Made by a program: the position numbers and the translations under genes
Source of the DNA: Pseudomonadota bacterium
Lineage (GTDB): Bacteria; Desulfobacterota; Syntrophorhabdia; Syntrophorhabdales; Syntrophorhabdaceae
Direction: 5' to 3'
DNA: 64,000 bases
NCBI GenBank assembly: GCA_026388315.1
Contig: JAPLKA010000054.1
Span: 1 to 64,000, forward strand
The notes under the pieces: generated by a model
The model's database searches: none
Told to the model about the DNA's origin: nothing
Seen by the model: the letters and a program-made list of their open reading frames with translations, nothing else
Part shown: one piece after another, positions 1 through 64,000 of the stretch
Position numbering within the stretch: position 1 is the stretch's first letter
Layout of the letters: each line of letters begins with the position of its first letter

Positions 1-1693
1 TCCTTTCAGCGGTAATGACGCCTTGATCTGCAATGGTTTCCGGTAAAACCACGACAAACTCTTCTCCGCCGTATCGACAGGCATAATCAACTTTTCGTAT
101 ACGACGACGAATGACGTCTGCAAATCTGGTGAGGACATGATCACCTTCTATATGTCCATAGGTGTCGTTGAAATGTTTAAAATTATCAATATCCATCATG
201 AGGATTGATAAGGGATGTTTGAATCGGTTGGCACGGGCGATTTCTGCTTCCAGAACATTATAACAATGCCTGGTATTATATAGTTTTGTTAAGCCATCTG
301 TAATGCTTAATTCTATGTATCTCTTCTCACTCTCCCGCAGCGCCTCCTCCGCCTGCTTGCCTGCCTCTTTGGCAGACAGGCGCTCGGTGATGTCCTCAAT
401 TGTACCCTCGTAATGTGTTATATTACCTTGTCCATCCTTTACAGTATGGGCGTTGATTGAAACCCAGATTGTTTCCCCACTTTTTTTGCGAAACCGTGTC
501 TCGTACTTTTCTACCTTTCCTTCCTTAGATAAGATTCTTTTAAAAATTTCTCTATCTTCAGGATTGACGTACATCTGAGTTGCAGTTACATTATTGATTA
601 ATTCTTCAGATGTATCATATCCATACATTTTTACAAGGGCAGGATTAGCACTTAGAATGCGTCCCTCGGGTGTGGTTTGATAGATTCCGAGAATCGCATC
701 ATTGAAGATATTGCGGTATTTCTCCTCTGTCTGGAGGAGCTCTTTTGTTTTCTGGTACTTGTACTCCCTCCTGAAATAGAGCAAAGAAACTGTAAGGAAG
801 AGGAATATGACGAAACCTGTAGCTGCGGAGCGGATGAAATACCCGTATAATGACTTCAGGATTGCATCTTTCTCCTGCCCGACAATGACTGACCAGCCAA
901 TCCCCCTTACAGGTGCAAGAGATACATAGGAGATGCTCCCCTTTTCTTTTGCATCTGAAACTTCCATATCAGTCAAGACCCCTGCGCCTGCCTTTTCCAG
1001 TACGCGTGCGTCAGGGTATTTCGTTATGTTCTCCTCATAGGGAAAAACATTACTGAATATGATGTTCCCTTCCTGGTCGAGGAGGGTAACACTCTTTCTG
1101 GGATCTAATGTATTTGCCCTGATGAGGGTGGTAAATAAGGAGGTGTGTTGGATACCACACAGTATCCCGATGACTTTACCGTTTCTGTCAAATACCGGTA
1201 CGGATACGGCAACAGCGAGACCTTTTTCCAGGACAATCCTCCGGTATATGGTAGAAATATAGGGTTTCCATTTCCTACTTACCCCTTTATACAAGTCACG
1301 GTAGGCAAAGTTCTTGCCAAACCCCTCTTTGCTCACCGGGTAGTTTGCCCAGATAGTTCCATATTGATCGTAGAGAACGAGGGCATCAATTTCAGTATGA
1401 TGCTTGCTTAAGGATTGTAGGTGATACAAGGCACGGTGAAAGTCCTTCTTCTTCACTGCATCGATAAAGAGGGGACGTTGTGCGTAGGATTCCAGAATAC
1501 CGATAGCTGCTTTTTGATGCTCATATATGACCGAGGAGAGGAGATTCGCCGTTGATGAATTTTCAGCGATTGTATCCTTTACTACATACTTATAGTGGTT
1601 GCGTGTGATGTGAAAGGTGATGAAAAAGGTAATAATCAAGAGAAACGCGATTATTACGGCATATAATTTCTTCCCTTCAAATAAGGTTTTCAT
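1..1693 (-). CDS. Cache-PAS-GGDEF diguanylate cyclase, cut by the window edge
   Basis: Membrane-bound sensor predicted to make cyclic di-GMP. I read it on the minus strand from the ATG at 1693; the C-terminus lies outside the window. Order: N-terminal membrane segment (starting MKTLFEGKKLYAVIIAF), a periplasmic double-Cache-like region of about 240 residues, a second membrane segment (FVIFLFLTVSLLYF), a PAS domain (EEKYRNIFNDAILGIYQ) followed by a PAC-type stretch ending in EGTIEDITERLS, a coiled coil, then a GGDEF domain. The active-site signature reads RYGGEEF (plus strand about 55-76), so cyclase activity is plausible. The ATG overlaps the stop of the short upstream ORF (ATGA), which suggests translational coupling. 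Ligand unknown. An EAL domain beyond the edge cannot be excluded. Confidence 0.9.
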   Translation of the reverse strand, partial: MKTLFEGKKLYAVIIAFLLIITFFITFHITRNHYKYVVKDTIAENSSTANLLSSVIYEHQKAAIGILESYAQRPLFIDAVKKKDFHRALYHLQSLSKHHTEIDALVLYDQYGTIWANYPVSKEGFGKNFAYRDLYKGVSRKWKPYISTIYRRIVLEKGLAVAVSVPVFDRNGKVIGILCGIQHTSLFTTLIRANTLDPRKSVTLLDQEGNIIFSNVFPYEENITKYPDARVLEKAGAGVLTDMEVSDAKEKGSISYVSLAPVRGIGWSVIVGQEKDAILKSLYGYFIRSAATGFVIFLFLTVSLLYFRREYKYQKTKELLQTEEKYRNIFNDAILGIYQTTPEGRILSANPALVKMYGYDTSEELINNVTATQMYVNPEDREIFKRILSKEGKVEKYETRFRKKSGETIWVSINAHTVKDGQGNITHYEGTIEDITERLSAKEAGKQAEEALRESEKRYIELSITDGLTKLYNTRHCYNVLEAEIARANRFKHPLSILMMDIDNFKHFNDTYGHIEGDHVLTRFADVIRRRIRKVDYACRYGGEEFVVVLPETIADQGVITAER

Positions 1694-1800
1694 GCATCTC
1701 CCTGCCTATTTAGTAACAGCGTATCGGATTCTTTGATTCTCTGTTTTAAGAAGGGTATCTCTTCGATTAATTTCGGATGTGTGCTGGATGTATCTTTCAT
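1690..1800 (-). pseudogene. 36-codon ORF resembling the N-terminus of a PAS sensor kinase
   Basis: A short ORF with a good ribosome-binding site (GGGAGG) starts MKDTSSTHPKLIEEIPFLKQ and stops in an ATGA overlap with the diguanylate cyclase gene. Its K-x-x-LIEE-x-x-x-L-x-x-RI pattern is typical of the coiled-coil leader in front of PAS domains in deltaproteobacterial sensor kinases. I infer a remnant of such a kinase, or a small coupled leader for the downstream gene. Confidence 0.45.
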
Positions 1801-1929
1801 CTGGCCTCCCTATGGTGATAAATAGTGCCAAGATATATTAAGATATTAAGAATATTATAGTAGATAAGCAGAAGTGTCAATTGTAAATCCATGTGAAACA
1901 TAAATAAATAACATGGATTTACAATGGAT

Positions 1930-2337
1930 AACCCGTGTTCGTATTGATTCAGTGAATAGTCGTTAGTGAATAGTGAACAGTGATGAAGACAGTGAAACCG
2001 TACATCGTACATAGTACATAGTGTTTTAAAACGATGTACTATGTACGAACGACGAACGACAAAGTAAGGGTATATAATTGATATAAGGAGCAGGGGTAAG
2101 GGATTCTCGATACTTGATACTGGATGCTTGTGAATAGTAAATAGTGAATGATATCCGAAATCCGAAATAGGATGAAAAGAAAAGAGGCAGGCCTGCGGCT
2201 ACCCACTATTCACGATAATGCCGTATCTCGTTCCTCGTATCTCGTTTTTTTAACGCTTCACGCTTCACGTAAGGTTTAATCCCGACAGCGGAGGGACATA
2301 ACGCTTCACGGGTTTCATCGCTTCACGGGTGTTGGCC
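1930..2337. repeat. Low-complexity intergenic repeats
   Basis: This gene-free stretch is made of short degenerate motifs repeated in both orientations: variants of GTGAATAGT, of TACATCGTACATAGTACAT facing its complement (about 1998-2051, hairpin-forming), of CTCGTATCTCG, of GATACTTGATACTGGAT and of CGCTTCACG. The same vocabulary recurs at 28350-28440, 48870-48920 and 60995-61045. No protein-like reading frame is convincing here. Confidence 0.7.
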
Positions 2338-2338
2338 T

Positions 2339-3577
2339 TTATCCGGTAAGCATAAGGAATTGCGTTGCAGGAATTACATAACAGTTATCACGGAAAACCT
2401 CTGCGGTATTGCAATGATAGACAATCTGATAAAAAGGGATATTCAACTTCTTGTTGAAAAATTTTCCAGGAGCACTGATTGCAGTATCCGTTTCTTTTGC
2501 TTCAAACAAAGCAACAGGGCGATTATCTTTTACAAGAACAAAGTCCACTTCGTGTCTATTCTTATCTTTTATATACATGACTTCGAAATTTCCCAACCCT
2601 GTTTCAGTGAGTCGTGATGCCATTCCGAGGAGACTTACGGCAATCAGATTTTCAAAACGGTAACCTGTATCGGAAATATTCGACCAGTCGTAGAAGTACA
2701 GCTTGGCCTCCTTCTTCACGGAGCGCAGAATATTTTTATGCCATGGCCTGATTGTAAAAATCAGATATAACTCTTTCAAAATCTCAAGCCAATTCGCTAT
2801 CGTTGCATGGTGGTAGCCGGTATCTTCGCGCAGGGAATTAATGCTAAGCGGAGATCCGACCTTTGTGGGAAGTATTTCTATAAGTTGTTCAACGCCTCTT
2901 ATATCTGCGATCCTTGATAAATCACGTATATCCTCTTTTGCAAGAAGCGTTTTGTATTCACCCTGCCATCTCCGGTGAAATCTCGGCGAACCCTTAAGGA
3001 ATGGTTCAGGAAACCCGCCAAAGGTAAGCAGATTTGCAAGATGACTCTCAAGGCCGGCATTGTCTACTTTTCTGGCATAATTAACCAACAAATCTCCTTT
3101 TGTAAAAACCTCATCGTTTTTAACAATATAAGAGAAGTTCTCTGCCGCCTCCGGCAGTCCAAGAGGGAACATCTGGTATGAAAAGTACCGTCCTATTAAA
3201 GAATCTCCTGATTTTTTGTATAAGCCCAGACGGGCGCTGCCCGTAACAAGAAGCCTTATGTTGTCTTTGCTGACATCATAAATGCCCTTGAGAATATTTC
3301 GCCAGTTTTTGTGCTTATGGATTTCGTCGAAGACAAGAGGGACGGGTTCACCTTTGAATTTATTGTCAATAATATTCCTGAAATAAAGGGGGTTTCTGTT
3401 ATATTCTTTCATAACAACCGGATCGTCCCAGTTGAAATACATACTCTCAAAACCAAGGGATGCAAGCCATTTTTTTGCAAAAGTAGTCTTCCCTATCTGC
3501 CTTGGGCCTGTGAGAAATACCATTTTGCCTGCATTCATTTCGGGATCAAAAATGTATGTGCCAACCAGTCGTTCCAT
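2339..3577 (-). CDS. AAA ATPase with C-terminal DUF4143 domain
   Basis: Predicted P-loop ATPase of the AAA_14/DUF4143 family (412 aa; usual length about 380-420). Visible: Walker A in GPRQIGKTT (residues about 24-32); Walker B in LVFDEIH followed by the family's K-x-W pattern; a sensor-like LLVTGSARL; and a C-terminal DUF4143 segment with ENLIAVSLL and EVDFVLVKDNRPVALFEAKE, which resembles a PD-(D/E)XK nuclease core. Function is not established for the family; members are often found singly near toxin-antitoxin or mobile DNA. A second paralogue lies at 20682-21905. It stands alone, separated from the next gene by repeat-rich DNA. Confidence 0.88.
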   Translation of the reverse strand: MERLVGTYIFDPEMNAGKMVFLTGPRQIGKTTFAKKWLASLGFESMYFNWDDPVVMKEYNRNPLYFRNIIDNKFKGEPVPLVFDEIHKHKNWRNILKGIYDVSKDNIRLLVTGSARLGLYKKSGDSLIGRYFSYQMFPLGLPEAAENFSYIVKNDEVFTKGDLLVNYARKVDNAGLESHLANLLTFGGFPEPFLKGSPRFHRRWQGEYKTLLAKEDIRDLSRIADIRGVEQLIEILPTKVGSPLSINSLREDTGYHHATIANWLEILKELYLIFTIRPWHKNILRSVKKEAKLYFYDWSNISDTGYRFENLIAVSLLGMASRLTETGLGNFEVMYIKDKNRHEVDFVLVKDNRPVALFEAKETDTAISAPGKFFNKKLNIPFYQIVYHCNTAEVFRDNCYVIPATQFLMLTG

Positions 3578-3804
3578 ATAACCAATTTATACCAATATGT
3601 AAAAAAGTCAAGTCTATTTTACACAATCATGTAAAACAGACAAGAGAGAGCTCAAGGGTCAGGCCACTGACAAGGGACAGGCTGAAGACTGAAGGCGATA
3701 AAGACTGTTCAAAGTTCAATGCTCAATGTTTTCTGATTGCCATGAGCCATGGGCTTTTATCGCTTCACGGTTCGCCATCCAGTATTCAGCCTACGCTTCA
3801 CCAT

Positions 3805-5190
3805 TTACTGTCCGAGGTATAAGTCACCCTGGATAGTGATGTTTTTATCTTTAAGTTTAGCTGACAACTCTTCCTTATTTAACGCAAAGAGGGGGCTGAT
3901 TTCGACCTGTATGTCAGGCGGAGCAACCACCCCCGCCGATTCCAGCCAGCCTTTATAAAGATTGACCATATCTGCGCGCGCTGTTTCAGCAGAGTCAACA
4001 CCTTCCTTGTTTTTTACAGGAGAGAATTCTTCTTCCCGGATTACCTCCATGAAACACGCCTTGCCGGCAAAGGATATGGCGTCGAACACAAAGGTTTCAA
4101 ATTTCCACCCGGTGACTTTTATCTTTTTGCTGTCATGCGCGATTGTGTCGATATGTTTTACGGCACGGTGGTAGGGAAGGGCGAATCCATGATAATTGAG
4201 CCGCTTAATTAACCCGAGGCTCAATACGTGTATTGCTGTATTGCCAGCCCAGTAGAGGATGTTGCCATCCTTATCGAGGGCGCGCATATCTTCTTCTTTC
4301 ATTTCACTGTATTCAATAATGGCTCCCTTGCCGCCTACGGACACACAGACGCCGACTTTTTCATCAATGTTTTTGCGTTTGACGGCCTTTGTGGATATTT
4401 CCGCATTCTCCATCCTGTGATATCCGAGGAATAGAGGGTCTACTATCGTTGCGAGAGGGTTGTCCACCTGGCAGTAAAAAAGTTCTGTAATCCCCTGGTT
4501 TATCAACCGGGTAAGAAGGCCGGAATCATGGAGCGCCTTGAGAGATCCGCCATGGCCATCAGGATTTTCGAAAATACCGGTTTCATCTTTCAGGATCAGC
4601 TTTCCTTGAGGGGTAATGCTTGGAAGCCTCCCCTGCTGAAAGAAATGCACGTTTTCCCTGTTCAACCCGAAAAACGTATGTTCATTGAAGAACTTCACGG
4701 TCTCATGGTGGTTTTCGTAGCTTGTCATGATGAGGAGCGGTATCGTAGTATCATAATGTATTGATGCCGCCCCGACAGATTCACAGAAGAGCTGAAAGAG
4801 GGTTTTTCCCTTTACGGGTGATACAGGAAGGGTGCCTTTCGGGCCGTCAAAACCGAGCCTTGACCCCTGACCGCCGGCAACGATTAAAACAGCGGTTGCA
4901 TGTTTTCGGATCAATGATTCTCCCAGTTGTCTTGCCTCTTCCCTGCGTGCATTTTCTTCGTCTGTTTTTGGGGTTGAAATCACTGATGCCGGTCTTATAT
5001 CGCCGGAATGTACCGGTGAGGTCTTTTTGTGCATGAAATTTTCGTGTATCTTAAAAACAAGGTCTAAATTTACGCCTTGCAGGCCTTCGAGGAATTGCCT
5101 TTTTCTTTCATCGGGGAGATTTATATAATGGTCTGTTATATGCTGCTGGTTGTATGTTTTTAAGATTTCAAAGAGTGCTGTTTCAGTCAT
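3805..5190 (-). CDS. UTP-sugar-1-phosphate uridylyltransferase (UDPGP/UAP1-like)
   Basis: Nucleotidyltransferase of the UDPGP family, predicted to couple UTP with a hexose-1-phosphate or N-acetylhexosamine-1-phosphate to make a UDP-sugar. Length 461 aa. The nucleotide-binding signature AGGQGSRLGFDGPKGTLPVS (about residues 105-124) matches the LGxDxPKG loop of eukaryotic-type UAP1/AGX enzymes. QVDNPLA (about 240) fits the uridine-binding region, and AVKHIDTIAHDSKKIKVTGW precedes a C-terminal sugar-binding segment (FVFDA). The ATG at 5190 follows GGAGATGAG. Specificity (GlcNAc, GalNAc, Glc or Gal) cannot be read from sequence. The galT-like gene at 13227 could belong to the same sugar-nucleotide metabolism. 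Confidence 0.88.
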   Translation of the reverse strand: MTETALFEILKTYNQQHITDHYINLPDERKRQFLEGLQGVNLDLVFKIHENFMHKKTSPVHSGDIRPASVISTPKTDEENARREEARQLGESLIRKHATAVLIVAGGQGSRLGFDGPKGTLPVSPVKGKTLFQLFCESVGAASIHYDTTIPLLIMTSYENHHETVKFFNEHTFFGLNRENVHFFQQGRLPSITPQGKLILKDETGIFENPDGHGGSLKALHDSGLLTRLINQGITELFYCQVDNPLATIVDPLFLGYHRMENAEISTKAVKRKNIDEKVGVCVSVGGKGAIIEYSEMKEEDMRALDKDGNILYWAGNTAIHVLSLGLIKRLNYHGFALPYHRAVKHIDTIAHDSKKIKVTGWKFETFVFDAISFAGKACFMEVIREEEFSPVKNKEGVDSAETARADMVNLYKGWLESAGVVAPPDIQVEISPLFALNKEELSAKLKDKNITIQGDLYLGQ

Positions 5191-5204
5191 GTCTCATCTC
5201 CGGT

Positions 5205-5350
5205 TTATTTATTATATCTGATATCATACATTATTTGCTTAAACTTCTTCACCAGCGTTATGATGTTCTTGCCGGAGGTTGTCTCATAATGCATCTCATC
5301 CATGATGGAGCGCATTATGTGGAGCCCCATTCCGCCTATCGGCATAGCGT
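5205..5350 (-). pseudogene. C-terminal fragment of an RsbW-like anti-sigma factor
   Basis: Directly upstream of the pyrophosphorylase, the minus strand reads PIGGMGLHIMRSIMDEMHYE, then SGKNIITLVKKFKQIMYD and a stop at 5205. This is the G2-box end of a HATPase_c_2 serine kinase (anti-sigma factor/SpoIIAB type). The N-terminal part, including the N-box, is absent: homology ends at about 5350 where AT-rich sequence and then GC-rich foreign DNA begin. I infer that the gene was truncated by the event that brought in the adjacent DUF1214/HAD segment. Confidence 0.65.
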
Positions 5351-5397
5351 TTTTATTATATCATTTTTATATTCATTTATTAATTTATTTCACATGG

Positions 5398-5715
5398 GCC
5401 TCGCTGAAAGCATTTGTTTGCGCGTTGGCACTGCTCGGGTCTATGGCGTTTACAGTGGCCCCAACCCAGTCCGCGGGCAAGGTCGCCAATAAGCTCGACC
5501 GCTTCGCCATCGGCGACCGCGACGAGCTGAAATACAACGCCGACAGCTCACTTGATATTTTCATTCAGCATAAGTCGCCCGGCAAGGACAAGGAATCCAA
5601 CTGGCTGCCGTCGCCGGACAAAGGCGTGCTTAGCGTTACCATGCGCCTGTACGCGCCGAAAGCACAGGTCGTTGATGGACGATGGGCGCCTCCGGTGGTC
5701 AAGAGAGTGGAGTAG
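5398..5715 (+). pseudogene. DUF1254/DUF1214 protein remnant (signal peptide joined to C-terminus)
   Basis: The reading frame ends with a clear DUF1214 C-terminus: DRFAIGDRDELKYNADSSLD, IQHKSPGKDKESNWLPSPDK, then TMRLYAPKAQ and PPVVKRVE. It is preceded directly by a signal-peptide-like stretch (SLKAFVCALALLGSMAFT) with no DUF1254 domain between, although family proteins are usually over 400 residues. No ATG opens this frame within the homologous part. Most likely a gene with a large internal deletion and a lost start. Its codon and base use are richer in G+C than the flanking genes. Confidence 0.7.
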
Positions 5716-5991
5716 GTGTCTAATGATTAAGAGACCACAAGGAAAGCAAACCAGCTATTATTAGTGCGTATAAAATTAGTGCGAATAAAACCTTTGTGCA
5801 TTAAACATGCAGAAAAGACTGAAACGCAATCATTTGTAGCAATCTACCTCTATTAATAATCATTTTAGTTATAATGTTATCAAGTTAGGAGGTTACAAAA
5901 AGCTGCTTAAACTTGCAAACTTTGTGTTGAGAAGTTTTATCAACACGGGTATATTAAAAAAGCTATAGGTTCAAAAAAACAGGAGGGAATA

Positions 5992-6987
5992 ATGAAAATT
6001 ATGAAATGTATAGTTGGGAAGAGCTTGCTTGCTCTGTTGCTGCTTGCGAACGTAGCCTTCGCCGCCGAACCCTTGCCATCCTGGAACGACACCGCACCGA
6101 AGAAGGCCATCGTCGCCTTCGTCGAGAAAGTGACAAAATCCGGATCGCCGGACTTTGTGCCAGTCGCCGAGCGCATCGCCACCTTCGACAATGACGGTAC
6201 GTTGTGGTCCGAGCAGCCGATGTATTTCCAGTTCCTCTTCGCCCTTGACCGCGTGAAGGAGCTCGCACCGCAGCATCCGGAATGGAAGACTAAAGAGCCC
6301 TTCGCCTCACTGCTCAAGGGCGACGTGAAGGACGCCATCGCAGGCGGTGAACCGGCCATCGCGCAGATCCTCATGGCCACGCATGCCGGCATGACCACTG
6401 AGGAGTTCGAGCAAATCGTCAAGGCCTGGCTCGCCACAGCGAAGCATCCCAAGACCAAGCGGCCTTATACGGAGATGGTCTATCAGCCCATGCTGGAACT
6501 GCTGGCCTACCTACGGGCGAACGGCTTCAAGACCTTCATCGTTTCCGGAGGCGAATCCGCATTTATGCGCCCGTGGACGGAGAAGATCTATGACATCCCA
6601 CCCGAGCAGGTCATTGGCAGCAGCATTAAGACCAAGTTTGAATTGCGCGACGGCAAGCCGGTGCTGGTGCGCCTGCCGGACATCAATTTTATTGACGATA
6701 ATGAGGGTAAGCCGGTGGGCATCAACTCACACATCGGACGGCGCCCCATTGCGGCATTCGGCAACTCTGACGGCGACCTCCAAATGCTCCAGTGGACGAC
6801 CGCTGGAAGGGGTGCCCGCTTCGGCCTTATTGTGCACCACACCGATGCAGCCCGCGAATGGGCCTACGACCGTACGTCCTCCATCGGTCGACTTGACAAG
6901 GCGCTCGACGAAGCTAAGGTCAAAGGCTGGACGGTTGTTGACATGAAGAACGACTGGAAGATCATCTACCCATTCGAGAAGAGGTAA
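5992..6987 (+). CDS. Secreted HAD-superfamily phosphatase
   Basis: Predicted exported phosphohydrolase of 331 aa. It begins with a signal peptide (MKIMKCIVGKSLLALLLLAN, cleavage after AFA). The HAD motif I follows as TFDNDGTLW (nucleophile Asp, D-x-D-x-T). Motif II is FIVSGGES, and motif IV is in FGNSDGDLQML. The start has a strong RBS (AGGAGG) in front. Such phosphatases are often found beside DUF1254/DUF1214 genes, consistent with the remnant at 5398-5715. G+C and codon use differ from the flanking AT-rich DNA, suggesting transfer. Substrate unknown; acid phosphatase or phosphoserine-phosphatase-like are options. Confidence 0.85.
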   Translation: MKIMKCIVGKSLLALLLLANVAFAAEPLPSWNDTAPKKAIVAFVEKVTKSGSPDFVPVAERIATFDNDGTLWSEQPMYFQFLFALDRVKELAPQHPEWKTKEPFASLLKGDVKDAIAGGEPAIAQILMATHAGMTTEEFEQIVKAWLATAKHPKTKRPYTEMVYQPMLELLAYLRANGFKTFIVSGGESAFMRPWTEKIYDIPPEQVIGSSIKTKFELRDGKPVLVRLPDINFIDDNEGKPVGINSHIGRRPIAAFGNSDGDLQMLQWTTAGRGARFGLIVHHTDAAREWAYDRTSSIGRLDKALDEAKVKGWTVVDMKNDWKIIYPFEKR

Positions 6988-7242
6988 CAACGGGGCAATG
7001 TCGGGCATGCCAGGTGACAACCGGTTGCAGCGGACGGCACTGGCGTGCCAGGCTGACCCCAATTTAATACTCTCTTTTAACTCATAATCTTCAATTCCTG
7101 GGTATGGTTCGTACTGACGCATTGCAGGTAAAGCTCGTATGCGCACGTTGCTTCCTGATATACGTAACATATTTTTCTTCATTCTCACCTTTCATCAACA
7201 CCAGCGAAAACAGTTATTGACACAGAGGGAGCGGCCTATGAT

Positions 7243-8007
7243 CTACTGGCCAAGATGCACCAAGGCATTGCGGAGTGGAGTACTGGAGATCTTTATCAGC
7301 CCTTGGTACGGATGGTCCAACTCCTGGATTAGAAAGAGTGATCCCGAGAGGGATAACGCGCAGAGGAGCAAAACGATAATTACCGTTGTGTTGCGAGGGG
7401 AGAACAGGCCAAAGCTGGTGAAGATAAGGGTGAGCCAGAAGACCAGTATCACGAGGAACGACATCGGGAGAGAGCTCTGTCCGAGTTGCTCGATGAGGTG
7501 CCAGCGAGCTTCGGCGATGTTGTCGCTGAGCTGCAGAGCCCGTGACTGATGCCAGCGCTGGGTATCGTTCTTTGGAGACAGTTGCTGCAGTTTGTCCTGA
7601 ATATTTTCGAGCCCACCCCCTCCTCCTGTCTCACGGATCTTTGTGGTCATGTGCTTCTCTTCTGACCAGATCCTCTGGATAGTGGAGGTAACGCCGCTTC
7701 GCAGAAGATCGCGGATTTCCTTCGTTTCCGGCCCGTAATGGGCCATGACGCGGTCGAGAAGAACAATCTTTGAGGCAGTCTGCCTGAGTTCGTTGTTCAT
7801 GGTATCAAAAGTTCCCTTCGCCGAGGAGATCAGCAGGCCAAGGACGAGGGCTGCCAGTGTCGCAATTATACCGGCTCCCAGCTTCACGACATCCTTTGAA
7901 TCATCGTTCACATGATGTTCGGGCAAAAGGGCGCGAAGCAACATGCCGAACAGCGCGCCGCCAAAGATGCAGACAAAAGCGATTAAAGAAATTGTCAGGG
8001 ATTCCAC
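7243..8007 (-). CDS. DUF4239 (bestrophin-like) integral membrane protein
   Basis: Protein of 254 aa with two N-terminal membrane segments (LIAFVCIFGGALFGMLLRAL and GAGIIATLAALVLGLLISSA), a central soluble, partly coiled region and two C-terminal membrane segments (about residues 180-225). The DDSKDVVKLGAGIIATLAAL pattern is characteristic of DUF4239, often called bestrophin-like. Function unknown; an ion channel role has been suggested only by distant similarity. It is convergent with the HAD phosphatase and upstream of nothing obvious. Confidence 0.8.
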   Translation of the reverse strand: MESLTISLIAFVCIFGGALFGMLLRALLPEHHVNDDSKDVVKLGAGIIATLAALVLGLLISSAKGTFDTMNNELRQTASKIVLLDRVMAHYGPETKEIRDLLRSGVTSTIQRIWSEEKHMTTKIRETGGGGGLENIQDKLQQLSPKNDTQRWHQSRALQLSDNIAEARWHLIEQLGQSSLPMSFLVILVFWLTLIFTSFGLFSPRNTTVIIVLLLCALSLSGSLFLIQELDHPYQGLIKISSTPLRNALVHLGQ

Positions 8008-8335
8008 TATTAACCTCCGTCTACGGGTCCTGAAACATGCCGATCATAGGCAAGACGTGTCGCCCTTGAAAAAACAATGGGGGGCAGGACTATCTCAACG
8101 ATCACCACATGCTTTAGCTGTATGACTTATCTCCTTCATCCAAGCTGACAGATCTGACTATGGTAAGCAGTTCCGGAGCTAATTTATGTATAGGATGCGC
8201 CTGCGTGATCACCTTTGCTTGCCCCTTACCACTTTCAGTCTGGTTTCGATGTTTTGATGTATTCTGTTGTTTTATTTAGCGATCATTCCTTTTTTTTACT
8301 GATTACTTTACCGTGAGCGGCCGTTAACTCCCGGG
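8008..8335. other. Intergenic region, no gene seen
   Basis: About 330 bases between the DUF4239 gene and the 3' end of the lipoprotein gene. I see no protein-like reading frame and no strong hairpin followed by a T-run. It must contain the promoter of the minus-strand DUF4239 gene. Confidence 0.5.
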
Positions 8336-9052
8336 TTATTTGGGAAGTGTGCTGGTATCGTACACTGCAATGATGCGCACGTTCTGGTAACGGTGCTCGA
8401 CCTGCAGTGATTCGCCCTTAGGCGCATACATGTCGCCGATGCCCGTGACCTTGTAGAAGGTGTGCGGGATGTTCACCAGGTACTGGTCAATAATGGGCAT
8501 GGGGGTTTCCGAACGCGCGATACTCAGCTTCTTGTTGACCTGTGCGGTCCCGATGGCAGATGCACTGCCGATGGAAAGCAGAATAACCTTCCGTCCATGA
8601 CTGGCGCGGGAGAGGTAGTCGAGGAAGGTGATGAGCCGCTGTGTCTGTGCCTGATCCAGCTTGGCTGATCCGGTCTTGAAGAATAACGTTATCTGACCGG
8701 TGCCCTGCTCGTTTGAAAGTTTTTCGAGCTTTGCCAGTGACTGCTGTGCCGTCTGTAACTCCTTGTTCTCCGTGGACTGCAGCTCTGCCATACGCTTATC
8801 TTCCTTGTTGAGATGCCCTTGCAGCTTGTCGAACTCCTTCATGCTGTTGTTGTTCGCATCCACAATCTCCTGTGCCAGTGCATCCGCCTGTACCCCGGAG
8901 GCAGCGCCTGTCCATGTGCTTTTGGGTACGGTGACCTGCTGCTGCCCGCTGGGTTGCTGCATCACGACGACCTCGGGTTTGGTAGCGCATCCGCTAAGAA
9001 GTGCCACGCTGATGAGAACTGCCATCATTGGTAAGACTGTTTTTACTTTCAT
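8336..9052 (-). CDS. Lipoprotein with OmpA-like C-terminal domain
   Basis: Predicted outer-membrane-associated lipoprotein of 238 aa. The signal peptide ends in a lipobox (LLSGC, Cys about 22). A coiled-coil middle (about 60-115) follows. The C-terminal part, ITLFFKTGSAKLDQAQTQRL then ILLSIGSASAIGTAQVNKKL and a region ending VEHRYQNVRIIAVY, resembles the OmpA/MotB peptidoglycan-binding fold, but the usual NxxLSxxRA motif is weak (NKKLSIARSE). Stand-alone gene between DUF4239 and the TPR genes. Probably an envelope-spacing or cell-wall-anchoring protein. Confidence 0.78.
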   Translation of the reverse strand: MKVKTVLPMMAVLISVALLSGCATKPEVVVMQQPSGQQQVTVPKSTWTGAASGVQADALAQEIVDANNNSMKEFDKLQGHLNKEDKRMAELQSTENKELQTAQQSLAKLEKLSNEQGTGQITLFFKTGSAKLDQAQTQRLITFLDYLSRASHGRKVILLSIGSASAIGTAQVNKKLSIARSETPMPIIDQYLVNIPHTFYKVTGIGDMYAPKGESLQVEHRYQNVRIIAVYDTSTLPK

Positions 9053-9176
9053 GTGTTACCCTCCTGCTTGCTGTTAGTAGTGACTTTCTATACAATATAC
9101 AAATGTGCATAGGGGATACAAGACATTTCTCTCAGAGGACTGGCAGGATTTAATAAGATTTCTCTGTGGTTGTTGC

Positions 9177-11252
9177 TTAACGGCAATCCTCCTTCTTTTT
9201 TGCCCATTCGTATGCTTTGCAATTTCCCATGCTACATGCCTTCTGAGCATCACTGCACCCACTGGTGGTATTGCCCATAAGCAAATACGCAATACCTCGG
9301 TTGTTGTATGCCATGGCAAGGTCAGGTTTAAGACGGATAACCTCGTTACAATCTTCAATTGCCTGTTGGTACAGACCAAGGTTAGCGTATGCTAACCCCC
9401 GGTTGTAGTATGCTTTGGCAAGGTCATACGGTCCCAGGCGGATAGCCTCATCATAATCCTCGATAGCATGTTGATGCTGCCCGAGGTTAGCATAAGTAAA
9501 CCCACGGTTGTTGTATGCCTCCGCATAATCCGGTTTCAGGCGGATAACCTCGTTGTAATCCTCAATTGCCTGCCGCTGCTGACCGAGTTTATAGTAAGCA
9601 TCACCACGGTTATAGTATATGTCGGCATCATCCGGTTTCAGGCGGATAACCTCGTTGTAATCCTCAATTGCCCGCTGGTACTGGCCGAGTTTATTGTATG
9701 CCCACCCCCGTTTGGTGTATGCTTCGGCAAGGTCAGGTTTAAGGCTGATAACCTCGTTGTAATCCTCAATGGCCCGCTGGTACTGGCCGAGTTCATCATA
9801 CGCAATCCCCCGGTTGTAGTATGCCTTCGCATCATCCGGTTTGAGACGGATGGCCTCATTGTAGTCTTCAATTGCTGGCTGGTGCTGGCCCAGGTTAATG
9901 TAAGCATTCCCCCGGTTCACATATGCATCAGCAATATCCGGTTTGAGACGGATGGCCTCATTGTAGTCTTCAATTGCTGGCTGGCGCTGTCCGGGTTCAT
10001 CGTATACTGTCCCCAGGTTGTTGTATCCCTCCGCATCATCCGGTTTCAGGCGGATAACCTCGTTGTAATCCTCAATTGCCCGCTGGTACTGGCCGAGTTT
10101 ATTGTATGCCCACCACCGGTTGTTGTATGCATAGACATAATCCGGTTTCAGGCTAATGGTCTCATTATAGTCCTCGACGGCCCGCTGGTATTGACCGAGC
10201 TCACCATAAGCAAAACCACGGTTATAGTATGCGGTAACATAATCCGGTTTCAGGCGGATAACCTCATTGTAATCCTCAATTGCCCGCTGGTATTGACCGA
10301 GCTCACCATAAGCAAAACCACGGTTAAAGTATGTATCTGCATCATCCGGTTTCAGACGGATGGCCTCATCGAAGTCCTTGAAGGCCTGTTGGTATTGCGC
10401 AAGCTTGCTATAAGCAATCCCCCGGTTGTAGTATGTCTTCGCATCATCCGGTTGCAGGAGGATTATCTTGTCGAAGTTCTCGATTGCTCGTTGGTACTGA
10501 CCAAGGTCATAATAAGTTATTCCCCGCTGCTCGTAGGCATCGATATAATCCGGTTTAAGACGGATGATCTCATCCAGGTATTCCGTCGCCTTTTTCGGAT
10601 CGGTGTATTTGCCGTTATTTGTGTCCCACAGGGCGAACAGCTTATCAAACCAGTCCACCGCCGTGAGCCCCTGGGATGCCTCCTGAAATTGCTTCTCCAA
10701 ATCCTTGCTGCTTTTGTTTTGTGCTATTAGGCGCAGGTTTTCCTCTTCCAGTTTGGCTATCTTATCCAGCAGTTCCTTCTCCCTCTCTCTGGCCTGGTTG
10801 AGGTTTTCCAAGTGGGTTCTGTTTTGCAAAAGGTTCTCGACTCTGGCTTCCAGAAAGGATGTATCAATAACCACCTTGACCACGACTTCAATGCCAGAGT
10901 CATCCCCGCTGATGTAACTCTTCTGTGATACAACCTCTGTCTTCAAGACACCTGCTGTCAGGGCAAGGATTTCATCTTTCTCTACCCGTAAGTTTTTGAC
11001 AACAATGAGACCTTCCACATAGACCCATGCCATTTCCAGGGCTTCCCGTTCTGCTCGTGCCACCGCGGCAATCCTGGCATCATCAGGGGATTGATTACCC
11101 TCAAAAGGTTGTTTGACTGTGTGGGTGACGGTCTTCATCTCTCCTGACGCAGGGAAGGGGATAAGGCTCAGAATAACCGCCACGATAACGGCAAAGCAGA
11201 AGAAGGAATATGCCTGAATAGTTGGAATATGCTTTGATAACACATCTCTCAC
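9177..11252 (-). CDS. Exported TPR protein with about 13 near-identical repeats
   Basis: Protein of 691 aa. The N-terminal hydrophobic segment (about 13-36) is a signal sequence or anchor. A conserved domain (about 50-150, RIAAVARAEREALEMAWVYV) is shared with the neighbour at 11419. A coiled coil (about 160-185) leads into TPR units of 34 residues each from about 230 to the end, with the consensus AYYNRGxAYxxLGQYQRAIE followed by DYNEVIRLKPD. Repeats 3-12 are so alike at DNA level (102-bp period) that unequal recombination is likely to change copy number. Protein-protein interaction scaffold in the envelope; partners unknown. The last unit degenerates and ends in a Cys-rich tail. Confidence 0.85.
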   Translation of the reverse strand: MRDVLSKHIPTIQAYSFFCFAVIVAVILSLIPFPASGEMKTVTHTVKQPFEGNQSPDDARIAAVARAEREALEMAWVYVEGLIVVKNLRVEKDEILALTAGVLKTEVVSQKSYISGDDSGIEVVVKVVIDTSFLEARVENLLQNRTHLENLNQAREREKELLDKIAKLEEENLRLIAQNKSSKDLEKQFQEASQGLTAVDWFDKLFALWDTNNGKYTDPKKATEYLDEIIRLKPDYIDAYEQRGITYYDLGQYQRAIENFDKIILLQPDDAKTYYNRGIAYSKLAQYQQAFKDFDEAIRLKPDDADTYFNRGFAYGELGQYQRAIEDYNEVIRLKPDYVTAYYNRGFAYGELGQYQRAVEDYNETISLKPDYVYAYNNRWWAYNKLGQYQRAIEDYNEVIRLKPDDAEGYNNLGTVYDEPGQRQPAIEDYNEAIRLKPDIADAYVNRGNAYINLGQHQPAIEDYNEAIRLKPDDAKAYYNRGIAYDELGQYQRAIEDYNEVISLKPDLAEAYTKRGWAYNKLGQYQRAIEDYNEVIRLKPDDADIYYNRGDAYYKLGQQRQAIEDYNEVIRLKPDYAEAYNNRGFTYANLGQHQHAIEDYDEAIRLGPYDLAKAYYNRGLAYANLGLYQQAIEDCNEVIRLKPDLAMAYNNRGIAYLLMGNTTSGCSDAQKACSMGNCKAYEWAKKKEDCR

Positions 11253-11418
11253 GAATTACCCCCTGTGGTTATATCAAGGCATAGAAATATTAACTTCAAC
11301 CATTTTCGTTTATATCATGAATGGTCAAGATATTCACTTTTTATTACGTTGAGGAAATGCAAGATTTATGCTCTCTTTCAGATGGAAATCCGCAATCTCT
11401 GGTGTTGGCTGATTTCAA

Positions 11419-12414
11419 TTACCAATTGACTCTATTTAAACGTAAAAAATCCTGTGCCTGTTGATGACCGAACCTTGCTGCAGTTTTATAATCCACGACT
11501 GCCCGCTGATAGTTCCCAAGATTATGATAAGCAATACCGCGATTAAAATAAGCCAGTGTAAGTCCGGGGTTCAGCTCTATTGCCTTGTCAAAATTCTTAA
11601 CTGCCTGCTGGTAGCTGCCAAGATTGTCAAGGGCAGTTCCGCGATTATAATAGGTTAATGCATCTTTAGGGTTTAGTTCGATGGACTTATCATAATCTCT
11701 GATTGCCTGCTGGAAATTCCCGGACTCAGCATATGCAGTTCCGCGCCCGCTGTAGGCCTTTGCAAACTTCAGGTCGAGAACGATGGAATTGTTATAGGCG
11801 TCAATAGCATCGTTGAGATATCCTGAGGCCTGATATGACCTCCCTTTTTCAAACCATTCAACCGCATTTAACTCTTTGGTGCTTCTCTGATATGCCCCTG
11901 ATTTTTCCCGCTTCTCTTCGCCCTTTACCACCATTAACTCGTCCTTCAGTTTCTCGTTTTCCCTTAACAGTTCTTCTGATTTTCTCCTTACTTCCTCCAG
12001 TTCTTTTGTCTTTTGACGGTTTTTACGAAGGTCATCGATAGCTTTGATGACCTCATCAGGGTTTGCCATGATTCTGGCTTTAAGATAGTATACATGACCG
12101 TCCCATCTCTCAGTTATTACGTCTGTTTTTACTATTCCAGCGGGAAGGGTGATAATCTGCTCTTTTGTAAGTTGAAAATTTATTATTTCTGTCCTGGTTT
12201 CAAGATAGGCCCCGAGATCTTCCAAAAGAAGTCTTTTTATCTGTTCAAGGGCAATTGCCCTGCTTGTAATTTTGCTATCTGCATCGCTTGCCCGATAGGT
12301 ATACTCTTTCTCAAAGGTTTTTATTTCAGCAGCGACAGGATCCGTGATAAGGAGGAATATTGAAACAAAGACTAAGATTGATAATTTTATACCACCAGGT
12401 ATTTTCCTTCTCAT
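11419..12414 (-). CDS. Exported TPR protein, paralogue of the 9177-11252 gene
   Basis: 331 aa with a signal peptide (LSILVFVSIFLLITDPVAA), an N-terminal domain like that of its downstream neighbour (ALEQIKRLLLEDLGAYLETR, then LPAGIVKTDVI), a charged coiled coil (about 125-170) and four TPR units (about 180-320), including AYSGRGTAYAESGNFQQAIR. The same architecture and strand indicate a tandem duplication, with repeat expansion in the downstream copy. The region between them (11253-11418) could hold a separate promoter. Function unknown. Confidence 0.83.
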   Translation of the reverse strand: MRRKIPGGIKLSILVFVSIFLLITDPVAAEIKTFEKEYTYRASDADSKITSRAIALEQIKRLLLEDLGAYLETRTEIINFQLTKEQIITLPAGIVKTDVITERWDGHVYYLKARIMANPDEVIKAIDDLRKNRQKTKELEEVRRKSEELLRENEKLKDELMVVKGEEKREKSGAYQRSTKELNAVEWFEKGRSYQASGYLNDAIDAYNNSIVLDLKFAKAYSGRGTAYAESGNFQQAIRDYDKSIELNPKDALTYYNRGTALDNLGSYQQAVKNFDKAIELNPGLTLAYFNRGIAYHNLGNYQRAVVDYKTAARFGHQQAQDFLRLNRVNW

Positions 12415-12483
12415 GAATTATCCGGGATATTTAAAAGCATCATATTATGTCATATGTTGGTTTATCTAAGCATATCAATGGGG

Positions 12484-12570
12484 TCACACCCCTCTACTAT
12501 TGACCAGTATTTGTTCAATGAGCCGTCTAATGTCAGCATCATCATCGATATTGAGGATAAGTGGTTTCAT
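12484..12570 (-). pseudogene. Truncated response-regulator receiver domain
   Basis: A 28-codon ORF (MKPLILNIDDDADIRRLIEQ, then ILVNSRGV and a stop) is the first beta-strand and helix of a CheY-like receiver with its acidic triad D9-D11. The phosphoacceptor Asp and everything after it are missing. It starts 9 bases after the Hpt gene, so an Hpt-receiver operon has been cut by a premature stop or deletion. Confidence 0.65.
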
Positions 12571-12579
12571 AGTCTGTTT

Positions 12580-12906
12580 TTATCCATATATTATGTCAAC
12601 GCTCTCAATATATTGTGATAGCTTTTCGATCCATTTTTTTATTTCTTCAACATCATTCTCTTTTGCCGCCTTTTCTATAGATGCCCCTATGGTCGTAATT
12701 TCGTCAAAACCATAACCCCCACCGGAACCTTTCATGCTGTGCCCCAGGATACGGATGTTTTCAAAATCACCGCTTTCAAGTGAAGCGCGTATAGATTTGA
12801 TGTCTTTATGCCTGTTCCCGATATAGCCCGGGATAAGATCTTCAAGGTCTTTATCAATACGGACAATGATTCTTTTGCTTTCCGTCATGGTGCCGTCCTG
12901 CGTCAT
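12580..12906 (-). CDS. Hpt-domain phosphotransfer protein
   Basis: Small histidine phosphotransfer protein (108 aa from the ATG at 12906, which has GGAGG eight bases upstream; an in-frame ATG at 12921 lacks one). The phosphorylatable histidine lies in ILGHSMKGSGGGYGFDEI, the standard HxxKGSxxxxG core of a four-helix Hpt domain. It would relay phosphate between a hybrid kinase and a response regulator. The adjacent regulator is only a stub, so any partner must be encoded elsewhere. Confidence 0.85.
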   Translation of the reverse strand: MTQDGTMTESKRIIVRIDKDLEDLIPGYIGNRHKDIKSIRASLESGDFENIRILGHSMKGSGGGYGFDEITTIGASIEKAAKENDVEEIKKWIEKLSQYIESVDIIYG

Positions 12907-13226
12907 AGCATTTACCTCCATGCTTTAATTACAGGCTGAAGCAAAATAGAGGCTGAGGTCTTCAGTCTAAACACCTTCAGTCTGCGGATTGTTGACCTTG
13001 TCTTCATAATTATATCGTACCGTGATGTTTTGCATTTTGCAACTGGTATATATATTTCAAGGTAATGAAGGGCCGATATGTACTTTACTTTTTTCTATTG
13101 TACATGATGTTTTTTTGGCATAAAATCACAAGACCAAGGAACAAGGAAAAAGGAGCAAGGACCGATGTTTTTTTATTAACCTTTCACCTTTCACCTTCAA
13201 CCTTTCACCTTAAGAAGGAGGTCATC

Positions 13227-14228
13227 ATGTCTGAAGTACGTTATAATGTCATTACCGGTGATTGGGTAGTCATTGCAACCGAAAGGGCAAAACGCCCCGA
13301 GGATTTTGCCCATGTTAAACAAAAAAAAGAATTACCTGCTTTTGATCCTGCATGTCCCTTTTGCCCTGGCTGTGAAGATAAAACACCGCCGGAAACGTTT
13401 CGATTGTCTGATACTGAAGGAAGATGGACTGTCAGGTCTATTCCCAACAAATTTTCTGCATTTTCCCCTGAGGGGGACGTGGTAAAGCATAAAGTTGATT
13501 CAAGGCAATTCATCTCAGGAGTTGGTCTCCATGAGGTTATTGTTGAGACACCCCAACATAATATGACTGCAGCGCTCCTTCCCCTTGCCCACGTTGAGCA
13601 GATTTTAGAGATGTATAAAAATCGTTTAATCGCCTTTTATAAAGACCCGAGAATAGAACATGTTATCATTTTCAAGAATCACGGGGAAGGGGCGGGGACT
13701 TCTCTGGAGCATCCCCATTCACAAATCGTTGGCACGCCGGTAATCCCCGGACAGGTAATGAGCCGTCTTGAAGAAGCGATCCGGAACTATTATTATGTGA
13801 ATTTTGGTGAATGTGTTTATTGCCTTTATCTTTCAAATGAGCTGAGCGATAAAGTGAGGATAGTGGGGGAAAATAAGTCTTTTGTGGCCTTTATACCATA
13901 CGCGGCCCTCTCACCATTCCATCTGTGGATATTTCCACGGAGACATGTGTCATGTTACGGCAGCATAAGGGATGAAGAGATATCTGACCTGGCCGCCATT
14001 CTCAAAGAAATGCTGTTACGATTATATATAGGACTGGACAATCCCGATTTCAATTATATGGTAAGGTCGCTTTCACCGAAAGAAGCAAATTCAAAATATT
14101 TTCATTGGTATATTGCGCTTGTTCCGAGGGTATCCCAGGCAGCAGGTTTTGAACTTGGCACAGGTATGTTTATTAATACTGCATTGCCTGAAGCAAGCGC
14201 ACAATTTTTGAGAGACGTGAAAATATAA
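13227..14228 (+). CDS. galT: Galactose-1-phosphate uridylyltransferase family protein
   Basis: HIT-superfamily nucleotidyltransferase (333 aa) expected to exchange UMP between UDP-glucose and galactose-1-phosphate, or to act as a related ADP/UDP-glucose phosphorylase. N-terminal zinc-type CPFCPGCEDKTPPE (about 50-63), and the catalytic HPHSQI (about 167-172), where the second His carries the uridylyl group; a second half-domain ends in a HWYIALVPR segment. The frame is open from 13065, but I start at 13227 because AAGGAGG lies just upstream and the first residues (MSEVRYNVITGDWVVIATER) match family N-termini. Convergent with sucD. Confidence 0.87.
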   Translation: MSEVRYNVITGDWVVIATERAKRPEDFAHVKQKKELPAFDPACPFCPGCEDKTPPETFRLSDTEGRWTVRSIPNKFSAFSPEGDVVKHKVDSRQFISGVGLHEVIVETPQHNMTAALLPLAHVEQILEMYKNRLIAFYKDPRIEHVIIFKNHGEGAGTSLEHPHSQIVGTPVIPGQVMSRLEEAIRNYYYVNFGECVYCLYLSNELSDKVRIVGENKSFVAFIPYAALSPFHLWIFPRRHVSCYGSIRDEEISDLAAILKEMLLRLYIGLDNPDFNYMVRSLSPKEANSKYFHWYIALVPRVSQAAGFELGTGMFINTALPEASAQFLRDVKI

Positions 14229-14239
14229 CAGACTGAAGC

Positions 14240-15112
14240 TTATCTGAGTTTATATTTTTTAGCCCATTGGGCAACGTGTATGGGGCTTTCGAGCACCTCA
14301 ACTCCTGCTGAGCGCAATGCCTCATGCTTTCCTGCCACAGTTCCTGAAGAGCCGCGCACAATGGCACCAGCATGGCCCATCCGCTTACCCTGCGGTGAAT
14401 AGCGTCCCGCGATGTAAGCAGCAACGGGCTTGCTCATTCTTCTGGAGATGAACCCGGCGGCCTTCTCTTCCTGTTCTCCTCCAACTTCGCCAACTACGAT
14501 TACCGCGTCGGTACCTTCGTCTTCTTCGAAGAGTTCGAGGATATCGGCAAGGTTCCTCAGGACAACCGGATCGGCTCCCATGCCTACGACGGTGCTCTGA
14601 CCCACATTGTTCTCAGAGAGAATGCCTGCAAATTCATAGGAGAGTGTGCCACTGCGGGAGACGATACCCACACGGCCCGGTGCAAAAAGAGATGCAGGCA
14701 TGATGCCCATTTTACCTTTTCCGGGAGCGAGAATACCCGGGGTTGTTGGTCCGAGTGCAAAAACACCCTTTTCAATGGCATGACTGCGCATTTTAACCAC
14801 ATCCTTAACGGGAATGTGTTCAGGTACAACAACGATGAGCTTGATTCCTGCTTCGATGGTTTCCAGAAAGGCATCGAGAACGCCTGCAGCAGGAACAAAA
14901 AAGACCGATGCATTGGCGCCTGTTTCCTTCACCACCTCCGCAACACTGTCAAAAACGGGTAATCCTTCAACGGTAGCCCCTCCCTTGCCAGGGGTGACAC
15001 CACCTACGACCTTTGTCCCGTAGGCAAGCATCCACTGGGTCTGGGCGCTTCCTATACGACCGGTGATGCCCTGTACTATGACACGGGTAGAATCATCAAT
15101 TAATATACTCAT
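14240..15112 (-). CDS. sucD: Succinate-CoA ligase, alpha subunit (or related acyl-CoA synthetase)
   Basis: 290 aa, the usual SucD length. CoA-binding Rossmann domain at the N-terminus (VIVQGITGRIGSAQTQWML), TPGGKG-type loop as TPGKGGATVEGLPVFDS, ligase domain with LAPGKGKMGIMPASLF and GIVSRSGTLSYE, and the phosphohistidine in MGHAGAIVRGSSGT (His about 243). It would form, with the SucC-like protein upstream, an ADP- or GDP-forming ligase that in a fermentative organism gains ATP from an acyl-CoA. Because the locus also carries a 4-hydroxybutyryl-CoA-dehydratase-like gene and a regulator, a non-succinate substrate is possible. Confidence 0.88.
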   Translation of the reverse strand: MSILIDDSTRVIVQGITGRIGSAQTQWMLAYGTKVVGGVTPGKGGATVEGLPVFDSVAEVVKETGANASVFFVPAAGVLDAFLETIEAGIKLIVVVPEHIPVKDVVKMRSHAIEKGVFALGPTTPGILAPGKGKMGIMPASLFAPGRVGIVSRSGTLSYEFAGILSENNVGQSTVVGMGADPVVLRNLADILELFEEDEGTDAVIVVGEVGGEQEEKAAGFISRRMSKPVAAYIAGRYSPQGKRMGHAGAIVRGSSGTVAGKHEALRSAGVEVLESPIHVAQWAKKYKLR

Positions 15113-15458
15113 TAAAAACCTCTATATTATGTTGTAATGTTTTTGTATTCATTCAGTTTGATTTTATTGTTATGCCGGAACACTGTTTTCCTCCCTGCTT
15201 CGCTGCGCGCGGTGTACCCACTAAGATTCGGAATTCACTCAATCTGCGAACTCGTGCTATGCACTCAAACAGCGCAGATTGTCCTTCGGAACGTTCTTTC
15301 TCATCAAGTGGGTTCCCCAACCGTGCTCGAAGGCGCGACTCGGAAAAAGTTCTTCCAGCATCATTATGTTTAATAAACTCAGAGTCATAAATGTTTTATC
15401 GTTTTTCACTCGAACCCTCGAACCCTCGAACCCTTGACCCCTTGACCCCTTTTTATCC
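15113..15458. other. Repeat-derived spacer between sucC and sucD
   Basis: The two ligase genes, normally a few bases apart, are separated by about 480 bases. This part holds no credible gene. It contains palindrome-rich GC segments (for example around 15180-15340) and a tandem run of CGAACCCT/TTGACCCC-like motifs at 15407-15450. See the next two entries for the rest of the spacer. Confidence 0.55.
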
Positions 15459-15493
15459 ATTTACCAGCTCATAAAGCCTCTCAACGGCTTTTT
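15459..15493 (-). repeat. Partial duplicate of the sucC 3' end
   Basis: The stretch ATTTACCAGCTCATAAAGCC and the following CTCTCAACGGCTTTTTC repeats the terminal codons of sucC (15597-15635), with four bases missing in the ATTTACC..AGC part. It lies on the far side of the 15495-15568 repeat. This looks like a target-site or illegitimate duplication associated with insertion of that repeat. Confidence 0.7.
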
Positions 15494-15494
15494 C

Positions 15495-15568
15495 TATTAC
15501 AGGGGCTTGCGTCGCCCCCTCCAGCAGCAAAGCTGCCGGAGCCACCCCCTCTCGCTCACTGTGCGAGC
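15495..15568 (+). repeat. Short dispersed repeat, family 1, copy A
   Basis: About 74 bases, ATTACAGGGGCTTGCGTCGC, then CCCCTCCAGCAGCAAAGCTG, CCGGAGCCACCCCCTCTCGC and a CTCACTGTGCGAGC end. It contains short inverted segments (GGCTTGCG/CGCAAGCC across copies; GCTCGC/GCGAGC). Copies B and C lie at 17601-17665 and, inverted, at 26335-26403. No coding capacity of its own; MITE- or REP-like. Confidence 0.75.
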
Positions 15569-15594
15569 TTGAACGGCTTAATCGGCTTAATCGG

Positions 15595-16731
15595 TTATTT
15601 ACCAACCAGCTCATAAAGCCTCTCAACGGCTTTTTCCGTTGCTGCCTCAGTCACCACATGAACACCGGCGGACCGGAATATCTCCCAGGTCTCCTCCTGA
15701 CGGTTTCCGAGCGCCTTGGCGACAATGGGTATCTTCACGTTGTGTTCCTTGATATAGCGAACCACCCCTTTGGCTCCTTCGTGGATGGGGTTGATGCCAC
15801 CGTAGACATTTATGAATATGGCTTTGAGGTCAGGCTTCATCATGATGAGTTCCATACAACGGTAAAGCTGATCGGCCGTAATACCCCCTCCTGTCTCAAG
15901 GAAGTTGGCCGGTTTCATTTTTTCTCCGATGATGTCCATGGATGCCATGCCAAGTCCTGCCCCGGAGGAGATGAGTCCGATATCCCCGTCGAGGTCCACA
16001 TAGGTAACGCCGATCTCCCTGCCTCTTCGCTCAAGGGGGTTCTCGATCCGGTCAATACGATCCGGCAGAGGCAAACGGATCCTCGACAGGGCAGAGTCAT
16101 CCACTTCCAGTACGGCATCGATAGCAATCAAGCCGCCGTTGGGAAGGACGACAAGCGGATTGATCTCAGCAATGAGGGCCTCGTAACGCACTCCGATATT
16201 AAAAAGCTGTCCGATCACATCGCTCCAGGCAGTAACGAGTTGTTGTTTGAGGCCGAGCATCCTCAGGAGACTGCGAGCCTGGTAGGGGTAATAGCCAAAA
16301 GAGGGGTCGATGTGGATTGCAGCGATCTTTTCCGGCGAGGTCTTTGCCGTTTGTTCGATCAACACACCACCTTCAGTACTGACCACAATAACAGGTTTAC
16401 CCGAATAGCTATCCACCGTAATGCCCAAATACAGTTCCTTTGCAATCTCCACCTTCTCGCACACGAGTATCTTACGGACAGGCAATCCCTTAATCTCTGA
16501 AGTGAGCAGTGCATCGGCGATTTCTTTTAATTCGTCCGGCGAGGATGCCGTTTTGATACCGCCCGCAAGTCCCCGGCCACCAACGAGGACCTGGGCCTTC
16601 AACATAACGGGATAGCCTATTTCTCCAGCTATATGAAGGGCTTCGTGCATTGTTCCTGCAAGACCACGGCGCGGAACAGGGATGCGGTTCTGTTCAAAAA
16701 TGTCTAATGCCTCATATTCATGAAGTCTCAT
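15595..16731 (-). CDS. sucC: Succinate-CoA ligase, beta subunit (or related acyl-CoA synthetase)
   Basis: 378 aa, close to SucC. ATP-grasp N-terminal domain: MRLHEYEALDIFEQNRIPVP, the nucleotide-binding PVMLKAQVLVGGRGLAGGIK (about 39-58) and INPLVVLPNGGLIAIDAVLE (about 200); C-terminal ligase domain with GLISSGAGLGMASMDII, FLETGGG and INVYGGI (about 305). It pairs with the alpha subunit downstream. Divergent from the GntR gene at 16884, with an AT-rich 150-base regulatory gap. Its 3' end is duplicated at 15459-15493. Confidence 0.88.
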   Translation of the reverse strand: MRLHEYEALDIFEQNRIPVPRRGLAGTMHEALHIAGEIGYPVMLKAQVLVGGRGLAGGIKTASSPDELKEIADALLTSEIKGLPVRKILVCEKVEIAKELYLGITVDSYSGKPVIVVSTEGGVLIEQTAKTSPEKIAAIHIDPSFGYYPYQARSLLRMLGLKQQLVTAWSDVIGQLFNIGVRYEALIAEINPLVVLPNGGLIAIDAVLEVDDSALSRIRLPLPDRIDRIENPLERRGREIGVTYVDLDGDIGLISSGAGLGMASMDIIGEKMKPANFLETGGGITADQLYRCMELIMMKPDLKAIFINVYGGINPIHEGAKGVVRYIKEHNVKIPIVAKALGNRQEETWEIFRSAGVHVVTEAATEKAVERLYELVGK

Positions 16732-16765
16732 AACAGTTCAATTCCTTGTTTAAGTTGTTTTATTA

Positions 16766-16794
16766 ATTGCATAGTGCATTTATTATGAATGCAA
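16766..16794. promoter_or_regulatory. Inverted repeat in the sucC/GntR divergent promoter region
   Basis: ATTGCAT and ATGCAAT form 7-base arms 15 bases apart inside the AT-rich spacer between the divergent sucC and GntR-family genes. Position and symmetry fit an operator for the adjacent regulator, but no second copy was found upstream of the dehydratase-like gene, so this is only a candidate. Confidence 0.3.
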
Positions 16795-16883
16795 TCATCA
16801 AGTATAAATAGACAACTGATTTATGTCAATTAAAAAATTAATATTTTAATTGCAAATCAAATTTAATTGTTGTACCATATCGC

Positions 16884-17585
16884 ATGTCACAGAATAAGAC
16901 AAATGAAAAAGCAAAACAACAGGAAGACAGTAGCCAGATTGCATATCATGGAATCCGACGCATGCTTTACACTAAGGAGCTTGTGCCTGGCCAGAGGATT
17001 GCTTACCGGGACCTTGCTGAGAAACTTCAACTGAGTCCGACCCCCATCATTCAGGCCCTTAAATGGCTGGAACTGCAGGGTTTTGTTTGCCACGAAGCGA
17101 ACCGGGGCTATTCTATGGCGCCCTTCAGCCTGAAAGAAATAGAAGAACTGTACGAACTCCGGGAGCTTGTCGAGCCTTCGTTAATTTCTGCCACAATCCA
17201 GTGTATTGATAAAGAAGGCCTTCGTGAGCTTAAAGCGGCACTGGAGGCTCATTTGTCAGCGGAGAGAGAATTCTATTTAAAGGAAAGGCTTTTCAAAAAC
17301 AGGGAATTTCACATGACCCTGGCGTCCCTTTCAGGGAAGGCGACACAGATCCGATTACTACAGAATGTTTTCGATATGTTGTTCCTTAAGTACGGTGGGA
17401 ACTACTTTCCCATGGCATCGCTTACGTCCACCGATCAGGAACATCAGGAGATATATGATGCGGTTGCATTGCGAAGTCTCGAAAGAGCCCAAAAAGTGCT
17501 CAAAAATCACCTCACCAATGTGAAGGTACAGGTCCTGTCGAGTGTCCGGAAGATATTGGCGGAGCAGGAACGGTCTCCATTCTGA
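16884..17585 (+). CDS. GntR-family (FadR/FCD) transcriptional regulator
   Basis: DNA-binding repressor or activator, 233 aa. The N-terminal winged helix (AYHGIRRMLYTKELVPGQRI, then AEKLQLSPTPIIQALKWLEL) is GntR type. The C-terminal FCD ligand-binding domain (about 75-220) is all-helical with the metal/acid-binding pattern E-LYELRELVEP, then FHMTLASLSG, and a late HQEIYDA. It sits between sucCD (divergent) and the dehydratase-like gene (same strand, 127 bases on), so it probably controls one or both in response to an organic acid or CoA intermediate. Confidence 0.87.
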   Translation: MSQNKTNEKAKQQEDSSQIAYHGIRRMLYTKELVPGQRIAYRDLAEKLQLSPTPIIQALKWLELQGFVCHEANRGYSMAPFSLKEIEELYELRELVEPSLISATIQCIDKEGLRELKAALEAHLSAEREFYLKERLFKNREFHMTLASLSGKATQIRLLQNVFDMLFLKYGGNYFPMASLTSTDQEHQEIYDAVALRSLERAQKVLKNHLTNVKVQVLSSVRKILAEQERSPF

Positions 17586-17600
17586 AAAACAGGCAGTGCT

Positions 17601-17665
17601 ATTACAGGGGCTTGCGTCGCCCCCTCCATCAGCAAAAGCTGCCGGAGCCTCCCCCTCTCGCTCAT
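17601..17665 (+). repeat. Short dispersed repeat, family 1, copy B
   Basis: ATTACAGGGGCTTGCGTCGC, then CCCCTCCATCAGCAAAAGCT and GCCGGAGCCTCCCCCTCTCG, matching copy A at 15495-15568 with a few changes and lacking the terminal GTGCGAGC. It lies in the spacer between the GntR gene and the dehydratase-like gene, so the two may be separately transcribed. Confidence 0.75.
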
Positions 17666-17712
17666 GGTATTCGCTATTGTAGTTCAATTTAACGTTAAGG
17701 AGGTAATACAAC

Positions 17713-19149
17713 ATGGGTCTTAAAACAAAAGAGGAATATATCGAATCTATCCGGGCTCTCAAGCCGGTGGCATATATGTTTGGAGAGCGCCTCACAAACA
17801 TCGTAGATAACCCCCGTATCCGCGCAGGCATTGAAGCAACAGGAGCTACATACGATTTGGCAGAAAAGCCGGAAAACCGTGATCTTATGGTTACCACAAG
17901 TCCGCTCATCAATGAGCCGGTAAGCCGCTTTACGCTTCCGCCTGCGAGTATCGAAGACCTCGTGGCCCGGGTAAAGGTGAACCGGAAAGTTGCCAATTAT
18001 GTAGGAACGTGCCACCAGAGGTGCACAGGCCTTGATTGTCTGTCCACGTTATCTATTGTGACCTACGATATTGACCGGAAATACGGGACTAACTACAATA
18101 AAAATTTTATTGAATTTTTAAAGTATATGCAGAAAAATGATCTCACCGGAAATGCCGGCGTTACGGACGTAAAAGGCGACCGTTCCCTCAATCCAAGCGA
18201 GCAGGTGGACAAGGACATGTTCCTCCGGGTCGTTGAAAAACGTGACGACGGGATTGTCGTTCGAGGGGCAAAGGCCCATCAGACCGGTTCTCTCTCGTCC
18301 CATGAAATCATCGTGCTTCCTACCAGGGCAATGGGCAAGGCGGATGTAGACTACTCGGTCTCCTTTGCCATTCCATCAGATACAAAGGGATTGATTCACG
18401 TAGTCGGCAGGTCCACCCTCGATATGCGGGAACTGGATGGCGCCGATTGCGGAAACGTTTTCTATTCCAAATACTGCCCGACTCTCATCTTTGATGATGT
18501 TTTTGTGCCGTGGGAAAGGGTCTTTATGTGCGGCGAGACAGAATTTGCAGCAGAAATGGTTATCAAGTTTTCCTCCTTCCACCGTCAAAGCCATGGCGGA
18601 TGCAAATCCGGAAAGATCGACTGCATGATCGGTACAGCTCTCACTATGATGGACTATAACGGCACTTCCAAGGCCGGTCACCTGAAGCAGAAGGTTATCG
18701 ATATGATACACAGGGCGGAAACTCTCTACGGCTGCTGCCTTGCCTCTTCCTATGAAGGGCAGAAACAGCCTTCCGGAAGTTACTTTATCGACACGGTACT
18801 TGCCAACGCCTCCAAGATCCACGAGGGCAGGGAAATGGCTGAAGCTACCAGATTGATGATAGATGCCTGCGGTGGCTTTGTTGCGGATTTACCTTCTGAC
18901 AGAGATTTTGAGAACCCCGAAATTGGCGGTCTCCTGAAGAAGTACCTGAAAGGTGTTGATGGCGTTCCTGTTGAAAACAGGGTCAGGATGTACAGGTTAG
19001 CGGAAAAGCTGGCGCTTGAAAGCGCTGATACAATTTCCGATATCCATGGTGGCGGTTCCCCTGAAGCGCATCGTGTGACCATTTTCCGTGAAACCGATAC
19101 AGCGGCTAAGAAAAAAGCAGCCAAGAGACTGGCAGGGATTAAGGATTAA
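17713..19149 (+). CDS. 4-hydroxybutyryl-CoA dehydratase/vinylacetyl-CoA isomerase homologue with altered active site
   Basis: 478 aa, full length for the FAD/[4Fe-4S] AbfD family (HpaB fold). The iron-sulfur ligands corresponding to C99, C103, H292 and C299 of the Clostridium aminobutyricum enzyme are present (C100 and C104 in GTCHQRCTGLD; H290 and C297 in FHRQSHGGCK), as are AHQTG and KGDR. Aligning with my recollection of that enzyme, however, E257 becomes C255, Y296 becomes H294 and E455 becomes S442. The family fold and cofactors are thus supported, but canonical 4-hydroxybutyryl-CoA dehydration is doubtful. RBS AAGGAGG precedes the ATG. The regulator upstream and ligase genes nearby suggest a fermentative acyl-CoA route. 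Confidence 0.85.
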   Translation: MGLKTKEEYIESIRALKPVAYMFGERLTNIVDNPRIRAGIEATGATYDLAEKPENRDLMVTTSPLINEPVSRFTLPPASIEDLVARVKVNRKVANYVGTCHQRCTGLDCLSTLSIVTYDIDRKYGTNYNKNFIEFLKYMQKNDLTGNAGVTDVKGDRSLNPSEQVDKDMFLRVVEKRDDGIVVRGAKAHQTGSLSSHEIIVLPTRAMGKADVDYSVSFAIPSDTKGLIHVVGRSTLDMRELDGADCGNVFYSKYCPTLIFDDVFVPWERVFMCGETEFAAEMVIKFSSFHRQSHGGCKSGKIDCMIGTALTMMDYNGTSKAGHLKQKVIDMIHRAETLYGCCLASSYEGQKQPSGSYFIDTVLANASKIHEGREMAEATRLMIDACGGFVADLPSDRDFENPEIGGLLKKYLKGVDGVPVENRVRMYRLAEKLALESADTISDIHGGGSPEAHRVTIFRETDTAAKKKAAKRLAGIKD

Positions 19150-19182
19150 AAAGACTCAAAAATAGAAGCAGTCATCTCTGAT

Positions 19183-19238
19183 ACTGCCCGTATTTTCTGC
19201 TTGAATGATAAAACAAAAAGGAGAAAAATACGGGCAGT
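19183..19238 (+). terminator. Hairpin after the dehydratase-like gene
   Basis: ACTGCCCGTATTTTC and its complement AAAATACGGGCAGT are about 24 bases apart, 34 bases downstream of the stop codon, followed by TTTATCC. The right arm is also the start of dispersed repeat family 2, so the structure may be repeat-derived. Confidence 0.45.
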
Positions 19239-19283
19239 TTATCCATCAATTCAGGCTCTTCCGGTTTTTGCGTACTTGCATAA
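19225..19283 (+). repeat. Dispersed repeat family 2, short form, copy 1
   Basis: AAATACGGGCAGTTT, then TCAGGCTCTTCCGG and TTTTTGCGTACTTGCATAA. The same blocks in the same order occur at 23961-24020. The core CCGGTTTTTGCGTACTT is the complement of AAGTACG(C/T)AAGAACCGG found in the long form at 20446-20541, with the copy at 26063-26159 reading AAGAACCTG instead. Lies just downstream of the VapC gene. Confidence 0.7.
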
Positions 19284-19322
19284 GGGACGACGATGATCGC
19301 ATAGAGAAAGCAGAATTACATG

Positions 19323-19739
19323 TTATGGCCTTAAAACATTCAACCCTTCAATCTTCCTGAAATCCTTTTCGTCATAGGTGTAGACAGTTGAAAGACCTTC
19401 TTCGATGCCCCAATAACCCATTACTGCATCTGCAAATTTGACGTTTTGCGTTTCGTAAGCAAGGAGCGCTTTTCTGAATACGTTTTCGAGAGAACATTTC
19501 AGTTGAGGTGTGTTTAAGGTAGCTTCAACGATTTCCCTGATTGTTTTGCGATCAAATTTATACACCTTTTCTAAAACCCATACGATTTCCAAGACAGTTA
19601 CCGGCAAGAGATACAACGTGATTCCTTTATTTCCCGACTCTTTAAGGAGTTTCTCGACAGCCTTGCTCTTGCCTTCATCGTCTTTCGTCAGCAACCGCAG
19701 GATTGCGCTTGTATCAATAAACGCCTTATATCCGCTCAT
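19323..19739 (-). CDS. vapC: PIN-domain toxin of a VapBC-type module
   Basis: PIN-fold ribonuclease, 138 aa from the ATG at 19739, chosen because MSGYKAFIDTSAILRLLTKD is the family N-terminus; the frame is open further upstream. Acidic active-site residues: D in FIDTSA (about 9), E in VLEIVWVLE (about 50), D in KFADAVMG (about 100) and D in TYDEKDF. The start overlaps the antitoxin 3' end by 14 bases, typical for coupled toxin-antitoxin genes. It would cleave RNA (often tRNA or rRNA) when free of its antitoxin. Confidence 0.88.
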   Translation of the reverse strand: MSGYKAFIDTSAILRLLTKDDEGKSKAVEKLLKESGNKGITLYLLPVTVLEIVWVLEKVYKFDRKTIREIVEATLNTPQLKCSLENVFRKALLAYETQNVKFADAVMGYWGIEEGLSTVYTYDEKDFRKIEGLNVLRP

Positions 19740-19959
19740 GGGCAGCCTCCGAAATGGCGAGTTCCCGGATTTCTTCAATCGACGCCTCCATTTTTGGTAA
19801 TGTTCCGATATAGTCAAAGATAGTTTTTCCTCTCTTCAATACAACCTGCCCTTCCTTTTCTTCTATAACAAAAGTCTCGCCTACCTTGAGATCCATTTTT
19901 TTACGGATTGCTTTTGGGATTGTAATCTGCCATTTTGGTAATACCTTTACTGCCTGCAT
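19726..19959 (-). CDS. vapB: AbrB/SpoVT-type antitoxin of a VapBC-type module
   Basis: 77 aa from the ATG at 19959 (MQAVKVLPKWQITIPKAIRK), a swapped-hairpin AbrB domain with the classic QITIPKxIRKKMDLKxGE motif, followed by a C-terminal tail (about 50-77) that would wrap the PIN toxin. It is first in the operon, as usual, and should bind DNA to repress its own promoter. Confidence 0.88.
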   Translation of the reverse strand: MQAVKVLPKWQITIPKAIRKKMDLKVGETFVIEEKEGQVVLKRGKTIFDYIGTLPKMEASIEEIRELAISEAAHERI

Positions 19960-20137
19960 GGTTAACCTCCATAATAAATATCTGACATTCAAAAATTGTA
20001 GCACAATAAAATATTATCTGCCAAATAATAATTGGTAGCCTCGTAAATAAGTTCAGGCTTATAAGGTTGATCGGGAAATGGGCTTTCGCTGGAGGCTTTC
20101 GTTGGCGAAATGAACGGAGGGGAAGGAGCAAAGAGCG

Positions 20138-20275
20138 GAGATTTCCCTCCCGAATAGCGGTCTGAATCTCATCAGAGGTTTTTAAAAGTGAAAACCCGTT
20201 AAGCATCGTCCTTACAGTCTTTCCGTAGATTTTAGCAGTTGCTTGCACTGTGCAAGCAACTGCCTCTGGCAGGCC
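20138..20275 (-). pseudogene. Internal fragment of a ParB-like gene
   Basis: The minus strand encodes GLPEAVACTVQATAKIYGKT, then VRTMLNGFSLLKTSDEIQTA and IREGNL, matching residues about 156-200 of the ParB-like protein at 60048 (DLSEEIACTVHAISQISAKS, then SLLKLPPEIQAEIRSGNL). Homology stops on both sides; the 5' side runs into a YoeB remnant in the opposite orientation. The palindrome at 20235-20263 lies in it. Confidence 0.6.
20235..20263. repeat. Perfect 14-base-arm palindrome in the ParB-like fragment
   Basis: Left arm GCAGTTGCTTGCAC, centre T, right arm GTGCAAGCAACTGC. The equivalent codons of the intact ParB-like gene (60513-60541) hold an equally perfect palindrome with three compensated base-pair differences. 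See findings. Confidence 0.9.
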
Positions 20276-20304
20276 CCGCGAGGTCTCCCCTATCTGTCAT
20301 TGCG

Positions 20305-20421
20305 GGCGACCTCTCCGGCGCCTATTCCCGAAAAATCAACATAAAGCATCGTCTTGTCTATCAGGTCCTTGAAGACATTAAGACGGTAAAGGTTATTCGA
20401 ATGTGGACACATTATGAATAG
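20305..20421 (+). pseudogene. 3' fragment of a YoeB/Txe toxin gene
   Basis: Encodes GDLSGAYSRKINIKHRLVYQ, then VLEDIKTVKVIRMWTHYE and a stop, nearly identical to the C-terminal 38 residues of the intact toxin at 23655-23918. The N-terminal half and any antitoxin are absent. It joins head-to-head with the ParB-like fragment, indicating a rearrangement breakpoint near 20300. Confidence 0.85.
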
Positions 20422-20445
20422 TGAGAAAATATTTGTCGAACAAGT

Positions 20446-20541
20446 CCTCTTTTAGCATGAAAAGTACGTAAGAACCGGATGAACCGTTTTTCTTCAGAGG
20501 AGGTGAAAATCCCCGGAGTGAACATTGCGGCATGACCGGGT
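20446..20541 (+). repeat. Dispersed repeat family 2, long form, copy 1
   Basis: CCTCTTTTAGCATGAAAAGT, then ACGTAAGAACCGGATGAACC, TTTTTCTTCAGAGGAGGTGA and CCCCGGAGTGAACATTGCGG, CATGACCGGGTTT. The second long copy is at 26063-26159. Located directly after the YoeB fragment and before the DUF4143 promoter. Confidence 0.75.
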
Positions 20542-20622
20542 TTGATTGAATGTTTGTATATTGTTATTTGATTATTGGAATTTGCAGTGGGGAAGGGGGA
20601 CGAACAAAAACCCTTTCGCTAC

Positions 20623-20651
20623 TTGACAAACCGCATATCATCGTCTATAAT
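20623..20651 (+). promoter_or_regulatory. Sigma70-type promoter of the DUF4143 gene
   Basis: Perfect TTGACA at 20623-20628 and perfect TATAAT at 20646-20651, spacing 17, with the gene starting 30 bases downstream. The direct repeat TATAATGCA/TATAATGCA overlapping the -10 region (20646-20664) may be an operator. Confidence 0.8.
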
Positions 20652-20681
20652 GCAATTATAATGCATAATGGACGGTAATCA

Positions 20682-21905
20682 ATGTACATTACAAGAACAA
20701 TTGAAGATTACTTTAGAAAGGCTGCTTCTCAGTTTCCGGTAATGCTCGTTACCGGCGCCCGACAGGTAGGGAAAACCACACTTCTCCGTCATCTAAGTGA
20801 TGAAAACAGACTATATGTAACTTTGGACGATCCGCTCATTCTGCGTCTGGCAAAGGAAGACCCCCCTCTGTTCATGCAACGTTTCCCTGCGCCGGTACTG
20901 ATTGATGAGATACAGTATGCACCGGAACTACTCCCATATATCAAAATGGAGGTTGACCGGGACAGGAAGCCTGATATGTTCTGGCTTACCGGATCACAGC
21001 AATTTCATGTAATGAAGAACGTATCCGAGTCTTTGGCGGGGCGGGTAGGCATTGTTCAGCTTCTTGGCCTTTCCAGGCAGGAATGCGTTAGTCAAGGTCA
21101 GAAATCTACCCCATTTCTGCCCGTTCCCGAAGAATTCGACAAACGTGCGTTGTCAGGCGGGTATATCTCATTGAAAGAGTTGTACCGGATTATCTGGCGA
21201 GGCTCTTTCCCGGTCATTGCTTTAGCTGAGGATACTGACCGTGATTTATTTTACAGTTCCTATGTTCAGACATATTTACAGAGAGATATTCGTGATCTTG
21301 CGCGTGTCGGCGATGAGGTGTCTTTTATACGTTTCCTTCGGGCTGCCGCCGCACGCACCGGACAGCTTTTGAATATGGCAGAACTGGCAAGGGACGCTGA
21401 TATTGCTCCCAATACGGCCAAGAACTGGATTTCCATTCTTCAGGCATCGGGGATCATCTATTTGCTGCCATCGTTTCACACAAACATTACCAAGCGGTTG
21501 ATCAAATCCCCGAAACTCTATTTTCTGGATACCGGCATGTGCGCCTATCTTACCGAATGGTCCAGCCCGGAAACGCTCGAAGCGGGTGCCATATCTGGCG
21601 CAATCCTGGAGACATGGATTCTCTCAGAGATTCTGAAAAGCTGGTGGCACAACGGACGCAGTACGCCCTTCTACTATTACAGAGACAAAGACCAGAAAGA
21701 AATTGACTTGCTTATAGTGCAGGACGGAACAGTCTATCCCTTGGAGTTTAAGAAAACCGCCTCGCCTGACAAAAGTATAGCGCGTCATTTTAAAACGCTT
21801 GGAAACCTCAGGATGCCGGTTGGCGGTGGAGCTGTAATATGCCTTGTATCACAGCCTATCCCTCTTACTGCTACAATTACCGCCATCCCTGTCGGTGCAA
21901 TCTGA
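20682..21905 (+). CDS. AAA ATPase with C-terminal DUF4143 domain (second paralogue)
   Basis: 407 aa, same family as the gene at 2339-3577 but clearly diverged. Walker A GARQVGKTT (about 25-33), Walker B VLIDEIQYAPEL (about 71-82), sensor FWLTGSQQF (about 103), a wELARDADIAPNTAKNWI-like winged-helix segment (about 235-255) and the DUF4143 tail with ILETWILSEILKSW, then EIDLLIVQDGTVYPLEFKKT (acidic residues plus E-x-K). Transcribed alone from a consensus promoter. Biological role unestablished; its position among toxin-antitoxin modules fits accessory DNA. Confidence 0.88.
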   Translation: MYITRTIEDYFRKAASQFPVMLVTGARQVGKTTLLRHLSDENRLYVTLDDPLILRLAKEDPPLFMQRFPAPVLIDEIQYAPELLPYIKMEVDRDRKPDMFWLTGSQQFHVMKNVSESLAGRVGIVQLLGLSRQECVSQGQKSTPFLPVPEEFDKRALSGGYISLKELYRIIWRGSFPVIALAEDTDRDLFYSSYVQTYLQRDIRDLARVGDEVSFIRFLRAAAARTGQLLNMAELARDADIAPNTAKNWISILQASGIIYLLPSFHTNITKRLIKSPKLYFLDTGMCAYLTEWSSPETLEAGAISGAILETWILSEILKSWWHNGRSTPFYYYRDKDQKEIDLLIVQDGTVYPLEFKKTASPDKSIARHFKTLGNLRMPVGGGAVICLVSQPIPLTATITAIPVGAI

Positions 21906-22239
21906 AAAATATCGCTGCTGCATAGAAATTTCATTGCGAGGCTCCTTTTCGGGGGTAAAATGGGCACTTTAAGACCAAAAAGTGGATTAAGGATTGATGG
22001 ATTAAAGTAATCCATAATCCCTACTCCCTAATCCAGTATTTTTAAAGGCTTGGTCCGACCCCAATCCCAAAATATCACGATTCGTGTCAGTAGCTCTTAA
22101 GGTTTTCTTCCGCCCGCCCTGTGTAATGAATTTGCTATTCTATTTCACCGGGATATGTATCCGATGTTATCCAATGGGCAGGTGCTACGAAAACGGCGAG
22201 AGGTTGAAGGAAGACACCGATCAAATGCTTTTTTTCGTT
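21906..22239. other. Intergenic region, no gene seen
   Basis: About 330 bases between the DUF4143 gene and the small antitoxin-like gene on the other strand. No protein-like frame or strong terminator is evident; the remaining text is AT-rich with short repeats such as GGATTAAGGATTGATGGATT. Confidence 0.5.
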
Positions 22240-22413
22240 TTAACTGTTGTCAGTTTCCCTTTTCCCCCAATTTGTAAACTTCTGTAGCGCTTCTCTATTA
22301 ATCTCTTCCACGCTTTTCCCTTTATTCTCCTCATGAAGCCTGTGTCTTACCTCATGTAGCTCCCATAATAGTACATCTTCGTTTTTTTTATAGCTATTCC
22401 TATAAGTTTCCAT
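22240..22413 (-). CDS. Small charged protein, candidate antitoxin partner of the PIN protein
   Basis: 57 aa: METYRNSYKKNEDVLLWELH, then EVRHRLHEENKGKSVEEINR and EALQKFTNWGKRETDNS. Helical, very charged, too short for most gene finders. Its ATG lies inside the end of the PIN-domain gene (14-base overlap), so the two are translationally coupled, toxin-like gene first. Small proteins of this type (WELHEIRH pattern) are commonly found beside PIN genes of this kind. Role as antitoxin is inference from context. Confidence 0.7.
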   Translation of the reverse strand: METYRNSYKKNEDVLLWELHEVRHRLHEENKGKSVEEINREALQKFTNWGKRETDNS

Positions 22414-22894
22414 AATTTGCTCCCCCGAACATTTCTAATGAACCGATTTCTATGGTTTTATAATGCAACTTCTTATTAATTTCATGAATTTTTCGCACAG
22501 GATTAATGCTCACTATGTGCTTAAAATTCCATGATGCCAATGCATCAATACCATTCACGGCAGCTATGGCGATATGGCGTGCATCCTCCGGTTCTGAGAC
22601 CGGAATTGCTCCCTTTTTCGTGTACTCACTTGCCAAATAAATGGCTTTTTCAGATTGCTCAAGCACTTTTACATTATGTTTCAATATTAAATCCTTGATA
22701 TTTTGCTTTCTTGTGTTGTTTTCCATTCGCTCAATCTCTTCAATAGTGATGGTGGATATATATAATTCATACTTTGATGCTTGATTCTCAAACCATTTTT
22801 GTGTGATTAACTGCCTTAGTGGCTTTGAATAGTCAAAGTATGCGCTCGGGATTGATGTATCAAGGTACAGCTTAATTTTTATTTTCTTCGGCAT
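22400..22894 (-). CDS. PIN-domain protein, candidate toxin
   Basis: 164 aa from the ATG at 22894 (MPKKIKIKLYLDTSIPSAYF); the open frame extends upstream but without PIN homology. Active-site acids: D in LYLDTSIPS (about 11), E in TITIEEIERM (about 51), D in SEPEDARHIAIA (about 97), and the LASWNFKHIVS motif that in this subfamily replaces the last Asp region. Resembles the VapC-like group annotated as PIN-domain proteins with short downstream partners. Coupled with the 57-codon gene that overlaps its 3' end. Confidence 0.82.
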   Translation of the reverse strand: MPKKIKIKLYLDTSIPSAYFDYSKPLRQLITQKWFENQASKYELYISTITIEEIERMENNTRKQNIKDLILKHNVKVLEQSEKAIYLASEYTKKGAIPVSEPEDARHIAIAAVNGIDALASWNFKHIVSINPVRKIHEINKKLHYKTIEIGSLEMFGGANYGNL

Positions 22895-22962
22895 TGTCAA
22901 TATATTACCACAAATGAATGATGCAGGTAAATTTTTGTGGAGTTTTTTATTTACATAATATT

Positions 22963-23237
22963 TCACGTCTTCTTTTTAATGTCTTCCTGCTCCATGTTTA
23001 GCGTCAACTTATCCAGAAAGAGTGACATCCCTGACGATAAACCATGTATTGCGTAATACTCGCCGTGGAGTGTCCTTAAGTCACTTTCAGCGCCCTTGTC
23101 TCCCTGAAATAATACCCGCGCAAGGCCTTATTGATATTTCTTTCCAGTTGTTGCCGTATTTTTTCATCAGACCGAAGGCATTCCAGTTGAATTTTTCTGC
23201 CTTGTTCTTCATTTTGTACTTTGTCAGTGCCTGACCT
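22963..23237 (-). pseudogene. Frameshifted remnant of an unrecognised gene
   Basis: Two overlapping minus-strand frames together give a protein-like sequence: RSDEKIRQQLERNINKALRG, then YYFRETRALK, continuing after a one-base shift near 23083 as SDLRTLHGEYYAIHGLSSGM, then SLFLDKLTLNMEQEDIKKKT and a stop at 22963. No start codon is available in the first frame (stop just before 23237). I do not recognise the family. It lies upstream of the PIN gene on the same strand. Confidence 0.4.
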
Positions 23238-23358
23238 CTATGCTGTGCTCCTTCCGGCATCATACTGTTAAAACAAGACTGAGAGGTTACATTTTTTTTG
23301 CTTATTTTGATTTTAGCGAAAGGCAAGCTGGTATATCAATTGTTCGCCGTGAATTGAC

Positions 23359-23396
23359 TTGACAACCATGCGATGCTGACGTACTATATGTAGTAC
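23359..23396 (+). promoter_or_regulatory. Promoter with palindromic operator for the Phd/YefM-YoeB operon
   Basis: TTGACA at 23359-23364 and TACTAT at 23382-23387, spacing 17. The palindrome GTACTATATGTAGTAC (23381-23396) covers the -10 box, 20 bases before the antitoxin ATG. This is where an autorepressing YefM-like antitoxin would bind. Confidence 0.7.
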
Positions 23397-23415
23397 GACA
23401 AAGAGGAGATAATAA

Positions 23416-23658
23416 ATGACAACATTATCGGCATCGGAAGCAAGGAAGAAACTATTTAATTTAGTCGATGAGGTGAAGGAAACACATGTTCCTGTTCAGA
23501 TAGTAGGAAAACGCAGTTCAGCAGTTCTGATTTCTGAAGAAGACTGGCGGGCTATAGAAGAAACTCTATATCTTACGTCCATACCGGGTATGCGGGAGTC
23601 CATCAAGAGAGGTCTTAAGACGCCTGTTGAAAGGTGTGCCGAGGAACCGGGCTGGTGA
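23416..23658 (+). CDS. yefM: Phd/YefM-family antitoxin
   Basis: 80 aa. MTTLSASEARKKLFNLVDEV followed by PVQIVGKRSSAVLISEEDW is the typical Phd/YefM DNA-binding N-domain (S-EAR-L..LVD), and the C-terminal tail (IEETLYLTSIPGMRESIKRG) is the toxin-neutralising part seen in YefM partners of YoeB. RBS AGAGGAG precedes the ATG. Its stop overlaps the toxin start (GTGA). The palindrome over its promoter points to autoregulation. Confidence 0.9.
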   Translation: MTTLSASEARKKLFNLVDEVKETHVPVQIVGKRSSAVLISEEDWRAIEETLYLTSIPGMRESIKRGLKTPVERCAEEPGW

Positions 23659-23918
23659 CGTGGCGTTTGGTATATACAAAACAGGCTCAAAAAGACGCAA
23701 AGAAGATAGCGCAGTCCGGCCTCCAATCTGAAGCCTTACGCCTCTTAAATATTCTTCGTAAAGACCCATACCAAAATCCGCCCCGTTTTGAAAAGCTCGT
23801 TGGAGACCTCTCCGGTGCCTATTCCCGAAGAATCAACATACAGCATCGCCTTGTCTATCAGGTTCTTGAAGATATCAAGACGGTAAAGGTTATTCGAATG
23901 TGGACACATTATAAATAG
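23655..23918 (+). CDS. yoeB: YoeB/Txe-family mRNA interferase toxin
   Basis: 87 aa from the GTG at 23655 (MTWRLVYTKQAQKDAKKIAQ), a start chosen for the GTGA overlap and because family members begin M-x-W-x-L/V-x-Y/F. RelE-fold ribosome-dependent RNase: conserved NPPRFEKL, GDLSGAYSRRINIQHRLVYQ and the C-terminal RMWTHYK, which fits the YoeB catalytic H-Y end. Neutralised by the upstream antitoxin. A truncated duplicate of its 3' end lies at 20305-20421. Confidence 0.9.
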   Translation: MTWRLVYTKQAQKDAKKIAQSGLQSEALRLLNILRKDPYQNPPRFEKLVGDLSGAYSRRINIQHRLVYQVLEDIKTVKVIRMWTHYK

Positions 23919-23960
23919 TGAGACAATATTTGGTGAAGTCAATACAGCCAATCGGCAGGA

Positions 23961-24020
23961 AAAAATACGGGCAGTTTGTCTATAAAATCAGGCCCTTCCG
24001 GTTTTTGCGTACTTGCATAA
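23961..24020 (+). repeat. Dispersed repeat family 2, short form, copy 2
   Basis: AAAAATACGGGCAGTTT, then AAAATCAGGCCCTTCCGG and TTTTTGCGTACTTGCATAA, matching 19225-19283. It follows the YoeB gene just as the other copy lies beside VapC. The rest of 24021-24295 is AT-rich with no gene seen. Confidence 0.7.
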
Positions 24021-24295
24021 AGCATCTTTCTTCCTTCCTGCTATACGTAACATAACTTCCTGTACTAATATAGTTTTGGATTTTGTAAACCATCGATGCT
24101 TTCAAGCGGCAACAATCATTTACATATTTGTAATTTTGTATAATTTTATTGTTCAATATGGTATTTTTATGCGGTGATGGGGTCCACCTTTTAACCGCCT
24201 TTCATGGGCTAATGACTCCTACCTATAATGAACCATCTCCTGTAAAAACCTTTTTAAAACAATGAGGGCTTATGGGAGGTTTATGGGAGGAGTAG

Positions 24296-25975
24296 ATGGA
24301 ATATCAAGTACAAAATAATATTTTCAACGTAAATCACAGCACAGCAGGTCAGATCGTAAAACGAATAAAAGATATAACAAAAGAATTCAATATTGTATCT
24401 CTCGGTCGACAGATTGCAGCATGTGAAGACCTTTTCGTTGAAAACCCCCTGATTGATGTTGCAATACTTGGCCAGTTCAAGGCGGGCAAAAGTTCTTTTA
24501 TAAATAGCCTCATAGGGAGGCCAATACTTCCCGTGGGGGTTATTCCAGTTACAACGGTCATTACACGCCTCCAGCACGGACTCGATGAAAGGGCAATTGT
24601 CACATATTTTAACGGGAAGCAATCAGAGATTCCCCTCGATAACATAGAGGAATACATATCAGAGGCTAAAAACAGAGCGAATCATAAGGATGTGGAGGTA
24701 GTCGACATTGAAACAGCATCACTCGCACCCTATGCAGGGCTTAGGATTGTAGATACTCCGGGATTAGGGAGCATCTTTAAATATAATACGGAACTTTCCG
24801 AGGAATGGTTCCCCAAGGTAGGGGCTGCCATAGTTGCCATAAGCTCCGATCGACCCCTATCAGAAAATGATCTTAATCTAATTCGTGAGCTTATGGAGTT
24901 TAGCCCTAAAGTTGTTCTGTTACTTACAAAGGTTGATCTTCTCTCCGAGGAACAACAGAAAGAAGTTGTAAAATTTTTTATGGATTCAATTAAAAGAGAA
25001 TTTAACAGGGATTTTCAGATACTGCTATACTCTACCCTCAAAGAAACCGATCTATACAAACATTGGCTTGACCAGTTGCTTCTCAACCTGTCACAAAACC
25101 GAGACACAGAGTTCAAGGGCATTCTTCTACATAAATCAAATTCTCTTATCAGGCACTGTCTGAGTTACCTTCAAATTGCCCTCAAAACATCAACGAAGGC
25201 TGATTCCGACAGGGAAATGTTAAAAAAACTCATCCTTGATGAAAAGGTAAACTATGAGTTAATACAATCAGAACTTTCCCTGATCGCCCGAGAAAATATG
25301 CAAAAAACTCGAACACTAATAGCAGCATATCTCAATGACACAAAGAGGAAACAACTCATTCAAAAACTCCTTGAAATGCTAACCGAAGAAATGCCGAAAT
25401 GGAGAGGAACTCTCTGGGGGCTTACCAGACAATACGAAGACTGGCTTATGGAAAATATGGTAACAGAAATGGACCACATATCAAGGGCAGACTATAAACA
25501 TTTTTTTGGAACACTAAAGAAGGCTCATAGCAGCATATCTCGTTCTGTTGAGTTTTTTAGAAACATGCTTGACAGCAACATTGAAAAAGTTCTGGGTATT
25601 CGACTCGGTGGTGTGGACTGGGTGATTGATGTCCCTGAGCCAACACATCCTGATGTAGTTTTCACCAAAATTTTTGATTTTCATTTCGATACTTTATGGT
25701 TCCTTTTTCCCATGTTGATCTTCAGAGGGGTATTTGAAAAACATTTTCTAAAACAAATTCCAAGGGTGGTTGACATACATCTTTCCCGCCTCGCATATCA
25801 GTGGGAAGTCCGCATTAACAAGACTATAGAGGCAATGAAAGACCAGGCATTGAAATACATATACGATGAACTCTCCACAATTGATGTTCTCCTTTTACAG
25901 ACAACCGGACAAACCGACAAAATCAACACCATTATTTATGAATTAAGGGAGCTATCGGAGGACATAGGAGCTTAA
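24296..25975 (+). CDS. Bacterial dynamin-like GTPase
   Basis: 559 aa, membrane-remodelling GTPase of the dynamin superfamily. G1/P-loop in GQFKAGKSSFINSLIG (about 59-74), G2 Thr in GVIPVTTVITRLQ, G3 in IVDTPGLGS (about 152), G4-like LLTKVDLL (about 205). Then a long helical stalk with coiled coils and a hydrophobic paddle (FDTLWFLFPMLIFRGVFEKH, about 462-481) for membrane insertion. Single gene with no second dynamin beside it, unlike many paired bacterial dynamins. Possible roles are membrane repair, vesiculation or phage defence; context does not decide. Confidence 0.87.
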   Translation: MEYQVQNNIFNVNHSTAGQIVKRIKDITKEFNIVSLGRQIAACEDLFVENPLIDVAILGQFKAGKSSFINSLIGRPILPVGVIPVTTVITRLQHGLDERAIVTYFNGKQSEIPLDNIEEYISEAKNRANHKDVEVVDIETASLAPYAGLRIVDTPGLGSIFKYNTELSEEWFPKVGAAIVAISSDRPLSENDLNLIRELMEFSPKVVLLLTKVDLLSEEQQKEVVKFFMDSIKREFNRDFQILLYSTLKETDLYKHWLDQLLLNLSQNRDTEFKGILLHKSNSLIRHCLSYLQIALKTSTKADSDREMLKKLILDEKVNYELIQSELSLIARENMQKTRTLIAAYLNDTKRKQLIQKLLEMLTEEMPKWRGTLWGLTRQYEDWLMENMVTEMDHISRADYKHFFGTLKKAHSSISRSVEFFRNMLDSNIEKVLGIRLGGVDWVIDVPEPTHPDVVFTKIFDFHFDTLWFLFPMLIFRGVFEKHFLKQIPRVVDIHLSRLAYQWEVRINKTIEAMKDQALKYIYDELSTIDVLLLQTTGQTDKINTIIYELRELSEDIGA

Positions 25976-26062
25976 ACAACTTATTTAATAAAACATTTCA
26001 TCCAGTAATTCTTAAATGTTAGATGTGAGGATACACGCACTTTGTAGGTGAAACAAAGTAAT

Positions 26063-26159
26063 CCTCTTTAGGCATGAAAAGTACGCAAGAACCTGAAGAA
26101 TCGTTTTTCTTCAGAGGAGGTGATTATCCCTGGAGTGAACATTGCGAAATGACCGGGTT
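26063..26159 (+). repeat. Dispersed repeat family 2, long form, copy 2
   Basis: CCTCTTTAGGCATGAAAAGT, then ACGCAAGAACCTGAAGAATC, GTTTTTCTTCAGAGGAGGTG and CCCTGGAGTGAACATTGCGA, AATGACCGGGTT. About nine-tenths identical by eye to 20446-20541. It follows the dynamin gene. Confidence 0.75.
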
Positions 26160-26334
26160 ACCATACTTAAGCGAAGCGGAACATTCCCGCATATTTGCGG
26201 GATGAGGAGACCCTGACTACAGGCAATAAAAAATAATGAGCCATAAAAGAATTAAAACTGACCGTACAGCCACAGGGTTCCTCAAGTGATCCCCCTTCGG
26301 GGGACAGGCGCAAGCTTATATGGGAATCTATTTA

Positions 26335-26403
26335 GCTCGCACGGCGAGCGAGAAGGGGAGGCTCCGACGGCTTGGCTGGTGGAGGGGGCGACGCAAGCCT
26401 CTT
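26335..26403 (-). repeat. Short dispersed repeat, family 1, copy C (inverted)
   Basis: Read on the minus strand: AGGCTTGCGTCGCCCCCTCC, then ACCAGCCAAGCCGTCGGAGC, CTCCCCTTCTCGCTCGCCGT and GCGAGC. It matches copies A and B and keeps the GTGCGAGC end like copy A. A perfect CCCCC-TTC-GGGGG hairpin (26291-26303) lies just outside. Confidence 0.75.
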
Positions 26404-26514
26404 TGATAGTATGGTCGGGAATGAAGCTCAGAGAACGGAAGGGATATTTACCACATTTTTGTTGTAACCGCCGAACAAATTATCCTGGAAAGCACCGGCA
26501 AGGAAAATCATTCC

Positions 26515-26544
26515 TTGACTTAACTACCTGTAAACATGTATAAT
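26515..26544 (+). promoter_or_regulatory. Sigma70-type promoter of aspS
   Basis: TTGACT at 26515-26520 and TATAAT at 26539-26544, spacing 18. A start of transcription near 26551 would place the in-frame ATG at 26556 almost at the 5' end and favours the TTG at 26568, which has GGAGG in front. Confidence 0.65.
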
Positions 26545-26567
26545 TATGGACTTTTATGGAGGTGACC

Positions 26568-28322
26568 TTGAGAGACAAACAATGTGGACTGGTTAAAAAT
26601 GAAGACATAGGAAAAACGCTGAACCTTTCCGGATGGGTATTCAGGAGAAGGGACCATGGCGGGCTCATATTCGTAGATATAAGGGATGTAACGGGTATTG
26701 TACAGGTTGTTTTTTCACCTGAAATTTCCGCAGAGGCGCATGAAAAAGCCGGTGACATAAAGCAGGAATATGTTATCCGTGTGACCGGAAAGGTAGAAAA
26801 AAGGCCTGAGGGAACGGAGAACCTTGGTATCCCTACGGGTGAGATCGAGGTACTGGTAAGTACATTCGATATTCTCAATACCTGTAAAACCTTGCCATTT
26901 CAGTTGGACGACGAAGAGCCAAATGAGTCGCTGAGATTGAAGTACCGATATCTGGACATGAGAAGACCTGAAATACAAAAGATTTTTATCGGAAGGAGCC
27001 GTGCGTATAAGGTAACGAGGGATTATTTTGAGTCGAACGGGTTTTATGAGTTTGAGACACCTTTTTTCACGAAAAACACACCCGAGGGCGCACGGGATTT
27101 CATTGTACCGAGCAGGCTGAGCCCGGGCATGTTTTATGCGCTCCCTCAATCTCCACAGCTTTTTAAACAGATTTTGATGATAGCCGGTTTTGATAAGTAT
27201 TTCCAGATCGCCAGGTGTTTCAGGGATGAAGACTTGAGGGCAGACCGGCAGCCAGAATTTACCCAGATCGACGTGGAGATGAGTTTTGTCGATGTTGATG
27301 ATATCGTTGCCATGAGTGAAGGGTTGATAAAAGACCTCTATGAAGCCCTGAAAGGTGAACCTTTGCAGATACCTTTTATGAGGATGTCTTATGATGATGC
27401 TATGGAAAAGTATGGGACCGACAAACCTGATTTGCGGTTTGAACTTCCAATGATAGAATTGACAGATATTTTTAAGGAAACTGAGTTTGGTGTTTTTAAG
27501 AAAACCATAGAAAGCAATGGGGCAATAAAGTCTCTGGTATTGAAAGATAAAACCCTTTCGAGAAAAGACCTTGACACTGCAGTTGATGTTGCAAAGGAGA
27601 TAGGCGCCGGAGGACTGATCTGGATACGGAAAGAAAATGGTATTTTGCAGTCGCCCATTGTGAAGTATTTAAAAGATAATGAAAAATCAGCTATGAATGA
27701 AAGGCTTGGCCTTTCAGATGGTGATGTAACATTCATTATGGCTGACAAACGGAATAAAGCAAATGAAAATATGGGTAAATTCAGGCTCTATCTCGGGGGA
27801 AAGTACGAGTTAATAAAAACGGACGAGTTCAGATTTCTCTGGGTGGTTGATTTTCCGCTCCTTGAGTATAGCGAAGAAGAAAAGAGATATATGGCGAGAC
27901 ACCATCCTTTCACGTCGCCTCAGGGTAATATCAGGGACTTTAAGGGTGATTATGAATCAATAAAGGCCAAGGCCTATGACCTTGTTTTAAATGGTGTTGA
28001 AATAGGTGGAGGCAGCATACGGATATTCAGAATGGATGATCAGATGGAGATGTTTAAACTCCTCAACATAAAAGAAGAAGAAGCCATTGAAAAGTTCGGA
28101 TTTTTATTGGAAGCCCTTGAAATGGGGGCACCGCCCCATGGCGGCATCGCATTTGGTTTTGACAGGATTCTCATGATGTTAATGAGGCTTGATAGTATCA
28201 GGGACGTAATACCATTCCCGAAGACACAGAGAGGCACCTGTTTACTTACTGGAGCGCCATCCAGGATAGCGCAGAAACAGTTGAACGAGCTGAAGATACG
28301 AACCACAGCAGAATCAACGTGA
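26568..28322 (+). CDS. aspS: Aspartate-tRNA ligase (bacterial type)
   Basis: Class II aminoacyl-tRNA synthetase charging tRNA-Asp, about 584 aa. N-terminal OB anticodon-binding domain (LSGWVFRRRDHGGLIFVDIR), motif 2 with FRDEDLRADRQPEFTQIDVE, the bacterial GAD insert (about 290-410), and motif 3 GGIAFGFDRILMML near the C-terminus. I prefer the TTG at 26568 because GGAGG lies six bases upstream; an ATG at 26556 is in frame but has no RBS. Whether it is discriminating or also charges tRNA-Asn cannot be told without knowing if gatCAB and asnS are present. Confidence 0.93.
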   Translation: MRDKQCGLVKNEDIGKTLNLSGWVFRRRDHGGLIFVDIRDVTGIVQVVFSPEISAEAHEKAGDIKQEYVIRVTGKVEKRPEGTENLGIPTGEIEVLVSTFDILNTCKTLPFQLDDEEPNESLRLKYRYLDMRRPEIQKIFIGRSRAYKVTRDYFESNGFYEFETPFFTKNTPEGARDFIVPSRLSPGMFYALPQSPQLFKQILMIAGFDKYFQIARCFRDEDLRADRQPEFTQIDVEMSFVDVDDIVAMSEGLIKDLYEALKGEPLQIPFMRMSYDDAMEKYGTDKPDLRFELPMIELTDIFKETEFGVFKKTIESNGAIKSLVLKDKTLSRKDLDTAVDVAKEIGAGGLIWIRKENGILQSPIVKYLKDNEKSAMNERLGLSDGDVTFIMADKRNKANENMGKFRLYLGGKYELIKTDEFRFLWVVDFPLLEYSEEEKRYMARHHPFTSPQGNIRDFKGDYESIKAKAYDLVLNGVEIGGGSIRIFRMDDQMEMFKLLNIKEEEAIEKFGFLLEALEMGAPPHGGIAFGFDRILMMLMRLDSIRDVIPFPKTQRGTCLLTGAPSRIAQKQLNELKIRTTAEST

Positions 28323-28349
28323 AAAGTGAAACGTGAAACGTGAAAAGTG

Positions 28350-28440
28350 AAAAACCGTATATCGTACATCGTACATCGAAGTACGAACGACGAAGTACGG
28401 GTTGTAACGAAGTACGAACGACGACCGACGATGTACGGGT
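28350..28440. repeat. Low-complexity TACATCG/CGAAGTACGAACGA repeats
   Basis: GTATATCGTACATCGTACATC, shortened here to its unit TACATCG, is followed by several CGAAGTACGAACGACGA units and a closing CGATGTACGGGTTTTAG. The halves are partly complementary, so the region can fold. The same text family occurs at 1998-2060. It separates aspS from the half-TCA operon. Confidence 0.7.
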
Positions 28441-28478
28441 TTTAGGCTGTGAACCGTGAACTGAACAGGGAGGTCTAA

Positions 28479-30290
28479 TTGAAAAAGAAAAAAGGTTTTA
28501 TCTTTAAAAATGTTCCAAAACACGCGAAATATCCGTTGATTGATGTGGAAACCCCGGAACTCTTCAGGGATGTTTTTCCATATACCGATATGTGTAAGGT
28601 AAAGTTTGATCACAAGATAGAATTGATTGACCCTCCCGATGAGATATATATCACCGACACAACATTCAGAGACGGTCAGCAATCCAGACCTCCTTTTACA
28701 GCAATCCAGATTGAAGATTTGTTTGACCTCATGCACAGGCTTGGCGGTCCCAACGGTGTTATAAGACAGTGTGAATTTTTCCTTTATACGGATAAGGACA
28801 AAGAAGCAGTAGTGAAATGCATGGAAAAGGGTTACCGGTACCCTGAGATTACCGGGTGGATCCGCGCGGTAAAGGAAGATCTGCGGCTCGTTAAAGAATT
28901 GGGGCTGAAGGAGACAGGGATTCTTACGAGTGCTTCTGATTATCATATTTTTATGAAATTCAAGAAATCAAGGTCACAGGTTTTTAAGGATTATATAAAG
29001 ATAGTTGAGAGCACCGTTGAGCAGGGAATCATTCCGAGATGCCATTTCGAGGACATTACGAGGGCCGATATATACGGTTTTTGTGTTCCCTTTGCCCAGG
29101 CGCTTATGAACATTTCAGAGGATGCAAAGATCCCCGTCAAGATAAGGTTATGCGACACCCTCGGTATTGGTATTACTTATCCTGGTTCAGCGCTCCCGAG
29201 ATCAATGGGTAAGATAATACGGGCAATGATAGACGACGCAGGGGTTCCGTCAGAGTATCTTGAATGGCATGGACATAACGATTTCAATAAAGTAATTGTG
29301 AATAGCGTAAGCGCATGGCTCTACGGATGCTCATTCGTAAACGGTACGCTTCTCGGCATCGGAGAAAGGACAGGCAATGCCCCGATTGAAGGATTGATAA
29401 TGGAATATATTTCGCTTATCGGTGATGACAACGGAATGGATACTACAGTAATTACCGAGATAAGAAACTATTTTGAAAAAGAGTTGGGGCATAATATACC
29501 GAAAAGTCAACCTCTTGTGGGTGTCGATTTCAATGCAACATCTGCCGGTGTCCACATTGACGGAATATTGAAGAATCAGGAGATATACACATCTTTTGAT
29601 ACGAACAAAATTCTTAACAGACCCATAACGGTAAATATAACGGATAAATCAGGCCTTGCAGGGATTGCCCACTGGATAAATGCACATTTCGCACGGACCG
29701 GAAAAGACAGGATAGAAAAGATTCATCCTTCTGTCGGGAAAATCAATAAATGGATTGTCAGGCAATACGATGAGGGCAGGGTAACGTGCATGTCAGACAA
29801 TGAGATGGAGCATCTTGCGAGAAGGTACCTCCCGGAAATCTTTATTTCCGAGTTTGAGCTCCTCAAAAAGAAGGCATACGATATGGCCGCACATCTTATT
29901 GAGAGATACATTGAAGACCCTGAAGTCATGACTATGGTTCCTGAGAGGCAGGAGGAAATATTGAAGAACGTCGTAGAGGAGTATCCTTATATTCAGTTTG
30001 CCTATTCAGTTAATAGTGAAGGTATTAAGACTACGAAAAACATCACGCAGGCCGTAGACAAGGCAAAATATCACAAGATAGGTATGCATGAGGATTTTTC
30101 AGACAGGGATTGGTTTATCAACCCCATGAAGACCGGAAAGGTAAACGTAACAAACATCTATTCCTCCAGGATTACAGGCGCATTATGTGTTACGGTGTCC
30201 GGCCCCATCAGGGATGAGTACGGAGATATCACCGGTGTTCTGGGTTTTGACATACGATTTGAGGACCTTACCAAAGCAGAGGAACAATAA
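28479..30290 (+). CDS. Re-type citrate synthase/homocitrate synthase-like enzyme with C-terminal Cache-like domain
   Basis: 603 aa. The N-terminal DRE-TIM barrel (about 50-400) has the acetyl-CoA-condensing signature ITDTTFRDGQQSRPPF (R64-D65) and the metal-binding HGHNDF, as in isopropylmalate, homocitrate and Re-citrate synthases. A LeuA-type linker follows. The last 130 residues (DFSDRDWFINPMKTGKVNVT, then GPIRDEYGDITGVLGFDIRF) look like a Cache/PDC sensor domain instead of the leucine-binding LeuA dimer domain. Adjacent aconitase and isocitrate dehydrogenase genes argue for citrate formation from oxaloacetate and acetyl-CoA. TTG start with GGGAGG upstream. Confidence 0.8.
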   Translation: MKKKKGFIFKNVPKHAKYPLIDVETPELFRDVFPYTDMCKVKFDHKIELIDPPDEIYITDTTFRDGQQSRPPFTAIQIEDLFDLMHRLGGPNGVIRQCEFFLYTDKDKEAVVKCMEKGYRYPEITGWIRAVKEDLRLVKELGLKETGILTSASDYHIFMKFKKSRSQVFKDYIKIVESTVEQGIIPRCHFEDITRADIYGFCVPFAQALMNISEDAKIPVKIRLCDTLGIGITYPGSALPRSMGKIIRAMIDDAGVPSEYLEWHGHNDFNKVIVNSVSAWLYGCSFVNGTLLGIGERTGNAPIEGLIMEYISLIGDDNGMDTTVITEIRNYFEKELGHNIPKSQPLVGVDFNATSAGVHIDGILKNQEIYTSFDTNKILNRPITVNITDKSGLAGIAHWINAHFARTGKDRIEKIHPSVGKINKWIVRQYDEGRVTCMSDNEMEHLARRYLPEIFISEFELLKKKAYDMAAHLIERYIEDPEVMTMVPERQEEILKNVVEEYPYIQFAYSVNSEGIKTTKNITQAVDKAKYHKIGMHEDFSDRDWFINPMKTGKVNVTNIYSSRITGALCVTVSGPIRDEYGDITGVLGFDIRFEDLTKAEEQ

Positions 30291-30293
30291 TAA

Positions 30294-31568
30294 ATGGGTA
30301 AGACAATAGCTGAAAAGATTTTAAGCATGAATACGGGCGTTGACCTGAAACAGGGAGACTATGCCATTGTGAATGTTGACAGAATACTCCTGCAGGATGG
30401 TACTGCCCCTCTTGCAATCAGAAAATTCAACGATATGGGCTTTAAATCTCTCTTTAATGGGAAGCGGGTGAATTTCTTTATTGATCATGCCTCGCCCAGC
30501 CCGAGAATGGAGCTTTCCAACGACCAGATCGCCATAAAGGCATTTGCAAAAACTCATGGTGCGAATGTGTATGAGGTTGGTGATGGAATCTGTCATCAGA
30601 TTATGTCGGAAAAGATACTGGCCCCTGCTGAAGTGCTTGTAGGCGCCGATTCACACACCTGCACAGGGGGCGCCCTCGGCGCCTTTTCTACAGGGATGGG
30701 CTCCACGGACGTTGCAGCGGCAATGGGGCTGGGGAAGATATGGATGAGGGTCCCTGAAGGCTTGAAGTTTGTAATTGAAGGGAGATTTTCTCCTGGAGTA
30801 TTTCCAAAAGACTTAATCCTTAAGATCATCGGCATGTTGGGTGCAGATGGCGCTACTTACAGATCGATGGAGTTTACCGGCTATGCTGTCAAACGCCTTG
30901 ATGTAGAAGACAGAATGACCATTGCAAATATGGCGGTAGAAGCCGGCGCAAAATGCGGTCTCTTTCCCTCTGATGATATGACACGCCTTTACCTCAGGCG
31001 TTGCGGAAGGGAGAAACAGAATATTCAAATTTTACCCGATGAAGACGCCAGATACGAAAAGACCTACAAAATTGATCTCACTTCCCTGACCCCTATGGTC
31101 AGCCTTCCCCATGAAGTGGATAATGTAAGGAGCATCGCCGATCATGAAACAAAAACAATCGCCGTTAACCAGGTTTTCATCGGCTCATGTACCAATGGAA
31201 GAATAGAGGATTTACGAATAGCCTCGATTATCATGAAGGGAAGAAAAAGGCATAAGGATGTAAGATTTCTTGTGTGCCCAGCCTCAAGGTCGGTCTATTA
31301 TCAGGCAATGCAGGAAGGTATTCTGACTACGTTGTTTGAGGCAGGGGCAACAATACTGCCGCCGGGATGCGGTCCCTGCATCGGGCTTCATCAGGGGGTT
31401 CTGGGAGATGGGGAGGTGTGTATTGCCACATCGAATAGAAACTTTTTGGGCAGGATGGGAAACCCTGATTCACATATCATCCTTGCTTCTCCTGCCACTG
31501 CTGCTGCGAGTGCCCTGAAAGGAAAATTAGCAGATCCGCGGGAGGTTTTTGATGATTTTGAGCGGTAA
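30294..31568 (+). CDS. Aconitase/isopropylmalate dehydratase-type large subunit
   Basis: 424 aa, the size of LeuC-type large subunits. Residues for the [4Fe-4S] cluster are visible: C in [12 protein letters not shown] (about 300) and CGPC in [11 protein letters not shown] (about 360); [14 protein letters not shown] (about 117) is the family substrate/cluster loop. It sits three bases after the citrate-synthase-like gene and overlaps the small-subunit gene. In this operon the likely reaction is citrate to isocitrate, not leucine synthesis, although the family also contains isopropylmalate and homoaconitate isomerases. Confidence 0.85.
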
Positions 31569-32049
31569 GGCATGGAAATTTGGAGACAATATCTCTACAG
31601 ATCATATAACGCCCGGCAGGTTTTATCATTTGCGATCTAATCTTGAAGAGCTGACTAAGCATGTTTTTGAGGATATTGCCCCTGGTTTTAATACAAAAGT
31701 TTCACATGGCGATATTATTGTGGGCGGTAAAAATTTTGGATTGGGTTCGAGCAGGGAACATGCACCGCTCATTATTAAAATGGCCGGCATTGATGCCATT
31801 GTGGCGAATTCCTTTGCACGGATATTCTACCGTAATGCGATAAATGTGGGACTCGCTGCGATTATCTGTCATGTGGATGACATTGATGAGGGCGATGCAA
31901 TTGAGATAAAAGTAGATGAAGGCCAATTTCTGGATAAGACAAAGGGTATTGAAAAAAGATTTTCCCCGCTCCCGCCGATTATGCGGGAGATTTTGAGAGA
32001 AGGGGGACTTGACCGGTATATCAGGAAATATGGAGGGCTGAAAGTTTAA
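31552..32049 (+). CDS. Aconitase/isopropylmalate dehydratase-type small subunit
   Basis: 165 aa swivel-domain partner of the preceding large subunit. [20 protein letters not shown] at the start and [20 protein letters not shown] (about 54-73) contain the substrate-binding G-SSRE motif. I use the ATG at 31552 with GGAGG six bases upstream, giving a 17-base overlap with the large-subunit gene. Its stop overlaps the isocitrate dehydrogenase start (TAATG), so the four genes should be cotranscribed and coupled. Confidence 0.87.
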
Positions 32050-33224
32050 TGGAAAAGATTGTTATTCCGTACATTGCTGGTGACGGCACTGGAGAGGATA
32101 TCTGGAAGGCATCGAAAGAGGTGCTGGAAGAGTCAGTTTTAAAGGCCTATGATGCTGAGAAAAGAATTGAGTGGGTAGAACTCCTTGCAGGGCAGAAGGC
32201 GCTCGAGAAGACAGGATCATTATTACCGGAAGAAACCATAGAGGGTATCAAATTCCATCGGTTAGCGATTAAGGGACCGCTCACAACCCCGGTTGGCGGA
32301 GGCTTCAGGAGCACAAATGTCTACCTGAGACAGGTATTCGATCTCTATGTGTGTATGCGGCCTGTCCGTTTTTTTGAAGGGCTGCCAAGCCCCTTAAAAG
32401 CACCGGAGAAGGTGGACATAATTATTTTCCGGGAAAACACGGAAGATATTTACAGAGGGATAGAATGGAAAGAGGGGACCCCTGAAGCGAGTACTTTTAT
32501 TCATTTTCTCAGGGAAAAGATGAACGTTACGCTATCAGACGACAATGGTGTGGGTGTTAAGCCAATCAGCAGACACGGCACAGTGAGGTTTGCCAGATGG
32601 GTTATCGATTATGCGATAAAAAACAGGAGAAATGCCATCACCGTTGTCCATAAAGGCAACATTATGAAATATACGGAAGGTGCATTCAGGGAATGGGCAT
32701 ATGATACGGCAAAGGAGTTCGGGGAAAAGATTATATTCGATAATCCCCCCTTAATCCCCATTTTACCAGACAACAAAGTGTTTTTTAACGACAGAATCGC
32801 AGACAATATGTTCATGCAGGTTATCTTGAGACCGGAGGACTATGATATTCTTCTGTGCCCTAACCTCAATGGTGATTATCTCTCTGATGCATGCGCTGCT
32901 TTGGTTGGAGGCCTGGGCGTTGCTCCAGGAGCAAATATCGGTGATGAAGTGGCTATTTTTGAACCTGCCCATGGAAGCGCTCCAGAATGTGCAGGCAAGG
33001 ACATAATTAATCCTGCCGCATTCTTACTCTCTGCTTCCATGATGTTCAAATATATGGGTCTTGACAGGGCATCCGTTTTACTTGAAAAGGCAATAGAAGA
33101 GACGATAAAAGCCGGTATTATGACATATGACCTTGCCCGGCTGAAAGCAGGGGTCACACCGGTGAAATGTTCTGAATTCGGAGAAGAAGTAAAAAAACAT
33201 ATAGAGCGTGGAGGGAAAATATAA
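32049..33224 (+). CDS. icd: Isocitrate dehydrogenase with altered cofactor site
   Basis: 391 aa, prokaryotic decarboxylating IDH related to the E. coli enzyme. Substrate loop PVGGGFRSTNVYLRQVFDLY (the phosphorylatable Ser is present), FRENTEDIYRGIEW, and the metal-binding NLNGDYLSDACAALVGG. At the cofactor-2'-phosphate site, E. coli K344-Y345 are replaced by E313-C314 (HGSAPECAG), while the Tyr and Arg equivalent to Y391 and R395 (TYDLAR) remain. NADP use is therefore uncertain and NAD use possible. Last gene of the operon that would make 2-oxoglutarate for glutamate in an organism with an incomplete cycle. Confidence 0.9.
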   Translation: MEKIVIPYIAGDGTGEDIWKASKEVLEESVLKAYDAEKRIEWVELLAGQKALEKTGSLLPEETIEGIKFHRLAIKGPLTTPVGGGFRSTNVYLRQVFDLYVCMRPVRFFEGLPSPLKAPEKVDIIIFRENTEDIYRGIEWKEGTPEASTFIHFLREKMNVTLSDDNGVGVKPISRHGTVRFARWVIDYAIKNRRNAITVVHKGNIMKYTEGAFREWAYDTAKEFGEKIIFDNPPLIPILPDNKVFFNDRIADNMFMQVILRPEDYDILLCPNLNGDYLSDACAALVGGLGVAPGANIGDEVAIFEPAHGSAPECAGKDIINPAAFLLSASMMFKYMGLDRASVLLEKAIEETIKAGIMTYDLARLKAGVTPVKCSEFGEEVKKHIERGGKI

Positions 33225-33279
33225 GTCTTATAAGTCCTATATGACCTATATTATTCTATACCGCTAAGAGAGGATAAAA

Positions 33280-34396
33280 ATGTTAGATGAACTGAAAACC
33301 AAAATTGACGAATTAGTAACAAGAATGAGCTCTCTCAGAGGGTATCTTTGACCTCTCCTCTATTCAAAACCAGATTAACGAATTAGACATCAAAATATCA
33401 AAGCCTGCATTCTGGGAAGATCAGGAAAATGCCCAAAAAGTCCTGAAAGAAAGGTCAAGATTTCAGGAAGAGATTGAAAGATGGGAGCACAAAGAGAAGG
33501 AACTTGAAGAGGTTCTTATATTAAACGATATTGTCAGGGAGACTCAGGACTCGAAGGATCAAGAGGAATTGATTACACGGGTTAAGGAACTTGACGAATT
33601 ACTGAGTAAATACGAGATGAAAAGGATGCTCGGCGATGAGAACGATGATGGCAACGCTATTGTTTATATAAATGCCGGAGCCGGCGGCACTGAGGCCCAG
33701 GATTGGGTCGAAATGCTCCTCAGGATGTATTTGAAATGGGCAGAGAAGAGCGGTTACGAGACACAGGTTGTTGATATTCTACCGGGTGAAGAGGCTGGCA
33801 TCAAGAATGTCACTTTTTTATTGAGGGGTCCTTATGCGTACGGGTATTTCAAGTGCGAGACAGGCATACACAGGCTCGTGAGGGTTTCCCCCTTTGATGC
33901 AAACAACAGAAGACACACGTCTTTCGCATCGGTGTATGCATACCCCGAACTTCCCGATGATATACCGGTTGAAATTAACGAAGAGGATTTGCGGATTGAC
34001 ACGTTCCGCTCAAGTGGCCCGGGTGGTCAGCATGTGAACAAAACTGAATCTGCCATCAGGATTACCCATATCCCGACGGGAATTGTTGTCCAGTGCCAGA
34101 ATGAAAGGTCTCAACACAAAAACAAGGCCATAGCCATGGCAATATTAAAATCGAGACTGTATGAACATGAGAAAAAAAAACAGGAAGAGAAGATGAACAC
34201 CCTGAACAAGGAAAAGAAAGATATTGCCTGGGGTAGTCAGATACGTTCTTACGTCCTCCATCCATATAAACTCGTTAAGGACCATCGGACAAAAGTTGAG
34301 GAGCATAATGCAGATGCAGTGCTTGATGGGGAAATAGACGGGTTCATTAAGGCGTACCTTTTGTACTTGACTTTTGAGCAAAAAAGGGATAATTAA
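33280..34396 (+). CDS. prfB: Peptide chain release factor 2 (programmed +1 frameshift)
   Basis: 371 aa when decoded through a +1 frameshift: 23 codons from the ATG at 33280 (MLDELKTKIDELVTRMSSLR, GYL), in-frame TGA at 33349-33351, then reading resumes at GAC 33350. Key release-factor motifs are present: the stop-codon-reading SPF (RVSPFDANNRRHTSF) and the GGQ hydrolysis motif (SSGPGGQHVNKTESA). Terminates at UGA/UAA codons and regulates itself through UGA recognition. Follows the half-TCA operon by 55 bases and precedes the cell-division genes. Confidence 0.95.
33337..33352 (+). promoter_or_regulatory. prfB programmed frameshift site
   Basis: AGAGGGTATCTTTGAC: a Shine-Dalgarno-like AGAGGG three bases before the slippery CTT, followed by TGA-C. 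This matches the conserved bacterial RF2 recoding cassette; low RF2 levels let the ribosome slip from CTT to TTT and skip the stop. Confidence 0.93.
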
Positions 34397-34402
34397 AGAG
34401 CT

Positions 34403-34636
34403 ATGGAACTATTTGGTGAAAATAGATTAGGTGACCTTGAAGCGAAAATCGAGAAGATGATAACCAGCTATCAGACCATGAAGGCAGAGAAGGAAACATT
34501 ATTGAACAGGATCAAAGTATTAGAGACTGAGAATAAAGAATTTAAAGGCAAAATGGCTGATACCAAGAACGAAAAAGAAGTTATTATCGACAAGATCACC
34601 AGGATTTTAGAGAAGATAGAAAAAACGGAACTATAA
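34403..34636 (+). CDS. Small coiled-coil protein beside zapA (ZapB-like in form)
   Basis: 77 aa, almost entirely one coiled coil (LGDLEAKIEKMITSYQTMKA, then LLNRIKVLETENKEFKGKMA). Six bases after prfB and nine bases before zapA on the same strand. Small all-coiled-coil proteins next to zapA are common in deltaproteobacteria and resemble ZapB, a Z-ring-associated filament; homology to ZapB itself cannot be proved from such low-complexity sequence. Confidence 0.7.
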   Translation: MELFGENRLGDLEAKIEKMITSYQTMKAEKETLLNRIKVLETENKEFKGKMADTKNEKEVIIDKITRILEKIEKTEL

Positions 34637-34645
34637 AAGGGATTG

Positions 34646-34936
34646 ATGGAAAAAAAGGTTGAGGTAAGGATACTTAATCAACCATTCACCTTTATAGGCG
34701 ATGATGAGGAGAGAATAAAGAGAGTAGCGCAATGCATTGATGAGAAGATTGTATCTGCCCGGAACAACTATGGCATTGTGAATACATTGAATGCGGTGAT
34801 TATGGCAATGATGGATCTTATGGATGAATACTTAGATATGAGAGATCAAGCTGAAGGGTTTGAGGGGCGGGCCTTGAAGCTATTAAAGAAAATTGAAGAA
34901 TTTGAGGTTCCCTGCGATGCTCGTGATAAACGGTAG
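34646..34936 (+). CDS. zapA: Cell division protein ZapA
   Basis: 96 aa. The N-terminal VEVRILNQPFTFIGDDEERI with VAQCIDEKI is the ZapA dimerisation head, followed by a helical coiled coil. Binds and bundles FtsZ at the division site. Start at ATG 34646 (a TTG lies one codon upstream). Its last codons (P-C-D-A-R) overlap the predicted 5' arm of the 6S RNA closing stem, an arrangement related to the frequent zapA-ssrS order in Proteobacteria. Confidence 0.87.
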   Translation: MEKKVEVRILNQPFTFIGDDEERIKRVAQCIDEKIVSARNNYGIVNTLNAVIMAMMDLMDEYLDMRDQAEGFEGRALKLLKKIEEFEVPCDARDKR

Positions 34937-35081
34937 GCTTAGAGCCAACACCTCTTTTTTGGGAATTTTATCTTGTTGTGGTGTGCATGCTCGCCTCGTT
35001 GCGAGAAGCCTGAAACAACAGCAAAATACCCACCTTAACAAAGAGGTTCAAGACATTACTGTTTACACGGCATCTGCGGGG
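34910..35081 (+). ncRNA. ssrS: 6S RNA
   Basis: RNA-polymerase-binding regulatory RNA, about 172 nt. Position right after zapA is typical. The conserved blocks are recognisable against E. coli 6S RNA: GTGTGCATGCTCGCC, GCGAGAAGCCTGAAAC, CACCTTAACAAAGAGG then TTCAAGACATTACTG, and a terminal CACGGCATCTGCGGGG. That end pairs with CCCTGCGATGCTCGTG at 34910-34925, giving a long closing stem with small bulges. TTTTTT follows at once. The exact ends are inferred from pairing. Confidence 0.85.
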
Positions 35082-35212
35082 TTTTTTGCAGGGTTAGTTG
35101 TGAGGAAGTAGAGGTTTAACATAAATAACATTATGTTATCCGGAGGTAGAAAATAACTTTATCACCATAAAAATATAAGGTTTTATCTTCCCTCACCACA
35201 CTAACTCCCTAT

Positions 35213-36787
35213 ATGCTGTTTATGAGGGGGATAGTTTTGAATACAATTTTACTTATTATATGTTCAATAGTTGCACTCTTCGTAGGTTTTGTCCTTGCCA
35301 GGTTTGTCCAGCGGAAAAAAGTCGGCGAATACGAAAAAATAGGCAAAAAGATACTGGAAGATGCGAAAAAAGAAGCCGATGTGCTTGTAAGGGAAGCATC
35401 CATCCAGGCCAAAGATGCCACAATTCAGACTAAAAACGAACTTGAACAGGAAATAAAGACAAGGCGTATTGAATTACAGAATGTTGAGAGAAGACTTTCG
35501 CAGAAAGAATCCAACTTAGACAAAAAGATAGATTATATTGACAAAAAGGAAGATGAATTAGCGAAAAAAGAGAAAGACATAACGGGTAAACAGTCTAACC
35601 TGGATAATAGAATAAAGGAATATGAGAATCTTTTGATAAGAGAGAGAGAAAGGTTAGAAAGAATATCAGGTTTAACTGCAGAAGAAGCGAAGAAGATGCT
35701 TATACAGTTGATGGAAGATGAAGCGAAGTATGAAGCGCTTAAAATATGTAAGAAGATAGAAGAGGAAGCAAGAGAAAAGGCAGATAAAAAGGCAAAGGAG
35801 ATTATTGCCCTCGCCATTCAGAGGTACGCAGGCGATTATGTGGGTGAGGATACGGTTTCTACCGTTACTCTTCCCAATGAAGAGATGAAGGGCAGGATTA
35901 TAGGAAGGGAAGGAAGAAATATTCGGGCGCTGGAGGCCGCAACAGGTGTTGATATTATTATTGACGATACGCCAGAGGCTGTTATTCTGTCCTGTTTTAA
36001 TCCGATCAGAAGGGAAGTTGCCAGGATCTCTATAGAAAGGCTTATCAGTGATGGTAGAATACACCCTGCAAGGATTGAAGAGATAGTCTCGAAGGTTGCC
36101 GAAGAGATGGAAGATAAAATCAAGGAAGCCGGTGAACAGGCAATTTTTGATTTGGGCGTTCATAACGTTCACCTTGAACTGGTGAAAATATTGGGAAGGT
36201 TAAAGTTCAGGAGCAGTTATGCTCAGAATGTTTACCAGCACTCACTTGAAGTTGCCTTTATTTGCGGTATTATTGCATCGGAATTAAGAATGAACGTGAA
36301 AGAGGCAAAGCGGGCAGGGCTCCTTCATGATATTGGAAAGGCCGTAGATCATGAAATAGAAGGATCACACGCTGCAATCGGGGCAGATCTTGCGAAAAAG
36401 TATGGTGAGAGCGAACATATTGTCCATTCGATTCAGGCACATCATGAAGATGTTCCCACAACAAGTTTGCTCGATGTTATTGTACAGGCTGCCGATGCCT
36501 TATCCGGGGCACGACCCGGTGCAAGAAGAGAGATGCTTGAAACCTATGTAAAGAGGCTTGAGGAACTTGAACGAATTGCGAACAGCTTTGCCGGTGTCGA
36601 TAAATCGTATGCCATCCAGGCCGGAAGAGAAATAAGGATTGTGGTTAGCAGCGATAAGGTCAATGATGAACAGACTTATGTAATCTCGAGGGATATTGCA
36701 AAGAAGATTGAGACAGAATTATCTTATCCTGGCCAGATCAAGATAGTTGTCATAAGAGAAACAAGGGCTGTTGAGTATGCAAAATGA
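35213..36787 (+). CDS. rny: Ribonuclease Y
   Basis: Membrane-anchored endoribonuclease that initiates mRNA decay, 524 aa from ATG 35213. N-terminal membrane helix ([20 protein letters not shown]), long coiled coil (about 40-190), KH domain ([20 protein letters not shown]) and HD phosphohydrolase domain with [22 protein letters not shown] at 35237 with GAGGGGG six bases upstream is an equally good or better start (516 aa), since the ATG has no RBS. Overlaps ymdB by 11 bases, the classical rny-ymdB pairing. Confidence 0.93.
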
Positions 36788-37553
36788 TATACGCATCCTG
36801 TTTCTTGGTGATGTTATAGGAAAGCCAGGGAGAAGGGCCGTTGAGCAGTTTGTAAGGAAGACCAGCGCTGATTTCAAAATAATCAATGGAGAAAACTTAG
36901 CCGGCGGTATCGGGATAACCCCTAAAGTTGCGTTAGAGATGCTTTCCTGCGGGGTTGACCTCATCACTACCGGCAATCATGTATGGAAGAAGAAAGAGAT
37001 GATTCCCTTCCTGATGGAGGAGAAGAGGGTAATCAGACCGTTGAATTATCCTGAAGGCACGCCCGGTTTCGGATATGCATTACTGAAAAAGAGTGGAAAA
37101 AGTATATGTGTTGTGAACCTGGAAGGCCGCGTATTTATGAATCCTCTCGAATGTCCTTTTCGTTCCATGAAAGCCTTAATTGCCCAAATAGGGAATGATG
37201 CCCCCATTATGGTTGATTTTCATGCAGAGGCCACATCAGAAAAGATTGCATTGGGATGGTATCTTGACGGAAAAGCTTCGGTGGTTTTGGGTACCCATAC
37301 CCATGTTCAGACGGCTGATGAGAAGATTCTACCAAACGGGACAGGCTACATCACTGATGTGGGAATGACAGGTTCTACAGATTCTGTAATAGGTATGGAT
37401 AAGGATGCAGTATTAAAAAAATTTATAACCCAGTTACCCCATAAATATGAAGTCGGAAAAAACGATGTTGAGGTACAGGGGGTTTTTCTCACTATAGACG
37501 GCATAACCAGGAAGTGTCTGAAGATAGAGAGAATTAAGGAAAAAATAGTATAA
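36777..37553 (+). CDS. ymdB: YmdB-family metallophosphoesterase
   Basis: 258 aa from the ATG at 36777, which overlaps the end of rny. Calcineurin-like phosphoesterase of the TIGR00282 family: metal ligands in [13 protein letters not shown] (Asp), INGENLAGG (Asn-Glu), [11 protein letters not shown] (Asn-His), [13 protein letters not shown] and [12 protein letters not shown]. In Bacillus the homologue hydrolyses 2',3'-cAMP and influences motility/biofilm choice through RNase Y; the coupled arrangement suggests a shared role here. Confidence 0.9.
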
Positions 37554-37574
37554 TTTAGCTTAAATGGGTTGGTT

Positions 37575-38789
37575 ATGGACATAGAGCGGCAAATCGAAAT
37601 TATTAAACGTGGTGCCGTTGACCTCATCAGTGAACAGGAATTACGGAATAAGCTTACAAAGGCACGTGCAGAAGGCAGACCCTTGAGGGTCAAGCTTGGC
37701 CTTGATCCTACAGCCCCGGATTTGCACCTCGGTCACACGGTAGTTCTTCAAAAACTAAAACAGTTTCAGGAACTTGGCCATACTGCAATTTTTCTGATCG
37801 GTGATTTTACCGGCATGATAGGAGACCCCACAGGGAGGATTGAGACGAGGCCGGCTTTAACCAAAGAAGAGCTTCTTCAAAATGCCGAGACATACAAGGA
37901 ACAGGTTTTTAAAATCCTTGACCCGGACAAAACTGAGATCAGATTTAACAGTGAATGGATGGAATCGATGAACGCCGCAGATATGATCAGGCTGTGTGCA
38001 CAGTATACGATGGCAAGGATTATGGAAAGGGAGGACTTTAAGAACAGGTATGTGAATAATCTGCCTATAAGTATCCATGAATTTCTCTATCCTCTTGTGC
38101 AGGGTTATGATTCAGTGGCGCTGAAGGCGGATGTAGAGCTTGGCGGTCATGACCAGATATTCAACCTCTTTGTGGGAAGAGACTTGCAGAAGAGCTATGG
38201 ACAGGAAGCGCAGATTGTTGTTACTGTTCCGTTGCTTGAAGGTACTGATGGTGTCAACAAAATGAGCAAGAGTTATGGGAATTATGTTGGTATTGACGAG
38301 CCTCCCGAAGTGATGTTCGGAAAGATTATGTCAATATCTGATGAGCTTATGCTGAAATATTATGAGCTCTTGAGCGATATTACTATCGATGAATTAAAGC
38401 ATCTGAAAGAGGGAATCCTCTCGGGAAGGCTTCACCCAAGGGATGCGAAAGTCAATTTTGCGAAAGAGATGGTGGAAAGATTTCACGGAGAACATGCTGC
38501 CCTGTCTGCCCATGAAGCATTCGAGAAAATTTTTAAAAACAGGGAAATCCCTGAAGATATTGAAGTTGTAAATTTGAAAAAAGAGGAAGTTGAGAAGTGG
38601 TTGCCCAAATTGCTCTTGAATATGGGCATGGTTCCCTCTACAACTGAAGGAAAGCGGATGATCAATCAGGGCGGTGTGTCCATAAACGGCGAAAAGGTAA
38701 TAACCGAGGAAACCCCGCCAGGAAATGAACTTGTTATAAAGGTTGGCAAAAGAAAATTCAAAAAACTTGTCATTACAGGCAATCAATAA
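37575..38789 (+). CDS. tyrS: Tyrosine-tRNA ligase
   Basis: Class I synthetase, 404 aa from ATG 37575. HIGH-type motif [13 protein letters not shown] (about 49-61), [12 protein letters not shown] (about 78-89), tyrosine-binding [24 protein letters not shown] loop ([13 protein letters not shown], about 230) and a C-terminal S4 RNA-binding domain ([20 protein letters not shown]). The KMSKS loop and overall pattern fit the shorter TyrRZ class and not the KFGKS-bearing E. coli TyrRS. Confidence 0.93.
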
Positions 38790-38889
38790 ATGGATTTTCA
38801 TGACTTTGAGAACTAAATGCTGTAATTTGCAATTTAAGATAGTATCCCTTGACATACGAGGGGTTTTTATAGTTTATTAATTGTCATAT

Positions 38890-38963
38890 TCCCCGGTAGC
38901 TCAATCGGCAGTAGCGTCTGGCTGTTAACCAGTAGGTTGCAGGTTCGAGTCCTGCCCGGGGAG
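38890..38963 (+). tRNA. tRNA-Asn (GTT)
   Basis: Acceptor arms TCCCCGG and CCGGGGA pair perfectly, with discriminator G. Anticodon loop CTGTTAA carries GTT. T-arm GCAGG-TTCGAGT-CCTGC. CCA is not encoded. A weak promoter (TTGACA at 38849, TTTATT at 38873) lies upstream and a T-run follows at 38964. Confidence 0.93.
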
Positions 38964-38982
38964 TTTTTTTGGTTTATCCGCC

Positions 38983-39190
38983 TCAACCACCCACCCCCCC
39001 ACCCATGGATTTGTATAGGTTTACAAGGGCGCGGAAGAGAGTGCCCTGCGTCTGGGCAAAGGCAAGCTCTCCGTTGAAGAGGCTCCGGTCAGCGTCGTGT
39101 ACCTCAAGGTAGCTTGTATATCCGTTCTCATAACGAAGCCTTGCCAGATCAGAGTTGTTTCGTAGAATCTCTACCTGTTTTTTCGGTTCT
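38983..39190 (-). pseudogene. C-terminal remnant of a TolC/NodT-type outer-membrane efflux protein
   Basis: The minus strand reads SDLARLRYENGYTSYLEVHD, then ADRSLFNGELAFAQTQGTLF and RALVNLYKSMGGGVGG with a stop at 38983. This is the last helical hairpin of an RND outer-membrane factor. The upstream 380 or so residues are missing; homology ends at about 39190 in AT-rich DNA. Confidence 0.75.
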
Positions 39191-39263
39191 TTCTTAAATA
39201 AAGTGCAATATTCTCTATAACTCGCTGTAATTATATACCAATAAACAAAACGCACCGGTTACA

Positions 39264-39500
39264 ATGAAAACTGGCATATCTTTGGTCCGCCAACCACGAA
39301 TACCAGGGAGTAACCGATGCATCTATGATACCTCTCTTGCTGATACAGAAATCCACATTTATTTAGAACCGTATAAGAAAAGTACGCCACTACGTCCACA
39401 GTGCAAGGAGGCTCACACTATAAGGATACCAAGCAGCCAGTGGACACAAACAGAAGACCTCCCGATCAGCGGGAAAAGGGGAGATGATCGCCACGCCTGC
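39264..39500 (+). pseudogene. N-terminal remnant of an ISL3-like transposase
   Basis: The frame encodes DTEIHIYLEPYKKSTPLRPQ, C, then IRIPSSQWTQTEDLPISGKR. The IYLEPY-K pattern, the zinc-finger-like position and the DLP-x-x-GKR motif match N-termini of ISL3-family transposases; the second Cys pair is degraded (RPQC for CxxC). Sequence after GKR is unrelated, so this is a truncated copy. Confidence 0.5.
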
Positions 39501-39561
39501 CACACCCACAAGCGTATATCCAGGCAGGCTCGCGATGACAGATAGGGGAGAGACTGATGGA

Positions 39562-39592
39562 GTAGCCCCTGCGTGGGGGCGTGGATTGAAAC
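39562..39592 (+). CRISPR. Single orphan CRISPR repeat, type I-C-like
   Basis: GTAGCCCCTGCGTGGGGGCG followed by TGGATTGAAAC: 31 bases with the GCCCC/GGGGC hairpin and the ATTGAAAC tail of type I-C repeats (consensus about 32 bases, starting GTCGC). I searched both flanks by eye to about 39300 and 39850 and found no second repeat and no cas gene in the window. Likely the relict of a lost array. Confidence 0.6.
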
Positions 39593-39858
39593 TTAGGATC
39601 GGGGGGACGTAGGCTTCGCTGGGACATAGTACCAGGAGTGGGAAATGAGAAACGCGCAAGCCTTAATCCTGCCGAAGGCAGGACATTGCGAATCGTTAAA
39701 GTAAAAAGGCAAGGTAACATTTGCGGCAACAGTTGCCGCAACTTTTAAAATGGTCATAAAACCAATAATTAAAGGTAGTTATAGATCAGTCATCACCAAT
39801 CAAAAAAACATGGGGTCAAATCTTTATCCTTGACATTGGAGGATAAGCAGCTTCAGTC

Positions 39859-40620
39859 TTACAGTATCAACCTCTGGGGGTCGACTTCCTCCCTGAGAAC
39901 CCTGAGATTTTCTTCAGAGGGCGGAAGGGATTCTACTGCCCTGGAAACATCTATTTCAAATCCTGTGTTTTCAACAATTTTTTCAACGCTTATTCCGGGA
40001 TAATACTCAGAAAGATACATCTCTTTCGTTTCATCATCAAATTTCAACACGCATAAATTTGTAACAACCGCTAATGCGCCGCCTCTCTGCAAACCAAGCT
40101 CTTTTCTTGAATCTCCGCCCTTATACCACCCGACGCTTGTAAGGTAATCAAGTTTTTCAACAAACCTTCTCTTTTCATGCTGCATAAAGGTAATGACGCC
40201 GGATGCGAAAGATGACACATCGCAGGCGCCGCCGCTTCCTGAAAACCTTGTTTTCGGCCTGTGGTAGTCGCCAATAACTGTAGTATTAAGATTACCGTAC
40301 TTGTCAATCTGCGCAGCGCCGAGGAATGCGATTGTGTGGAGTTTTCTGTGTCCTACAATGGAGAACGCTTCGATAAGGCCGGAATTTAAACAGGTGCCGC
40401 TCATTACCCTCAGATCGGAAACCGCCATAGGGATCTCGTCGAGCGCCGGGTCAACCCCGCCCGTTTCAAAAAATATTACTGCCTTTGGTGCATATATTCT
40501 TTTGGCTGCTGTAGCGGCGAGCATGGATACGCCCGTGCCGGCAAAAACAATGTCGCCGTCTTTAATAAATCTTCCAGCGCTGATTGACATCATTTCATTA
40601 TCGGTATATTTAATAGCCAT
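39859..40620 (-). CDS. gctB: Family I CoA-transferase, beta subunit (glutaconate CoA-transferase-like)
   Basis: 253 aa. The thioester-forming glutamate is likely E52 in VIFFETGGVDPAL, matching E54 of the Acidaminococcus GctB. Other family features are SGTCLNSGLIEAF and TTVIGDYHRPKTRFSGSGGA. With the alpha subunit just upstream (39-base gap) it would move CoA between acetyl-CoA or similar and a dicarboxylate such as glutaconate. The presence of the Glu argues against the IpdB-type ring-opening hydrolases of the same fold. Confidence 0.83.
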   Translation of the reverse strand: MAIKYTDNEMMSISAGRFIKDGDIVFAGTGVSMLAATAAKRIYAPKAVIFFETGGVDPALDEIPMAVSDLRVMSGTCLNSGLIEAFSIVGHRKLHTIAFLGAAQIDKYGNLNTTVIGDYHRPKTRFSGSGGACDVSSFASGVITFMQHEKRRFVEKLDYLTSVGWYKGGDSRKELGLQRGGALAVVTNLCVLKFDDETKEMYLSEYYPGISVEKIVENTGFEIDVSRAVESLPPSEENLRVLREEVDPQRLIL

Positions 40621-40659
40621 TTATAAAACCTCCTCCTGAATATATCTTTGCTGTTTTTA

Positions 40660-41637
40660 TCACTTTCTATCAAGCCCCTGAGCATACCCTACTACTGGAT
40701 TTGCCTTAATTTTAAAGAGCATTTCCCTGCCGACTTTATCGAGGTATTCATCAAAGGTTGAAACACCGTATACCCATTCGTCGAGATACTGCTTGAAGAG
40801 CTCATCGTCCCCTGCAATCTTTTTGTAAAGATTGAGGTGCTTCGGATCGTAATCGTAAAAGGCAAGGCATCCCGTGGGATGAGCGCCATAGGGGACTTTC
40901 ACTATGGCATCAATAAAAAATGGCGGCAGCGTGTTTTGATCCGGATCGAGTCTGATAAATGAGCGCGGGACAATCTCCTCACAGGTAACTATGACAATAT
41001 CCGCCGATTTTGCCTGTTCAACGTCGGCGAATGTGAGCCCCTTAATGCGTACTGTGCCGTCATCACCCACATATTGGGCATGGACGAGCGCCACGTCCGG
41101 TGTGAGCGCCGGAAGCAATACCACCTTGTCTTCTTCTTCGTTGAATGGGTTTTGCATAATGGCAAATTTTTTAATGGCTACTTTCCGTTCCTTTCTAATT
41201 TCCTTCGGAAAGCCTTCCAGATTAAGCAGGTCGGAACCGAGCCCCGATTTTGTGGAGATAAACGGGATGCCCAATGCCCCGGCGAGAAACCGCAAGCTCA
41301 TCTGATAATTGGAATAGTCCTCAAATTGGAGTTCTCCCCGTTGAATTGCCTTTTTAAACCTGATGCATGTGGGGGCATATCTGCCATTACCACCATAGGC
41401 AATCTCAAGGCGTTTGACGCAGCCGGCTCCAATAAGGACATCAAGGGCCTGACCGTGGGAGTGGCATACAAGATGGATATCTTTAACCCTCTGTCTCACA
41501 ATCTCATATGCAACCGCCATCGGATTTCTTACTATCGTGAAACCGCCAATTGCAAGCTGGCAACCGTCTTTAATAAATTGTTTTACTGCCTCATCCAAAC
41601 CCATCAGTTTGTCGGCTATTTCTGGATACATACTCAT
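40660..41637 (-). CDS. gctA: Family I CoA-transferase, alpha subunit (glutaconate CoA-transferase-like)
   Basis: 325 aa, the length of GctA. QLAIGGFTIVRNPMAVAYEI near the N-terminus is the GGF CoA-binding loop; FISTKSGLGSDLL and PDVALVHAQYVGDDGTVRIK are family hallmarks. GGAG precedes the ATG at 41637. First gene of a two-gene operon, divergent from the TRAP-TAXI transport genes. Nearby biotin-carrier and dehydratase-activase genes suggest glutaconyl/2-hydroxyglutaryl-CoA chemistry, but substrate is inferred. Confidence 0.84.
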   Translation of the reverse strand: MSMYPEIADKLMGLDEAVKQFIKDGCQLAIGGFTIVRNPMAVAYEIVRQRVKDIHLVCHSHGQALDVLIGAGCVKRLEIAYGGNGRYAPTCIRFKKAIQRGELQFEDYSNYQMSLRFLAGALGIPFISTKSGLGSDLLNLEGFPKEIRKERKVAIKKFAIMQNPFNEEEDKVVLLPALTPDVALVHAQYVGDDGTVRIKGLTFADVEQAKSADIVIVTCEEIVPRSFIRLDPDQNTLPPFFIDAIVKVPYGAHPTGCLAFYDYDPKHLNLYKKIAGDDELFKQYLDEWVYGVSTFDEYLDKVGREMLFKIKANPVVGYAQGLDRK

Positions 41638-41789
41638 GGTTAATGCTCCTTTAGTGGGTTGTTTTGTTTTTAACCGGAACCGTTTTTATATATCTCTTTT
41701 ACCGCATGGCTTGTCAAGCTTTTTTCGTATATTGTGAATAGTGCTGAATCTGCGGGGAATTAGCGAAGTTACAATAATCAAGAAAACCG

Positions 41790-41817
41790 TTGACAATCAT
41801 ACAATCAATACCATAAT
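41790..41817 (+). promoter_or_regulatory. Candidate promoter of the TRAP-TAXI operon
   Basis: TTGACA at 41790-41795 with CATAAT at 41812-41817 (spacing 16), 94 bases before the receptor gene. A long AT-rich leader follows, in which I see no clear riboswitch. Confidence 0.5.
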
Positions 41818-41910
41818 ATGATTATTAAATGATGTTAAATTATTTAAAATACACTGAAAACAGCGTGTTTGAAGGTAAATTTTCCACAAATCTAACAAGG
41901 AGGTACATCG

Positions 41911-42924
41911 ATGGGTGTTAATTCTTTTTTTGAGGACGATAAGAAACTGAATCGGCGTGATTTTCTTAAACTGACAGGAATAGCAGGCACAACAATGCTG
42001 CTAAGCAATCCGGTCAGCGTTTTTGCACAGGCGAAAAAAAGGATTTCTATAGCTACCGGTGGCATGGGTGGTGTCTATTTCGTTATAGGTGGTGGAATAG
42101 CAAGTATATTGACAAAATATGCAGGCGTTGAAGCCGCCGCTGAAGTTACTGCCGCATCTGTTGATAACTGTAAATTGATTAACGCAAAGAAATCCGATAT
42201 GGGTTTGATTATGGCTGATACGGGGTATGATGCATATAAAGGTTTGGGAAACTTTAAGGGCAAACCTATTTCTTTAAGGACATTGACCGTCTTGTACCCG
42301 AACTTAATGCATGTAGTAACTGTTGATGGCAAGGGTATCAAAAAGGTATCAGACTTGAAAGGAAAAAGGGTTTCCACAGGCGCTCCCGGAAGCGGAACAG
42401 AGGTAAAGGCTTTGAGGGTCCTCGAGGCGGGAGGTATAAACCCCAACAAAGATATCAAGAAGGATAGACTTGGCGCAGGTGAGTCAGGAGGGGCGCTCAA
42501 GGACGGGAAAATTGATGCTTATTTCTGGGATGGCGGTGTCCCAACATCATCAGTACTTGACCTTGCTGCGTCGCCCGGCGTAAAAATGGTTCTTATTTCC
42601 CACGCAGACCTCATCCCGAAGATGATCGAAAAATACGGACCGGTGTATTACCAATCCGTGATCCCCAAGAAAGTCTATACCGGGATAGAATATGATACAC
42701 AGGTGGCTGCTGTCGGCAATCTCCTGGTGTGTAATCAGGATATGGATGACAAGCTTGCCTACGATATTGTGAAAGCAATATTTGAACACCTGAAGGAATT
42801 GGCTGCCATACACAAAGAAGCTCTTAACATAAATCTGAAAGACGGTGGAGGCAGCAAGGCCGTACCATACCATAAGGGTGCTGCAAAATACTTCAAGGAA
42901 AAAGGAATAAACGTTTTCGTTTGA
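41911..42924 (+). CDS. TRAP transporter substrate receptor, TAXI family
   Basis: 337 aa extracytoplasmic solute-binding protein. The N-terminus carries a twin-arginine-type signal (LNRRDFLKLTGIAGTTMLLS, cleavage near VFAQA), which is unusual for TRAP receptors. The mature part has the TAXI pattern ISIATGGMGGVYFVIGGGIA, DLKGKRVSTGAPGSGTE and FWDGGVPTSSVLDLA. Delivers a carboxylate, typically an organic acid, to the fused permease at 43403. RBS AAGGAGG. Confidence 0.88.
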   Translation: MGVNSFFEDDKKLNRRDFLKLTGIAGTTMLLSNPVSVFAQAKKRISIATGGMGGVYFVIGGGIASILTKYAGVEAAAEVTAASVDNCKLINAKKSDMGLIMADTGYDAYKGLGNFKGKPISLRTLTVLYPNLMHVVTVDGKGIKKVSDLKGKRVSTGAPGSGTEVKALRVLEAGGINPNKDIKKDRLGAGESGGALKDGKIDAYFWDGGVPTSSVLDLAASPGVKMVLISHADLIPKMIEKYGPVYYQSVIPKKVYTGIEYDTQVAAVGNLLVCNQDMDDKLAYDIVKAIFEHLKELAAIHKEALNINLKDGGGSKAVPYHKGAAKYFKEKGINVFV

Positions 42925-43400
42925 AAAAACCAACAAGACACAGGAGGGGGGTAACCATCCTTCTGTGTCTTTTGCTATGTATCAGTGTTGCCATAGTTGC
43001 TGTTTTACTGATACAAGTTCAGGTTCTGAAGATTGGTGATTCCGGGCTTTTTTTCCGGGTCATAAACGGCAATATAATCACCCTCAGGTATACCCACTCC
43101 ATGTATGGTGTCCCTGTAACAGAGCGGTTGAGGGTTGAAAATGGGCGCCTTGAACTTTTTCATGTTGTGACGAGTGATGCAGCGCTTGAATATTTTGGCA
43201 TAGAGGGGAAAGACGAGAACAATGTGAAAAATTCCTTAAAAGAATTCACTATACCTGCAGAGAGCGTTGGACGGCATACGCTTTCGGTACAAGGACATGA
43301 AATTTTGTTAAGCAATATCCACACGAAAGGCCAAAAGATTCACATAAGCATTATAAAACAACCTCTCGTGTCATATTATAAAGATTCTATTTGGAGGTAG
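42921..43400 (+). CDS. DUF1850 protein, accessory to TRAP-TAXI transporters
   Basis: 159 aa, starting with TTG in a TTGA overlap with the receptor stop. One N-terminal membrane helix (VTILLCLLLCISVAIVAVLL) and a periplasmic beta-rich domain with IITLRYTHSMYGVPVTERLR, the DUF1850 signature. The family is found almost only between TAXI receptor and fused permease genes; its job is unknown. Confidence 0.82.
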   Translation: MKKPTRHRRGVTILLCLLLCISVAIVAVLLIQVQVLKIGDSGLFFRVINGNIITLRYTHSMYGVPVTERLRVENGRLELFHVVTSDAALEYFGIEGKDENNVKNSLKEFTIPAESVGRHTLSVQGHEILLSNIHTKGQKIHISIIKQPLVSYYKDSIWR

Positions 43401-43402
43401 TC

Positions 43403-45388
43403 ATGGCAGATAAAGAAATCCCTTTAGTCGACAATGCTACTGAACAGTTAACAGAAGAACAAAAGAAAAAGATAGAAGAACTCATAGAAGAAGATGAGGG
43501 TGTTACCAGAAAGGTAACGGGATTCTGGAACGTTGCTATTACGGCACTGGCGGTAGCAATGTCGCTTTTCGCAATATACACTTCTATCTTCCCGATGCCA
43601 ACACAGATACTGAGAGGAGTTTTTACTGCATTTTTACTTGTCCTCTCTTTCCTGTATTACCCGATGGCAAAAAAATATAAGGGTAAAATAAACATAATCG
43701 ATATTTTTCTGGCGCTTCTCAGCATAGCCTGCATAGCATATATGCTTGTTGATTTTGAAGAGTTCATATATCGGGCAGTGACCCCTGAATTGTGGGATAA
43801 AATCCTTGGTGTTGCCTTTATTGTCCTTATCTTAGAAGCCACACGAAGAAGTTCGGGCTGGATCATGCCTGTTACCTGTCTCATCTTTCTCGTTTATGCA
43901 TATGTAGGACCATGGATTCCCGCCCCATGGACACACAGGGGATATGATGTAGAACGTATTATCGGCCACATGTACATGACCCTTGAGGGCATCTTCGGTG
44001 TCCCGATTGATGTAGCATCGACGATCATCATTATGTTCTGCATTTTTGGCGGTTTTCTGTCTGTCTCGGGCGCGGGTAAATTCTTCGTTGATTTTGCATT
44101 TACCGCCATGGGTAGAAAACCAACCGCTGCAGGCCGGGCAGTTGTGGCAACATCCTATCTTCTGGCTATGGCATCGGGATCCGGTGTGGCTAATACCGTT
44201 GCAATCGGTTCAGTGGCATATCCGATGCTCAAGAAAGCAGGCTATGATAAAAACAACGCCGGTGGTTTTCTTGCCGCTGGTGGCATGGGTGCTATCACCA
44301 CTCCGCCTGTCATGGGCGCTGCAGCGTTTCTCATCGCTGAATTCCTGAAGATTAGCTATGTTGATGTCATCTTTCTTGCAACCATCCCTGCTGCCCTCTA
44401 TTACTGGGGGCTCCTTCTCATGGTCGAGTTTGATGCAAAAAAGTTCGGTCTCAGGGCGGTTCAGATAGAGAAAAAATACACCCTTGGCCAGCTTACAAAA
44501 ATGTACTGGTTCCAGTTTCTCCCCCTTATTGCTATAGTATTTTTTCTGGTAAGGGGTTACACGCCTCAGGTTTCTGTGCTCGCAGCGATCATCACATGTT
44601 TTCTTACATCCTTTTTAAGAAAAGATACGCGGTTCAATTTACCAAAACTTATCCAGGCATTAAAGGAAGGTTCTATTACTGTATTAAATGTAGCGGCAAT
44701 CTGCGCAGCAGCAGGTTTAATAGTTGGAACAGTCAGTCTGACCGGACTTGGTCTAAAACTTTCAACAATTATTATCGGTTACGCCGGTGGAAGTCTTGTC
44801 TTTACTGCAATCTTTGCAGGTATTATTTTGTGGATAATAGGCTTGGCTGTACCCATTACCGCCACATATATTATCGCGGCTGTTATCGTAGCCCCGGCAC
44901 TGACAAACCTTGGTGTGCCTGATTACGCTGCACACATGTTTATATTCTACTACGCCCTTCTCTCGGAAGTTTCTCCTCCTACAGCCCTCTCGCCCTTCGC
45001 AGCGGCAGCCATAACTGGTGGCGATCCATATAAAACAACCATGATGGCTTGGAAATATGCCGTAACCGCCTTTCTCCTGCCTTTTATCTTTGTTCTCCTT
45101 CCTTCAGGGAGGGCCTTGCTCCTCCACTTTGATGGAATCACAATGGCGGAAGGGATATGGACTATTTTCACTGCATTTGTTGGTATAGGCATGCTCGCAG
45201 CGGGCTGTTCCGGTTGGTTCCTCAAGAGGGAAAATATCATAGAACGAGTGGTCACAGTAATCGGGGCGTTGAGCTTCGTTTATCCTCATACTATGGGCGA
45301 TGTTATAGGTTTTGTCTGTTTAGTATTAGTGATTATTATGCAAAAGCTGAGGAAGGGGGACACAGGACCAATACAGGCAGCAACCTGA
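43403..45388 (+). CDS. TRAP transporter fused 4TM/12TM permease, TAXI type
   Basis: About 661 aa, start ATG 43403 with GGAGG upstream. A cytoplasmic N-terminus precedes many membrane helices: small (DctQ-like) part up to about residue 170 and large (DctM-like) part after it, containing GGFLSVSGAGKFFVDFAFTA, ASGSGVANTVAIGSVAYPML, GGFLAAGGMGAITTPPVMGA and SEVSPPTALSPFAAAAITGG, which form the Na+/substrate site in the family. Couples uptake of an organic acid to an ion gradient. Sits between the CoA-transferase and the CoA-ester enzymes, suggesting it imports their substrate. Confidence 0.9.
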   Translation: MADKEIPLVDNATEQLTEEQKKKIEELIEEDEGVTRKVTGFWNVAITALAVAMSLFAIYTSIFPMPTQILRGVFTAFLLVLSFLYYPMAKKYKGKINIIDIFLALLSIACIAYMLVDFEEFIYRAVTPELWDKILGVAFIVLILEATRRSSGWIMPVTCLIFLVYAYVGPWIPAPWTHRGYDVERIIGHMYMTLEGIFGVPIDVASTIIIMFCIFGGFLSVSGAGKFFVDFAFTAMGRKPTAAGRAVVATSYLLAMASGSGVANTVAIGSVAYPMLKKAGYDKNNAGGFLAAGGMGAITTPPVMGAAAFLIAEFLKISYVDVIFLATIPAALYYWGLLLMVEFDAKKFGLRAVQIEKKYTLGQLTKMYWFQFLPLIAIVFFLVRGYTPQVSVLAAIITCFLTSFLRKDTRFNLPKLIQALKEGSITVLNVAAICAAAGLIVGTVSLTGLGLKLSTIIIGYAGGSLVFTAIFAGIILWIIGLAVPITATYIIAAVIVAPALTNLGVPDYAAHMFIFYYALLSEVSPPTALSPFAAAAITGGDPYKTTMMAWKYAVTAFLLPFIFVLLPSGRALLLHFDGITMAEGIWTIFTAFVGIGMLAAGCSGWFLKRENIIERVVTVIGALSFVYPHTMGDVIGFVCLVLVIIMQKLRKGDTGPIQAAT

Positions 45389-45436
45389 TAAGCTCTTTGC
45401 ACATAGCTGATAGTTCATAGCAAAAAAGAGGAATAA

Positions 45437-45467
45437 AAAATGGCCAGCAGATTTTGCTGGCCATTTT
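45437..45467. terminator. Bidirectional terminator between TRAP permease and activase genes
   Basis: AAAATGGCCAGCA and TGCTGGCCATTTT form a perfect 13-base stem with a short loop, flanked by A- and T-rich ends on both sides. It separates two convergent operons. Confidence 0.85.
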
Positions 45468-45485
45468 AGTTCAATGTTTTTGTAG

Positions 45486-46265
45486 CTAAGCGGTTTTTTC
45501 GAGTGCTATTATCGCTGCGCCGAGCGCACCAACAATCTGTGGCTCAACGTGGATTTTTATCTGAGTTCCAAGTGCCTTTTCAAGGGCCTTAACAACTCCG
45601 ATATTTTTTGCAACGCCGCCAGCCATAATGACTTCATCCTTGGCGCCGCCCAGCCTGCTGATGAGACCCATTGTCCTATCGGCAATCGCCTTGTGGATGC
45701 CATAAAGGATGTCTTCTAATTCTTCTCCTTCGCTCACGAGAGAGATGACTTCCGATTCGGCAAAGACGGTACAGATACTGCTTATAGCCACATCTTTCTT
45801 GTGGTTTAATGAGATTTCACCGATTTTGTCGAGCTCAACGTTTAATGCCTTTGCCATAACCTCAACAAATCTTCCAGTTCCAGCGGCACATTTATCGTTC
45901 ATTTCGAATTCGATAACGCGGCCTTTTTCATCAACTCTTATTGCTTTTGTGTCCTGTCCGCCGATGTCGATGATTGTCCTTGCGCCAGGGAACAGATAGT
46001 TTACCCCTTTTGCTATACAGGTAATTTCTGTGACTGCCTGCTGTGCAAAGGAAGCCCTTTTTCTTCCACAACCGGTGGCGATGATATATGAAACATCAGA
46101 TGCTGTTTTTGCGGGATAAGCAAGTACCTTTTCAAGGGCCATTTCGGCAGTTTTCCTTGAATCGGCACCGGTTTGCATTATTGTATACCCGAGAATCCCC
46201 TTGTCTTTATCCAGGAGGAGAGCCTCAGTGGTAATTGAACCTATATCAATTCCGGCAACTAACAT
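45486..46265 (-). CDS. ATP-dependent activase of a 2-hydroxyacyl-CoA dehydratase or benzoyl-CoA reductase type enzyme
   Basis: 259 aa, ASKHA-fold protein of the BcrA/BadF/HgdC group. ATP-binding GIDIGSITTEALLLDK at the N-terminus, the [4Fe-4S] ligands C in IATGCGRKR and C in NDKCAAGTGRFVEVMAKAL, phosphate-2 motif IIDIGGQDTKAI, and adenosine motif MAGGVAKNIGVV. It transfers electrons at low potential to a partner dehydratase/reductase, using ATP. No such partner (HgdAB or Bcr-like) is encoded in this window. Last gene of a three-gene minus-strand set. Confidence 0.87.
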   Translation of the reverse strand: MLVAGIDIGSITTEALLLDKDKGILGYTIMQTGADSRKTAEMALEKVLAYPAKTASDVSYIIATGCGRKRASFAQQAVTEITCIAKGVNYLFPGARTIIDIGGQDTKAIRVDEKGRVIEFEMNDKCAAGTGRFVEVMAKALNVELDKIGEISLNHKKDVAISSICTVFAESEVISLVSEGEELEDILYGIHKAIADRTMGLISRLGGAKDEVIMAGGVAKNIGVVKALEKALGTQIKIHVEPQIVGALGAAIIALEKTA

Positions 46266-46279
46266 GTTGTTTCACCCCT

Positions 46280-46495
46280 TTATTCAATAATCGCAAGAAC
46301 AGTGTCAGCATCAACTTCCTGACCTGCAGAAACCATAATTTCCTTTATAACCCCGGATGATGGAGAAACAATTGGCATTTCCATTTTCATCGCTTCGAGG
46401 GTTGCAATCTGGTCGTCTTCTTCGACTTTGTCCCCGATTTTTACGAGTACATTTACAATTTTACCTACCATTGGGACTGTTATTTCTGTAGCCAT
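46280..46495 (-). CDS. Small biotin/lipoyl carrier protein
   Basis: 71 aa, a single biotinyl domain with the attachment lysine in LEAMKMEMPI (Lys 36). Such free-standing carriers serve glutaconyl-, methylmalonyl- or related acyl-CoA decarboxylases/carboxylases. Here it lies between an acyl-CoA dehydrogenase and the activase gene; the carboxyltransferase and membrane subunits are not in the window. GGAGG precedes the ATG. Confidence 0.87.
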   Translation of the reverse strand: MATEITVPMVGKIVNVLVKIGDKVEEDDQIATLEAMKMEMPIVSPSSGVIKEIMVSAGQEVDADTVLAIIE

Positions 46496-46523
46496 AGGTA
46501 TACCTCCTTAAAATTTGTGCTGT

Positions 46524-47681
46524 TTATGCCTTTCTGTAACCCAGAGCGAACTGGGCAATAATCATCTTCTGGACGTTGGATGTGCCTTCAACAATCTGAT
46601 AGGATTTTGCATCTCTATAGAATCTTTCTACAGGGTATTCTGAAGAGAAACCGTAGGAACCGAATATCTTTACTGCCTCTGAGGCACAGAAGTTAGCGGA
46701 CTCTGCGCAGTAGTATTTTGCCATAGATGTTTCGAGCGTATTGTTCATTCCCTGGTCTTTCTGCCAGGCAGCTCTGAGAAGTAGAAGTTTCGATGCTTCG
46801 TGCTCAACTGACATTCTGCCGATTTGTTCCTGGATCATCTGGAACTGGCCAATTGCCTGTCCGAACTGTTCTCTTTCATTTGAATACTTGCACGCTTCTT
46901 CGATACAACTCTGGGCCACGCCAACGGCCCTGGCTGCTGAGCTTAACCTGGTGAAATTAAGCATGGTCATACAAATTGCAAAGCCCTGGCCCAACTTTCC
47001 AAGGAGAGCGGTCTTCGGGATTTTTGCTTCTTCAAAAAAAATCTCACCGGTCGGGGCGCAATGCAGACCGAGTTTTGTGGTAATTGCCCTCTGGACAATA
47101 CCGGGTGCATTAAAATCGATAAAAAAGGCTGACATACCTTTGTGCTTTGCTGCCTTGTCTGTCATGGCGTAAACAACACCACATCCGCAGTAAGGTACGC
47201 CGGATATCCATGTTTTTGTTCCGTTCAGAACGAAGCCATCATCGACCTCTACCGCAGTTGTCTTCATACTGGCAACATCAGACCCCGAGTTTGGCTCAGT
47301 AATAGCGAAGCAGCCGCCACTTGTTCCCGCGATTAATCCTGGCAGGAACTGTTCTTTCAATTCTTCACTTCCATATTTCAGTAGAACATTCTGTGGTCCA
47401 TTCATCTGAAGGTTAAACGGTAGACCCCAGGAAGGACTTACCCTTGCAACTTCCATTGCCATAAGGGTTGCAGCCATGTTGCCTTCTTCGAGTTCAAGCC
47501 CGCCGAACTTTTCAGGGGCCAAACAGGCAAACATGCCTTGATCACCCATTTTTTTCAAATACTCAGGGCGATATTTGTGTTCCTTTTCGTCTTCTTCCAT
47601 TGTGGGTTTAATATTCTTTACTGCAAAATCATAGGCCATTTTTCGCATTGATTCTAATTCGTCAGAAATCCTAAAATCCAT
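46524..47681 (-). CDS. Acyl-CoA dehydrogenase
   Basis: 385 aa flavoprotein that oxidises an acyl-CoA to the 2-enoyl-CoA, passing electrons to ETF. FAITEPNSGSDVASMKTTAV and GTKTWISG bind FAD, and the catalytic glutamate is in the YQIVEGTSNVQKMIIA block near residue 367. Specificity (glutaryl-, butyryl- or a cyclic acyl-CoA) is not readable with confidence; the biotin carrier and activase that follow would fit glutaryl/glutaconyl-CoA metabolism. Divergent from the MBL-fold gene. Confidence 0.88.
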   Translation of the reverse strand: MDFRISDELESMRKMAYDFAVKNIKPTMEEDEKEHKYRPEYLKKMGDQGMFACLAPEKFGGLELEEGNMAATLMAMEVARVSPSWGLPFNLQMNGPQNVLLKYGSEELKEQFLPGLIAGTSGGCFAITEPNSGSDVASMKTTAVEVDDGFVLNGTKTWISGVPYCGCGVVYAMTDKAAKHKGMSAFFIDFNAPGIVQRAITTKLGLHCAPTGEIFFEEAKIPKTALLGKLGQGFAICMTMLNFTRLSSAARAVGVAQSCIEEACKYSNEREQFGQAIGQFQMIQEQIGRMSVEHEASKLLLLRAAWQKDQGMNNTLETSMAKYYCAESANFCASEAVKIFGSYGFSSEYPVERFYRDAKSYQIVEGTSNVQKMIIAQFALGYRKA

Positions 47682-47931
47682 AATTTTTCTCTCCTTTCCT
47701 CTCGAATTGTGAAACTATTAACAAACTATCTTAGCAAAGCACCTTTTGCATGTCAAGCTTATTTTGTAAAAATAAGTAGTGATTGTAACTGAATCGGTTA
47801 CAAAAATAATATTGATTTTTTTACCTCCCTCCTCTTTATATTTTATATATTGACACCCACATACGGGATTGATACCATTATTATATATAATATGAATATT
47901 ATGAGCCATGAGCTAATTTTCGGAGACATTT

Positions 47932-48849
47932 TTGATTTTTAACAAAACCGGATTGGTAAAAGACAATTTGTATGTTGCCGGATTTCCATGGTCACCAGTG
48001 TATGTATTGGCCGGGGAGCAACCGGTAATCTTTGAAGCAGGGTTTTACTGTATGGGCAAAATCTATGAGAATGATATAAACAAGTTCCTCTCAGGTAAAA
48101 CGCCAAAAACTCTTTTCCTTACTCATGTTCATTATGATCATTGTGGTGCAGCAGCATATCTGAAGAGGGTTTTTCCTGGGATGAACATTGCTGCATCCAG
48201 AAGGGCATCTGAGATTATACAACGTCCTAACGCTCAGAAATTGATGACCGAGCTAAGCCGGAACGTATTTGGATTGATAGATAAAATAGGCACTATAAAT
48301 AACAAATTTCTTATAAGGGACCCCTTTGAAGCGTTTGAAGTGGACACAGTTATTCATGACGGTCAGGTTATACATTTGGACAGCGATGTGAATATCCATG
48401 TTTTTTCAACCCCTGGCCATACTAGGGATATGATGAGTTTTTATATGCCGGAGAAGAAGATTCTCATAGCTACTGAAGCGGCTGGCTGTATGGGGCATAC
48501 AGGGCGCATCATCACCGAGTTTCTCGTTGATTATGATGTGTATATAAATTCGCTGAAACGCCTTGCATCACTCGATGTGGATATTTTTTGTCAGGGTCAC
48601 CACTTTGTTTTTACCGGTGAAGATGTAAAAAGACATTTTGAGCGTTCAATTAAGGCTGCAGAAGATTTTAGGAATAACGCCGAATATCTGTTGAAATCTG
48701 AGAACGGGTCCATCGACCGTGTAGTTTCGATAATCAAGTCTGAGGAATATGATACAAATCCTGGAACCAAACAGCCCGAACAGGCATACCTGATCAATCT
48801 GAGGATGAGAGTTGCCCATCTGGCAGAAAGGCTCTCCAGTATTCAATAA
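47932..48849 (+). CDS. Metallo-beta-lactamase-fold hydrolase
   Basis: 305 aa, TTG start. Metal ligands: HVHYDHCG (HxHxDH, about 64-71), H in STPGHTRDMMSF (about 163), D/E in TEAAGCMG, and H in QGHHFVF (about 222). Probably a thioesterase- or glyoxalase-II-like hydrolase; its place among CoA-ester genes suggests a CoA-thioester or related substrate, which is inference. Confidence 0.83.
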   Translation: MIFNKTGLVKDNLYVAGFPWSPVYVLAGEQPVIFEAGFYCMGKIYENDINKFLSGKTPKTLFLTHVHYDHCGAAAYLKRVFPGMNIAASRRASEIIQRPNAQKLMTELSRNVFGLIDKIGTINNKFLIRDPFEAFEVDTVIHDGQVIHLDSDVNIHVFSTPGHTRDMMSFYMPEKKILIATEAAGCMGHTGRIITEFLVDYDVYINSLKRLASLDVDIFCQGHHFVFTGEDVKRHFERSIKAAEDFRNNAEYLLKSENGSIDRVVSIIKSEEYDTNPGTKQPEQAYLINLRMRVAHLAERLSSIQ

Positions 48850-48869
48850 TATCAATAAAATAAGGAGTA

Positions 48870-48920
48870 ATCAGGTTCGATACTTGATACTGGATACTTG
48901 ATACTCGATATTTAAGACCA
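48870..48920. repeat. GATACTTGATACT-type intergenic repeat
   Basis: TTCGATACTTGATACTGGAT followed by ACTTGATACTCGATATTT: tandem degenerate units of the same vocabulary seen at 2104-2131. The rest of 48850-49106 holds no gene; a TTGACA at 49024 may belong to the promoter of the dehydrogenase gene. Confidence 0.65.
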
Positions 48921-49106
48921 GATAACAAATTTTCGATAGTTAGTGCTCGGATGTTAGTTCAAACCAGTAACCAGAACCCAATATCTACGGCAGTTTCCCG
49001 GGAAACTGACTCCTTACCAAAATAGTTGACATATTGTATGTAATAATAGTTAAATAAAACCACATGTGAAAATTTTAATTATCAAAATATTTCAAGGGAG
49101 GTCTTC

Positions 49107-49967
49107 ATGGATATAAAAACAGTTGGAGTTTTGGGCGCAGGTGTAATGGGAAACGGAATCGCCCAGGTAGCTGCAATGGCAGGCTATAATGTCATTATGA
49201 GGGATATTGAAGACAGGTTCGTAGAAGGCGGGCTGAAGAACATCGACAAGTTTCTTGCTAAGACCGTAGAAAAAGGGAAAATGACTGCCGACCAGAAAAG
49301 CGCCATCATGGGAAAAATCAAAGGCACAACCGATATGGGTGCCATGAAAGACGCTGATTTCATTGTTGAGGTTGTTGTTGAAATTATGGATATCAAGAAG
49401 AAGGTTTTTGCAGAGCTCGATGAAATTACAAAACCTGACGTAATACTTTCCTCGAACACATCATCTATGTCTCTGACTGAAATGGCAACAGCCACAAAGA
49501 GACCTGATAGGGTTGTTGGAATGCACTTCTTTAACCCCGTTCCACTCATGAAGCTCGTTGAAGTAATCCGCGGCATGAGGACAAGTGATGAGACAGTGGC
49601 GGCTACAATTGATCTTACGAGAAAATTCGGCAAAGAACCTGTTGAAGTAAGGGTTGACATCCCTGGTTTCCTCGTAAACAGGCTGATGGTTCCCCACTTT
49701 ATCGAAGCAATCAAACTATTTGAGCAGGGCATTGCCTCAAAAGAAGACATCGACAAAGCAGCAAAACTCGGCCTCAACTATCCTATGGGACCGTTCGAAT
49801 TAATGGACCTCACCGGTCTCGACATAAACCTTCATGTACAGCAGTACTTCTATGACAACCTGCCAAAAGAACTGAAATGGGATCCGCCACTTACACTCAA
49901 GAACCTGGTAAAGGCCGGTTCAATGGGCAGAAAATCAGGCAGAGGCTGGTACGACTATTCGAAATAA
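49107..49967 (+). CDS. 3-hydroxybutyryl-CoA (3-hydroxyacyl-CoA) dehydrogenase
   Basis: 286 aa, NAD(P)-dependent. Rossmann start VGVLGAGVMGNGIAQVAAMA, SSNTSSMSLTEMA (about 113), catalytic His in RVVGMHFFNPVPLMKLVEVI (about 138), and the C-terminal DIPGFLVNRLMVPHFIEAI plus GLNYPMGPFELMDLTGLDI. Converts 3-hydroxyacyl-CoA to acetoacetyl-CoA type products. First of three plus-strand beta-oxidation genes. RBS GGGAGG. Confidence 0.93.
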   Translation: MDIKTVGVLGAGVMGNGIAQVAAMAGYNVIMRDIEDRFVEGGLKNIDKFLAKTVEKGKMTADQKSAIMGKIKGTTDMGAMKDADFIVEVVVEIMDIKKKVFAELDEITKPDVILSSNTSSMSLTEMATATKRPDRVVGMHFFNPVPLMKLVEVIRGMRTSDETVAATIDLTRKFGKEPVEVRVDIPGFLVNRLMVPHFIEAIKLFEQGIASKEDIDKAAKLGLNYPMGPFELMDLTGLDINLHVQQYFYDNLPKELKWDPPLTLKNLVKAGSMGRKSGRGWYDYSK

Positions 49968-49988
49968 GGAATATGCGAGGAGGAACCC

Positions 49989-50771
49989 ATGGGCTATGAA
50001 ACAATAATTGTTGAGCGGGAAAACCCGGTAGGGATAATCAAACTGAATAGGCCCCCCGTAAACCCTTTGAGCGTTAAATCGTATCATGAATTATATGACG
50101 CAATCTGCGAGTTGGAGAAGGATGAGGCGATTGGTGCTATTCTCATAACCGGAAATGGAGATAAGGCCTTTGCGGCAGGTCTTGATGTGAAAGACGTAAT
50201 GGGCAAATCCGCTGTAGAAACACTCGATTTTCTCTGGACAGCCCCACGAAGGACCTTTGACAAGCTTACAAGCATTGAAAAACCGACAGTGGCGGCAGTC
50301 TTCGGGCTTGCACTCGGCGGTGGCTGTGAGGTTGCCATTTGTTGTGATATAAGAATTGCATCTGAAGATGCGATATTTGGTGTTCCTGAGATTAACCTCG
50401 GTATCATGCCAGGCTCTGGTGCAACACAGAGGCTTCCACGATTAGTAGGAGTTGCGAAGGCAAAAGAAATGCTTTTTACCGGTGACAATGTTAATGCTGC
50501 AGAGGCATACAGAGTTGGTCTTGTGAACAAGGTAGTGCCAAGAGACAAGCTGATGGATGAAGCGATGAAAATGGCAAAAAAACTGGCATCAAAACCAAAG
50601 GCAGCCCTTGCTCTCATAAAGAGATGTGTAGATAACGGGCTTAATATGGACCTTGCCTCAGGGTTGACACTTGAGATGGATTGCTTTTCCATCGCTTTTA
50701 CCTCTGAGGATGGCAGAGAAGGTATCAATGCCTTTGTGGAGAAAAGAAAACCCAATTATAAAGGTAAGTAG
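49989..50771 (+). CDS. Enoyl-CoA hydratase/isomerase (crotonase family)
   Basis: 260 aa. Oxyanion-hole loops KAFAAGLDVKDVM (about 60) and GLALGGGCEVAICCDIRIAS (about 105-124). Of the two catalytic acids of typical hydratases, the second is present (FGVPEINLGIMPGSGATQRL, about 135-154) and the first position reads G-CEVAI (Glu in CEVA), so water addition is plausible. GAGGAGG precedes the ATG. Lies 21 bases after the dehydrogenase gene. Confidence 0.9.
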   Translation: MGYETIIVERENPVGIIKLNRPPVNPLSVKSYHELYDAICELEKDEAIGAILITGNGDKAFAAGLDVKDVMGKSAVETLDFLWTAPRRTFDKLTSIEKPTVAAVFGLALGGGCEVAICCDIRIASEDAIFGVPEINLGIMPGSGATQRLPRLVGVAKAKEMLFTGDNVNAAEAYRVGLVNKVVPRDKLMDEAMKMAKKLASKPKAALALIKRCVDNGLNMDLASGLTLEMDCFSIAFTSEDGREGINAFVEKRKPNYKGK

Positions 50772-50961
50772 CAAGAAATAAATTAGTTTGATGTTTGGCG
50801 GTCAGCGATTGGTTTTTAGTATAATGATCGATGGTATAAGTGAAAACTTGAGGTAATAAGTTTCACATACTGTAAAAGATGTGTAATCTGCTGAAGGAAC
50901 ATATGCTTGACAAAACCTTTTGCAGTTTAAACTAACTAAATATATGCGAGGAGGATGTTAT

Positions 50962-52176
50962 ATGAACACTTTTACAAAAGCTTATATTCCTTACAACGGG
51001 TATTACTCTACTCCCTTCACCCGTTGGCAGGGAAGCATGCAGAATGAAAACTCAATCGAGTTAGGCGCAAAGACGGCACGGAGATGGTTTCTTGAAAAAA
51101 AGAAAATTGATCCTGCAATACTTGACTACCTCTATTTCGGGATTTCCATCACCCAGCACCACCTGTTCTACAGCCACAACTGGGCAGCAGGCATGCTGAC
51201 AGACAACAAGAAAAATTTGCCAGGTCTCATGGTCAGCCAGGCGTGTACGACATCCACCACGGTTCTCAATCTCGCGGCACTTGCAGTGGAGCAAGGTGCA
51301 TATGAAGTTGGTTTTGGTCTGATGGCCGACCGTACCTCTAACGGCGCCCACACCATATGGCCGAACCCCATGGGTCCCGGCGGTGAAGTGATCAGCGAAA
51401 ACTGGCTCATGGACAACTTCAACAGCGACCCCAATGTTTATCCACCCCTCAAGATGGTACAAACCGCTGAGGCTGTGGCCAAGATGGAAGGATTCACTAA
51501 AGAACAATGCGACGAGCTGGTTTTAAGGCGCTACGAACAGTATCTCATGGCTACGGCCAATGACCGTGCCTTCCAGAAGCGCTATATGTTCCCCGCAGAG
51601 GTAAAGGTCTCCAAGAAAAAGACCGTTCTGGTAGAACTGGATGAGGGTGTAACCCCTACCACAAAAGAAGGTCTCGCAAAACTCGGACCGGCTGAGAAGG
51701 GAGGCGTCCACAGCTTCGCTTGTCAGACATTCCCTGCTGACGGCAACTGCGGGTTTATCGTCACAACACGTGAAAAAGCAAAGGAACTGAGTGCTGATCC
51801 GAAAATAGAGATCCAGATTGTTTCCTTTGGTTTTTCCAGGGTCAATCCAGGTTTCATGGCTGCGGCCCCTGTACCGGCCGCCCAGATGGCCCTTGCCAAC
51901 GCCGGTTTAAAAATCACTGATATGAAAACCATTAAAAGCCACAATCCCTTTTGCGCGAACGACCTTAACTTCGCCAAAAAGATGGGCAACGATATCATGA
52001 AAATGAACAACTACGGGTCATCCCTGATCTACGGACACCCACAGGCTCCGACAGGCGGCAGAATCATTGCCGAGATGCTGGAAGAAACGGCCATGCTCGG
52101 CGGCGGATACTGTCTCTGGACAGGATGTGCCGCAGGCGACACCGGCGCATCAATGATCTTCAAGGTAGGAAAGTAG
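50962..52176 (+). CDS. Thiolase-family enzyme with atypical active-site motifs
   Basis: 404 aa from ATG 50962 (GAGGAGG upstream; the open frame begins earlier). Nucleophilic Cys in VSQACTTSTTVLNLAA (about 85), catalytic His in LIYGHPQAPTGGR (canonical GHPxGxSG changed), and second Cys in WTGCAAGDTGAS (canonical CxGGG changed). Probably an acyl-CoA acetyltransferase cleaving a 3-oxoacyl-CoA for this cluster. The altered motifs put it in a divergent subgroup. Separated from the crotonase gene by about 190 bases; followed by two terminators. Confidence 0.85.
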   Translation: MNTFTKAYIPYNGYYSTPFTRWQGSMQNENSIELGAKTARRWFLEKKKIDPAILDYLYFGISITQHHLFYSHNWAAGMLTDNKKNLPGLMVSQACTTSTTVLNLAALAVEQGAYEVGFGLMADRTSNGAHTIWPNPMGPGGEVISENWLMDNFNSDPNVYPPLKMVQTAEAVAKMEGFTKEQCDELVLRRYEQYLMATANDRAFQKRYMFPAEVKVSKKKTVLVELDEGVTPTTKEGLAKLGPAEKGGVHSFACQTFPADGNCGFIVTTREKAKELSADPKIEIQIVSFGFSRVNPGFMAAAPVPAAQMALANAGLKITDMKTIKSHNPFCANDLNFAKKMGNDIMKMNNYGSSLIYGHPQAPTGGRIIAEMLEETAMLGGGYCLWTGCAAGDTGASMIFKVGK

Positions 52177-52200
52177 GCTAAAACAAAAAAGATATAAGCC

Positions 52201-52231
52201 GGGCCGGTGGATTTCCGCCGGCCCTTTTTTT
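52201..52231 (+). terminator. Rho-independent terminator after the thiolase gene
   Basis: GGGCCGGTGGA and CCGCCGGCCC form a GC-rich stem followed by seven T residues, 25 bases after the stop codon. Confidence 0.9.
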
Positions 52232-52264
52232 GTGTGCCGGGGAAAGGTCTTAATTAAGTAATTT

Positions 52265-52295
52265 AGTGGAGCGGCAACCCCGCTCCACTTTTTTT
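52265..52295 (+). terminator. Second rho-independent terminator
   Basis: AGTGGAGCGG and CCGCTCCACT with an AACC-type loop, followed by T7. It lies 34 bases after the first terminator and before the nuclease gene, so read-through is blocked twice. Confidence 0.88.
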
Positions 52296-52339
52296 AATAG
52301 TGTTTGAATCTGTTAAGGGAAATAGTGTAGAATTCTCTT

Positions 52340-52969
52340 GTGAGGAAAGCAGCCCCCGTTTTTATTCTCTTAATTGTATCTCTTACCTTATTTGTTCTTT
52401 CTTATAATGTGTGTGCGAAGGATTATGTAGTCAAGAAAGTCATCGATGGGGATACGATTCAGCTCGATACCGGTGAGACCGTACGATACCTTGGTATAGA
52501 CGCACCGGAGGTTTTCACAAAAGAAAGCGGGGCTGAATTTTATGCAAGGGAGGCAACCAGGTATAATAAAAAGCTCGTATTCATGAAGAAGATCAAACTT
52601 GAATTCGATGTTGAGAAAAAGGACCAGTACGGGAGACTTCTGGCATATGTGTTTGTTAAGGATATTTTTGTAAATGCTGAACTCGTAAGGCATGGTTACG
52701 CCAAGGCATATATAAAACCACCTAACGTCAAATATAAAGACCTTCTTCTGGCCAATCAGAAAAAGGCAATGGATGAAGACAAAGGATTATGGCAGGAGAA
52801 AAAAAGAGATACAGAAACCTCTTATATCGGGAATAAACGAACCTATACACTCCACCGGCCGTCCTGCAGTTTATCGAATAAGATTTCTGATAAAAACAAG
52901 ATTATTTTCAGGAACCGGATGGATGCGATTAAAATTGGCTATACGCTCTGCAAACAGTGCAAACCATGA
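52340..52969 (+). CDS. Exported thermonuclease (SNase) with C-terminal zinc-binding domain
   Basis: 209 aa from a GTG start. Signal peptide (VFILLIVSLTLFVLSYNVCA), SNase domain (about 30-150) with the catalytic Arg and acids in VIDGDTIQLDTGETVRYLGI DAPE and KKDQYGRLLAYVF (R-E-type active site). The C-terminal 45 residues (TYTLHRPSCS, then YTLCKQCKP) carry the H-x-x-x-C and C-x-x-C pattern seen in Ada-like metal-binding tails of other SNases. Extracellular or periplasmic DNA/RNA degradation. Its stop overlaps the next gene (ATGA). Confidence 0.88.
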   Translation: MRKAAPVFILLIVSLTLFVLSYNVCAKDYVVKKVIDGDTIQLDTGETVRYLGIDAPEVFTKESGAEFYAREATRYNKKLVFMKKIKLEFDVEKKDQYGRLLAYVFVKDIFVNAELVRHGYAKAYIKPPNVKYKDLLLANQKKAMDEDKGLWQEKKRDTETSYIGNKRTYTLHRPSCSLSNKISDKNKIIFRNRMDAIKIGYTLCKQCKP

Positions 52970-54378
52970 ATGAAAAATACATCGAATACTGGGGTTTAAA
53001 ACAACACCCTTTTCTTTTAGCGCCCGACAGCCAGATGATGTACATGGCCGGGCAGTATTTTGAATGCCTCGAAAGGCTTAAATACGCCATAAATACGAAC
53101 AAGGGCGGCGTACTTATCATATCGGAAGATGCTGGACTCGGGAAAACAACCATACTATTGAAGCTTATAGATGAGATGAGAGAGGAGTATGGAGACTCAT
53201 TCCGGTATGCATTGATTGATCATCCTACGATCAATCCTGATCAATTGATAGCCCATATAACTGAAAGTATTTCCGGTGCTCAACCCTATGAGGATAAATT
53301 GAAAAATCTGTCGCTGCTTAAAAGCGCTCTTACTGAGGTGAAGCAGAAGGGTGGCAAGAATATCATAATCGTTGATGAAGGCCAGATGCTGTGCGGCGCG
53401 AAAGATGTACTGCAGGAATTAAGGATGCTCATTAACCTTGCATACAACAATGAGTATTTACATACCTTCATCCTCTCCGGGCAGAAACCCCTCTGGGATG
53501 AAATAAAGAACATGCCGGAATTCTGGCAAAGATTACCCGTCCGGTACTATTTTTATCCTTTGAGACTTGAGGAAACAAAGGAACTCATAAAATTCAGACT
53601 CTTAAAGGCGGGTATCGACAACGGAAAAGAAATTTTCACTAATGATGCCTTTGAGATTATTCAGAGATATTCAAAGGGTTCACCACGAACGATTATTGCC
53701 CTTGCAGATCTTTCGCTGCTTATGGGCTTTTCTGATCATTCACGCAGGATAAGCTTCAAAGAAATGACGAAGGCTATTAATGCAATGGCAGGGAAGGGCG
53801 AGAGCCTTCCATATGTTATAGAAGACAGGAAAAAGAAGAGTGAAACCCCTCTGAGCACATTTTCGAATGAAAACAAAGATAGTGAATCGATAAAACAGAT
53901 TATCGGGTACATCGCACAAGAAAAAAAGGATAAATCACATAATATAAGTGTAGCAAACCAAATCAGACCTTTTTTTGTCATACTGGCTATTATATTTTCT
54001 ATCATTGCAGGCTCCCTGGCGGGTTATCTCTATACCAACAGGGAAAAGGTTAACAACAGCCCGATAATAGCAAGGAAAGAAATGGTGGTAGTTGACAGCG
54101 AAAAGCAGAAGCAGGATCCGGTTGAAAATAAAGTGGTAAAAGAAGGTACACCCGAAATCCAGTCAAAGCCTGTTAAATATGCGATGATCAACGCAAATGC
54201 AGCCAATATAAGGGGAGCGCCAAACATCGCATCTCCAAGGGTTGGAATGATTTTTGAAGGTGAAACAGTCAAAATCGTTGATGAAACCGTTGGCCCGGAT
54301 GGTGGCAGGTGGTACAAGTTTTATTTTTACGGTGACAGAGAGGCCTGGATATCCGAGAAGGTAATAACATTAAAATAA
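52966..54378 (+). CDS. ExeA/GspA-like AAA ATPase with membrane anchor and SH3 domain
   Basis: 470 aa from the ATG at 52966. YWGLKQHPFLLAPDSQMMYM is the hallmark ExeA N-terminus, Walker A SEDAGLGKTTILLKL (about 52), Walker B IIIVDEGQML (about 135). A membrane helix (FFVILAIIFSIIAGSLAGYL, about 325-345) leads to a periplasmic tail ending in a bacterial SH3 domain (NANAANIRGAPNIASPRVGM), probably peptidoglycan-binding. ExeA helps assemble type II secretins through the cell wall. Coupled with the nuclease gene by a 4-base overlap. Confidence 0.87.
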   Translation: MNEKYIEYWGLKQHPFLLAPDSQMMYMAGQYFECLERLKYAINTNKGGVLIISEDAGLGKTTILLKLIDEMREEYGDSFRYALIDHPTINPDQLIAHITESISGAQPYEDKLKNLSLLKSALTEVKQKGGKNIIIVDEGQMLCGAKDVLQELRMLINLAYNNEYLHTFILSGQKPLWDEIKNMPEFWQRLPVRYYFYPLRLEETKELIKFRLLKAGIDNGKEIFTNDAFEIIQRYSKGSPRTIIALADLSLLMGFSDHSRRISFKEMTKAINAMAGKGESLPYVIEDRKKKSETPLSTFSNENKDSESIKQIIGYIAQEKKDKSHNISVANQIRPFFVILAIIFSIIAGSLAGYLYTNREKVNNSPIIARKEMVVVDSEKQKQDPVENKVVKEGTPEIQSKPVKYAMINANAANIRGAPNIASPRVGMIFEGETVKIVDETVGPDGGRWYKFYFYGDREAWISEKVITLK

Positions 54379-54411
54379 AAAAAATATAAAGGTTGAAGGA
54401 GAAAGTCAATA

Positions 54412-54993
54412 ATGAAAAAAGTAATTTTATTTGTTTCAATTTTATCGTTTTTGGTTTTAAATACTGTCATGGCATTTGCAGCATATCCTACGTTAACAGC
54501 TACAATAAAAACAAACAGGGGCGACATAAACCTGAAGCTCTTTCCCGATAAAGCGCCACTTACAGTATTGAACTTTGTGAGCCTGTCGAAAAGAGGTTTT
54601 TACAATAACCTGACTTTCCATAGGGTCATTCCGAATTTCATGATTCAGGGGGGATGCCCACTGGGCACTGGCACAGGTGGTCCCGGGTATCAGTTCAAAG
54701 ATGAATTCTCGCCTGAATTGAAACATAATAAGGCCGGAATACTTTCAATGGCAAATGCAGGTCCAAACACAAACGGAAGTCAATTCTTTATCACCCATGT
54801 CCCAACACCATACCTGAACAACAAACATACTGTTTTCGGAGAGGTAGTTGACTCAAAAGACCAAAAGGTTGTTAACAGCATTGTGACTGGAGACAGAATT
54901 ATCGCGATTGTCATTGAAGGGGATTATACAAAACTGTCAGAAAACTACAAGGAACAACTTGACCAATGGAACAAAGTGCTGGATAAAAAGTAG
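54412..54993 (+). CDS. Exported cyclophilin-type peptidyl-prolyl isomerase
   Basis: 193 aa with a signal peptide ([20 protein letters not shown]). Cyclophilin core: [20 protein letters not shown], the catalytic Arg and neighbours in [19 protein letters not shown], and [20 protein letters not shown]. Catalyses proline isomerisation of periplasmic proteins. 33 bases after the ExeA-like gene. Confidence 0.92.
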
Positions 54994-55147
54994 TTTTTGA
55001 ATAAAGAAAAGTTTTACTTTGAGTTACAGAAATAAATTCATCTTACATGTTCGTACTTTTCACAAATGAACAAGCCTCAAGTATACAAAGAACTATATCA
55101 TTGCGAAATTGGTTAACGTATTGATTTTTGGGGAATATTGATTTTAT

Positions 55148-55224
55148 TGGTGGGCCGTGAAGGAGTCGAACCTTCGACCAATTGATTAAGAGTCAACTGC
55201 TCTGCCAGACTGAGCTAACGGCCC
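55148..55224 (-). tRNA. tRNA-Lys (CTT)
   Basis: On the minus strand: acceptor GGGCCGT pairs with ACGGCCC, D-arm TAGCTCAGTCTGGCAGAGC, anticodon loop CTCTTAA with CTT, T-arm GAAGG-TTCGACT-CCTTC, discriminator A and encoded CCA. The encoded CCA contrasts with tRNA-Asn at 38890, which lacks it. Flanking 54994-55147 and 55225-55393 hold no gene. Confidence 0.95.
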
Positions 55225-55393
55225 CGTGATGGGTTTATATAGCATATACATCGGATTGCATTCAACATATTTTTTGAAGCTTTATTTATTCAGGTGGTTT
55301 TACATGGATGATCAATGTGTGGAACGCAGGTGAATAAAATCACAAAAATACGTTGACTACGCCCCCCCTGTATGTTAGATATTGAGTTATAAG

Positions 55394-55645
55394 ATGCATA
55401 TGTCCCTGACAAAAGACAAGAAGGAAGTGTTTAGGTCTCTTATAAGTTACAGCTCCCTTGGCCTGGAGATGGGTCTCTCCGTTGCAATCGGGATAGGGAT
55501 CGGTTATTTCCTCGATTCTTACTTTAAGACATCTCCATATCTGACCATAATATTTATGCTTTTTGGTGTAGTAGCAGCTTTCAAAACGATATTTACATTG
55601 ATGAGGAAAATTGAAAGAGAAGATAAAAGAAACCACGATAAGTGA
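55394..55645 (+). CDS. atpZ: AtpZ/AtpI-like small membrane protein of the ATP synthase operon
   Basis: About 83 aa with two membrane helices (GLEMGLSVAIGIGIGYFLDS and YLTIIFMLFGVVAAFKTIFT), the double-hairpin AtpZ/F0F1-subunit family that precedes atp genes. The GIGIGYFLDSYF motif is typical. Start uncertain: ATG at 55394 or 55400, or TTG at 55382. Possibly helps ion homeostasis or c-ring assembly. Confidence 0.78.
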   Translation: MHMSLTKDKKEVFRSLISYSSLGLEMGLSVAIGIGIGYFLDSYFKTSPYLTIIFMLFGVVAAFKTIFTLMRKIEREDKRNHDK

Positions 55646-56015
55646 TATAGAATACATAAATCTCGCGGTGCTTGTAATTGGTTCTGTGATAACCATATTG
55701 GCTATGCGGGAATTCAAGTATTTTTTTAGCTTTGCCGTTGCAAGCGCCATTATGACGCTGAATTTCAGGTTTCTGAAAAAGATAATAGAAGGCGGTTTAC
55801 TTACATCCACTATAAGCAAAAAGGAACTTATCATAAAACTTCCTTTAAAATTTCTTGTTCTTGTTGGGCTTGTGGCAGTAGTTGTCATATATGGTGATAT
55901 AAATATTGTATTCTTTCTCATTGGCCTATCCACGGTATTTATATCGATCGTTATAAATCAGGTATCGGTGCTGTTCAGTCCTGCAGCGAAGAGGAGGCAA
56001 AAAGATGGAGCATGA
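55611..56015 (+). CDS. atpI: ATP synthase subunit I (AtpI-like)
   Basis: 134 aa with four predicted membrane helices (for example LAVLVIGSVITILAM and FLVLVGLVAVVVIYGDINIV), ATP_synt_I family. TTG start within the end of atpZ, and its 3' end overlaps atpB by 11 bases. Likely assists c-ring assembly or cation handling. Confidence 0.75.
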   Translation: MKEKIKETTISDIEYINLAVLVIGSVITILAMREFKYFFSFAVASAIMTLNFRFLKKIIEGGLLTSTISKKELIIKLPLKFLVLVGLVAVVVIYGDINIVFFLIGLSTVFISIVINQVSVLFSPAAKRRQKDGA

Positions 56016-56703
56016 GGTTTTTACGTGGGCTTCTTTAATCCCGTTTTTGAAAAAACTCCCTCCACATGTTTCAAATGCAATTATTGTTTCAGTAATACTC
56101 ATTGTTATTGTGATGCTTGGGTACAGGCAGTTAAAAAAGACTGAAGACGAAATTGTTCCGGAATCAAAGTTGACATTTAGAAACTTTGTTGAAATGATCG
56201 TAGAGAATTTATCGGGTATCATTGCGGACTCAATGGGTCCCAGAGGCAAAGAATTTGTATTGGTAGTTGGAACGCTTGCGTTGTTTATCCTCTTCAACAA
56301 CCTTTCCGGGCTTGTACCAGGTTTTCTCCCGGCTACCGATAATGTTAACACCACGTTTGCCTGCTCACTTACCGTATTTTGCATGACGCATTACTATGGT
56401 TTCAGGGAACACGGCGCAAAATATTTGAAACAGTTTGTCGGACCCATGTGGGCATTGGCTCCATTAATGATACCCGTGGAGCTCATAGGACATATTGCAA
56501 GACCGTTATCTCTTGGCTTAAGGCTTTTCGGTAACATAACGGGTGACCATTTAGTGACGGCCATATTTTTTGGACTTGTCCCTTTACTTGTCCCTTTACC
56601 GGTTATGTTTCTTGGTTTATTTGTAGCATTTGTTCAGACGTTTGTATTTATGCTGTTGTCCATGGCATATTTTGCCGGTGCGATTTCGCATGAAGAACAT
56701 TAA
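56005..56703 (+). CDS. atpB: F0F1 ATP synthase subunit a
   Basis: 232 aa, five to six membrane helices. The essential Arg is in PLSLGLRLFGNITGDHL (the LRLFGN motif), facing the c-ring. Other typical elements: FNNLSGLVPGFLPATDN and VAFVQTFVFMLLSMAYFAGA. Forms the ion half-channels. Overlaps atpI and precedes atpE by about 28 bases. Confidence 0.93.
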   Translation: MEHEVFTWASLIPFLKKLPPHVSNAIIVSVILIVIVMLGYRQLKKTEDEIVPESKLTFRNFVEMIVENLSGIIADSMGPRGKEFVLVVGTLALFILFNNLSGLVPGFLPATDNVNTTFACSLTVFCMTHYYGFREHGAKYLKQFVGPMWALAPLMIPVELIGHIARPLSLGLRLFGNITGDHLVTAIFFGLVPLLVPLPVMFLGLFVAFVQTFVFMLLSMAYFAGAISHEEH

Positions 56704-56731
56704 AAAAATTAAGAGAAAGGGGTGAGATTTG

Positions 56732-57058
56732 ATGAAAAAATTTCTAACAGTTATGATGCTACTTGGTATTTTTGTGAGTTTCTCATTTGGTATTGCCATG
56801 GCTGCTGAAGAGGCAAAGGGACTTGATTCACCGGTGAAACAGATGGTGGCTCTTGCTGCAGGTTTCGGAATTGCGATTGCCGCATTTGGTGGAGCCCTTG
56901 GTCAGGGGAAAAGCATAGCCTCTGCGCTTGATGGTATTGCGAGAAACCCTGGTGCAGCTGGAAAGATAGTGACACCAATGATTATCGGTCTCGCAATGAT
57001 TGAGTCACTCGTTATATATTCTCTCGTTGTCTCATTGTTGTTGATCTTTAAACTCTAA
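56732..57058 (+). CDS. atpE: F0F1 ATP synthase subunit c with sodium-type ligand set
   Basis: 108 aa from ATG 56732. An N-terminal signal-like peptide (MKKFLTVMMLLGIFVSFSFG, then IAMA) precedes the two-helix c subunit. Ion-binding residues can be aligned with Ilyobacter tartaricus: Q58 (GALGQGKS, its Q32), E91-S92 (AMIESLVIYS, its E65-S66) and Y96 (its Y70); the Q-to-E distance of 33 is the same. T67 is replaced by L93. The ES pair points to Na+ binding, the usual H+ type having EA. A strong terminator follows. Confidence 0.92.
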   Translation: MKKFLTVMMLLGIFVSFSFGIAMAAEEAKGLDSPVKQMVALAAGFGIAIAAFGGALGQGKSIASALDGIARNPGAAGKIVTPMIIGLAMIESLVIYSLVVSLLLIFKL

Positions 57059-57068
57059 TAACTTCTTG

Positions 57069-57094
57069 GGGGCAGATACGATGATATCTGCCCC
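57069..57094 (+). terminator. Terminator after atpE
   Basis: GGGGCAGATA and TATCTGCCCC form a perfect 10-base stem with a CGATGA loop 10 bases after the stop codon; TTAATCGTTTT follows. It marks the end of the F0 operon, so no F1 genes are cotranscribed. Confidence 0.8.
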
Positions 57095-57130
57095 TTAATC
57101 GTTTTGCAGAGGCGGTGAGTTGCATTAACA

Positions 57131-57547
57131 TCATTCGCCGATTATCTGGATAAGGATATTTCTGGTTCGATCCCTGTTGTCAAAATCGATGAAAACGATT
57201 TGCTGCCACGTGCCGATGGTGAGTTTTCCATTTACAAGCGGGACAGAGAGTGAGGGTTTCATTAAAGCTGCCCGAACATGAGAAAAACCATTCCCGTCAC
57301 CCCAGCGTAAATCGTGCTCATAGCGGATATCTGAAGGTGCTATCTTCTCAAGCGCCCTTTGCAGATCCCTGATTACCCCTGACTCATATTCAATTGTGGT
57401 TATTGTGCCTGTTGAGCCAGGACAGAATACTGTAACAAGGCCATTTTCAACGTTTGAGTTCTTGACGGTGCTGTAAATGTTTTTCGTAATGTCTATAGTA
57501 TCTCCGAAGCCCTTGGTATTTACTTTTATTGAATCAGTGAATATCAT
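57131..57547 (-). CDS. YjbQ/UPF0047 family protein
   Basis: 138 aa, the normal family length. Conserved DITKNIYSTVKNS, VTVFCPGSTGTITTIEYE, RWGDGNGFSHVRAALMKPSL and GTWQQIVFIDFDNRDRTRNI carry the His/Glu/Asp cluster of the trimeric UPF0047 fold. Some members show thiamine-phosphate synthase side activity; the true role is not settled. Convergent with atpE, 73 bases beyond its stop. Confidence 0.88.
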   Translation of the reverse strand: MIFTDSIKVNTKGFGDTIDITKNIYSTVKNSNVENGLVTVFCPGSTGTITTIEYESGVIRDLQRALEKIAPSDIRYEHDLRWGDGNGFSHVRAALMKPSLSVPLVNGKLTIGTWQQIVFIDFDNRDRTRNILIQIIGE

Positions 57548-57671
57548 GCAACCTCCTCTTAATCGTACTTTACAAATACCTTTGCCTGTGTTAGGAAAAC
57601 ATTTCTATTAATATAAAAATAGACGGTTGTAAAAAATAAGTAAAGCAAATTTTACAGGGCCAAGGTATAGG

Positions 57672-58889
57672 ATGGCAAACGAAGACCTTTCAAAATTAAA
57701 AATAGACAAATCACAGATCACCACCACTTCGACAAAAAGCAGAAAAAAGTTTTATCTTATCATTGCGTCGGCGATCATTCTCGTTCTTGTCGTCCTCTCT
57801 GCTCTGGGGGTTTTTACACCGGCGGTTAAAGTTGATGTTGCGACAGTTACCCAATCCTTTCCTTCGCAGGCATTTACTATGCTGAATGCGAGCGGTTATG
57901 TGGTGCCGCAGCGCAAGGCTGCAGTCGCTTCAAAGATCACCGGGAGGATTATCTCTCTTTATGTGGAAGAGGGAAGTGTAGTAAAAAAAGACGCAATGAT
58001 CGCACGGCTGGAGAACGATGATGTTTCAGCGACAAGGGATCAGGCACAGGCGAATCTGAATGTTGCCCGGGCAAACCTTGAACAGACAAATGCTGAACTC
58101 AAGGATGCACAATCCACATTCCGGAGGGAACAAAACCTTCTTGTACAGGAGTTTACCACAAAGGCTTCATATGATGCAGCGGAAGCACGTTACAGTAAGG
58201 CAAAAGCAGTAGTTGCAGGAGCCGAGGCTTCAATAAAAGCAAGTAAAGCAGCCCTGAACGGGGCAAATGTGGCGCTGGAATATACCTTTATTCGCGCCCC
58301 GTTTGACGCCGTCGTGTTGACAAAGAATGCAGATATCGGCGATATTGTAACCCCTATTGGCGCAGCAACCAATGCGAAGGCATCGGTAGTTACCATTGCA
58401 GACATGGGTTCACTTCAGGTTGAGGCGGATGTCTCGGAATCCAACCTCGAAAAGGTCAGAATTGGACAGCCGTGTGAAATCCAACTCGATGCCCTCCCTG
58501 AAGTACGTTTCCGCGGGGTGGTGCATATGATTGTCCCTACTGCCGATAGAAGCAAGGCAACGGTTATGGTAAAAGTTCGTTTTATCGATAAAGACAGACG
58601 TATATTACCCGAGATGAGCGCCAAAGTGGCTTTTCTGTCAAGAGAGATGCAGAAGGAAGAAGAGAAATTTAAAGTGGTATTGAGCCGGAAGGCGATTATA
58701 GAGCGCAATGGCAAAAAGATTGTATTCCTCCTGAAGGGTAACAGGGTAGTGGAAGCGCCTATCACAACAGGGGTCTTACTCAATGACGTGATTGAGCTTA
58801 AAGACGGGTTGAAGGTGGGCGACAGGATTGTTATCAACCCGCCCGACTCGTTGAAAAATGGTTCCAGGGTTAAATTGGCACAACAGTGA
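57672..58889 (+). CDS. Periplasmic adaptor (membrane fusion) protein, HlyD/MacA-like
   Basis: 405 aa. One N-terminal membrane helix (LIIASAIILVLVVLSALGVF), biotinyl-lipoyl halves (RKAAVASKITGRIISLYVEE and FIRAPFDAVVLTKNADIGDI), a helical coiled-coil hairpin between them (about 120-200), a beta-barrel domain and a membrane-proximal domain. Links an inner-membrane exporter to an outer-membrane channel. It precedes an ABC ATPase gene by 51 bases, as in MacAB-type exporters. Confidence 0.88.
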   Translation: MANEDLSKLKIDKSQITTTSTKSRKKFYLIIASAIILVLVVLSALGVFTPAVKVDVATVTQSFPSQAFTMLNASGYVVPQRKAAVASKITGRIISLYVEEGSVVKKDAMIARLENDDVSATRDQAQANLNVARANLEQTNAELKDAQSTFRREQNLLVQEFTTKASYDAAEARYSKAKAVVAGAEASIKASKAALNGANVALEYTFIRAPFDAVVLTKNADIGDIVTPIGAATNAKASVVTIADMGSLQVEADVSESNLEKVRIGQPCEIQLDALPEVRFRGVVHMIVPTADRSKATVMVKVRFIDKDRRILPEMSAKVAFLSREMQKEEEKFKVVLSRKAIIERNGKKIVFLLKGNRVVEAPITTGVLLNDVIELKDGLKVGDRIVINPPDSLKNGSRVKLAQQ

Positions 58890-58940
58890 AAAATCAGCGT
58901 TCAGCTTATTGCTCATAGCTGACTGCTGATAGCTTAAATT

Positions 58941-59633
58941 ATGTCCGACAAAATACCTATAGTTGAAATAGAGCATGTGTATAAATCCTACTGGCGGGGG
59001 AGCCAGGTTGTGCCTGTGCTGCAGGACATTACCTTTGATATCGGTGAAGGTGAATTCCTTGCGCTTATGGGGCCCTCCGGTTCCGGCAAAAGCACACTTT
59101 TAAATCTTATTGCAGGTATCGACAAAGTTGATAGCGGAATGATAAGAGTGGGCGGGGCCGATATAACGATCCTGTCGGAGAACGACCTTGCAAAATGGCG
59201 TTCTACCCATGTTGGATTTATCTTTCAGTTTTATAATCTGATCCCTGTTTTGACGGCCTTTGAGAATGTGGAACTTCCATTACTCTTGACCCATCTTTCA
59301 AAGAGCCAGCGGAAGGAGCATGTGGAGATGGCGCTTAGACTGGTTAATCTTAACGACAGAATGGACCATTATCCGGGTCAGTTATCCGGCGGTCAGCAGC
59401 AGCGTGTTGCCATAGCGAGAGCAATGATAACGGATCCGACAATCCTTGTTGCCGATGAACCGACCGGTGATCTTGACCGGGTTTCAGCGGAGGATATCAT
59501 GGAACTTATGAACCGTCTGAATGTCGAGTCGGGTAAGACGATTATATTGGTAACACACGACCCGAGGGCTGCAAAAAAAGCACACCTTATCAAGCATCTT
59601 GATAAGGGGGTATTGAATTCTCAAGATTTGTAG
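58941..59633 (+). CDS. ABC transporter ATP-binding protein, MacB/LolD-like
   Basis: 230 aa. Walker A GPSGSGKSTLLN (about 43-54), Q-loop IFQFYNLIP, ABC signature LSGGQQQRVAIARAM (about 150), Walker B ILVADEPTGDL, H-loop VTHDPRAA. Belongs to the type VII (MacB/LolD/FtsE) exporters. The FtsX-like permease that normally follows is absent: the next 400 bases are noncoding hairpins and then an orphan ParB-like gene. It must pair with a permease elsewhere, or the system is broken. Confidence 0.9.
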   Translation: MSDKIPIVEIEHVYKSYWRGSQVVPVLQDITFDIGEGEFLALMGPSGSGKSTLLNLIAGIDKVDSGMIRVGGADITILSENDLAKWRSTHVGFIFQFYNLIPVLTAFENVELPLLLTHLSKSQRKEHVEMALRLVNLNDRMDHYPGQLSGGQQQRVAIARAMITDPTILVADEPTGDLDRVSAEDIMELMNRLNVESGKTIILVTHDPRAAKKAHLIKHLDKGVLNSQDL

Positions 59634-59814
59634 TATTATCTTGTTCTGTTGAAGAGTCCACTTTTAACTTTAAGCTGGTAGAACATAAGAAAATATTTGT
59701 ATTTTCCATGTTACAGGGTTAGAATTTCAACAAAACAATAATGTCAAAAAAGACACGAAAAATCTTTTTTATTTTGCCGCAGATAACGGCGGATAAAGAC
59801 GGATGGGATATTCT

Positions 59815-59940
59815 TTTGACGGAATATGGGATAAGGCGGCATATCCCGTCAAACTCCATGCACCTGTCGGTGCAAAATGTAATTATACCCGCCCGTAAGG
59901 GCTGAATATTTGATAGGCGGCAATGTCGCCGGCTATCAAA
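59815..59940. repeat. Cluster of four hairpins in a gene-free region
   Basis: Four successive inverted repeats: TTTGACGG to CCGTCAAA (59815-59853, arms continue through ATATG/CATAT), GCACC-TGTC-GGTGC (59860-59873), GCCC-GTAA-GGGC (59891-59902), and TTTGATAG to CTATCAAA (59909-59940, with GCGGC/GCCGG inside). The whole gap 59634-60047 contains no gene. It could be a structured RNA leader or a REP cluster. Confidence 0.6.
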
Positions 59941-60047
59941 ACACTATTCATCGGTATTTGTCCGCTCTTGTCCGCATTGTCGAGCGTAAGCGGGCGGCAA
60001 AATATAGGTTTTGATAAAATGGAATTTAAAAAAGGGGAGGAAACAAC

Positions 60048-60989
60048 ATGGCGACAAAGAAGACTACAAGTGTAAACCCGGAATTTCTCTATGTTCCTAT
60101 TGGAAATATAGTGGTGCTGGAACAGGTCAGATCGAATGTCAATACTGAATCAGATTCATTCAAAGCTCTTGTGCAATCCATTAAAGACAAGGGCATCTTG
60201 GAGCCTCTCCTTGTAACAAAAGGAGACGGCGACTTGTACAACCTCATCTGCGGGGAGAGGCGTCTGGAAGCAGCCCGGCAGCTCGAACTTGAATTAGTAC
60301 CGGTACGGATCATAGAAGCAGGTAAGGAATCAGGTGAGACCATAGCCCTCCAACTGACAGAGAACCTCCAGCGAGAAGACTTAAACCCTATGGATCAGGC
60401 AAAGGGGGTATTGACATATATTCAAGTAAAACACCCTGATAAAGGGTATGGTCTGGATGGGGTGATGGCCGAGTTAGTGAATGTCCAACGGAGACCAGAT
60501 GACCTATCGGAAGAAATTGCATGCACTGTGCATGCAATTTCTCAAATCTCTGCAAAGTCTTATTCCACGCTGTTCCGCACGATTTCACTTTTAAAACTTC
60601 CTCCTGAAATTCAAGCCGAAATCCGGTCAGGAAATTTACCTGTCTCTCAGGGATATCTCTTCGCTGCCAACCTCGAATGTCCCGACCGCATGCAGATATT
60701 TACCAACATTATGAAGACACCCGTTACTAATGCCACATTGAATAATCTGCTCACCGCATACAAGAAGGTCAAGCCAGTCCCAGGTGTTACAAAGCTCATA
60801 CCTATGAAGAAGCAGATTGCAAGCTTACGATCCGTAGAGTCACGCATTGAGATGGGTATTGCAAAATACACAAAGCCTGACCTTGTAACGCTTCTTGATG
60901 AGTTGCGTGTTTTCTGCGCTTTAGTGGAACTGCGGATACCGATCGCCCCGGAACCTCCGCCGGAGAAGAAAAAGCCCCCACAGTTGTGA
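60048..60989 (+). CDS. ParB/RepB/Spo0J-like nuclease-domain protein, orphan
   Basis: 313 aa. N-terminal ParB domain (about 15-105): LVQSIKDKGILEPLLVTKGD, the GERRLEAARQL box and ALQLTENLQREDLNPMDQA. A helix-turn-helix-rich KorB/ParB middle part (about 106-215) contains SLLKLPPEIQAEIRSGNLPV and QGYLFAANLECPDRM, and the C-terminus is proline/lysine-rich (PEPPPEKKKPPQL). No parA neighbour. A perfect palindrome lies in the coding sequence at 60512-60542. Possibly a regulator or a segregation protein of a mobile element; a broken relative lies at 20138-20275. RBS GGGGAGG. Confidence 0.85.
   Translation: MATKKTTSVNPEFLYVPIGNIVVLEQVRSNVNTESDSFKALVQSIKDKGILEPLLVTKGDGDLYNLICGERRLEAARQLELELVPVRIIEAGKESGETIALQLTENLQREDLNPMDQAKGVLTYIQVKHPDKGYGLDGVMAELVNVQRRPDDLSEEIACTVHAISQISAKSYSTLFRTISLLKLPPEIQAEIRSGNLPVSQGYLFAANLECPDRMQIFTNIMKTPVTNATLNNLLTAYKKVKPVPGVTKLIPMKKQIASLRSVESRIEMGIAKYTKPDLVTLLDELRVFCALVELRIPIAPEPPPEKKKPPQL
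60512..60542. repeat. Perfect 15-base-arm palindrome inside the ParB-like gene
   Basis: Left arm AGAAATTGCATGCAC, centre T, right arm GTGCATGCAATTTCT. It spans codons for EEIACTVHAIS. The equivalent site in the ParB-like fragment at 20235-20263 is also a perfect palindrome. Confidence 0.92.
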
Positions 60990-61010
60990 AAAAGGCAGTG
61001 AATAGTTGAT

Positions 61011-61068
61011 AGTAGATAGTGAATAGCGTTTCACGCCCCTTCGGGGCGATTTGTTACTGAGTAACTTT
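61011..61068 (+). repeat. Left inverted repeat flanking the IS110 element
   Basis: AGTAGATAGTGAATAGCGTT, then TCACGCCCCTTCGGGGCG and TTACTGAGTAACTT. An inverted, slightly different copy is at 62736-62802. Each copy contains its own GCCCC-TTC-GGGGC hairpin, REP-like. Confidence 0.75.
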
Positions 61069-61196
61069 TAATGAAACAGGGTTAAGGTACTCAGAAGTTA
61101 AAAAGGTAAAAAATATGAAATGTTGTGAATGGTAAATAGGTTTTTGACTATCAACTTCTGAGTAACTTAAACCTCATATGCTTAAATTTATTGGTT

Positions 61197-62525
61197 TCAT
61201 AAAACAGCAGTTGCCTTTATGGTAACCAGTTCAAACCCCAGTTCCTGAGCTCTCCGTTTCAGGTTTTGTATAACTCTTGACCGATGGCGTTCTTCATAAT
61301 ATTCCTGACCGGCATCAACATAAGCAGTTCCATGTGTGAGCATGGCATAGACCAGGCGAGCCAGTTTATGGGCTGTAGCGGTTATTGCCTTGGGAGCACC
61401 GAGACGTGCCCGTTGTCTTCTTAGATATGCACCAAGCGCACTCTTTGAATTGAACAGGGTAAACGCAGCCATGCGCAACGCTGCAGCAGCTTTGTTGGCA
61501 ACCTGTTTCGTGGCGCTGCTTAACACCTTACCGCCGCTGACCTTCGTGCCGGGAGATAGGCCAAGCCATGAGGCAAAATGTTTGGCCGATTTGAAGCGGC
61601 TCATGTCCGTACCGATCTCGGAGAGGATCTTCAGTGCGGTTGTGGTATCGATGCCGTCAATGCTCGTTAAGTCAACCCCGGACATGCGTACGAGTGCATC
61701 TTCCACGCTTGTGGGAGGCATGTTATTCGGGGAATCATCGAAGCTTTCCAGCTGCTTAAGTATCTGACGGTCACAGTCAGCGATCTTTGTCTGATAAACC
61801 TCATAGAGTTCAACTGCCTGTTGGAGACTGAAGAGGTGTTCGGGGCGATAGTTGCCTTTCAGGGAACGGGCTATCATTGCACTGCTGTTTTTGCACCGGG
61901 GATCGCGCATGGCTGCCAGGGCGTCGGGATTCCTTTCACCGTCGAGAATTGCCTTGATGATCCGCATACCCGTTGTCCCTGTGATGTCCGTCACCACATT
62001 ATGGAGCTGGAGGTTCATTTGGGCCAATGCCTTTTGCATTCTTTGTATATGCGATGCGGAACTGCGCACCAGGGTGCTTCTCTGTCGAACATAGGCACGA
62101 AGGGTACATACCTGGTCAACGGGACGGAAGGCGCCGTGAAGGAGTCCATAGGTATGCAACTGCTGGAGCCATTGGCAGTCCAGTACATCGCTTTTTCTGC
62201 CGGGGACATTTTTGACATGACGGGCATTGACAAGCTTGACCTCGAGCCCGTGGCTTTCAAGAACCTCGAATACCGGTATCCAATAAACGCCGGTAGATTC
62301 CATGGCAACAGTGGTGACGCCGCATGAGATCAACCATTCCGCCAGGCGTTCAAGGTCGGCGGTGAACGTTGAAAACTCACGGACTGGCTGTTCATCTGTT
62401 CCTTCAGGTACTGCCACGAAGTGACTTTTAGAACCGATGTCGATTCCTGCCGCATACCGGTTGATATGTTCAAGATGCTTCGGGAGCTTCATTTCCTTCT
62501 TCCTTAAAGACTTTTTCTGTTTCAT
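61197..62525 (-). CDS. IS110-family transposase (bridge-RNA-guided recombinase family)
   Basis: 442 aa from ATG 62525 (GGAGG upstream). N-terminal RuvC-like DEDD domain: AAGIDIGSKSHFVAVPEG (first Asp), AMESTGVYWIPVFEVLE (Glu), GRKSDVLDCQWLQQLHTYGL (the DxxD pair). C-terminal transposase_20 domain with a helix-hairpin-helix SIDGIDTTTALKILSEIGTD and the serine recombinase-like KHFASWLGLSPGTKVSGGK. Intact, so potentially active. Confidence 0.93.
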   Translation of the reverse strand: MKQKKSLRKKEMKLPKHLEHINRYAAGIDIGSKSHFVAVPEGTDEQPVREFSTFTADLERLAEWLISCGVTTVAMESTGVYWIPVFEVLESHGLEVKLVNARHVKNVPGRKSDVLDCQWLQQLHTYGLLHGAFRPVDQVCTLRAYVRQRSTLVRSSASHIQRMQKALAQMNLQLHNVVTDITGTTGMRIIKAILDGERNPDALAAMRDPRCKNSSAMIARSLKGNYRPEHLFSLQQAVELYEVYQTKIADCDRQILKQLESFDDSPNNMPPTSVEDALVRMSGVDLTSIDGIDTTTALKILSEIGTDMSRFKSAKHFASWLGLSPGTKVSGGKVLSSATKQVANKAAAALRMAAFTLFNSKSALGAYLRRQRARLGAPKAITATAHKLARLVYAMLTHGTAYVDAGQEYYEERHRSRVIQNLKRRAQELGFELVTIKATAVL

Positions 62526-62735
62526 CAATCCGACCTCCGCAATACGTAATCGGCATTGCCGGAAAGAGGAGTTGTCGGATACAGCTCTCTTCTGAACGGG
62601 ATAGCATATGCTTCACCAATGTCAAATTCGCCAACTCCCGGACCACGCTATTCAGCGGACATAAAGTACCAGTGGCGATACGGCCTCATCATCCCGGATG
62701 CCTTATTGACAATACCCTGTTTTCATTCTCCAAAT
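62526..62735 (-). ncRNA. Candidate bridge RNA region of the IS110 element
   Basis: About 210 noncoding bases upstream of the transposase, where IS110-group elements encode the RNA that pairs with donor and target DNA. It has several short self-complementary segments (for example CCGACCTCCG to CGGAAAGAGG, and GGGATAGCATATGC). I could not fold it or define loops, so only position and family knowledge support this. Confidence 0.35.
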
Positions 62736-62802
62736 CAAGTTACTCCTTCACAAAGCGCCCCCGAAGGGGGCGTGAAACGCTATTCACTAACGACTATCTA
62801 CT
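62736..62802 (-). repeat. Right inverted repeat flanking the IS110 element
   Basis: Read on the minus strand: GTGAATAGCGTTTCACGCCC, then CCTTCGGGGGCGC and GAAGGAGTAACTTG, the inverted counterpart of 61011-61068 with one extra C/G pair in the hairpin stem. Confidence 0.75.
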
Positions 62803-62845
62803 GCAGTTAAGAGCGTAGAGCGGGTAGCCGCAGGCTTCAGCGTTG

Positions 62846-62896
62846 TCACTGCGAGGCGAACATTTATTTCTGTCACTGCGAGGCGAAGCCATGGCA
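62846..62896. repeat. REP-like GTCACTGCGAGGCGAA repeats
   Basis: TGTCACTGCGAGGCGAA occurs twice 27 bases apart, and the second copy continues into GCCATGGCAGTCTCG. This is a version of the very common GTCATTGCGAGG...GAAG extragenic repeat of many bacteria. The rest of 62803-63288 shows no convincing gene. Confidence 0.6.
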
Positions 62897-63288
62897 GTCT
62901 CGTTAAAGGATTTGAAATGCTGAAAAAAAATTAATTGAAGGGGCTTTGAGGGTGCGTAATTCGGAATGTCCCGGTCAACCCTGATTATCCATACAAAATC
63001 ATTTGCATTATTTATTTCATGGGGTTAGAATTCCTGCATACAGCAAAGGGGAGGCATGGAGAGCTGCTCATTCCGGTATTATTCGAAGGGCTTGACGAAA
63101 GGACTTGCAAGTTGCCCAGTGCGGGAAACAACGTCCCAGCCATGTGTCTTAGGCGATTCACCGGCGATTGCTTTACAAAGATGGAAAAACGTATGATTGT
63201 GAGATCCCATAAGTTTTTTTCGATAATATTTGCATTATTTGTATGAGATACTTCCGGGACAACCGTTCCTTTTTACAGGAAACCAACC

Positions 63289-64000
63289 ATGCTTGACGCT
63301 GATTCGGTCAAAGAAGCACTCGAAGCCTTATGCCTGAAGTTCGAAAAGGATAAGGCCCACTACCTTTCCAAGGGCTATCCCGAATCACAGGTGAGAATTG
63401 ATTTCCTCGACCCTCTCTTTAACATCCTTGGATGGGACATAGCAAACACGGCTCAGAAGCCACCCCACGAAAGAGATGTAATCGTTGAAGCCTCTTCCGA
63501 AGCTACAGGCCGGCCCGATTATAATTTCAGGATAAAGGGCATTACGAAATTCTTTGTGGAGGCGAAATCGCCCCTGACAAATCTCAACGACGCCAGGCAC
63601 ATATTACAGGCTAAAAGCTATGCCTGGTCTACTAAAGGCGTCTTTTTCGTGATCCTCACCAATTATGCAGAGTTCAAGCTCTTCGATGCCTCCCTGAAGC
63701 CCAACCCCCGTTTCCCCAAGGAAGGGCTGATCTACGACCTGGAGTATACGGACTACCTGAGCAACATCGGAAAGCTTTTGGAACTCTCAAAAGAAAGGGT
63801 TGATGAGGGCTCCTTGGAAGCTCTCATACCAAAAGACCTGAAAAGCAAACGGCTCAGGATTCCACCGGATAAATCCTTCCTCGAAGACCTGACCGTCTGG
63901 AGGACGGAGCTTGCCAAAGATATTCATAAGCGCAATCCCGGATTCGATGTGAAGCTGCTCAATGACGTGGTTCAAAAGCTCCTGGACCGCATCATCTTTA
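63289..64000 (+). CDS. Type IIG-like restriction-modification enzyme, N-terminal part (cut by window edge)
   Basis: The first 237 residues of a longer protein. MLDADSVKEALEALCLKFEK and YLSKGYPESQVRIDFLDPLF lead into a PD-(D/E)XK nuclease core: D in GRPDYNFRIKG and E-x-K in FFVEAKSPL (about 75-100), with a Q in ARHILQAKSYAW. This N-terminal architecture is typical of large single-chain type IIG enzymes that carry an N6-adenine methyltransferase next; the methyltransferase would lie beyond the edge. A stand-alone type I R-like nuclease is the alternative. ATG at 63289 follows ACAGGAAACC. Confidence 0.8.
   Translation, partial: MLDADSVKEALEALCLKFEKDKAHYLSKGYPESQVRIDFLDPLFNILGWDIANTAQKPPHERDVIVEASSEATGRPDYNFRIKGITKFFVEAKSPLTNLNDARHILQAKSYAWSTKGVFFVILTNYAEFKLFDASLKPNPRFPKEGLIYDLEYTDYLSNIGKLLELSKERVDEGSLEALIPKDLKSKRLRIPPDKSFLEDLTVWRTELAKDIHKRNPGFDVKLLNDVVQKLLDRIIF

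Follow-up and report, generated by a model that had tools for sequence, protein, structure and literature searches.

A gene at positions 17713..19149 (+) of the window, by which we mean the whole analysed stretch of 64,000 nucleotides, encodes a relative of the oxygen-sensitive radical enzyme 4-hydroxybutyryl-CoA dehydratase (4-HBD) in which the ligands of the [4Fe-4S] cluster are kept and the triad Glu, Tyr and Glu (E/Y/E) is exchanged for Cys, His and Ser (C/H/S). The protein belongs to a clade with the same exchange, which very probably represents a subfamily of its own whose substrate or reaction has changed. More tentatively, we hypothesize that the members of this subfamily within the 4-HBD family are functional enzymes acting on a 2-hydroxy dicarboxylic CoA ester, likeliest by interconverting 4-hydroxyglutaryl-CoA and glutaconyl-CoA.

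The open reading frame starts with ATG, follows a ribosome-binding site read from the sequence (AAGGAGG, 17697..17703, +) and yields a 478-aa protein, P0001, with an HpaB/acyl-CoA-dehydrogenase-like fold. A Pfam profile search identified HpaB_N and HpaB domains, and the scores against the NCBIfam equivalogs of HpaB monooxygenases stay below the cut-offs (163.6 versus 480.2 bits for TIGR02309; 73.5 versus 885.2 bits for TIGR02310). The best solved relatives found by phmmer are both 4-HBDs, 1u8v with 452 bits and 6vjr with 420 bits. Single-sequence AlphaFold modeling of P0001 reached a pLDDT of only 34.4, and an input alignment of 80 homologues was used instead, which raised it to 92.8. The resulting model matches 1u8v structurally across 476 residues (rmsd 1.5, Z 55.0) and 6vjr with Z 55.6, predicting that the 4-HBD fold is kept; it also resembles acyl-CoA dehydrogenases (Z about 24–25). 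Its weak part comprises residues 431–450, the region around S442, with block-mean pLDDT values of 76 and 68.

Active-site residues were mapped from the phmmer alignment of P0001 to 1U8V, in 1U8V numbering, and the mapping was repeated in MAFFT alignments; the superposition over 476 residues supports this alignment overall. The preliminary description had stated that the Fe-S ligands are retained and that E257, Y296 and E455 have become Cys, His and Ser. Both statements hold in the alignments, and for the exchanges the model superposition agrees overall. Ligands C99 and C103 correspond to C100 and C104 (codons at 18010..18024, +), and H292 and C299 to H290 and C297 (18580..18606, +), three Cys and one His that would give P0001 the capacity to bind the cluster. 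T190, K300 and Q101 are likewise preserved as T191, K298 (codon in the same 18580..18606 stretch) and Q102. The exchanged positions are C255 for E257 (18469..18477, +, together with Y254 and with K253 at the place of G255), H294 for Y296 (18580..18606, +) and S442 for E455 (19036..19041, +, together with D443 at the place of S456). A three-residue gap in P0001 lies just ahead of E455. Of the three losses, that of E455 is the least certain, because model confidence around S442 is low and because D443 is adjacent; D443 could replace the carboxylate of E455.

The same description had spoken of an altered acid/base set. The exchange of the three residues stands, but their roles exceed acid/base catalysis: in the work of Zhang and colleagues from 2015, E257, Y296 and E455 are reported to be a proposed radical-starting triad, in which E455 deprotonates Y296, Y296 reduces FAD, and E257 and T190 act as a proton relay. 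For the variants E257Q, E455Q and Y296W, activity was reportedly not measurable, and for Y296F and T190V it was below 1%. Loss of the very triad tied to the radical start, with the cluster ligands left in place, would suit an isomerase or redox enzyme: the protein might be a delta-isomerase whose substrate is a dicarboxylic enoyl-CoA (glutaconyl-CoA, for example), or it might act on a dicarboxyl-CoA in the manner of an acyl-CoA dehydrogenase. The acyl-CoA dehydrogenase fold and the isomerase activity ascribed to the 4-HBD family point the same way. We nevertheless regard this alternative as unlikely, since a plain isomerase or dehydrogenase would have no need of the four conserved cluster ligands, and the 2-hydroxyacid partner genes described below point to a hydroxylated substrate. 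A general FAD-semiquinone/ketyl-radical mechanism is set out, citing Zhang et al. 2015, in the accessible part of PMC13101534.

To delimit the clade, genomes were scanned with P0001, which returned 80 loci; 64 of these (L003–L066) are close relatives with about 73–94% identity in the best segment, after which identity drops to 49% or less. In the phylum sample, some 4-HBD homologue was detected in 144 of 395 genomes and the close clade in 31, comprising 30 genomes with at least 68% identity and G024, which has a 95-residue fragment; the next full match below the clade shows 50% identity. At 68–94% identity, the members come mostly from Desulfobacterota, with some in bins labelled Bacillota, and are described as mostly sulfate-reducing and syntrophic bacteria. 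Carriers in the window's own family include the genome of the window itself, G023, G001 and others. The 31 of 395 sampled genomes, together with the several genomes of the same family, led us to reject contamination or one aberrant genome as an explanation.

A MAFFT alignment of 122 non-redundant homologues with 1U8V and 6VJR contained 76 clade rows, 43 other 4-HBD-like rows (at least 39% identity, both PDB chains counted among them) and five more distant rows, which vary at the triad. C/H/S was found in 71 of the 76 clade rows; two carry A/H/S, one X/H/S (unreadable), and two end before the third site. The other 4-HBD-like rows read E/Y/E in 40 of 43 cases, A/Y/V in two and E/T/S in one. By position, H294 is present in all 76 clade rows, S442 in 74 (the other two being truncated) and C255 in 73, and the clade carries further specific changes, in 1U8V numbering G254S, G255K (K253, 75/76), S456D (D443, 73/76), A460G and Q466H. 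When the three triad columns were removed, the 30 sampled clade members still formed one branch (SH-aLRT 100) on a stem of 0.93 changes per column, with 1U8V and 6VJR outside it. Such fast change on the stem, followed by tight conservation, suggests a change of function. A decayed or non-catalytic homologue would account for the loss of three catalytic residues, but it is a highly improbable reading and was rejected: the new residues do not vary across diverse families at 68–94% identity, the ligands are kept, and the operons are conserved.

Several further family members were observed. The window's genome also holds an E/Y/E paralogue (G000:C110; L136), which adjoins an AbfT-like protein of the acetyl-CoA hydrolase/transferase family. 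Syntrophus sp. GWC2_56_31 (G425) encodes two variant copies (C30 and C128), both with 73% identity to P0001. Another small subgroup of 4-HBD in G064 and G210 (L150:234-1709 and L157:262-1749) has the triad A/Y/V and retains the cluster ligands, with T190 replaced by Gly and K300 by Ser. HpaB-fold paralogues without cluster ligands occur at L137:16367-17854 (-), in a locus that also contains a variant copy some 5.5 kb away, and at L145:222-1661. Tandem divergent 4-HBD paralogues at L144:228-1679 and 1759-3198 (G014:C83) show E/T/S and E/K/W, and L072:6001-13449 (Syntrophaceae UBA7520) contains four 4-HBD homologues, two with E/Y/E, one with D/Y/G and one cut by the locus end.

In the window, the gene directly upstream of the variant gene encodes a GntR/FCD regulator of 233 aa (16884..17585, +), identified by profile matches and kept in loci of the same layout, in line with the GntR regulator noted earlier. 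Divergent from it lie genes for a SucC-type beta subunit (15595..16731, -) and a SucD-type alpha subunit (14240..15112, -, profile match) of an ADP-forming CoA ligase. The acyl-CoA synthetase pair that had been described nearby is thus present as a CoA-ligase pair, but profile scores assign it to the SucCD type. Against the succinate-CoA ligase cut-offs, the alpha subunit scores above (367 versus 353.2, TIGR01019) and the beta subunit below (347.5 versus 375.55, TIGR01016; 343.6 versus 370 bits, NF001913). A second SucD at G000:C52:36139-36987 is 49% identical to the window SucD, and the housekeeping SucC beside it (L141) reaches 539 bits against the same NF001913 cut-off. Judged by these scores, the window SucCD is a divergent paralogue rather than the housekeeping enzyme. 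The intergenic stretch separating the sucC-like gene from gntR (16732..16883), read from the sequence as an AT-rich divergent promoter region, shares only AT-rich words with other loci, a weak signal: a search for a common GntR operator in the divergent and upstream regions of several loci recovered only such words. Words such as AATTAAATTT recur in the sucC–gntR intergenic regions of several loci, and a word related to AATTAAATTT is found upstream of the Syntrophus aciditrophicus variant gene. Elsewhere in the window, 9177-11252 (-) encodes a large TPR-repeat protein of 691 aa with about 12 repeats.

Across the clade, the variant gene occurs in four layouts. In layout A, that of the window, SucCD is divergent from GntR and the variant gene. 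Layout B combines the variant gene with a DAO/BFD flavoprotein, Pyr_redox_2 and DUF1667, often with SucCD upstream. Layout C joins it to subunits of a 2-oxoacid:ferredoxin oxidoreductase (Kor), often with a D-2-hydroxyacid dehydrogenase or Ldh_2 dehydrogenase, and in layout D (L015, L032, L041, L064) SucC, SucD and the variant gene stand in one row. Partners were counted by bait searches within 5 kb, for which 69 variant loci and 18 E/Y/E control loci were given and 10 and 2 of them, respectively, were dropped (the variant loci for having less than 4.5 kb of flank), leaving 59 and 16. SucCD or Kor was detected in 46 of the 59 variant loci (SucCD in 34, Kor in 12) versus 1 of 16 controls, and 2-hydroxyacid enzymes in 29 of 59 versus 0 of 16. 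The latter comprise DAO in 18 loci, D-2-hydroxyacid dehydrogenase in 7, Ldh_2 in 3 and LarA-type in 2, one locus having two; in the other 30 loci none lies within 5 kb, and in most loci of layout A SucCD and GntR stand without one nearby. At least one of the two groups was present in 54 of 59 loci, neither in L039, L043, L044, L062 and L066. As the baits were taken from variant loci, remote homologues in the controls may be missed, and related loci are counted repeatedly; Fisher values for these counts should accordingly not be taken at face value. Still, the four 2-hydroxyacid enzyme families (DAO/L-2-hydroxyglutarate-oxidase-like, D-2-hydroxyacid dehydrogenase, Ldh_2 and LarA-type isomerase) are mutually unrelated, and common descent alone can hardly account for three or four rearranged layouts with such non-homologous enzymes.

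The profile scores of the partners leave their exact specificity broad. The DAO protein of a layout B locus (L030) scored higher as glycerol-3-phosphate oxidase II (266.7 bits) than as L-2-hydroxyglutarate oxidase (221.8 bits; NF008726, cut-off 299), both below cut-off, and the S. aciditrophicus DAO reached 228.9 bits against the same cut-off of 299. DAO also has a match in the Drosophila chain 8w75 (FI05204p), taken here to be L-2-hydroxyglutarate dehydrogenase. The layout C Kor (L049) lies below the 2-oxoglutarate-specific cut-offs (alpha 308.3 versus 579, NF007206; beta 249.4 versus 364, NF007207), with its alpha subunit above the general 2-oxoacid cut-off (448.5 versus 411, NF006412). A KHG/KDPG aldolase adjoins the variant gene in L039 and L044, and a nickel-pincer isomerase (LarA-type, group 22) does so at L055:4498-5784, with a homologue near the variant gene in L045.

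We name 2-hydroxyglutarate as the candidate free acid because the partners imply a 2-hydroxyacid together with a dicarboxylate CoA ligase, and because 4-HBD chemistry removes a hydroxyl at C4, counted from the thioester. If CoA is attached to the distal carboxyl of a 2-hydroxy diacid and the hydroxyl is to stand at carbon 4, the ester is 4-hydroxyglutaryl-CoA. This substrate, 2-hydroxyglutarate with CoA on C5, is our best guess. The extra carboxylate on C4 fits the loss of two active-site glutamates and the gain of His and Lys, since it would not be tolerated well beside E257 and E455 but would be favoured near His and Lys. In the proposed scheme, the variant enzyme would reversibly (de)hydrate 4-hydroxyglutaryl-CoA and glutaconyl-CoA, the SucCD-type ligase would make or break the CoA ester between 4-hydroxyglutaryl-CoA and 2-hydroxyglutarate, the 2-hydroxyacid enzymes would interconvert 2-hydroxyglutarate and 2-oxoglutarate, and Kor would link 2-oxoglutarate to succinyl-CoA. 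The flow could run either way, from glutaconyl-CoA (derived from benzoyl-CoA or glutarate breakdown) to glutamate or in reverse. Among the three replacements, C255 seems the likeliest to donate an electron itself. That the clade thereby provides an undescribed route from glutaconyl-CoA through 4-hydroxyglutaryl-CoA and 2-hydroxyglutarate to 2-oxoglutarate, using a 4-HBD relative without the Tyr/Glu/Glu starter (Cys-based or other initiation) and with one ATP gained or paid via the SucCD paralogue, is a doubtful extension. The earlier suggestion that the protein may act on another CoA ester gains support from the clade-wide fixation and the partner genes as regards a change; the substrate named here is putative.

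The partner genes also bear on two competing readings. The enzyme might still (de)hydrate crotonyl-CoA/4-hydroxybutyryl-CoA, its initiation site having been rebuilt, and lead to succinate and then, via SucCD and Kor, to 2-oxoglutarate and glutamate; Kim and colleagues (2015) are said to have considered a succinate-to-2-oxoglutarate/glutamate route for S. aciditrophicus. SucCD and Kor are the exact partners for that conversion, and the enzyme has lost neither the Fe-S ligands nor T190 and K300. This reading is nonetheless improbable: it dispenses with three residues whose exchange reportedly abolished, or nearly abolished, the Clostridium activity in the work of Zhang and colleagues, and it leaves the 2-hydroxyacid enzymes unexplained. 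Furthermore, an AbfT-like CoA-transferase was found in none of the 69 variant loci, compared with 5 of 18 control loci, among them the window genome's own E/Y/E copy, so that it is no constant neighbour of E/Y/E genes either, and the annotated conserved neighbour clusters, which cover a subset of the neighbours, contain no 4-hydroxybutyrate or succinate-semialdehyde dehydrogenase. Alternatively, the substrate could be the CoA ester of another 2-hydroxy diacid (malyl-, citramalyl-, methylated hydroxyglutaryl- or 4-hydroxy-2-oxoglutarate-derived), as the KHG/KDPG aldolase and NPN-type isomerase neighbours could mean. The SucCD relatives include malate-CoA ligase (NF010647, 251.8 bits, below the cut-off of 604), the aldolase adjoins the variant gene in two loci, and Ldh_2 and DAO are broad families; yet only a C5 diacid places the 2-hydroxyl at the 4-position from the far thioester, as 4-HBD-family chemistry demands, and malyl-CoA needs only an ordinary enoyl hydratase, so we consider another diacid quite unlikely.

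A search of the S. aciditrophicus SB genome (G428) with P0001 identified one homologue, G428:C1:723678-725114, 87% identical and carrying C/H/S. Its gene has layout B (DAO, Pyr_redox_2, DUF1667) without SucCD beside it. The proposed pathway prompted a search for the ligase, and elsewhere in the genome a SucC with 84% identity was found divergent from a GntR with 80% identity. The adjoining sucD is in two frames in the record (L187:10606-11473), with sucC and gntR whole. Among 11 genomes, a window-type SucC (at least 67% identity) was present in six of the seven with SucCD/DAO-type loci (G428, G429, G423, G218, G427 and G426, but not G422) and in none of the four of the Kor type (G340, G159, G095 and G075); the ligase and Kor thus seem to take each other's place. 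We presume the homologue to be SYN_02445, the annotated S. aciditrophicus 4-HBD that Kim and colleagues (2015) reportedly noted to lack key amino acids. If so, the residue observation would already have been published for one member. The same authors are said to have found crotonyl-CoA hydratase not measurable in this organism, and to have traced most of its glutamate to the fixation of CO2 on a C4 unit that was assigned to succinate. The clade, its partner genes and the pathway proposal were not found in the literature searched, most subscription papers lying outside it. That literature likewise yielded no paper on "4-hydroxyglutaryl-CoA" and nothing useful on the triad residues or the pathway, and the accessible parts of PMC12016533, PMC11887813 and PMC11659651 contain nothing bearing on the variant protein.

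As for upstream metabolism, no glutaconyl-CoA enzyme was seen among the annotated neighbours of the variant loci. BamA occurs in 18 of 31 variant genomes versus 75 of 364 others, and outside the window's own family in 10 of 21 versus 71 of 360, figures uncorrected for relatedness; it is absent from all seven variant genomes of family f21. As this association is confounded by relatedness, we do not use it as a main argument, and the tie of the variant gene to the benzoyl-CoA pathway is partial. HGD-D proteins (PF06050) were found in all six genomes queried, so these genomes may already have a classical 2-hydroxyacyl-CoA dehydratase, although PF06050 does not separate HgdAB from other HGD-D proteins.

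To our knowledge, 4-HBD is the only enzyme with a proposed tyrosine/FAD start of ketyl-radical chemistry. A natural clade with just the triad changed and the cluster ligands kept offers a ready-made test of that mechanism, and the partner genes give a concrete substrate list. The variant enzyme may be a missing link from aromatic or glutarate breakdown to glutamate synthesis in anaerobes. Should the 4-hydroxyglutaryl-CoA route prove true, syntrophic and sulfate-reducing bacteria would have a way to make glutamate other than through HgdABC or (Re-)citrate synthase, and the unassigned glutamate route of S. aciditrophicus could be accounted for. In surveys of carbon fixation or butyrate formation, genes of the C/H/S clade should not be counted as 4-HBD.

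Compared with known systems, P0001 shares with AbfD of Clostridium aminobutyricum (1U8V) the fold, the ligands Cys99, Cys103, His292 and Cys299, and T190, K300 and Q101. It differs by about 45% identity, other gene partners, the three-residue deletion before E455 and the replacement of E257, Y296 and E455 by C, H and S, of G255 by K, of S456 by D and of Q466 by H. Because the E/Y/E triad is absent, the variant was not filed as EC 4.2.1.120, though the 4-HBD fold and ligands are present. The 4-hydroxyphenylacetate 3-monooxygenase HpaB has the HpaB_N and HpaB domains in common with P0001, which falls far short of its TIGR02309 cut-off; that enzyme is O2-dependent and has no cluster. Flavoproteins of benzene activation were also considered and set aside, as the accessible parts of PMC13101534 and PMC13416013 describe GlcDEF/VAO-PCMH-like proteins, not the variant protein. 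The S. aciditrophicus SB homologue belongs to the same C/H/S clade but, unlike the window gene, stands beside DAO, Pyr_redox_2 and DUF1667, with the GntR–SucC module elsewhere. The 4-HBD of Nitrosopumilus maritimus (6VJR), an archaeal CO2-fixation enzyme, has the same fold and cluster ligands as P0001 and differs from it in the E/Y/E triad. Finally, 2-hydroxyglutaryl-CoA dehydratase (HgdABC) also forms glutaconyl-CoA from 2-hydroxyglutarate, as proposed for the variant enzyme, but does so with an unrelated fold, an ATP-driven activator and CoA on the other carboxyl.

Follow-up and report, generated by a model that had tools for sequence, protein, structure and literature searches.

The parB-like gene at 60048-60989 of the window (the whole stretch of 64,000 nucleotides that was analysed) carries a perfect palindrome within the codons of its own helix-turn-helix (HTH) domain, and comparison with homologous copies indicates that this palindrome is very probably the cognate, parS-like site of the encoded protein, diversifying copy by copy. 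The palindrome, AGAAATTGCATGCAC-T-GTGCATGCAATTTCT, consists of two perfect 15-bp arms around one central base, and a decayed fragment of the same family elsewhere in the window keeps an intact counterpart at 20235-20263, TTGCTTGCAC-N-GTGCAAGCAA, with 14-bp arms. Both palindromes were confirmed as the original prediction had described them, together with the three compensated differences between their arms, which fall at arm positions 6, 11 and 13 counted from the centre (5' positions 9, 4 and 2 of the 14-mer); what did not stand was their treatment as two coincident cases, since they are two members of a large family. The relevant features of the window are listed below; confidence in the protein model on which the helices are drawn is modest (mean pLDDT 72.8; approximately 71-93 across residues 150-200).

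60048..60989, + strand: ParB/Spo0J-like gene, intact full-length family member of 313 amino acids (ORF; Pfam ParB_N and HTH_ParB)
60480..60503, + strand: codons 145-152, where an extra helix (136-148) ends and a loop follows; arm base 7 covaries with residue 145, and arm base 8 with residues 149 and 152
60510..60551, + strand: first HTH helix, codons 155-168, within which the palindrome is written (AlphaFold2 model; Spo0J/ParB profile alignment)
60512..60542, no strand assigned: perfect palindrome, of which the centre base, 60527, is the third base of the Thr160 codon
60517-60537, within the palindrome: conserved site core, arm positions 1-10
60561..60596, + strand: recognition helix, codons 172-183 (AlphaFold2 model)
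60561-60563, 60564-60566 and 60576-60578: codons of Tyr172 and Ser173, both covarying with arm base 5 (here T), and of Arg177, covarying with arm base 3 (here C)
20138..20275, - strand: decayed family fragment, residues 152-197 (aligned to the 60048-60989 protein)
39718..39744, no strand assigned: third of the window's sites, TTGCGGCAAC-A-GTTGCCGCAA, scored by site model R1 with filters off (34.8 bits, E 1.7e-8)

Classification and distribution of the gene family

The N-terminal domain of the 60048-60989 protein is that of ParB (PF02195, E 3.2e-13; TIGR00180, E 1.6e-22, above cut-off), and the GERR and ENLQRED-type motifs are invariant in the family alignment (A1), resembling by sequence the CTPase domain of chromosomal ParB/Spo0J, which acts on parS, and of Noc, which acts on NBS. 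The central domain is a ParB-type HTH (PF17762 above cut-off) with the fold of ParB, Noc and Spo0J according to Foldseek matches to 7nfu, 6t1f and 1vz0 (E down to 6e-12). A weak methyltransferase match reported by PADLOC is confined to the ParB_N region. By predicted fold and motifs, the family is thus of ParB type, but it is not a canonical ParABS system: no ParA ATPase gene is adjacent to the window copy, which has HlyD, ABC ATPase and IS110 transposase genes as neighbours, and the canonical parS, TGTTNCACGTGAAACA, is not the site of the family, in which the arms vary between copies and the centre is odd. Like parS, the family site is a palindrome with inner CAC/GTG; canonical ParBs recognize one conserved 16-bp even palindrome, whereas the family site has an extra central base, is nearly copy-specific, and lies inside HTH codons. 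In B. subtilis, too, spo0J contains a parS, although this one is not known to be diversified or to lie in HTH codons. A near-canonical parS with one mismatch occurs twice in the genome of the window (G000:C72:449-464 and 7894-7909) and presumably belongs to the host's ordinary ParABS system.

The genome of the window (3.80 Mb, 131 contigs) has at least 83 tblastn matches to the protein, of which about 15 are open over their full length and many are short fragments that mostly span residues 130-197. With the exception of two canonical ParBs, all of the 64 matches that cover the site have an odd palindrome in the same place, with differing arms. When relatives are included, there are approximately 155 distinct copies, all with the odd palindrome at one shared place: it is centred at the same codon in 97/97 copies of a discovery set and in 58/58 copies of a hold-out set drawn from two other genomes of the same taxonomic family. 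A search for homologues without any palindrome, or with arms that vary independently, as the original prediction had proposed, instead found the palindrome in every family member down to 42% identity.

The distribution of the family is patchy: of the 40 genomes searched, six carry it, in abundance in the window's genome, G002, G005 and G016 and in smaller numbers in G010 and G011, and the others have none. The carriers that have names are all draft metagenome-assembled genomes (MAGs), namely lake-sediment Proteobacteria and delta-proteobacteria and MAGs of Syntrophus, Syntrophaceae and Syntrophobacterales. A genome of the same genus as the window (G001, 86% complete) lacks both the family genes and the sites, suggesting gain or loss at the scale of the genus. 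Canonical ParBs of bacteria, archaea and viruses are without the palindrome; the viral contigs scanned contained only canonical or distant ParBs (<50% identity), none with a palindrome, and the plasmid and phage records only distant ParBs (<60% identity).

Anatomy and pairing of the site

The palindrome is centred on the third base of the codon for Thr160, a near-invariant residue that aligns with the threonine opening the first HTH helix of ParB ('LTQEE'; profile alignment to the Spo0J/ParB HTH). The core of the site is T-N(6)-M-A-C-N-G-T-K-N(6)-A, where M is A or C, K is T or G, and position +1 is G or T. The arms are hypervariable, with 77 distinct half-sites among the 155 copies; for example, copies with the half-sites TTGCCCCAAC, TGACAGACAC and TTTCTGAAAC are paralogues in the window's genome. 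Watson-Crick pairing at arm positions 3-9 is nevertheless 95-100% at each position and 99% overall, even at positions 4-6, where the entropy is 1.7-1.9 bits. A chance origin, which the original prediction had thought unexpected, can be excluded, as 99.1% of cells are paired in 75 distinct 27-mers compared to 62.3% after shuffling; the covariation score of the same 27-mers is 0.909 compared to 0.196 (0/500 shuffles).

A code relating protein residues to arm bases

The arms vary in concert with the DNA-binding domain of the encoded protein. Among 64 intact full-length genes, whenever arm base 5 is G, and never otherwise, residue 173 is Arg or Lys (64/64); whenever arm base 3 is A, and never otherwise, residue 177 is Asn, with Arg or Ser in the remaining genes (64/64). 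This exceptionless rule is independent of any tree. The mutual information of arm position 5 with the encoded protein peaks at residue 173 and that of arm position 3 at residues 177/178, with no such peak at variable residues that are nearer. With both rules settled from the first 97 copies, the 58 hold-out copies served as the test: residue 173 was Arg or Lys in 25/25 copies with G at base 5 and in 2/33 of the others, and residue 177 was Asn in 23/23 copies with A at base 3 and Arg in 32/34 with C. A distant homologue (L130) breaks the rule for residue 173.

The partners also switch together. In 50 disjoint nearest-neighbour pairs of copies, arm 5 and residue 173 switched jointly ten times, the arm alone once and the residue alone never (p=1e-9), while arm 3 and residue 177 switched jointly in 16 pairs, with no arm-only and three residue-only switches (p=2e-10); control residues mostly showed no joint switching. 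On a tree built without codons 140-185, from which counts are approximate because the genes are mosaic, switches fell on the same branch in 20/20 cases for arm 5 and residue 173 and in 24/24 for arm 3 and residue 177, compared to chance means of 3.7 and 4.9. Further pairs on the tree are arm 5 with Tyr172 (9/9), arm 8 with Tyr152 (13/13 arm switches) and arm 7 with Lys/Arg145 (11/12 arm switches); the pair of arm 8 with residue 149 is weaker (6 joint of 22 and 15 changes). The gene of the window fits the code, with S173 and Y172 opposite T5, R177 opposite C3, R149 opposite G8, and N145 opposite C7.

As far as can be judged from sequence, the pairs are chemically sensible, Arg or Lys occurring with G and Asn with A, and the code strongly implies that the HTH reads the palindrome as its cognate site. 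The specificity residues of Caulobacter ParB (R173, N178 and T179; PMC7383237) fall in the segment of family helix positions 172-178. Of the options offered by the original prediction, a binding site for the protein within its own gene is the one favoured by the covariation of arm bases 3, 5, 7 and 8 with residues of the predicted DNA-binding domain.

Sites in the genomes and in decayed copies

A covariance model of the 27-bp site (R1) places at least about 75 distinct sites in the window's genome (150 of 1650 candidates scored). The six family-bearing genomes have 102, 100, 90, 66, 16 and 5 matches (strands counted separately), and the other 34 of the 40 genomes have zero or one each. The sites examined are in parB-like copies, in their decayed fragments, or in mostly non-coding DNA. 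A relaxed scan places the site in the HTH codons of 63/64 intact genes (two at a shifted offset), and a single gene of the 64 has its site repeated within 1.5 kb. Some sites cluster in decayed repeats, in a scan that selects perfect palindromes. At two loci in repeat-rich DNA, L343 (G000:C88:35000-37900) and L348 (G000:C56:24500-27400), several palindromes with differing arms are clustered and some overlap (TTCTGAAACATTTTCAGAAACTGTTTCTGAAAAT); at two others, L049 and L050 (G000:C125 and C128), decayed copies lie head to head within about 100 bases, with one palindrome each.

Short copies picked by protein similarity alone are decayed, deviating at 11% of conserved flank columns compared to 1.9% in long copies, and have lost the match between arm 3 and residue 177, yet only 2/210 of their arm pairs are broken where about 37 would be expected. 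Thus, the palindrome outlives the reading frame.

Within the window, the site at 39718..39744 has no recognizable parB-like reading frame around it by flank comparison. A single perfect type I-C-like CRISPR repeat-like sequence (GTAGCCCCTGCGTGGGGGCGTGGATTGAAAC), the sole copy in the window, is found at 39562-39592, about 130 bases from this isolated site. A weak site match at 45438-45466 was rejected as an ordinary terminator-like hairpin.

Genomic context

The HlyD and ABC ATPase genes before the window copy (57672-59633) lack their permease partners, which are adjacent in most of the relatives compared; relatives have HlyD, the ABC ATPase and usually two permease genes, and similarity to the window stops near the 3' end of the ATPase gene. 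Since the parB-like copy and IS110 follow this point, the copy is placed at a rearrangement junction, for which no clean empty site was found among the relatives. The IS110-family transposase gene (DEDD_Tnp_IS110, Transposase_20) directly downstream, at 61197-62528, has an 82% identical 1.57-kb copy in G016. The decayed fragment at 20138-20275 adjoins a gene pair for a MazE/AbrB-like antitoxin and a PIN-domain toxin (19323-20004).

An insertion sequence or transposon identity for the family itself was considered and rejected: domain searches found no transposase domain in the 60048-60989 protein, and the shared flanks of full-length copies extend for 40-400 bp to varied end points, so that neither a unit boundary nor a transposase can be defined.

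Alternative explanations

Taken together, the evidence is best explained, with considerable confidence, by the palindrome being a duplex, parS-like recognition site of the protein that its gene encodes, and autoregulation is its likeliest use. The same binding site might have another use, either in partition or nucleoid organization of many loci or as a homing or recombination target that spreads the gene. This is a serious possibility, though less likely than not: satellite clusters of sites exist, the copy number is high, and ParB clamps can leave parS by sliding and so spread along DNA (PMC7053999), but only three sites were found in a 400-kb sample of other chromosomal sequence, a rarity outside the family loci that makes a genome-wide nucleoid grid unlikely, and the protein has no nuclease or recombinase domain by domain search.

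Neutral template switching (quasi-palindrome correction), in which the polymerase copies one arm from the other to no functional end, is improbable as a full account. Such copying is a documented process, capable of maintaining hairpins (PMC8794818), and the perfection of arms in decayed, non-coding copies is as it would predict; the original prediction had listed it among its options, and it may be the mutational route that changes both arms at once. Alone, however, it cannot produce the residue-base code, in which base 5 is tied to residue 173 and base 3 to residue 177, some 40-50 bases away, without exception; across the family, moreover, strong mirroring stops at about arm position 10.

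Linkage without interaction, whereby recombination shuffles HTH cassettes and the palindrome merely travels with the helix, is very unlikely. The palindrome and the recognition helix are within 60 bp, and close copies differ mainly in this part of the gene, but residues 165, 168 and 176, which are as near or nearer, ignore arm 5 and switch at chance level on the tree; linkage cannot give different partners to neighbouring arm positions such as 3 and 5, and the pairs are chemically sensible. Selection for an mRNA or single-stranded DNA hairpin, serving as an attenuator, an RNase site or an ssDNA recombination site, is equally hard to credit, despite arms that covary strongly as near-perfect inverted repeats with a loop of 1-3 bases: no G.T (G.U in RNA) pair occurs at arm positions 3-8 in the 97 discovery copies, though such pairs are the easiest RNA intermediates, and together with the near-perfect pairing this indicates a constraint on duplex DNA rather than RNA; moreover, the residue-base code has no place in a hairpin, and Rfam gave only sub-threshold matches and no known structured RNA at the site. 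Another option of the original prediction, an in-frame palindromic element, would be a selfish palindromic insert of the Rickettsia type (RPE) tolerated in an insertion-like segment of the ParB HTH, with many short dispersed copies as in Rickettsia, but it can scarcely be correct, as RPEs occur in many unrelated genes and are not known to be read by the host protein, whereas this palindrome invariably occupies one codon position in a single gene family and was not seen in unrelated genes, its short copies bear flanking parB-like codons, and its arms are tied to protein residues.

Diversification and a proposed mechanism

Purifying selection acts on the intact copies (pN/pS 0.33 outside codons 140-185 and 0.04 in codons 109-120), with replacements peaking at the HTH. 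Close copies differ chiefly in codons 141-180, a sequence pattern that looks as if specificity cassettes had been exchanged. Distinct half-sites are the norm among the intact copies of a genome (13/15, 16/17, 13/15 and 14/15, genome by genome); avoidance of shared specificity is not supported, the sharing of half-sites within genomes (1.5%) being no lower than that between them (1.1%).

Autoregulation with copy-specific immunity is the likeliest use of the site, by analogy with other systems, and it is fairly likely that the family is a proliferating ParB-like element that addresses itself, in which the code for the DNA-reading domain doubles as the DNA that is read, with immunity-like diversification into dozens of orthogonal pairs. 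According to this model, the site is written in codons 157-163, at the start of the protein's own HTH, and a ParB-like CTPase dimer probably binds both half-sites; arm base 5 would be read by residue 173 and arm base 3 by residue 177 of the recognition helix, and bases 7-8 by residues 145, 149 and 152 of the extra helix. Diversification of the HTH segment, or its exchange between copies, would change site and reader together and give nearly every intact copy in a genome its own address. Once loaded on the ORF that encodes it, the protein of such a gene, whether selfish or mobile, would silence that copy and incoming copies of the same specificity, much as in phage immunity or plasmid incompatibility; new specificities would then be continually favoured by selection, and decayed copies would remain as satellite sites. 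Autoregulation and copy immunity would explain why site and gene are linked, why the arms are hypervariable, and why other sites nearby are lacking.

Known systems offer partial parallels. KorB and the ParB-parS pairs of plasmids, which diverge into incompatibility groups, have a related fold and partner-specific site recognition, but one specificity per replicon and separate sites, whereas the family has about 15 intact, diversified copies per genome with a site in each ORF. In Cluster A mycobacteriophages, a repressor and many dispersed stoperators coevolve into immunity specificities (PMC6550527), but the repressors are of a different protein family and the sites are not in their own HTH codons. 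Nematomorph mitochondria maintain perfect inverted repeats inside functional coding sequence (PMC6649704); these palindromes, however, are long, occur in unrelated genes, and have neither a DNA-binding protein nor a residue-base code.

In this family, the probable binding site and the reading domain share codons and still diversify rapidly, a conflict that might have been expected to be prohibitive. Each copy would state its own target, so that the family would be a ready set of 77 half-sites paired with their readers, from which the protein-DNA recognition code of ParB-type HTH domains becomes readable directly from sequence, and testable. Orthogonal pairs could serve as DNA tags, as ParB-parS already does. 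If the genes do address themselves, they would constitute a natural, self-documenting recognition code in which code and reader are forced to co-evolve; and if the silencing of like copies is also real, they would exemplify a novel means by which a selfish gene keeps its own copies in check.
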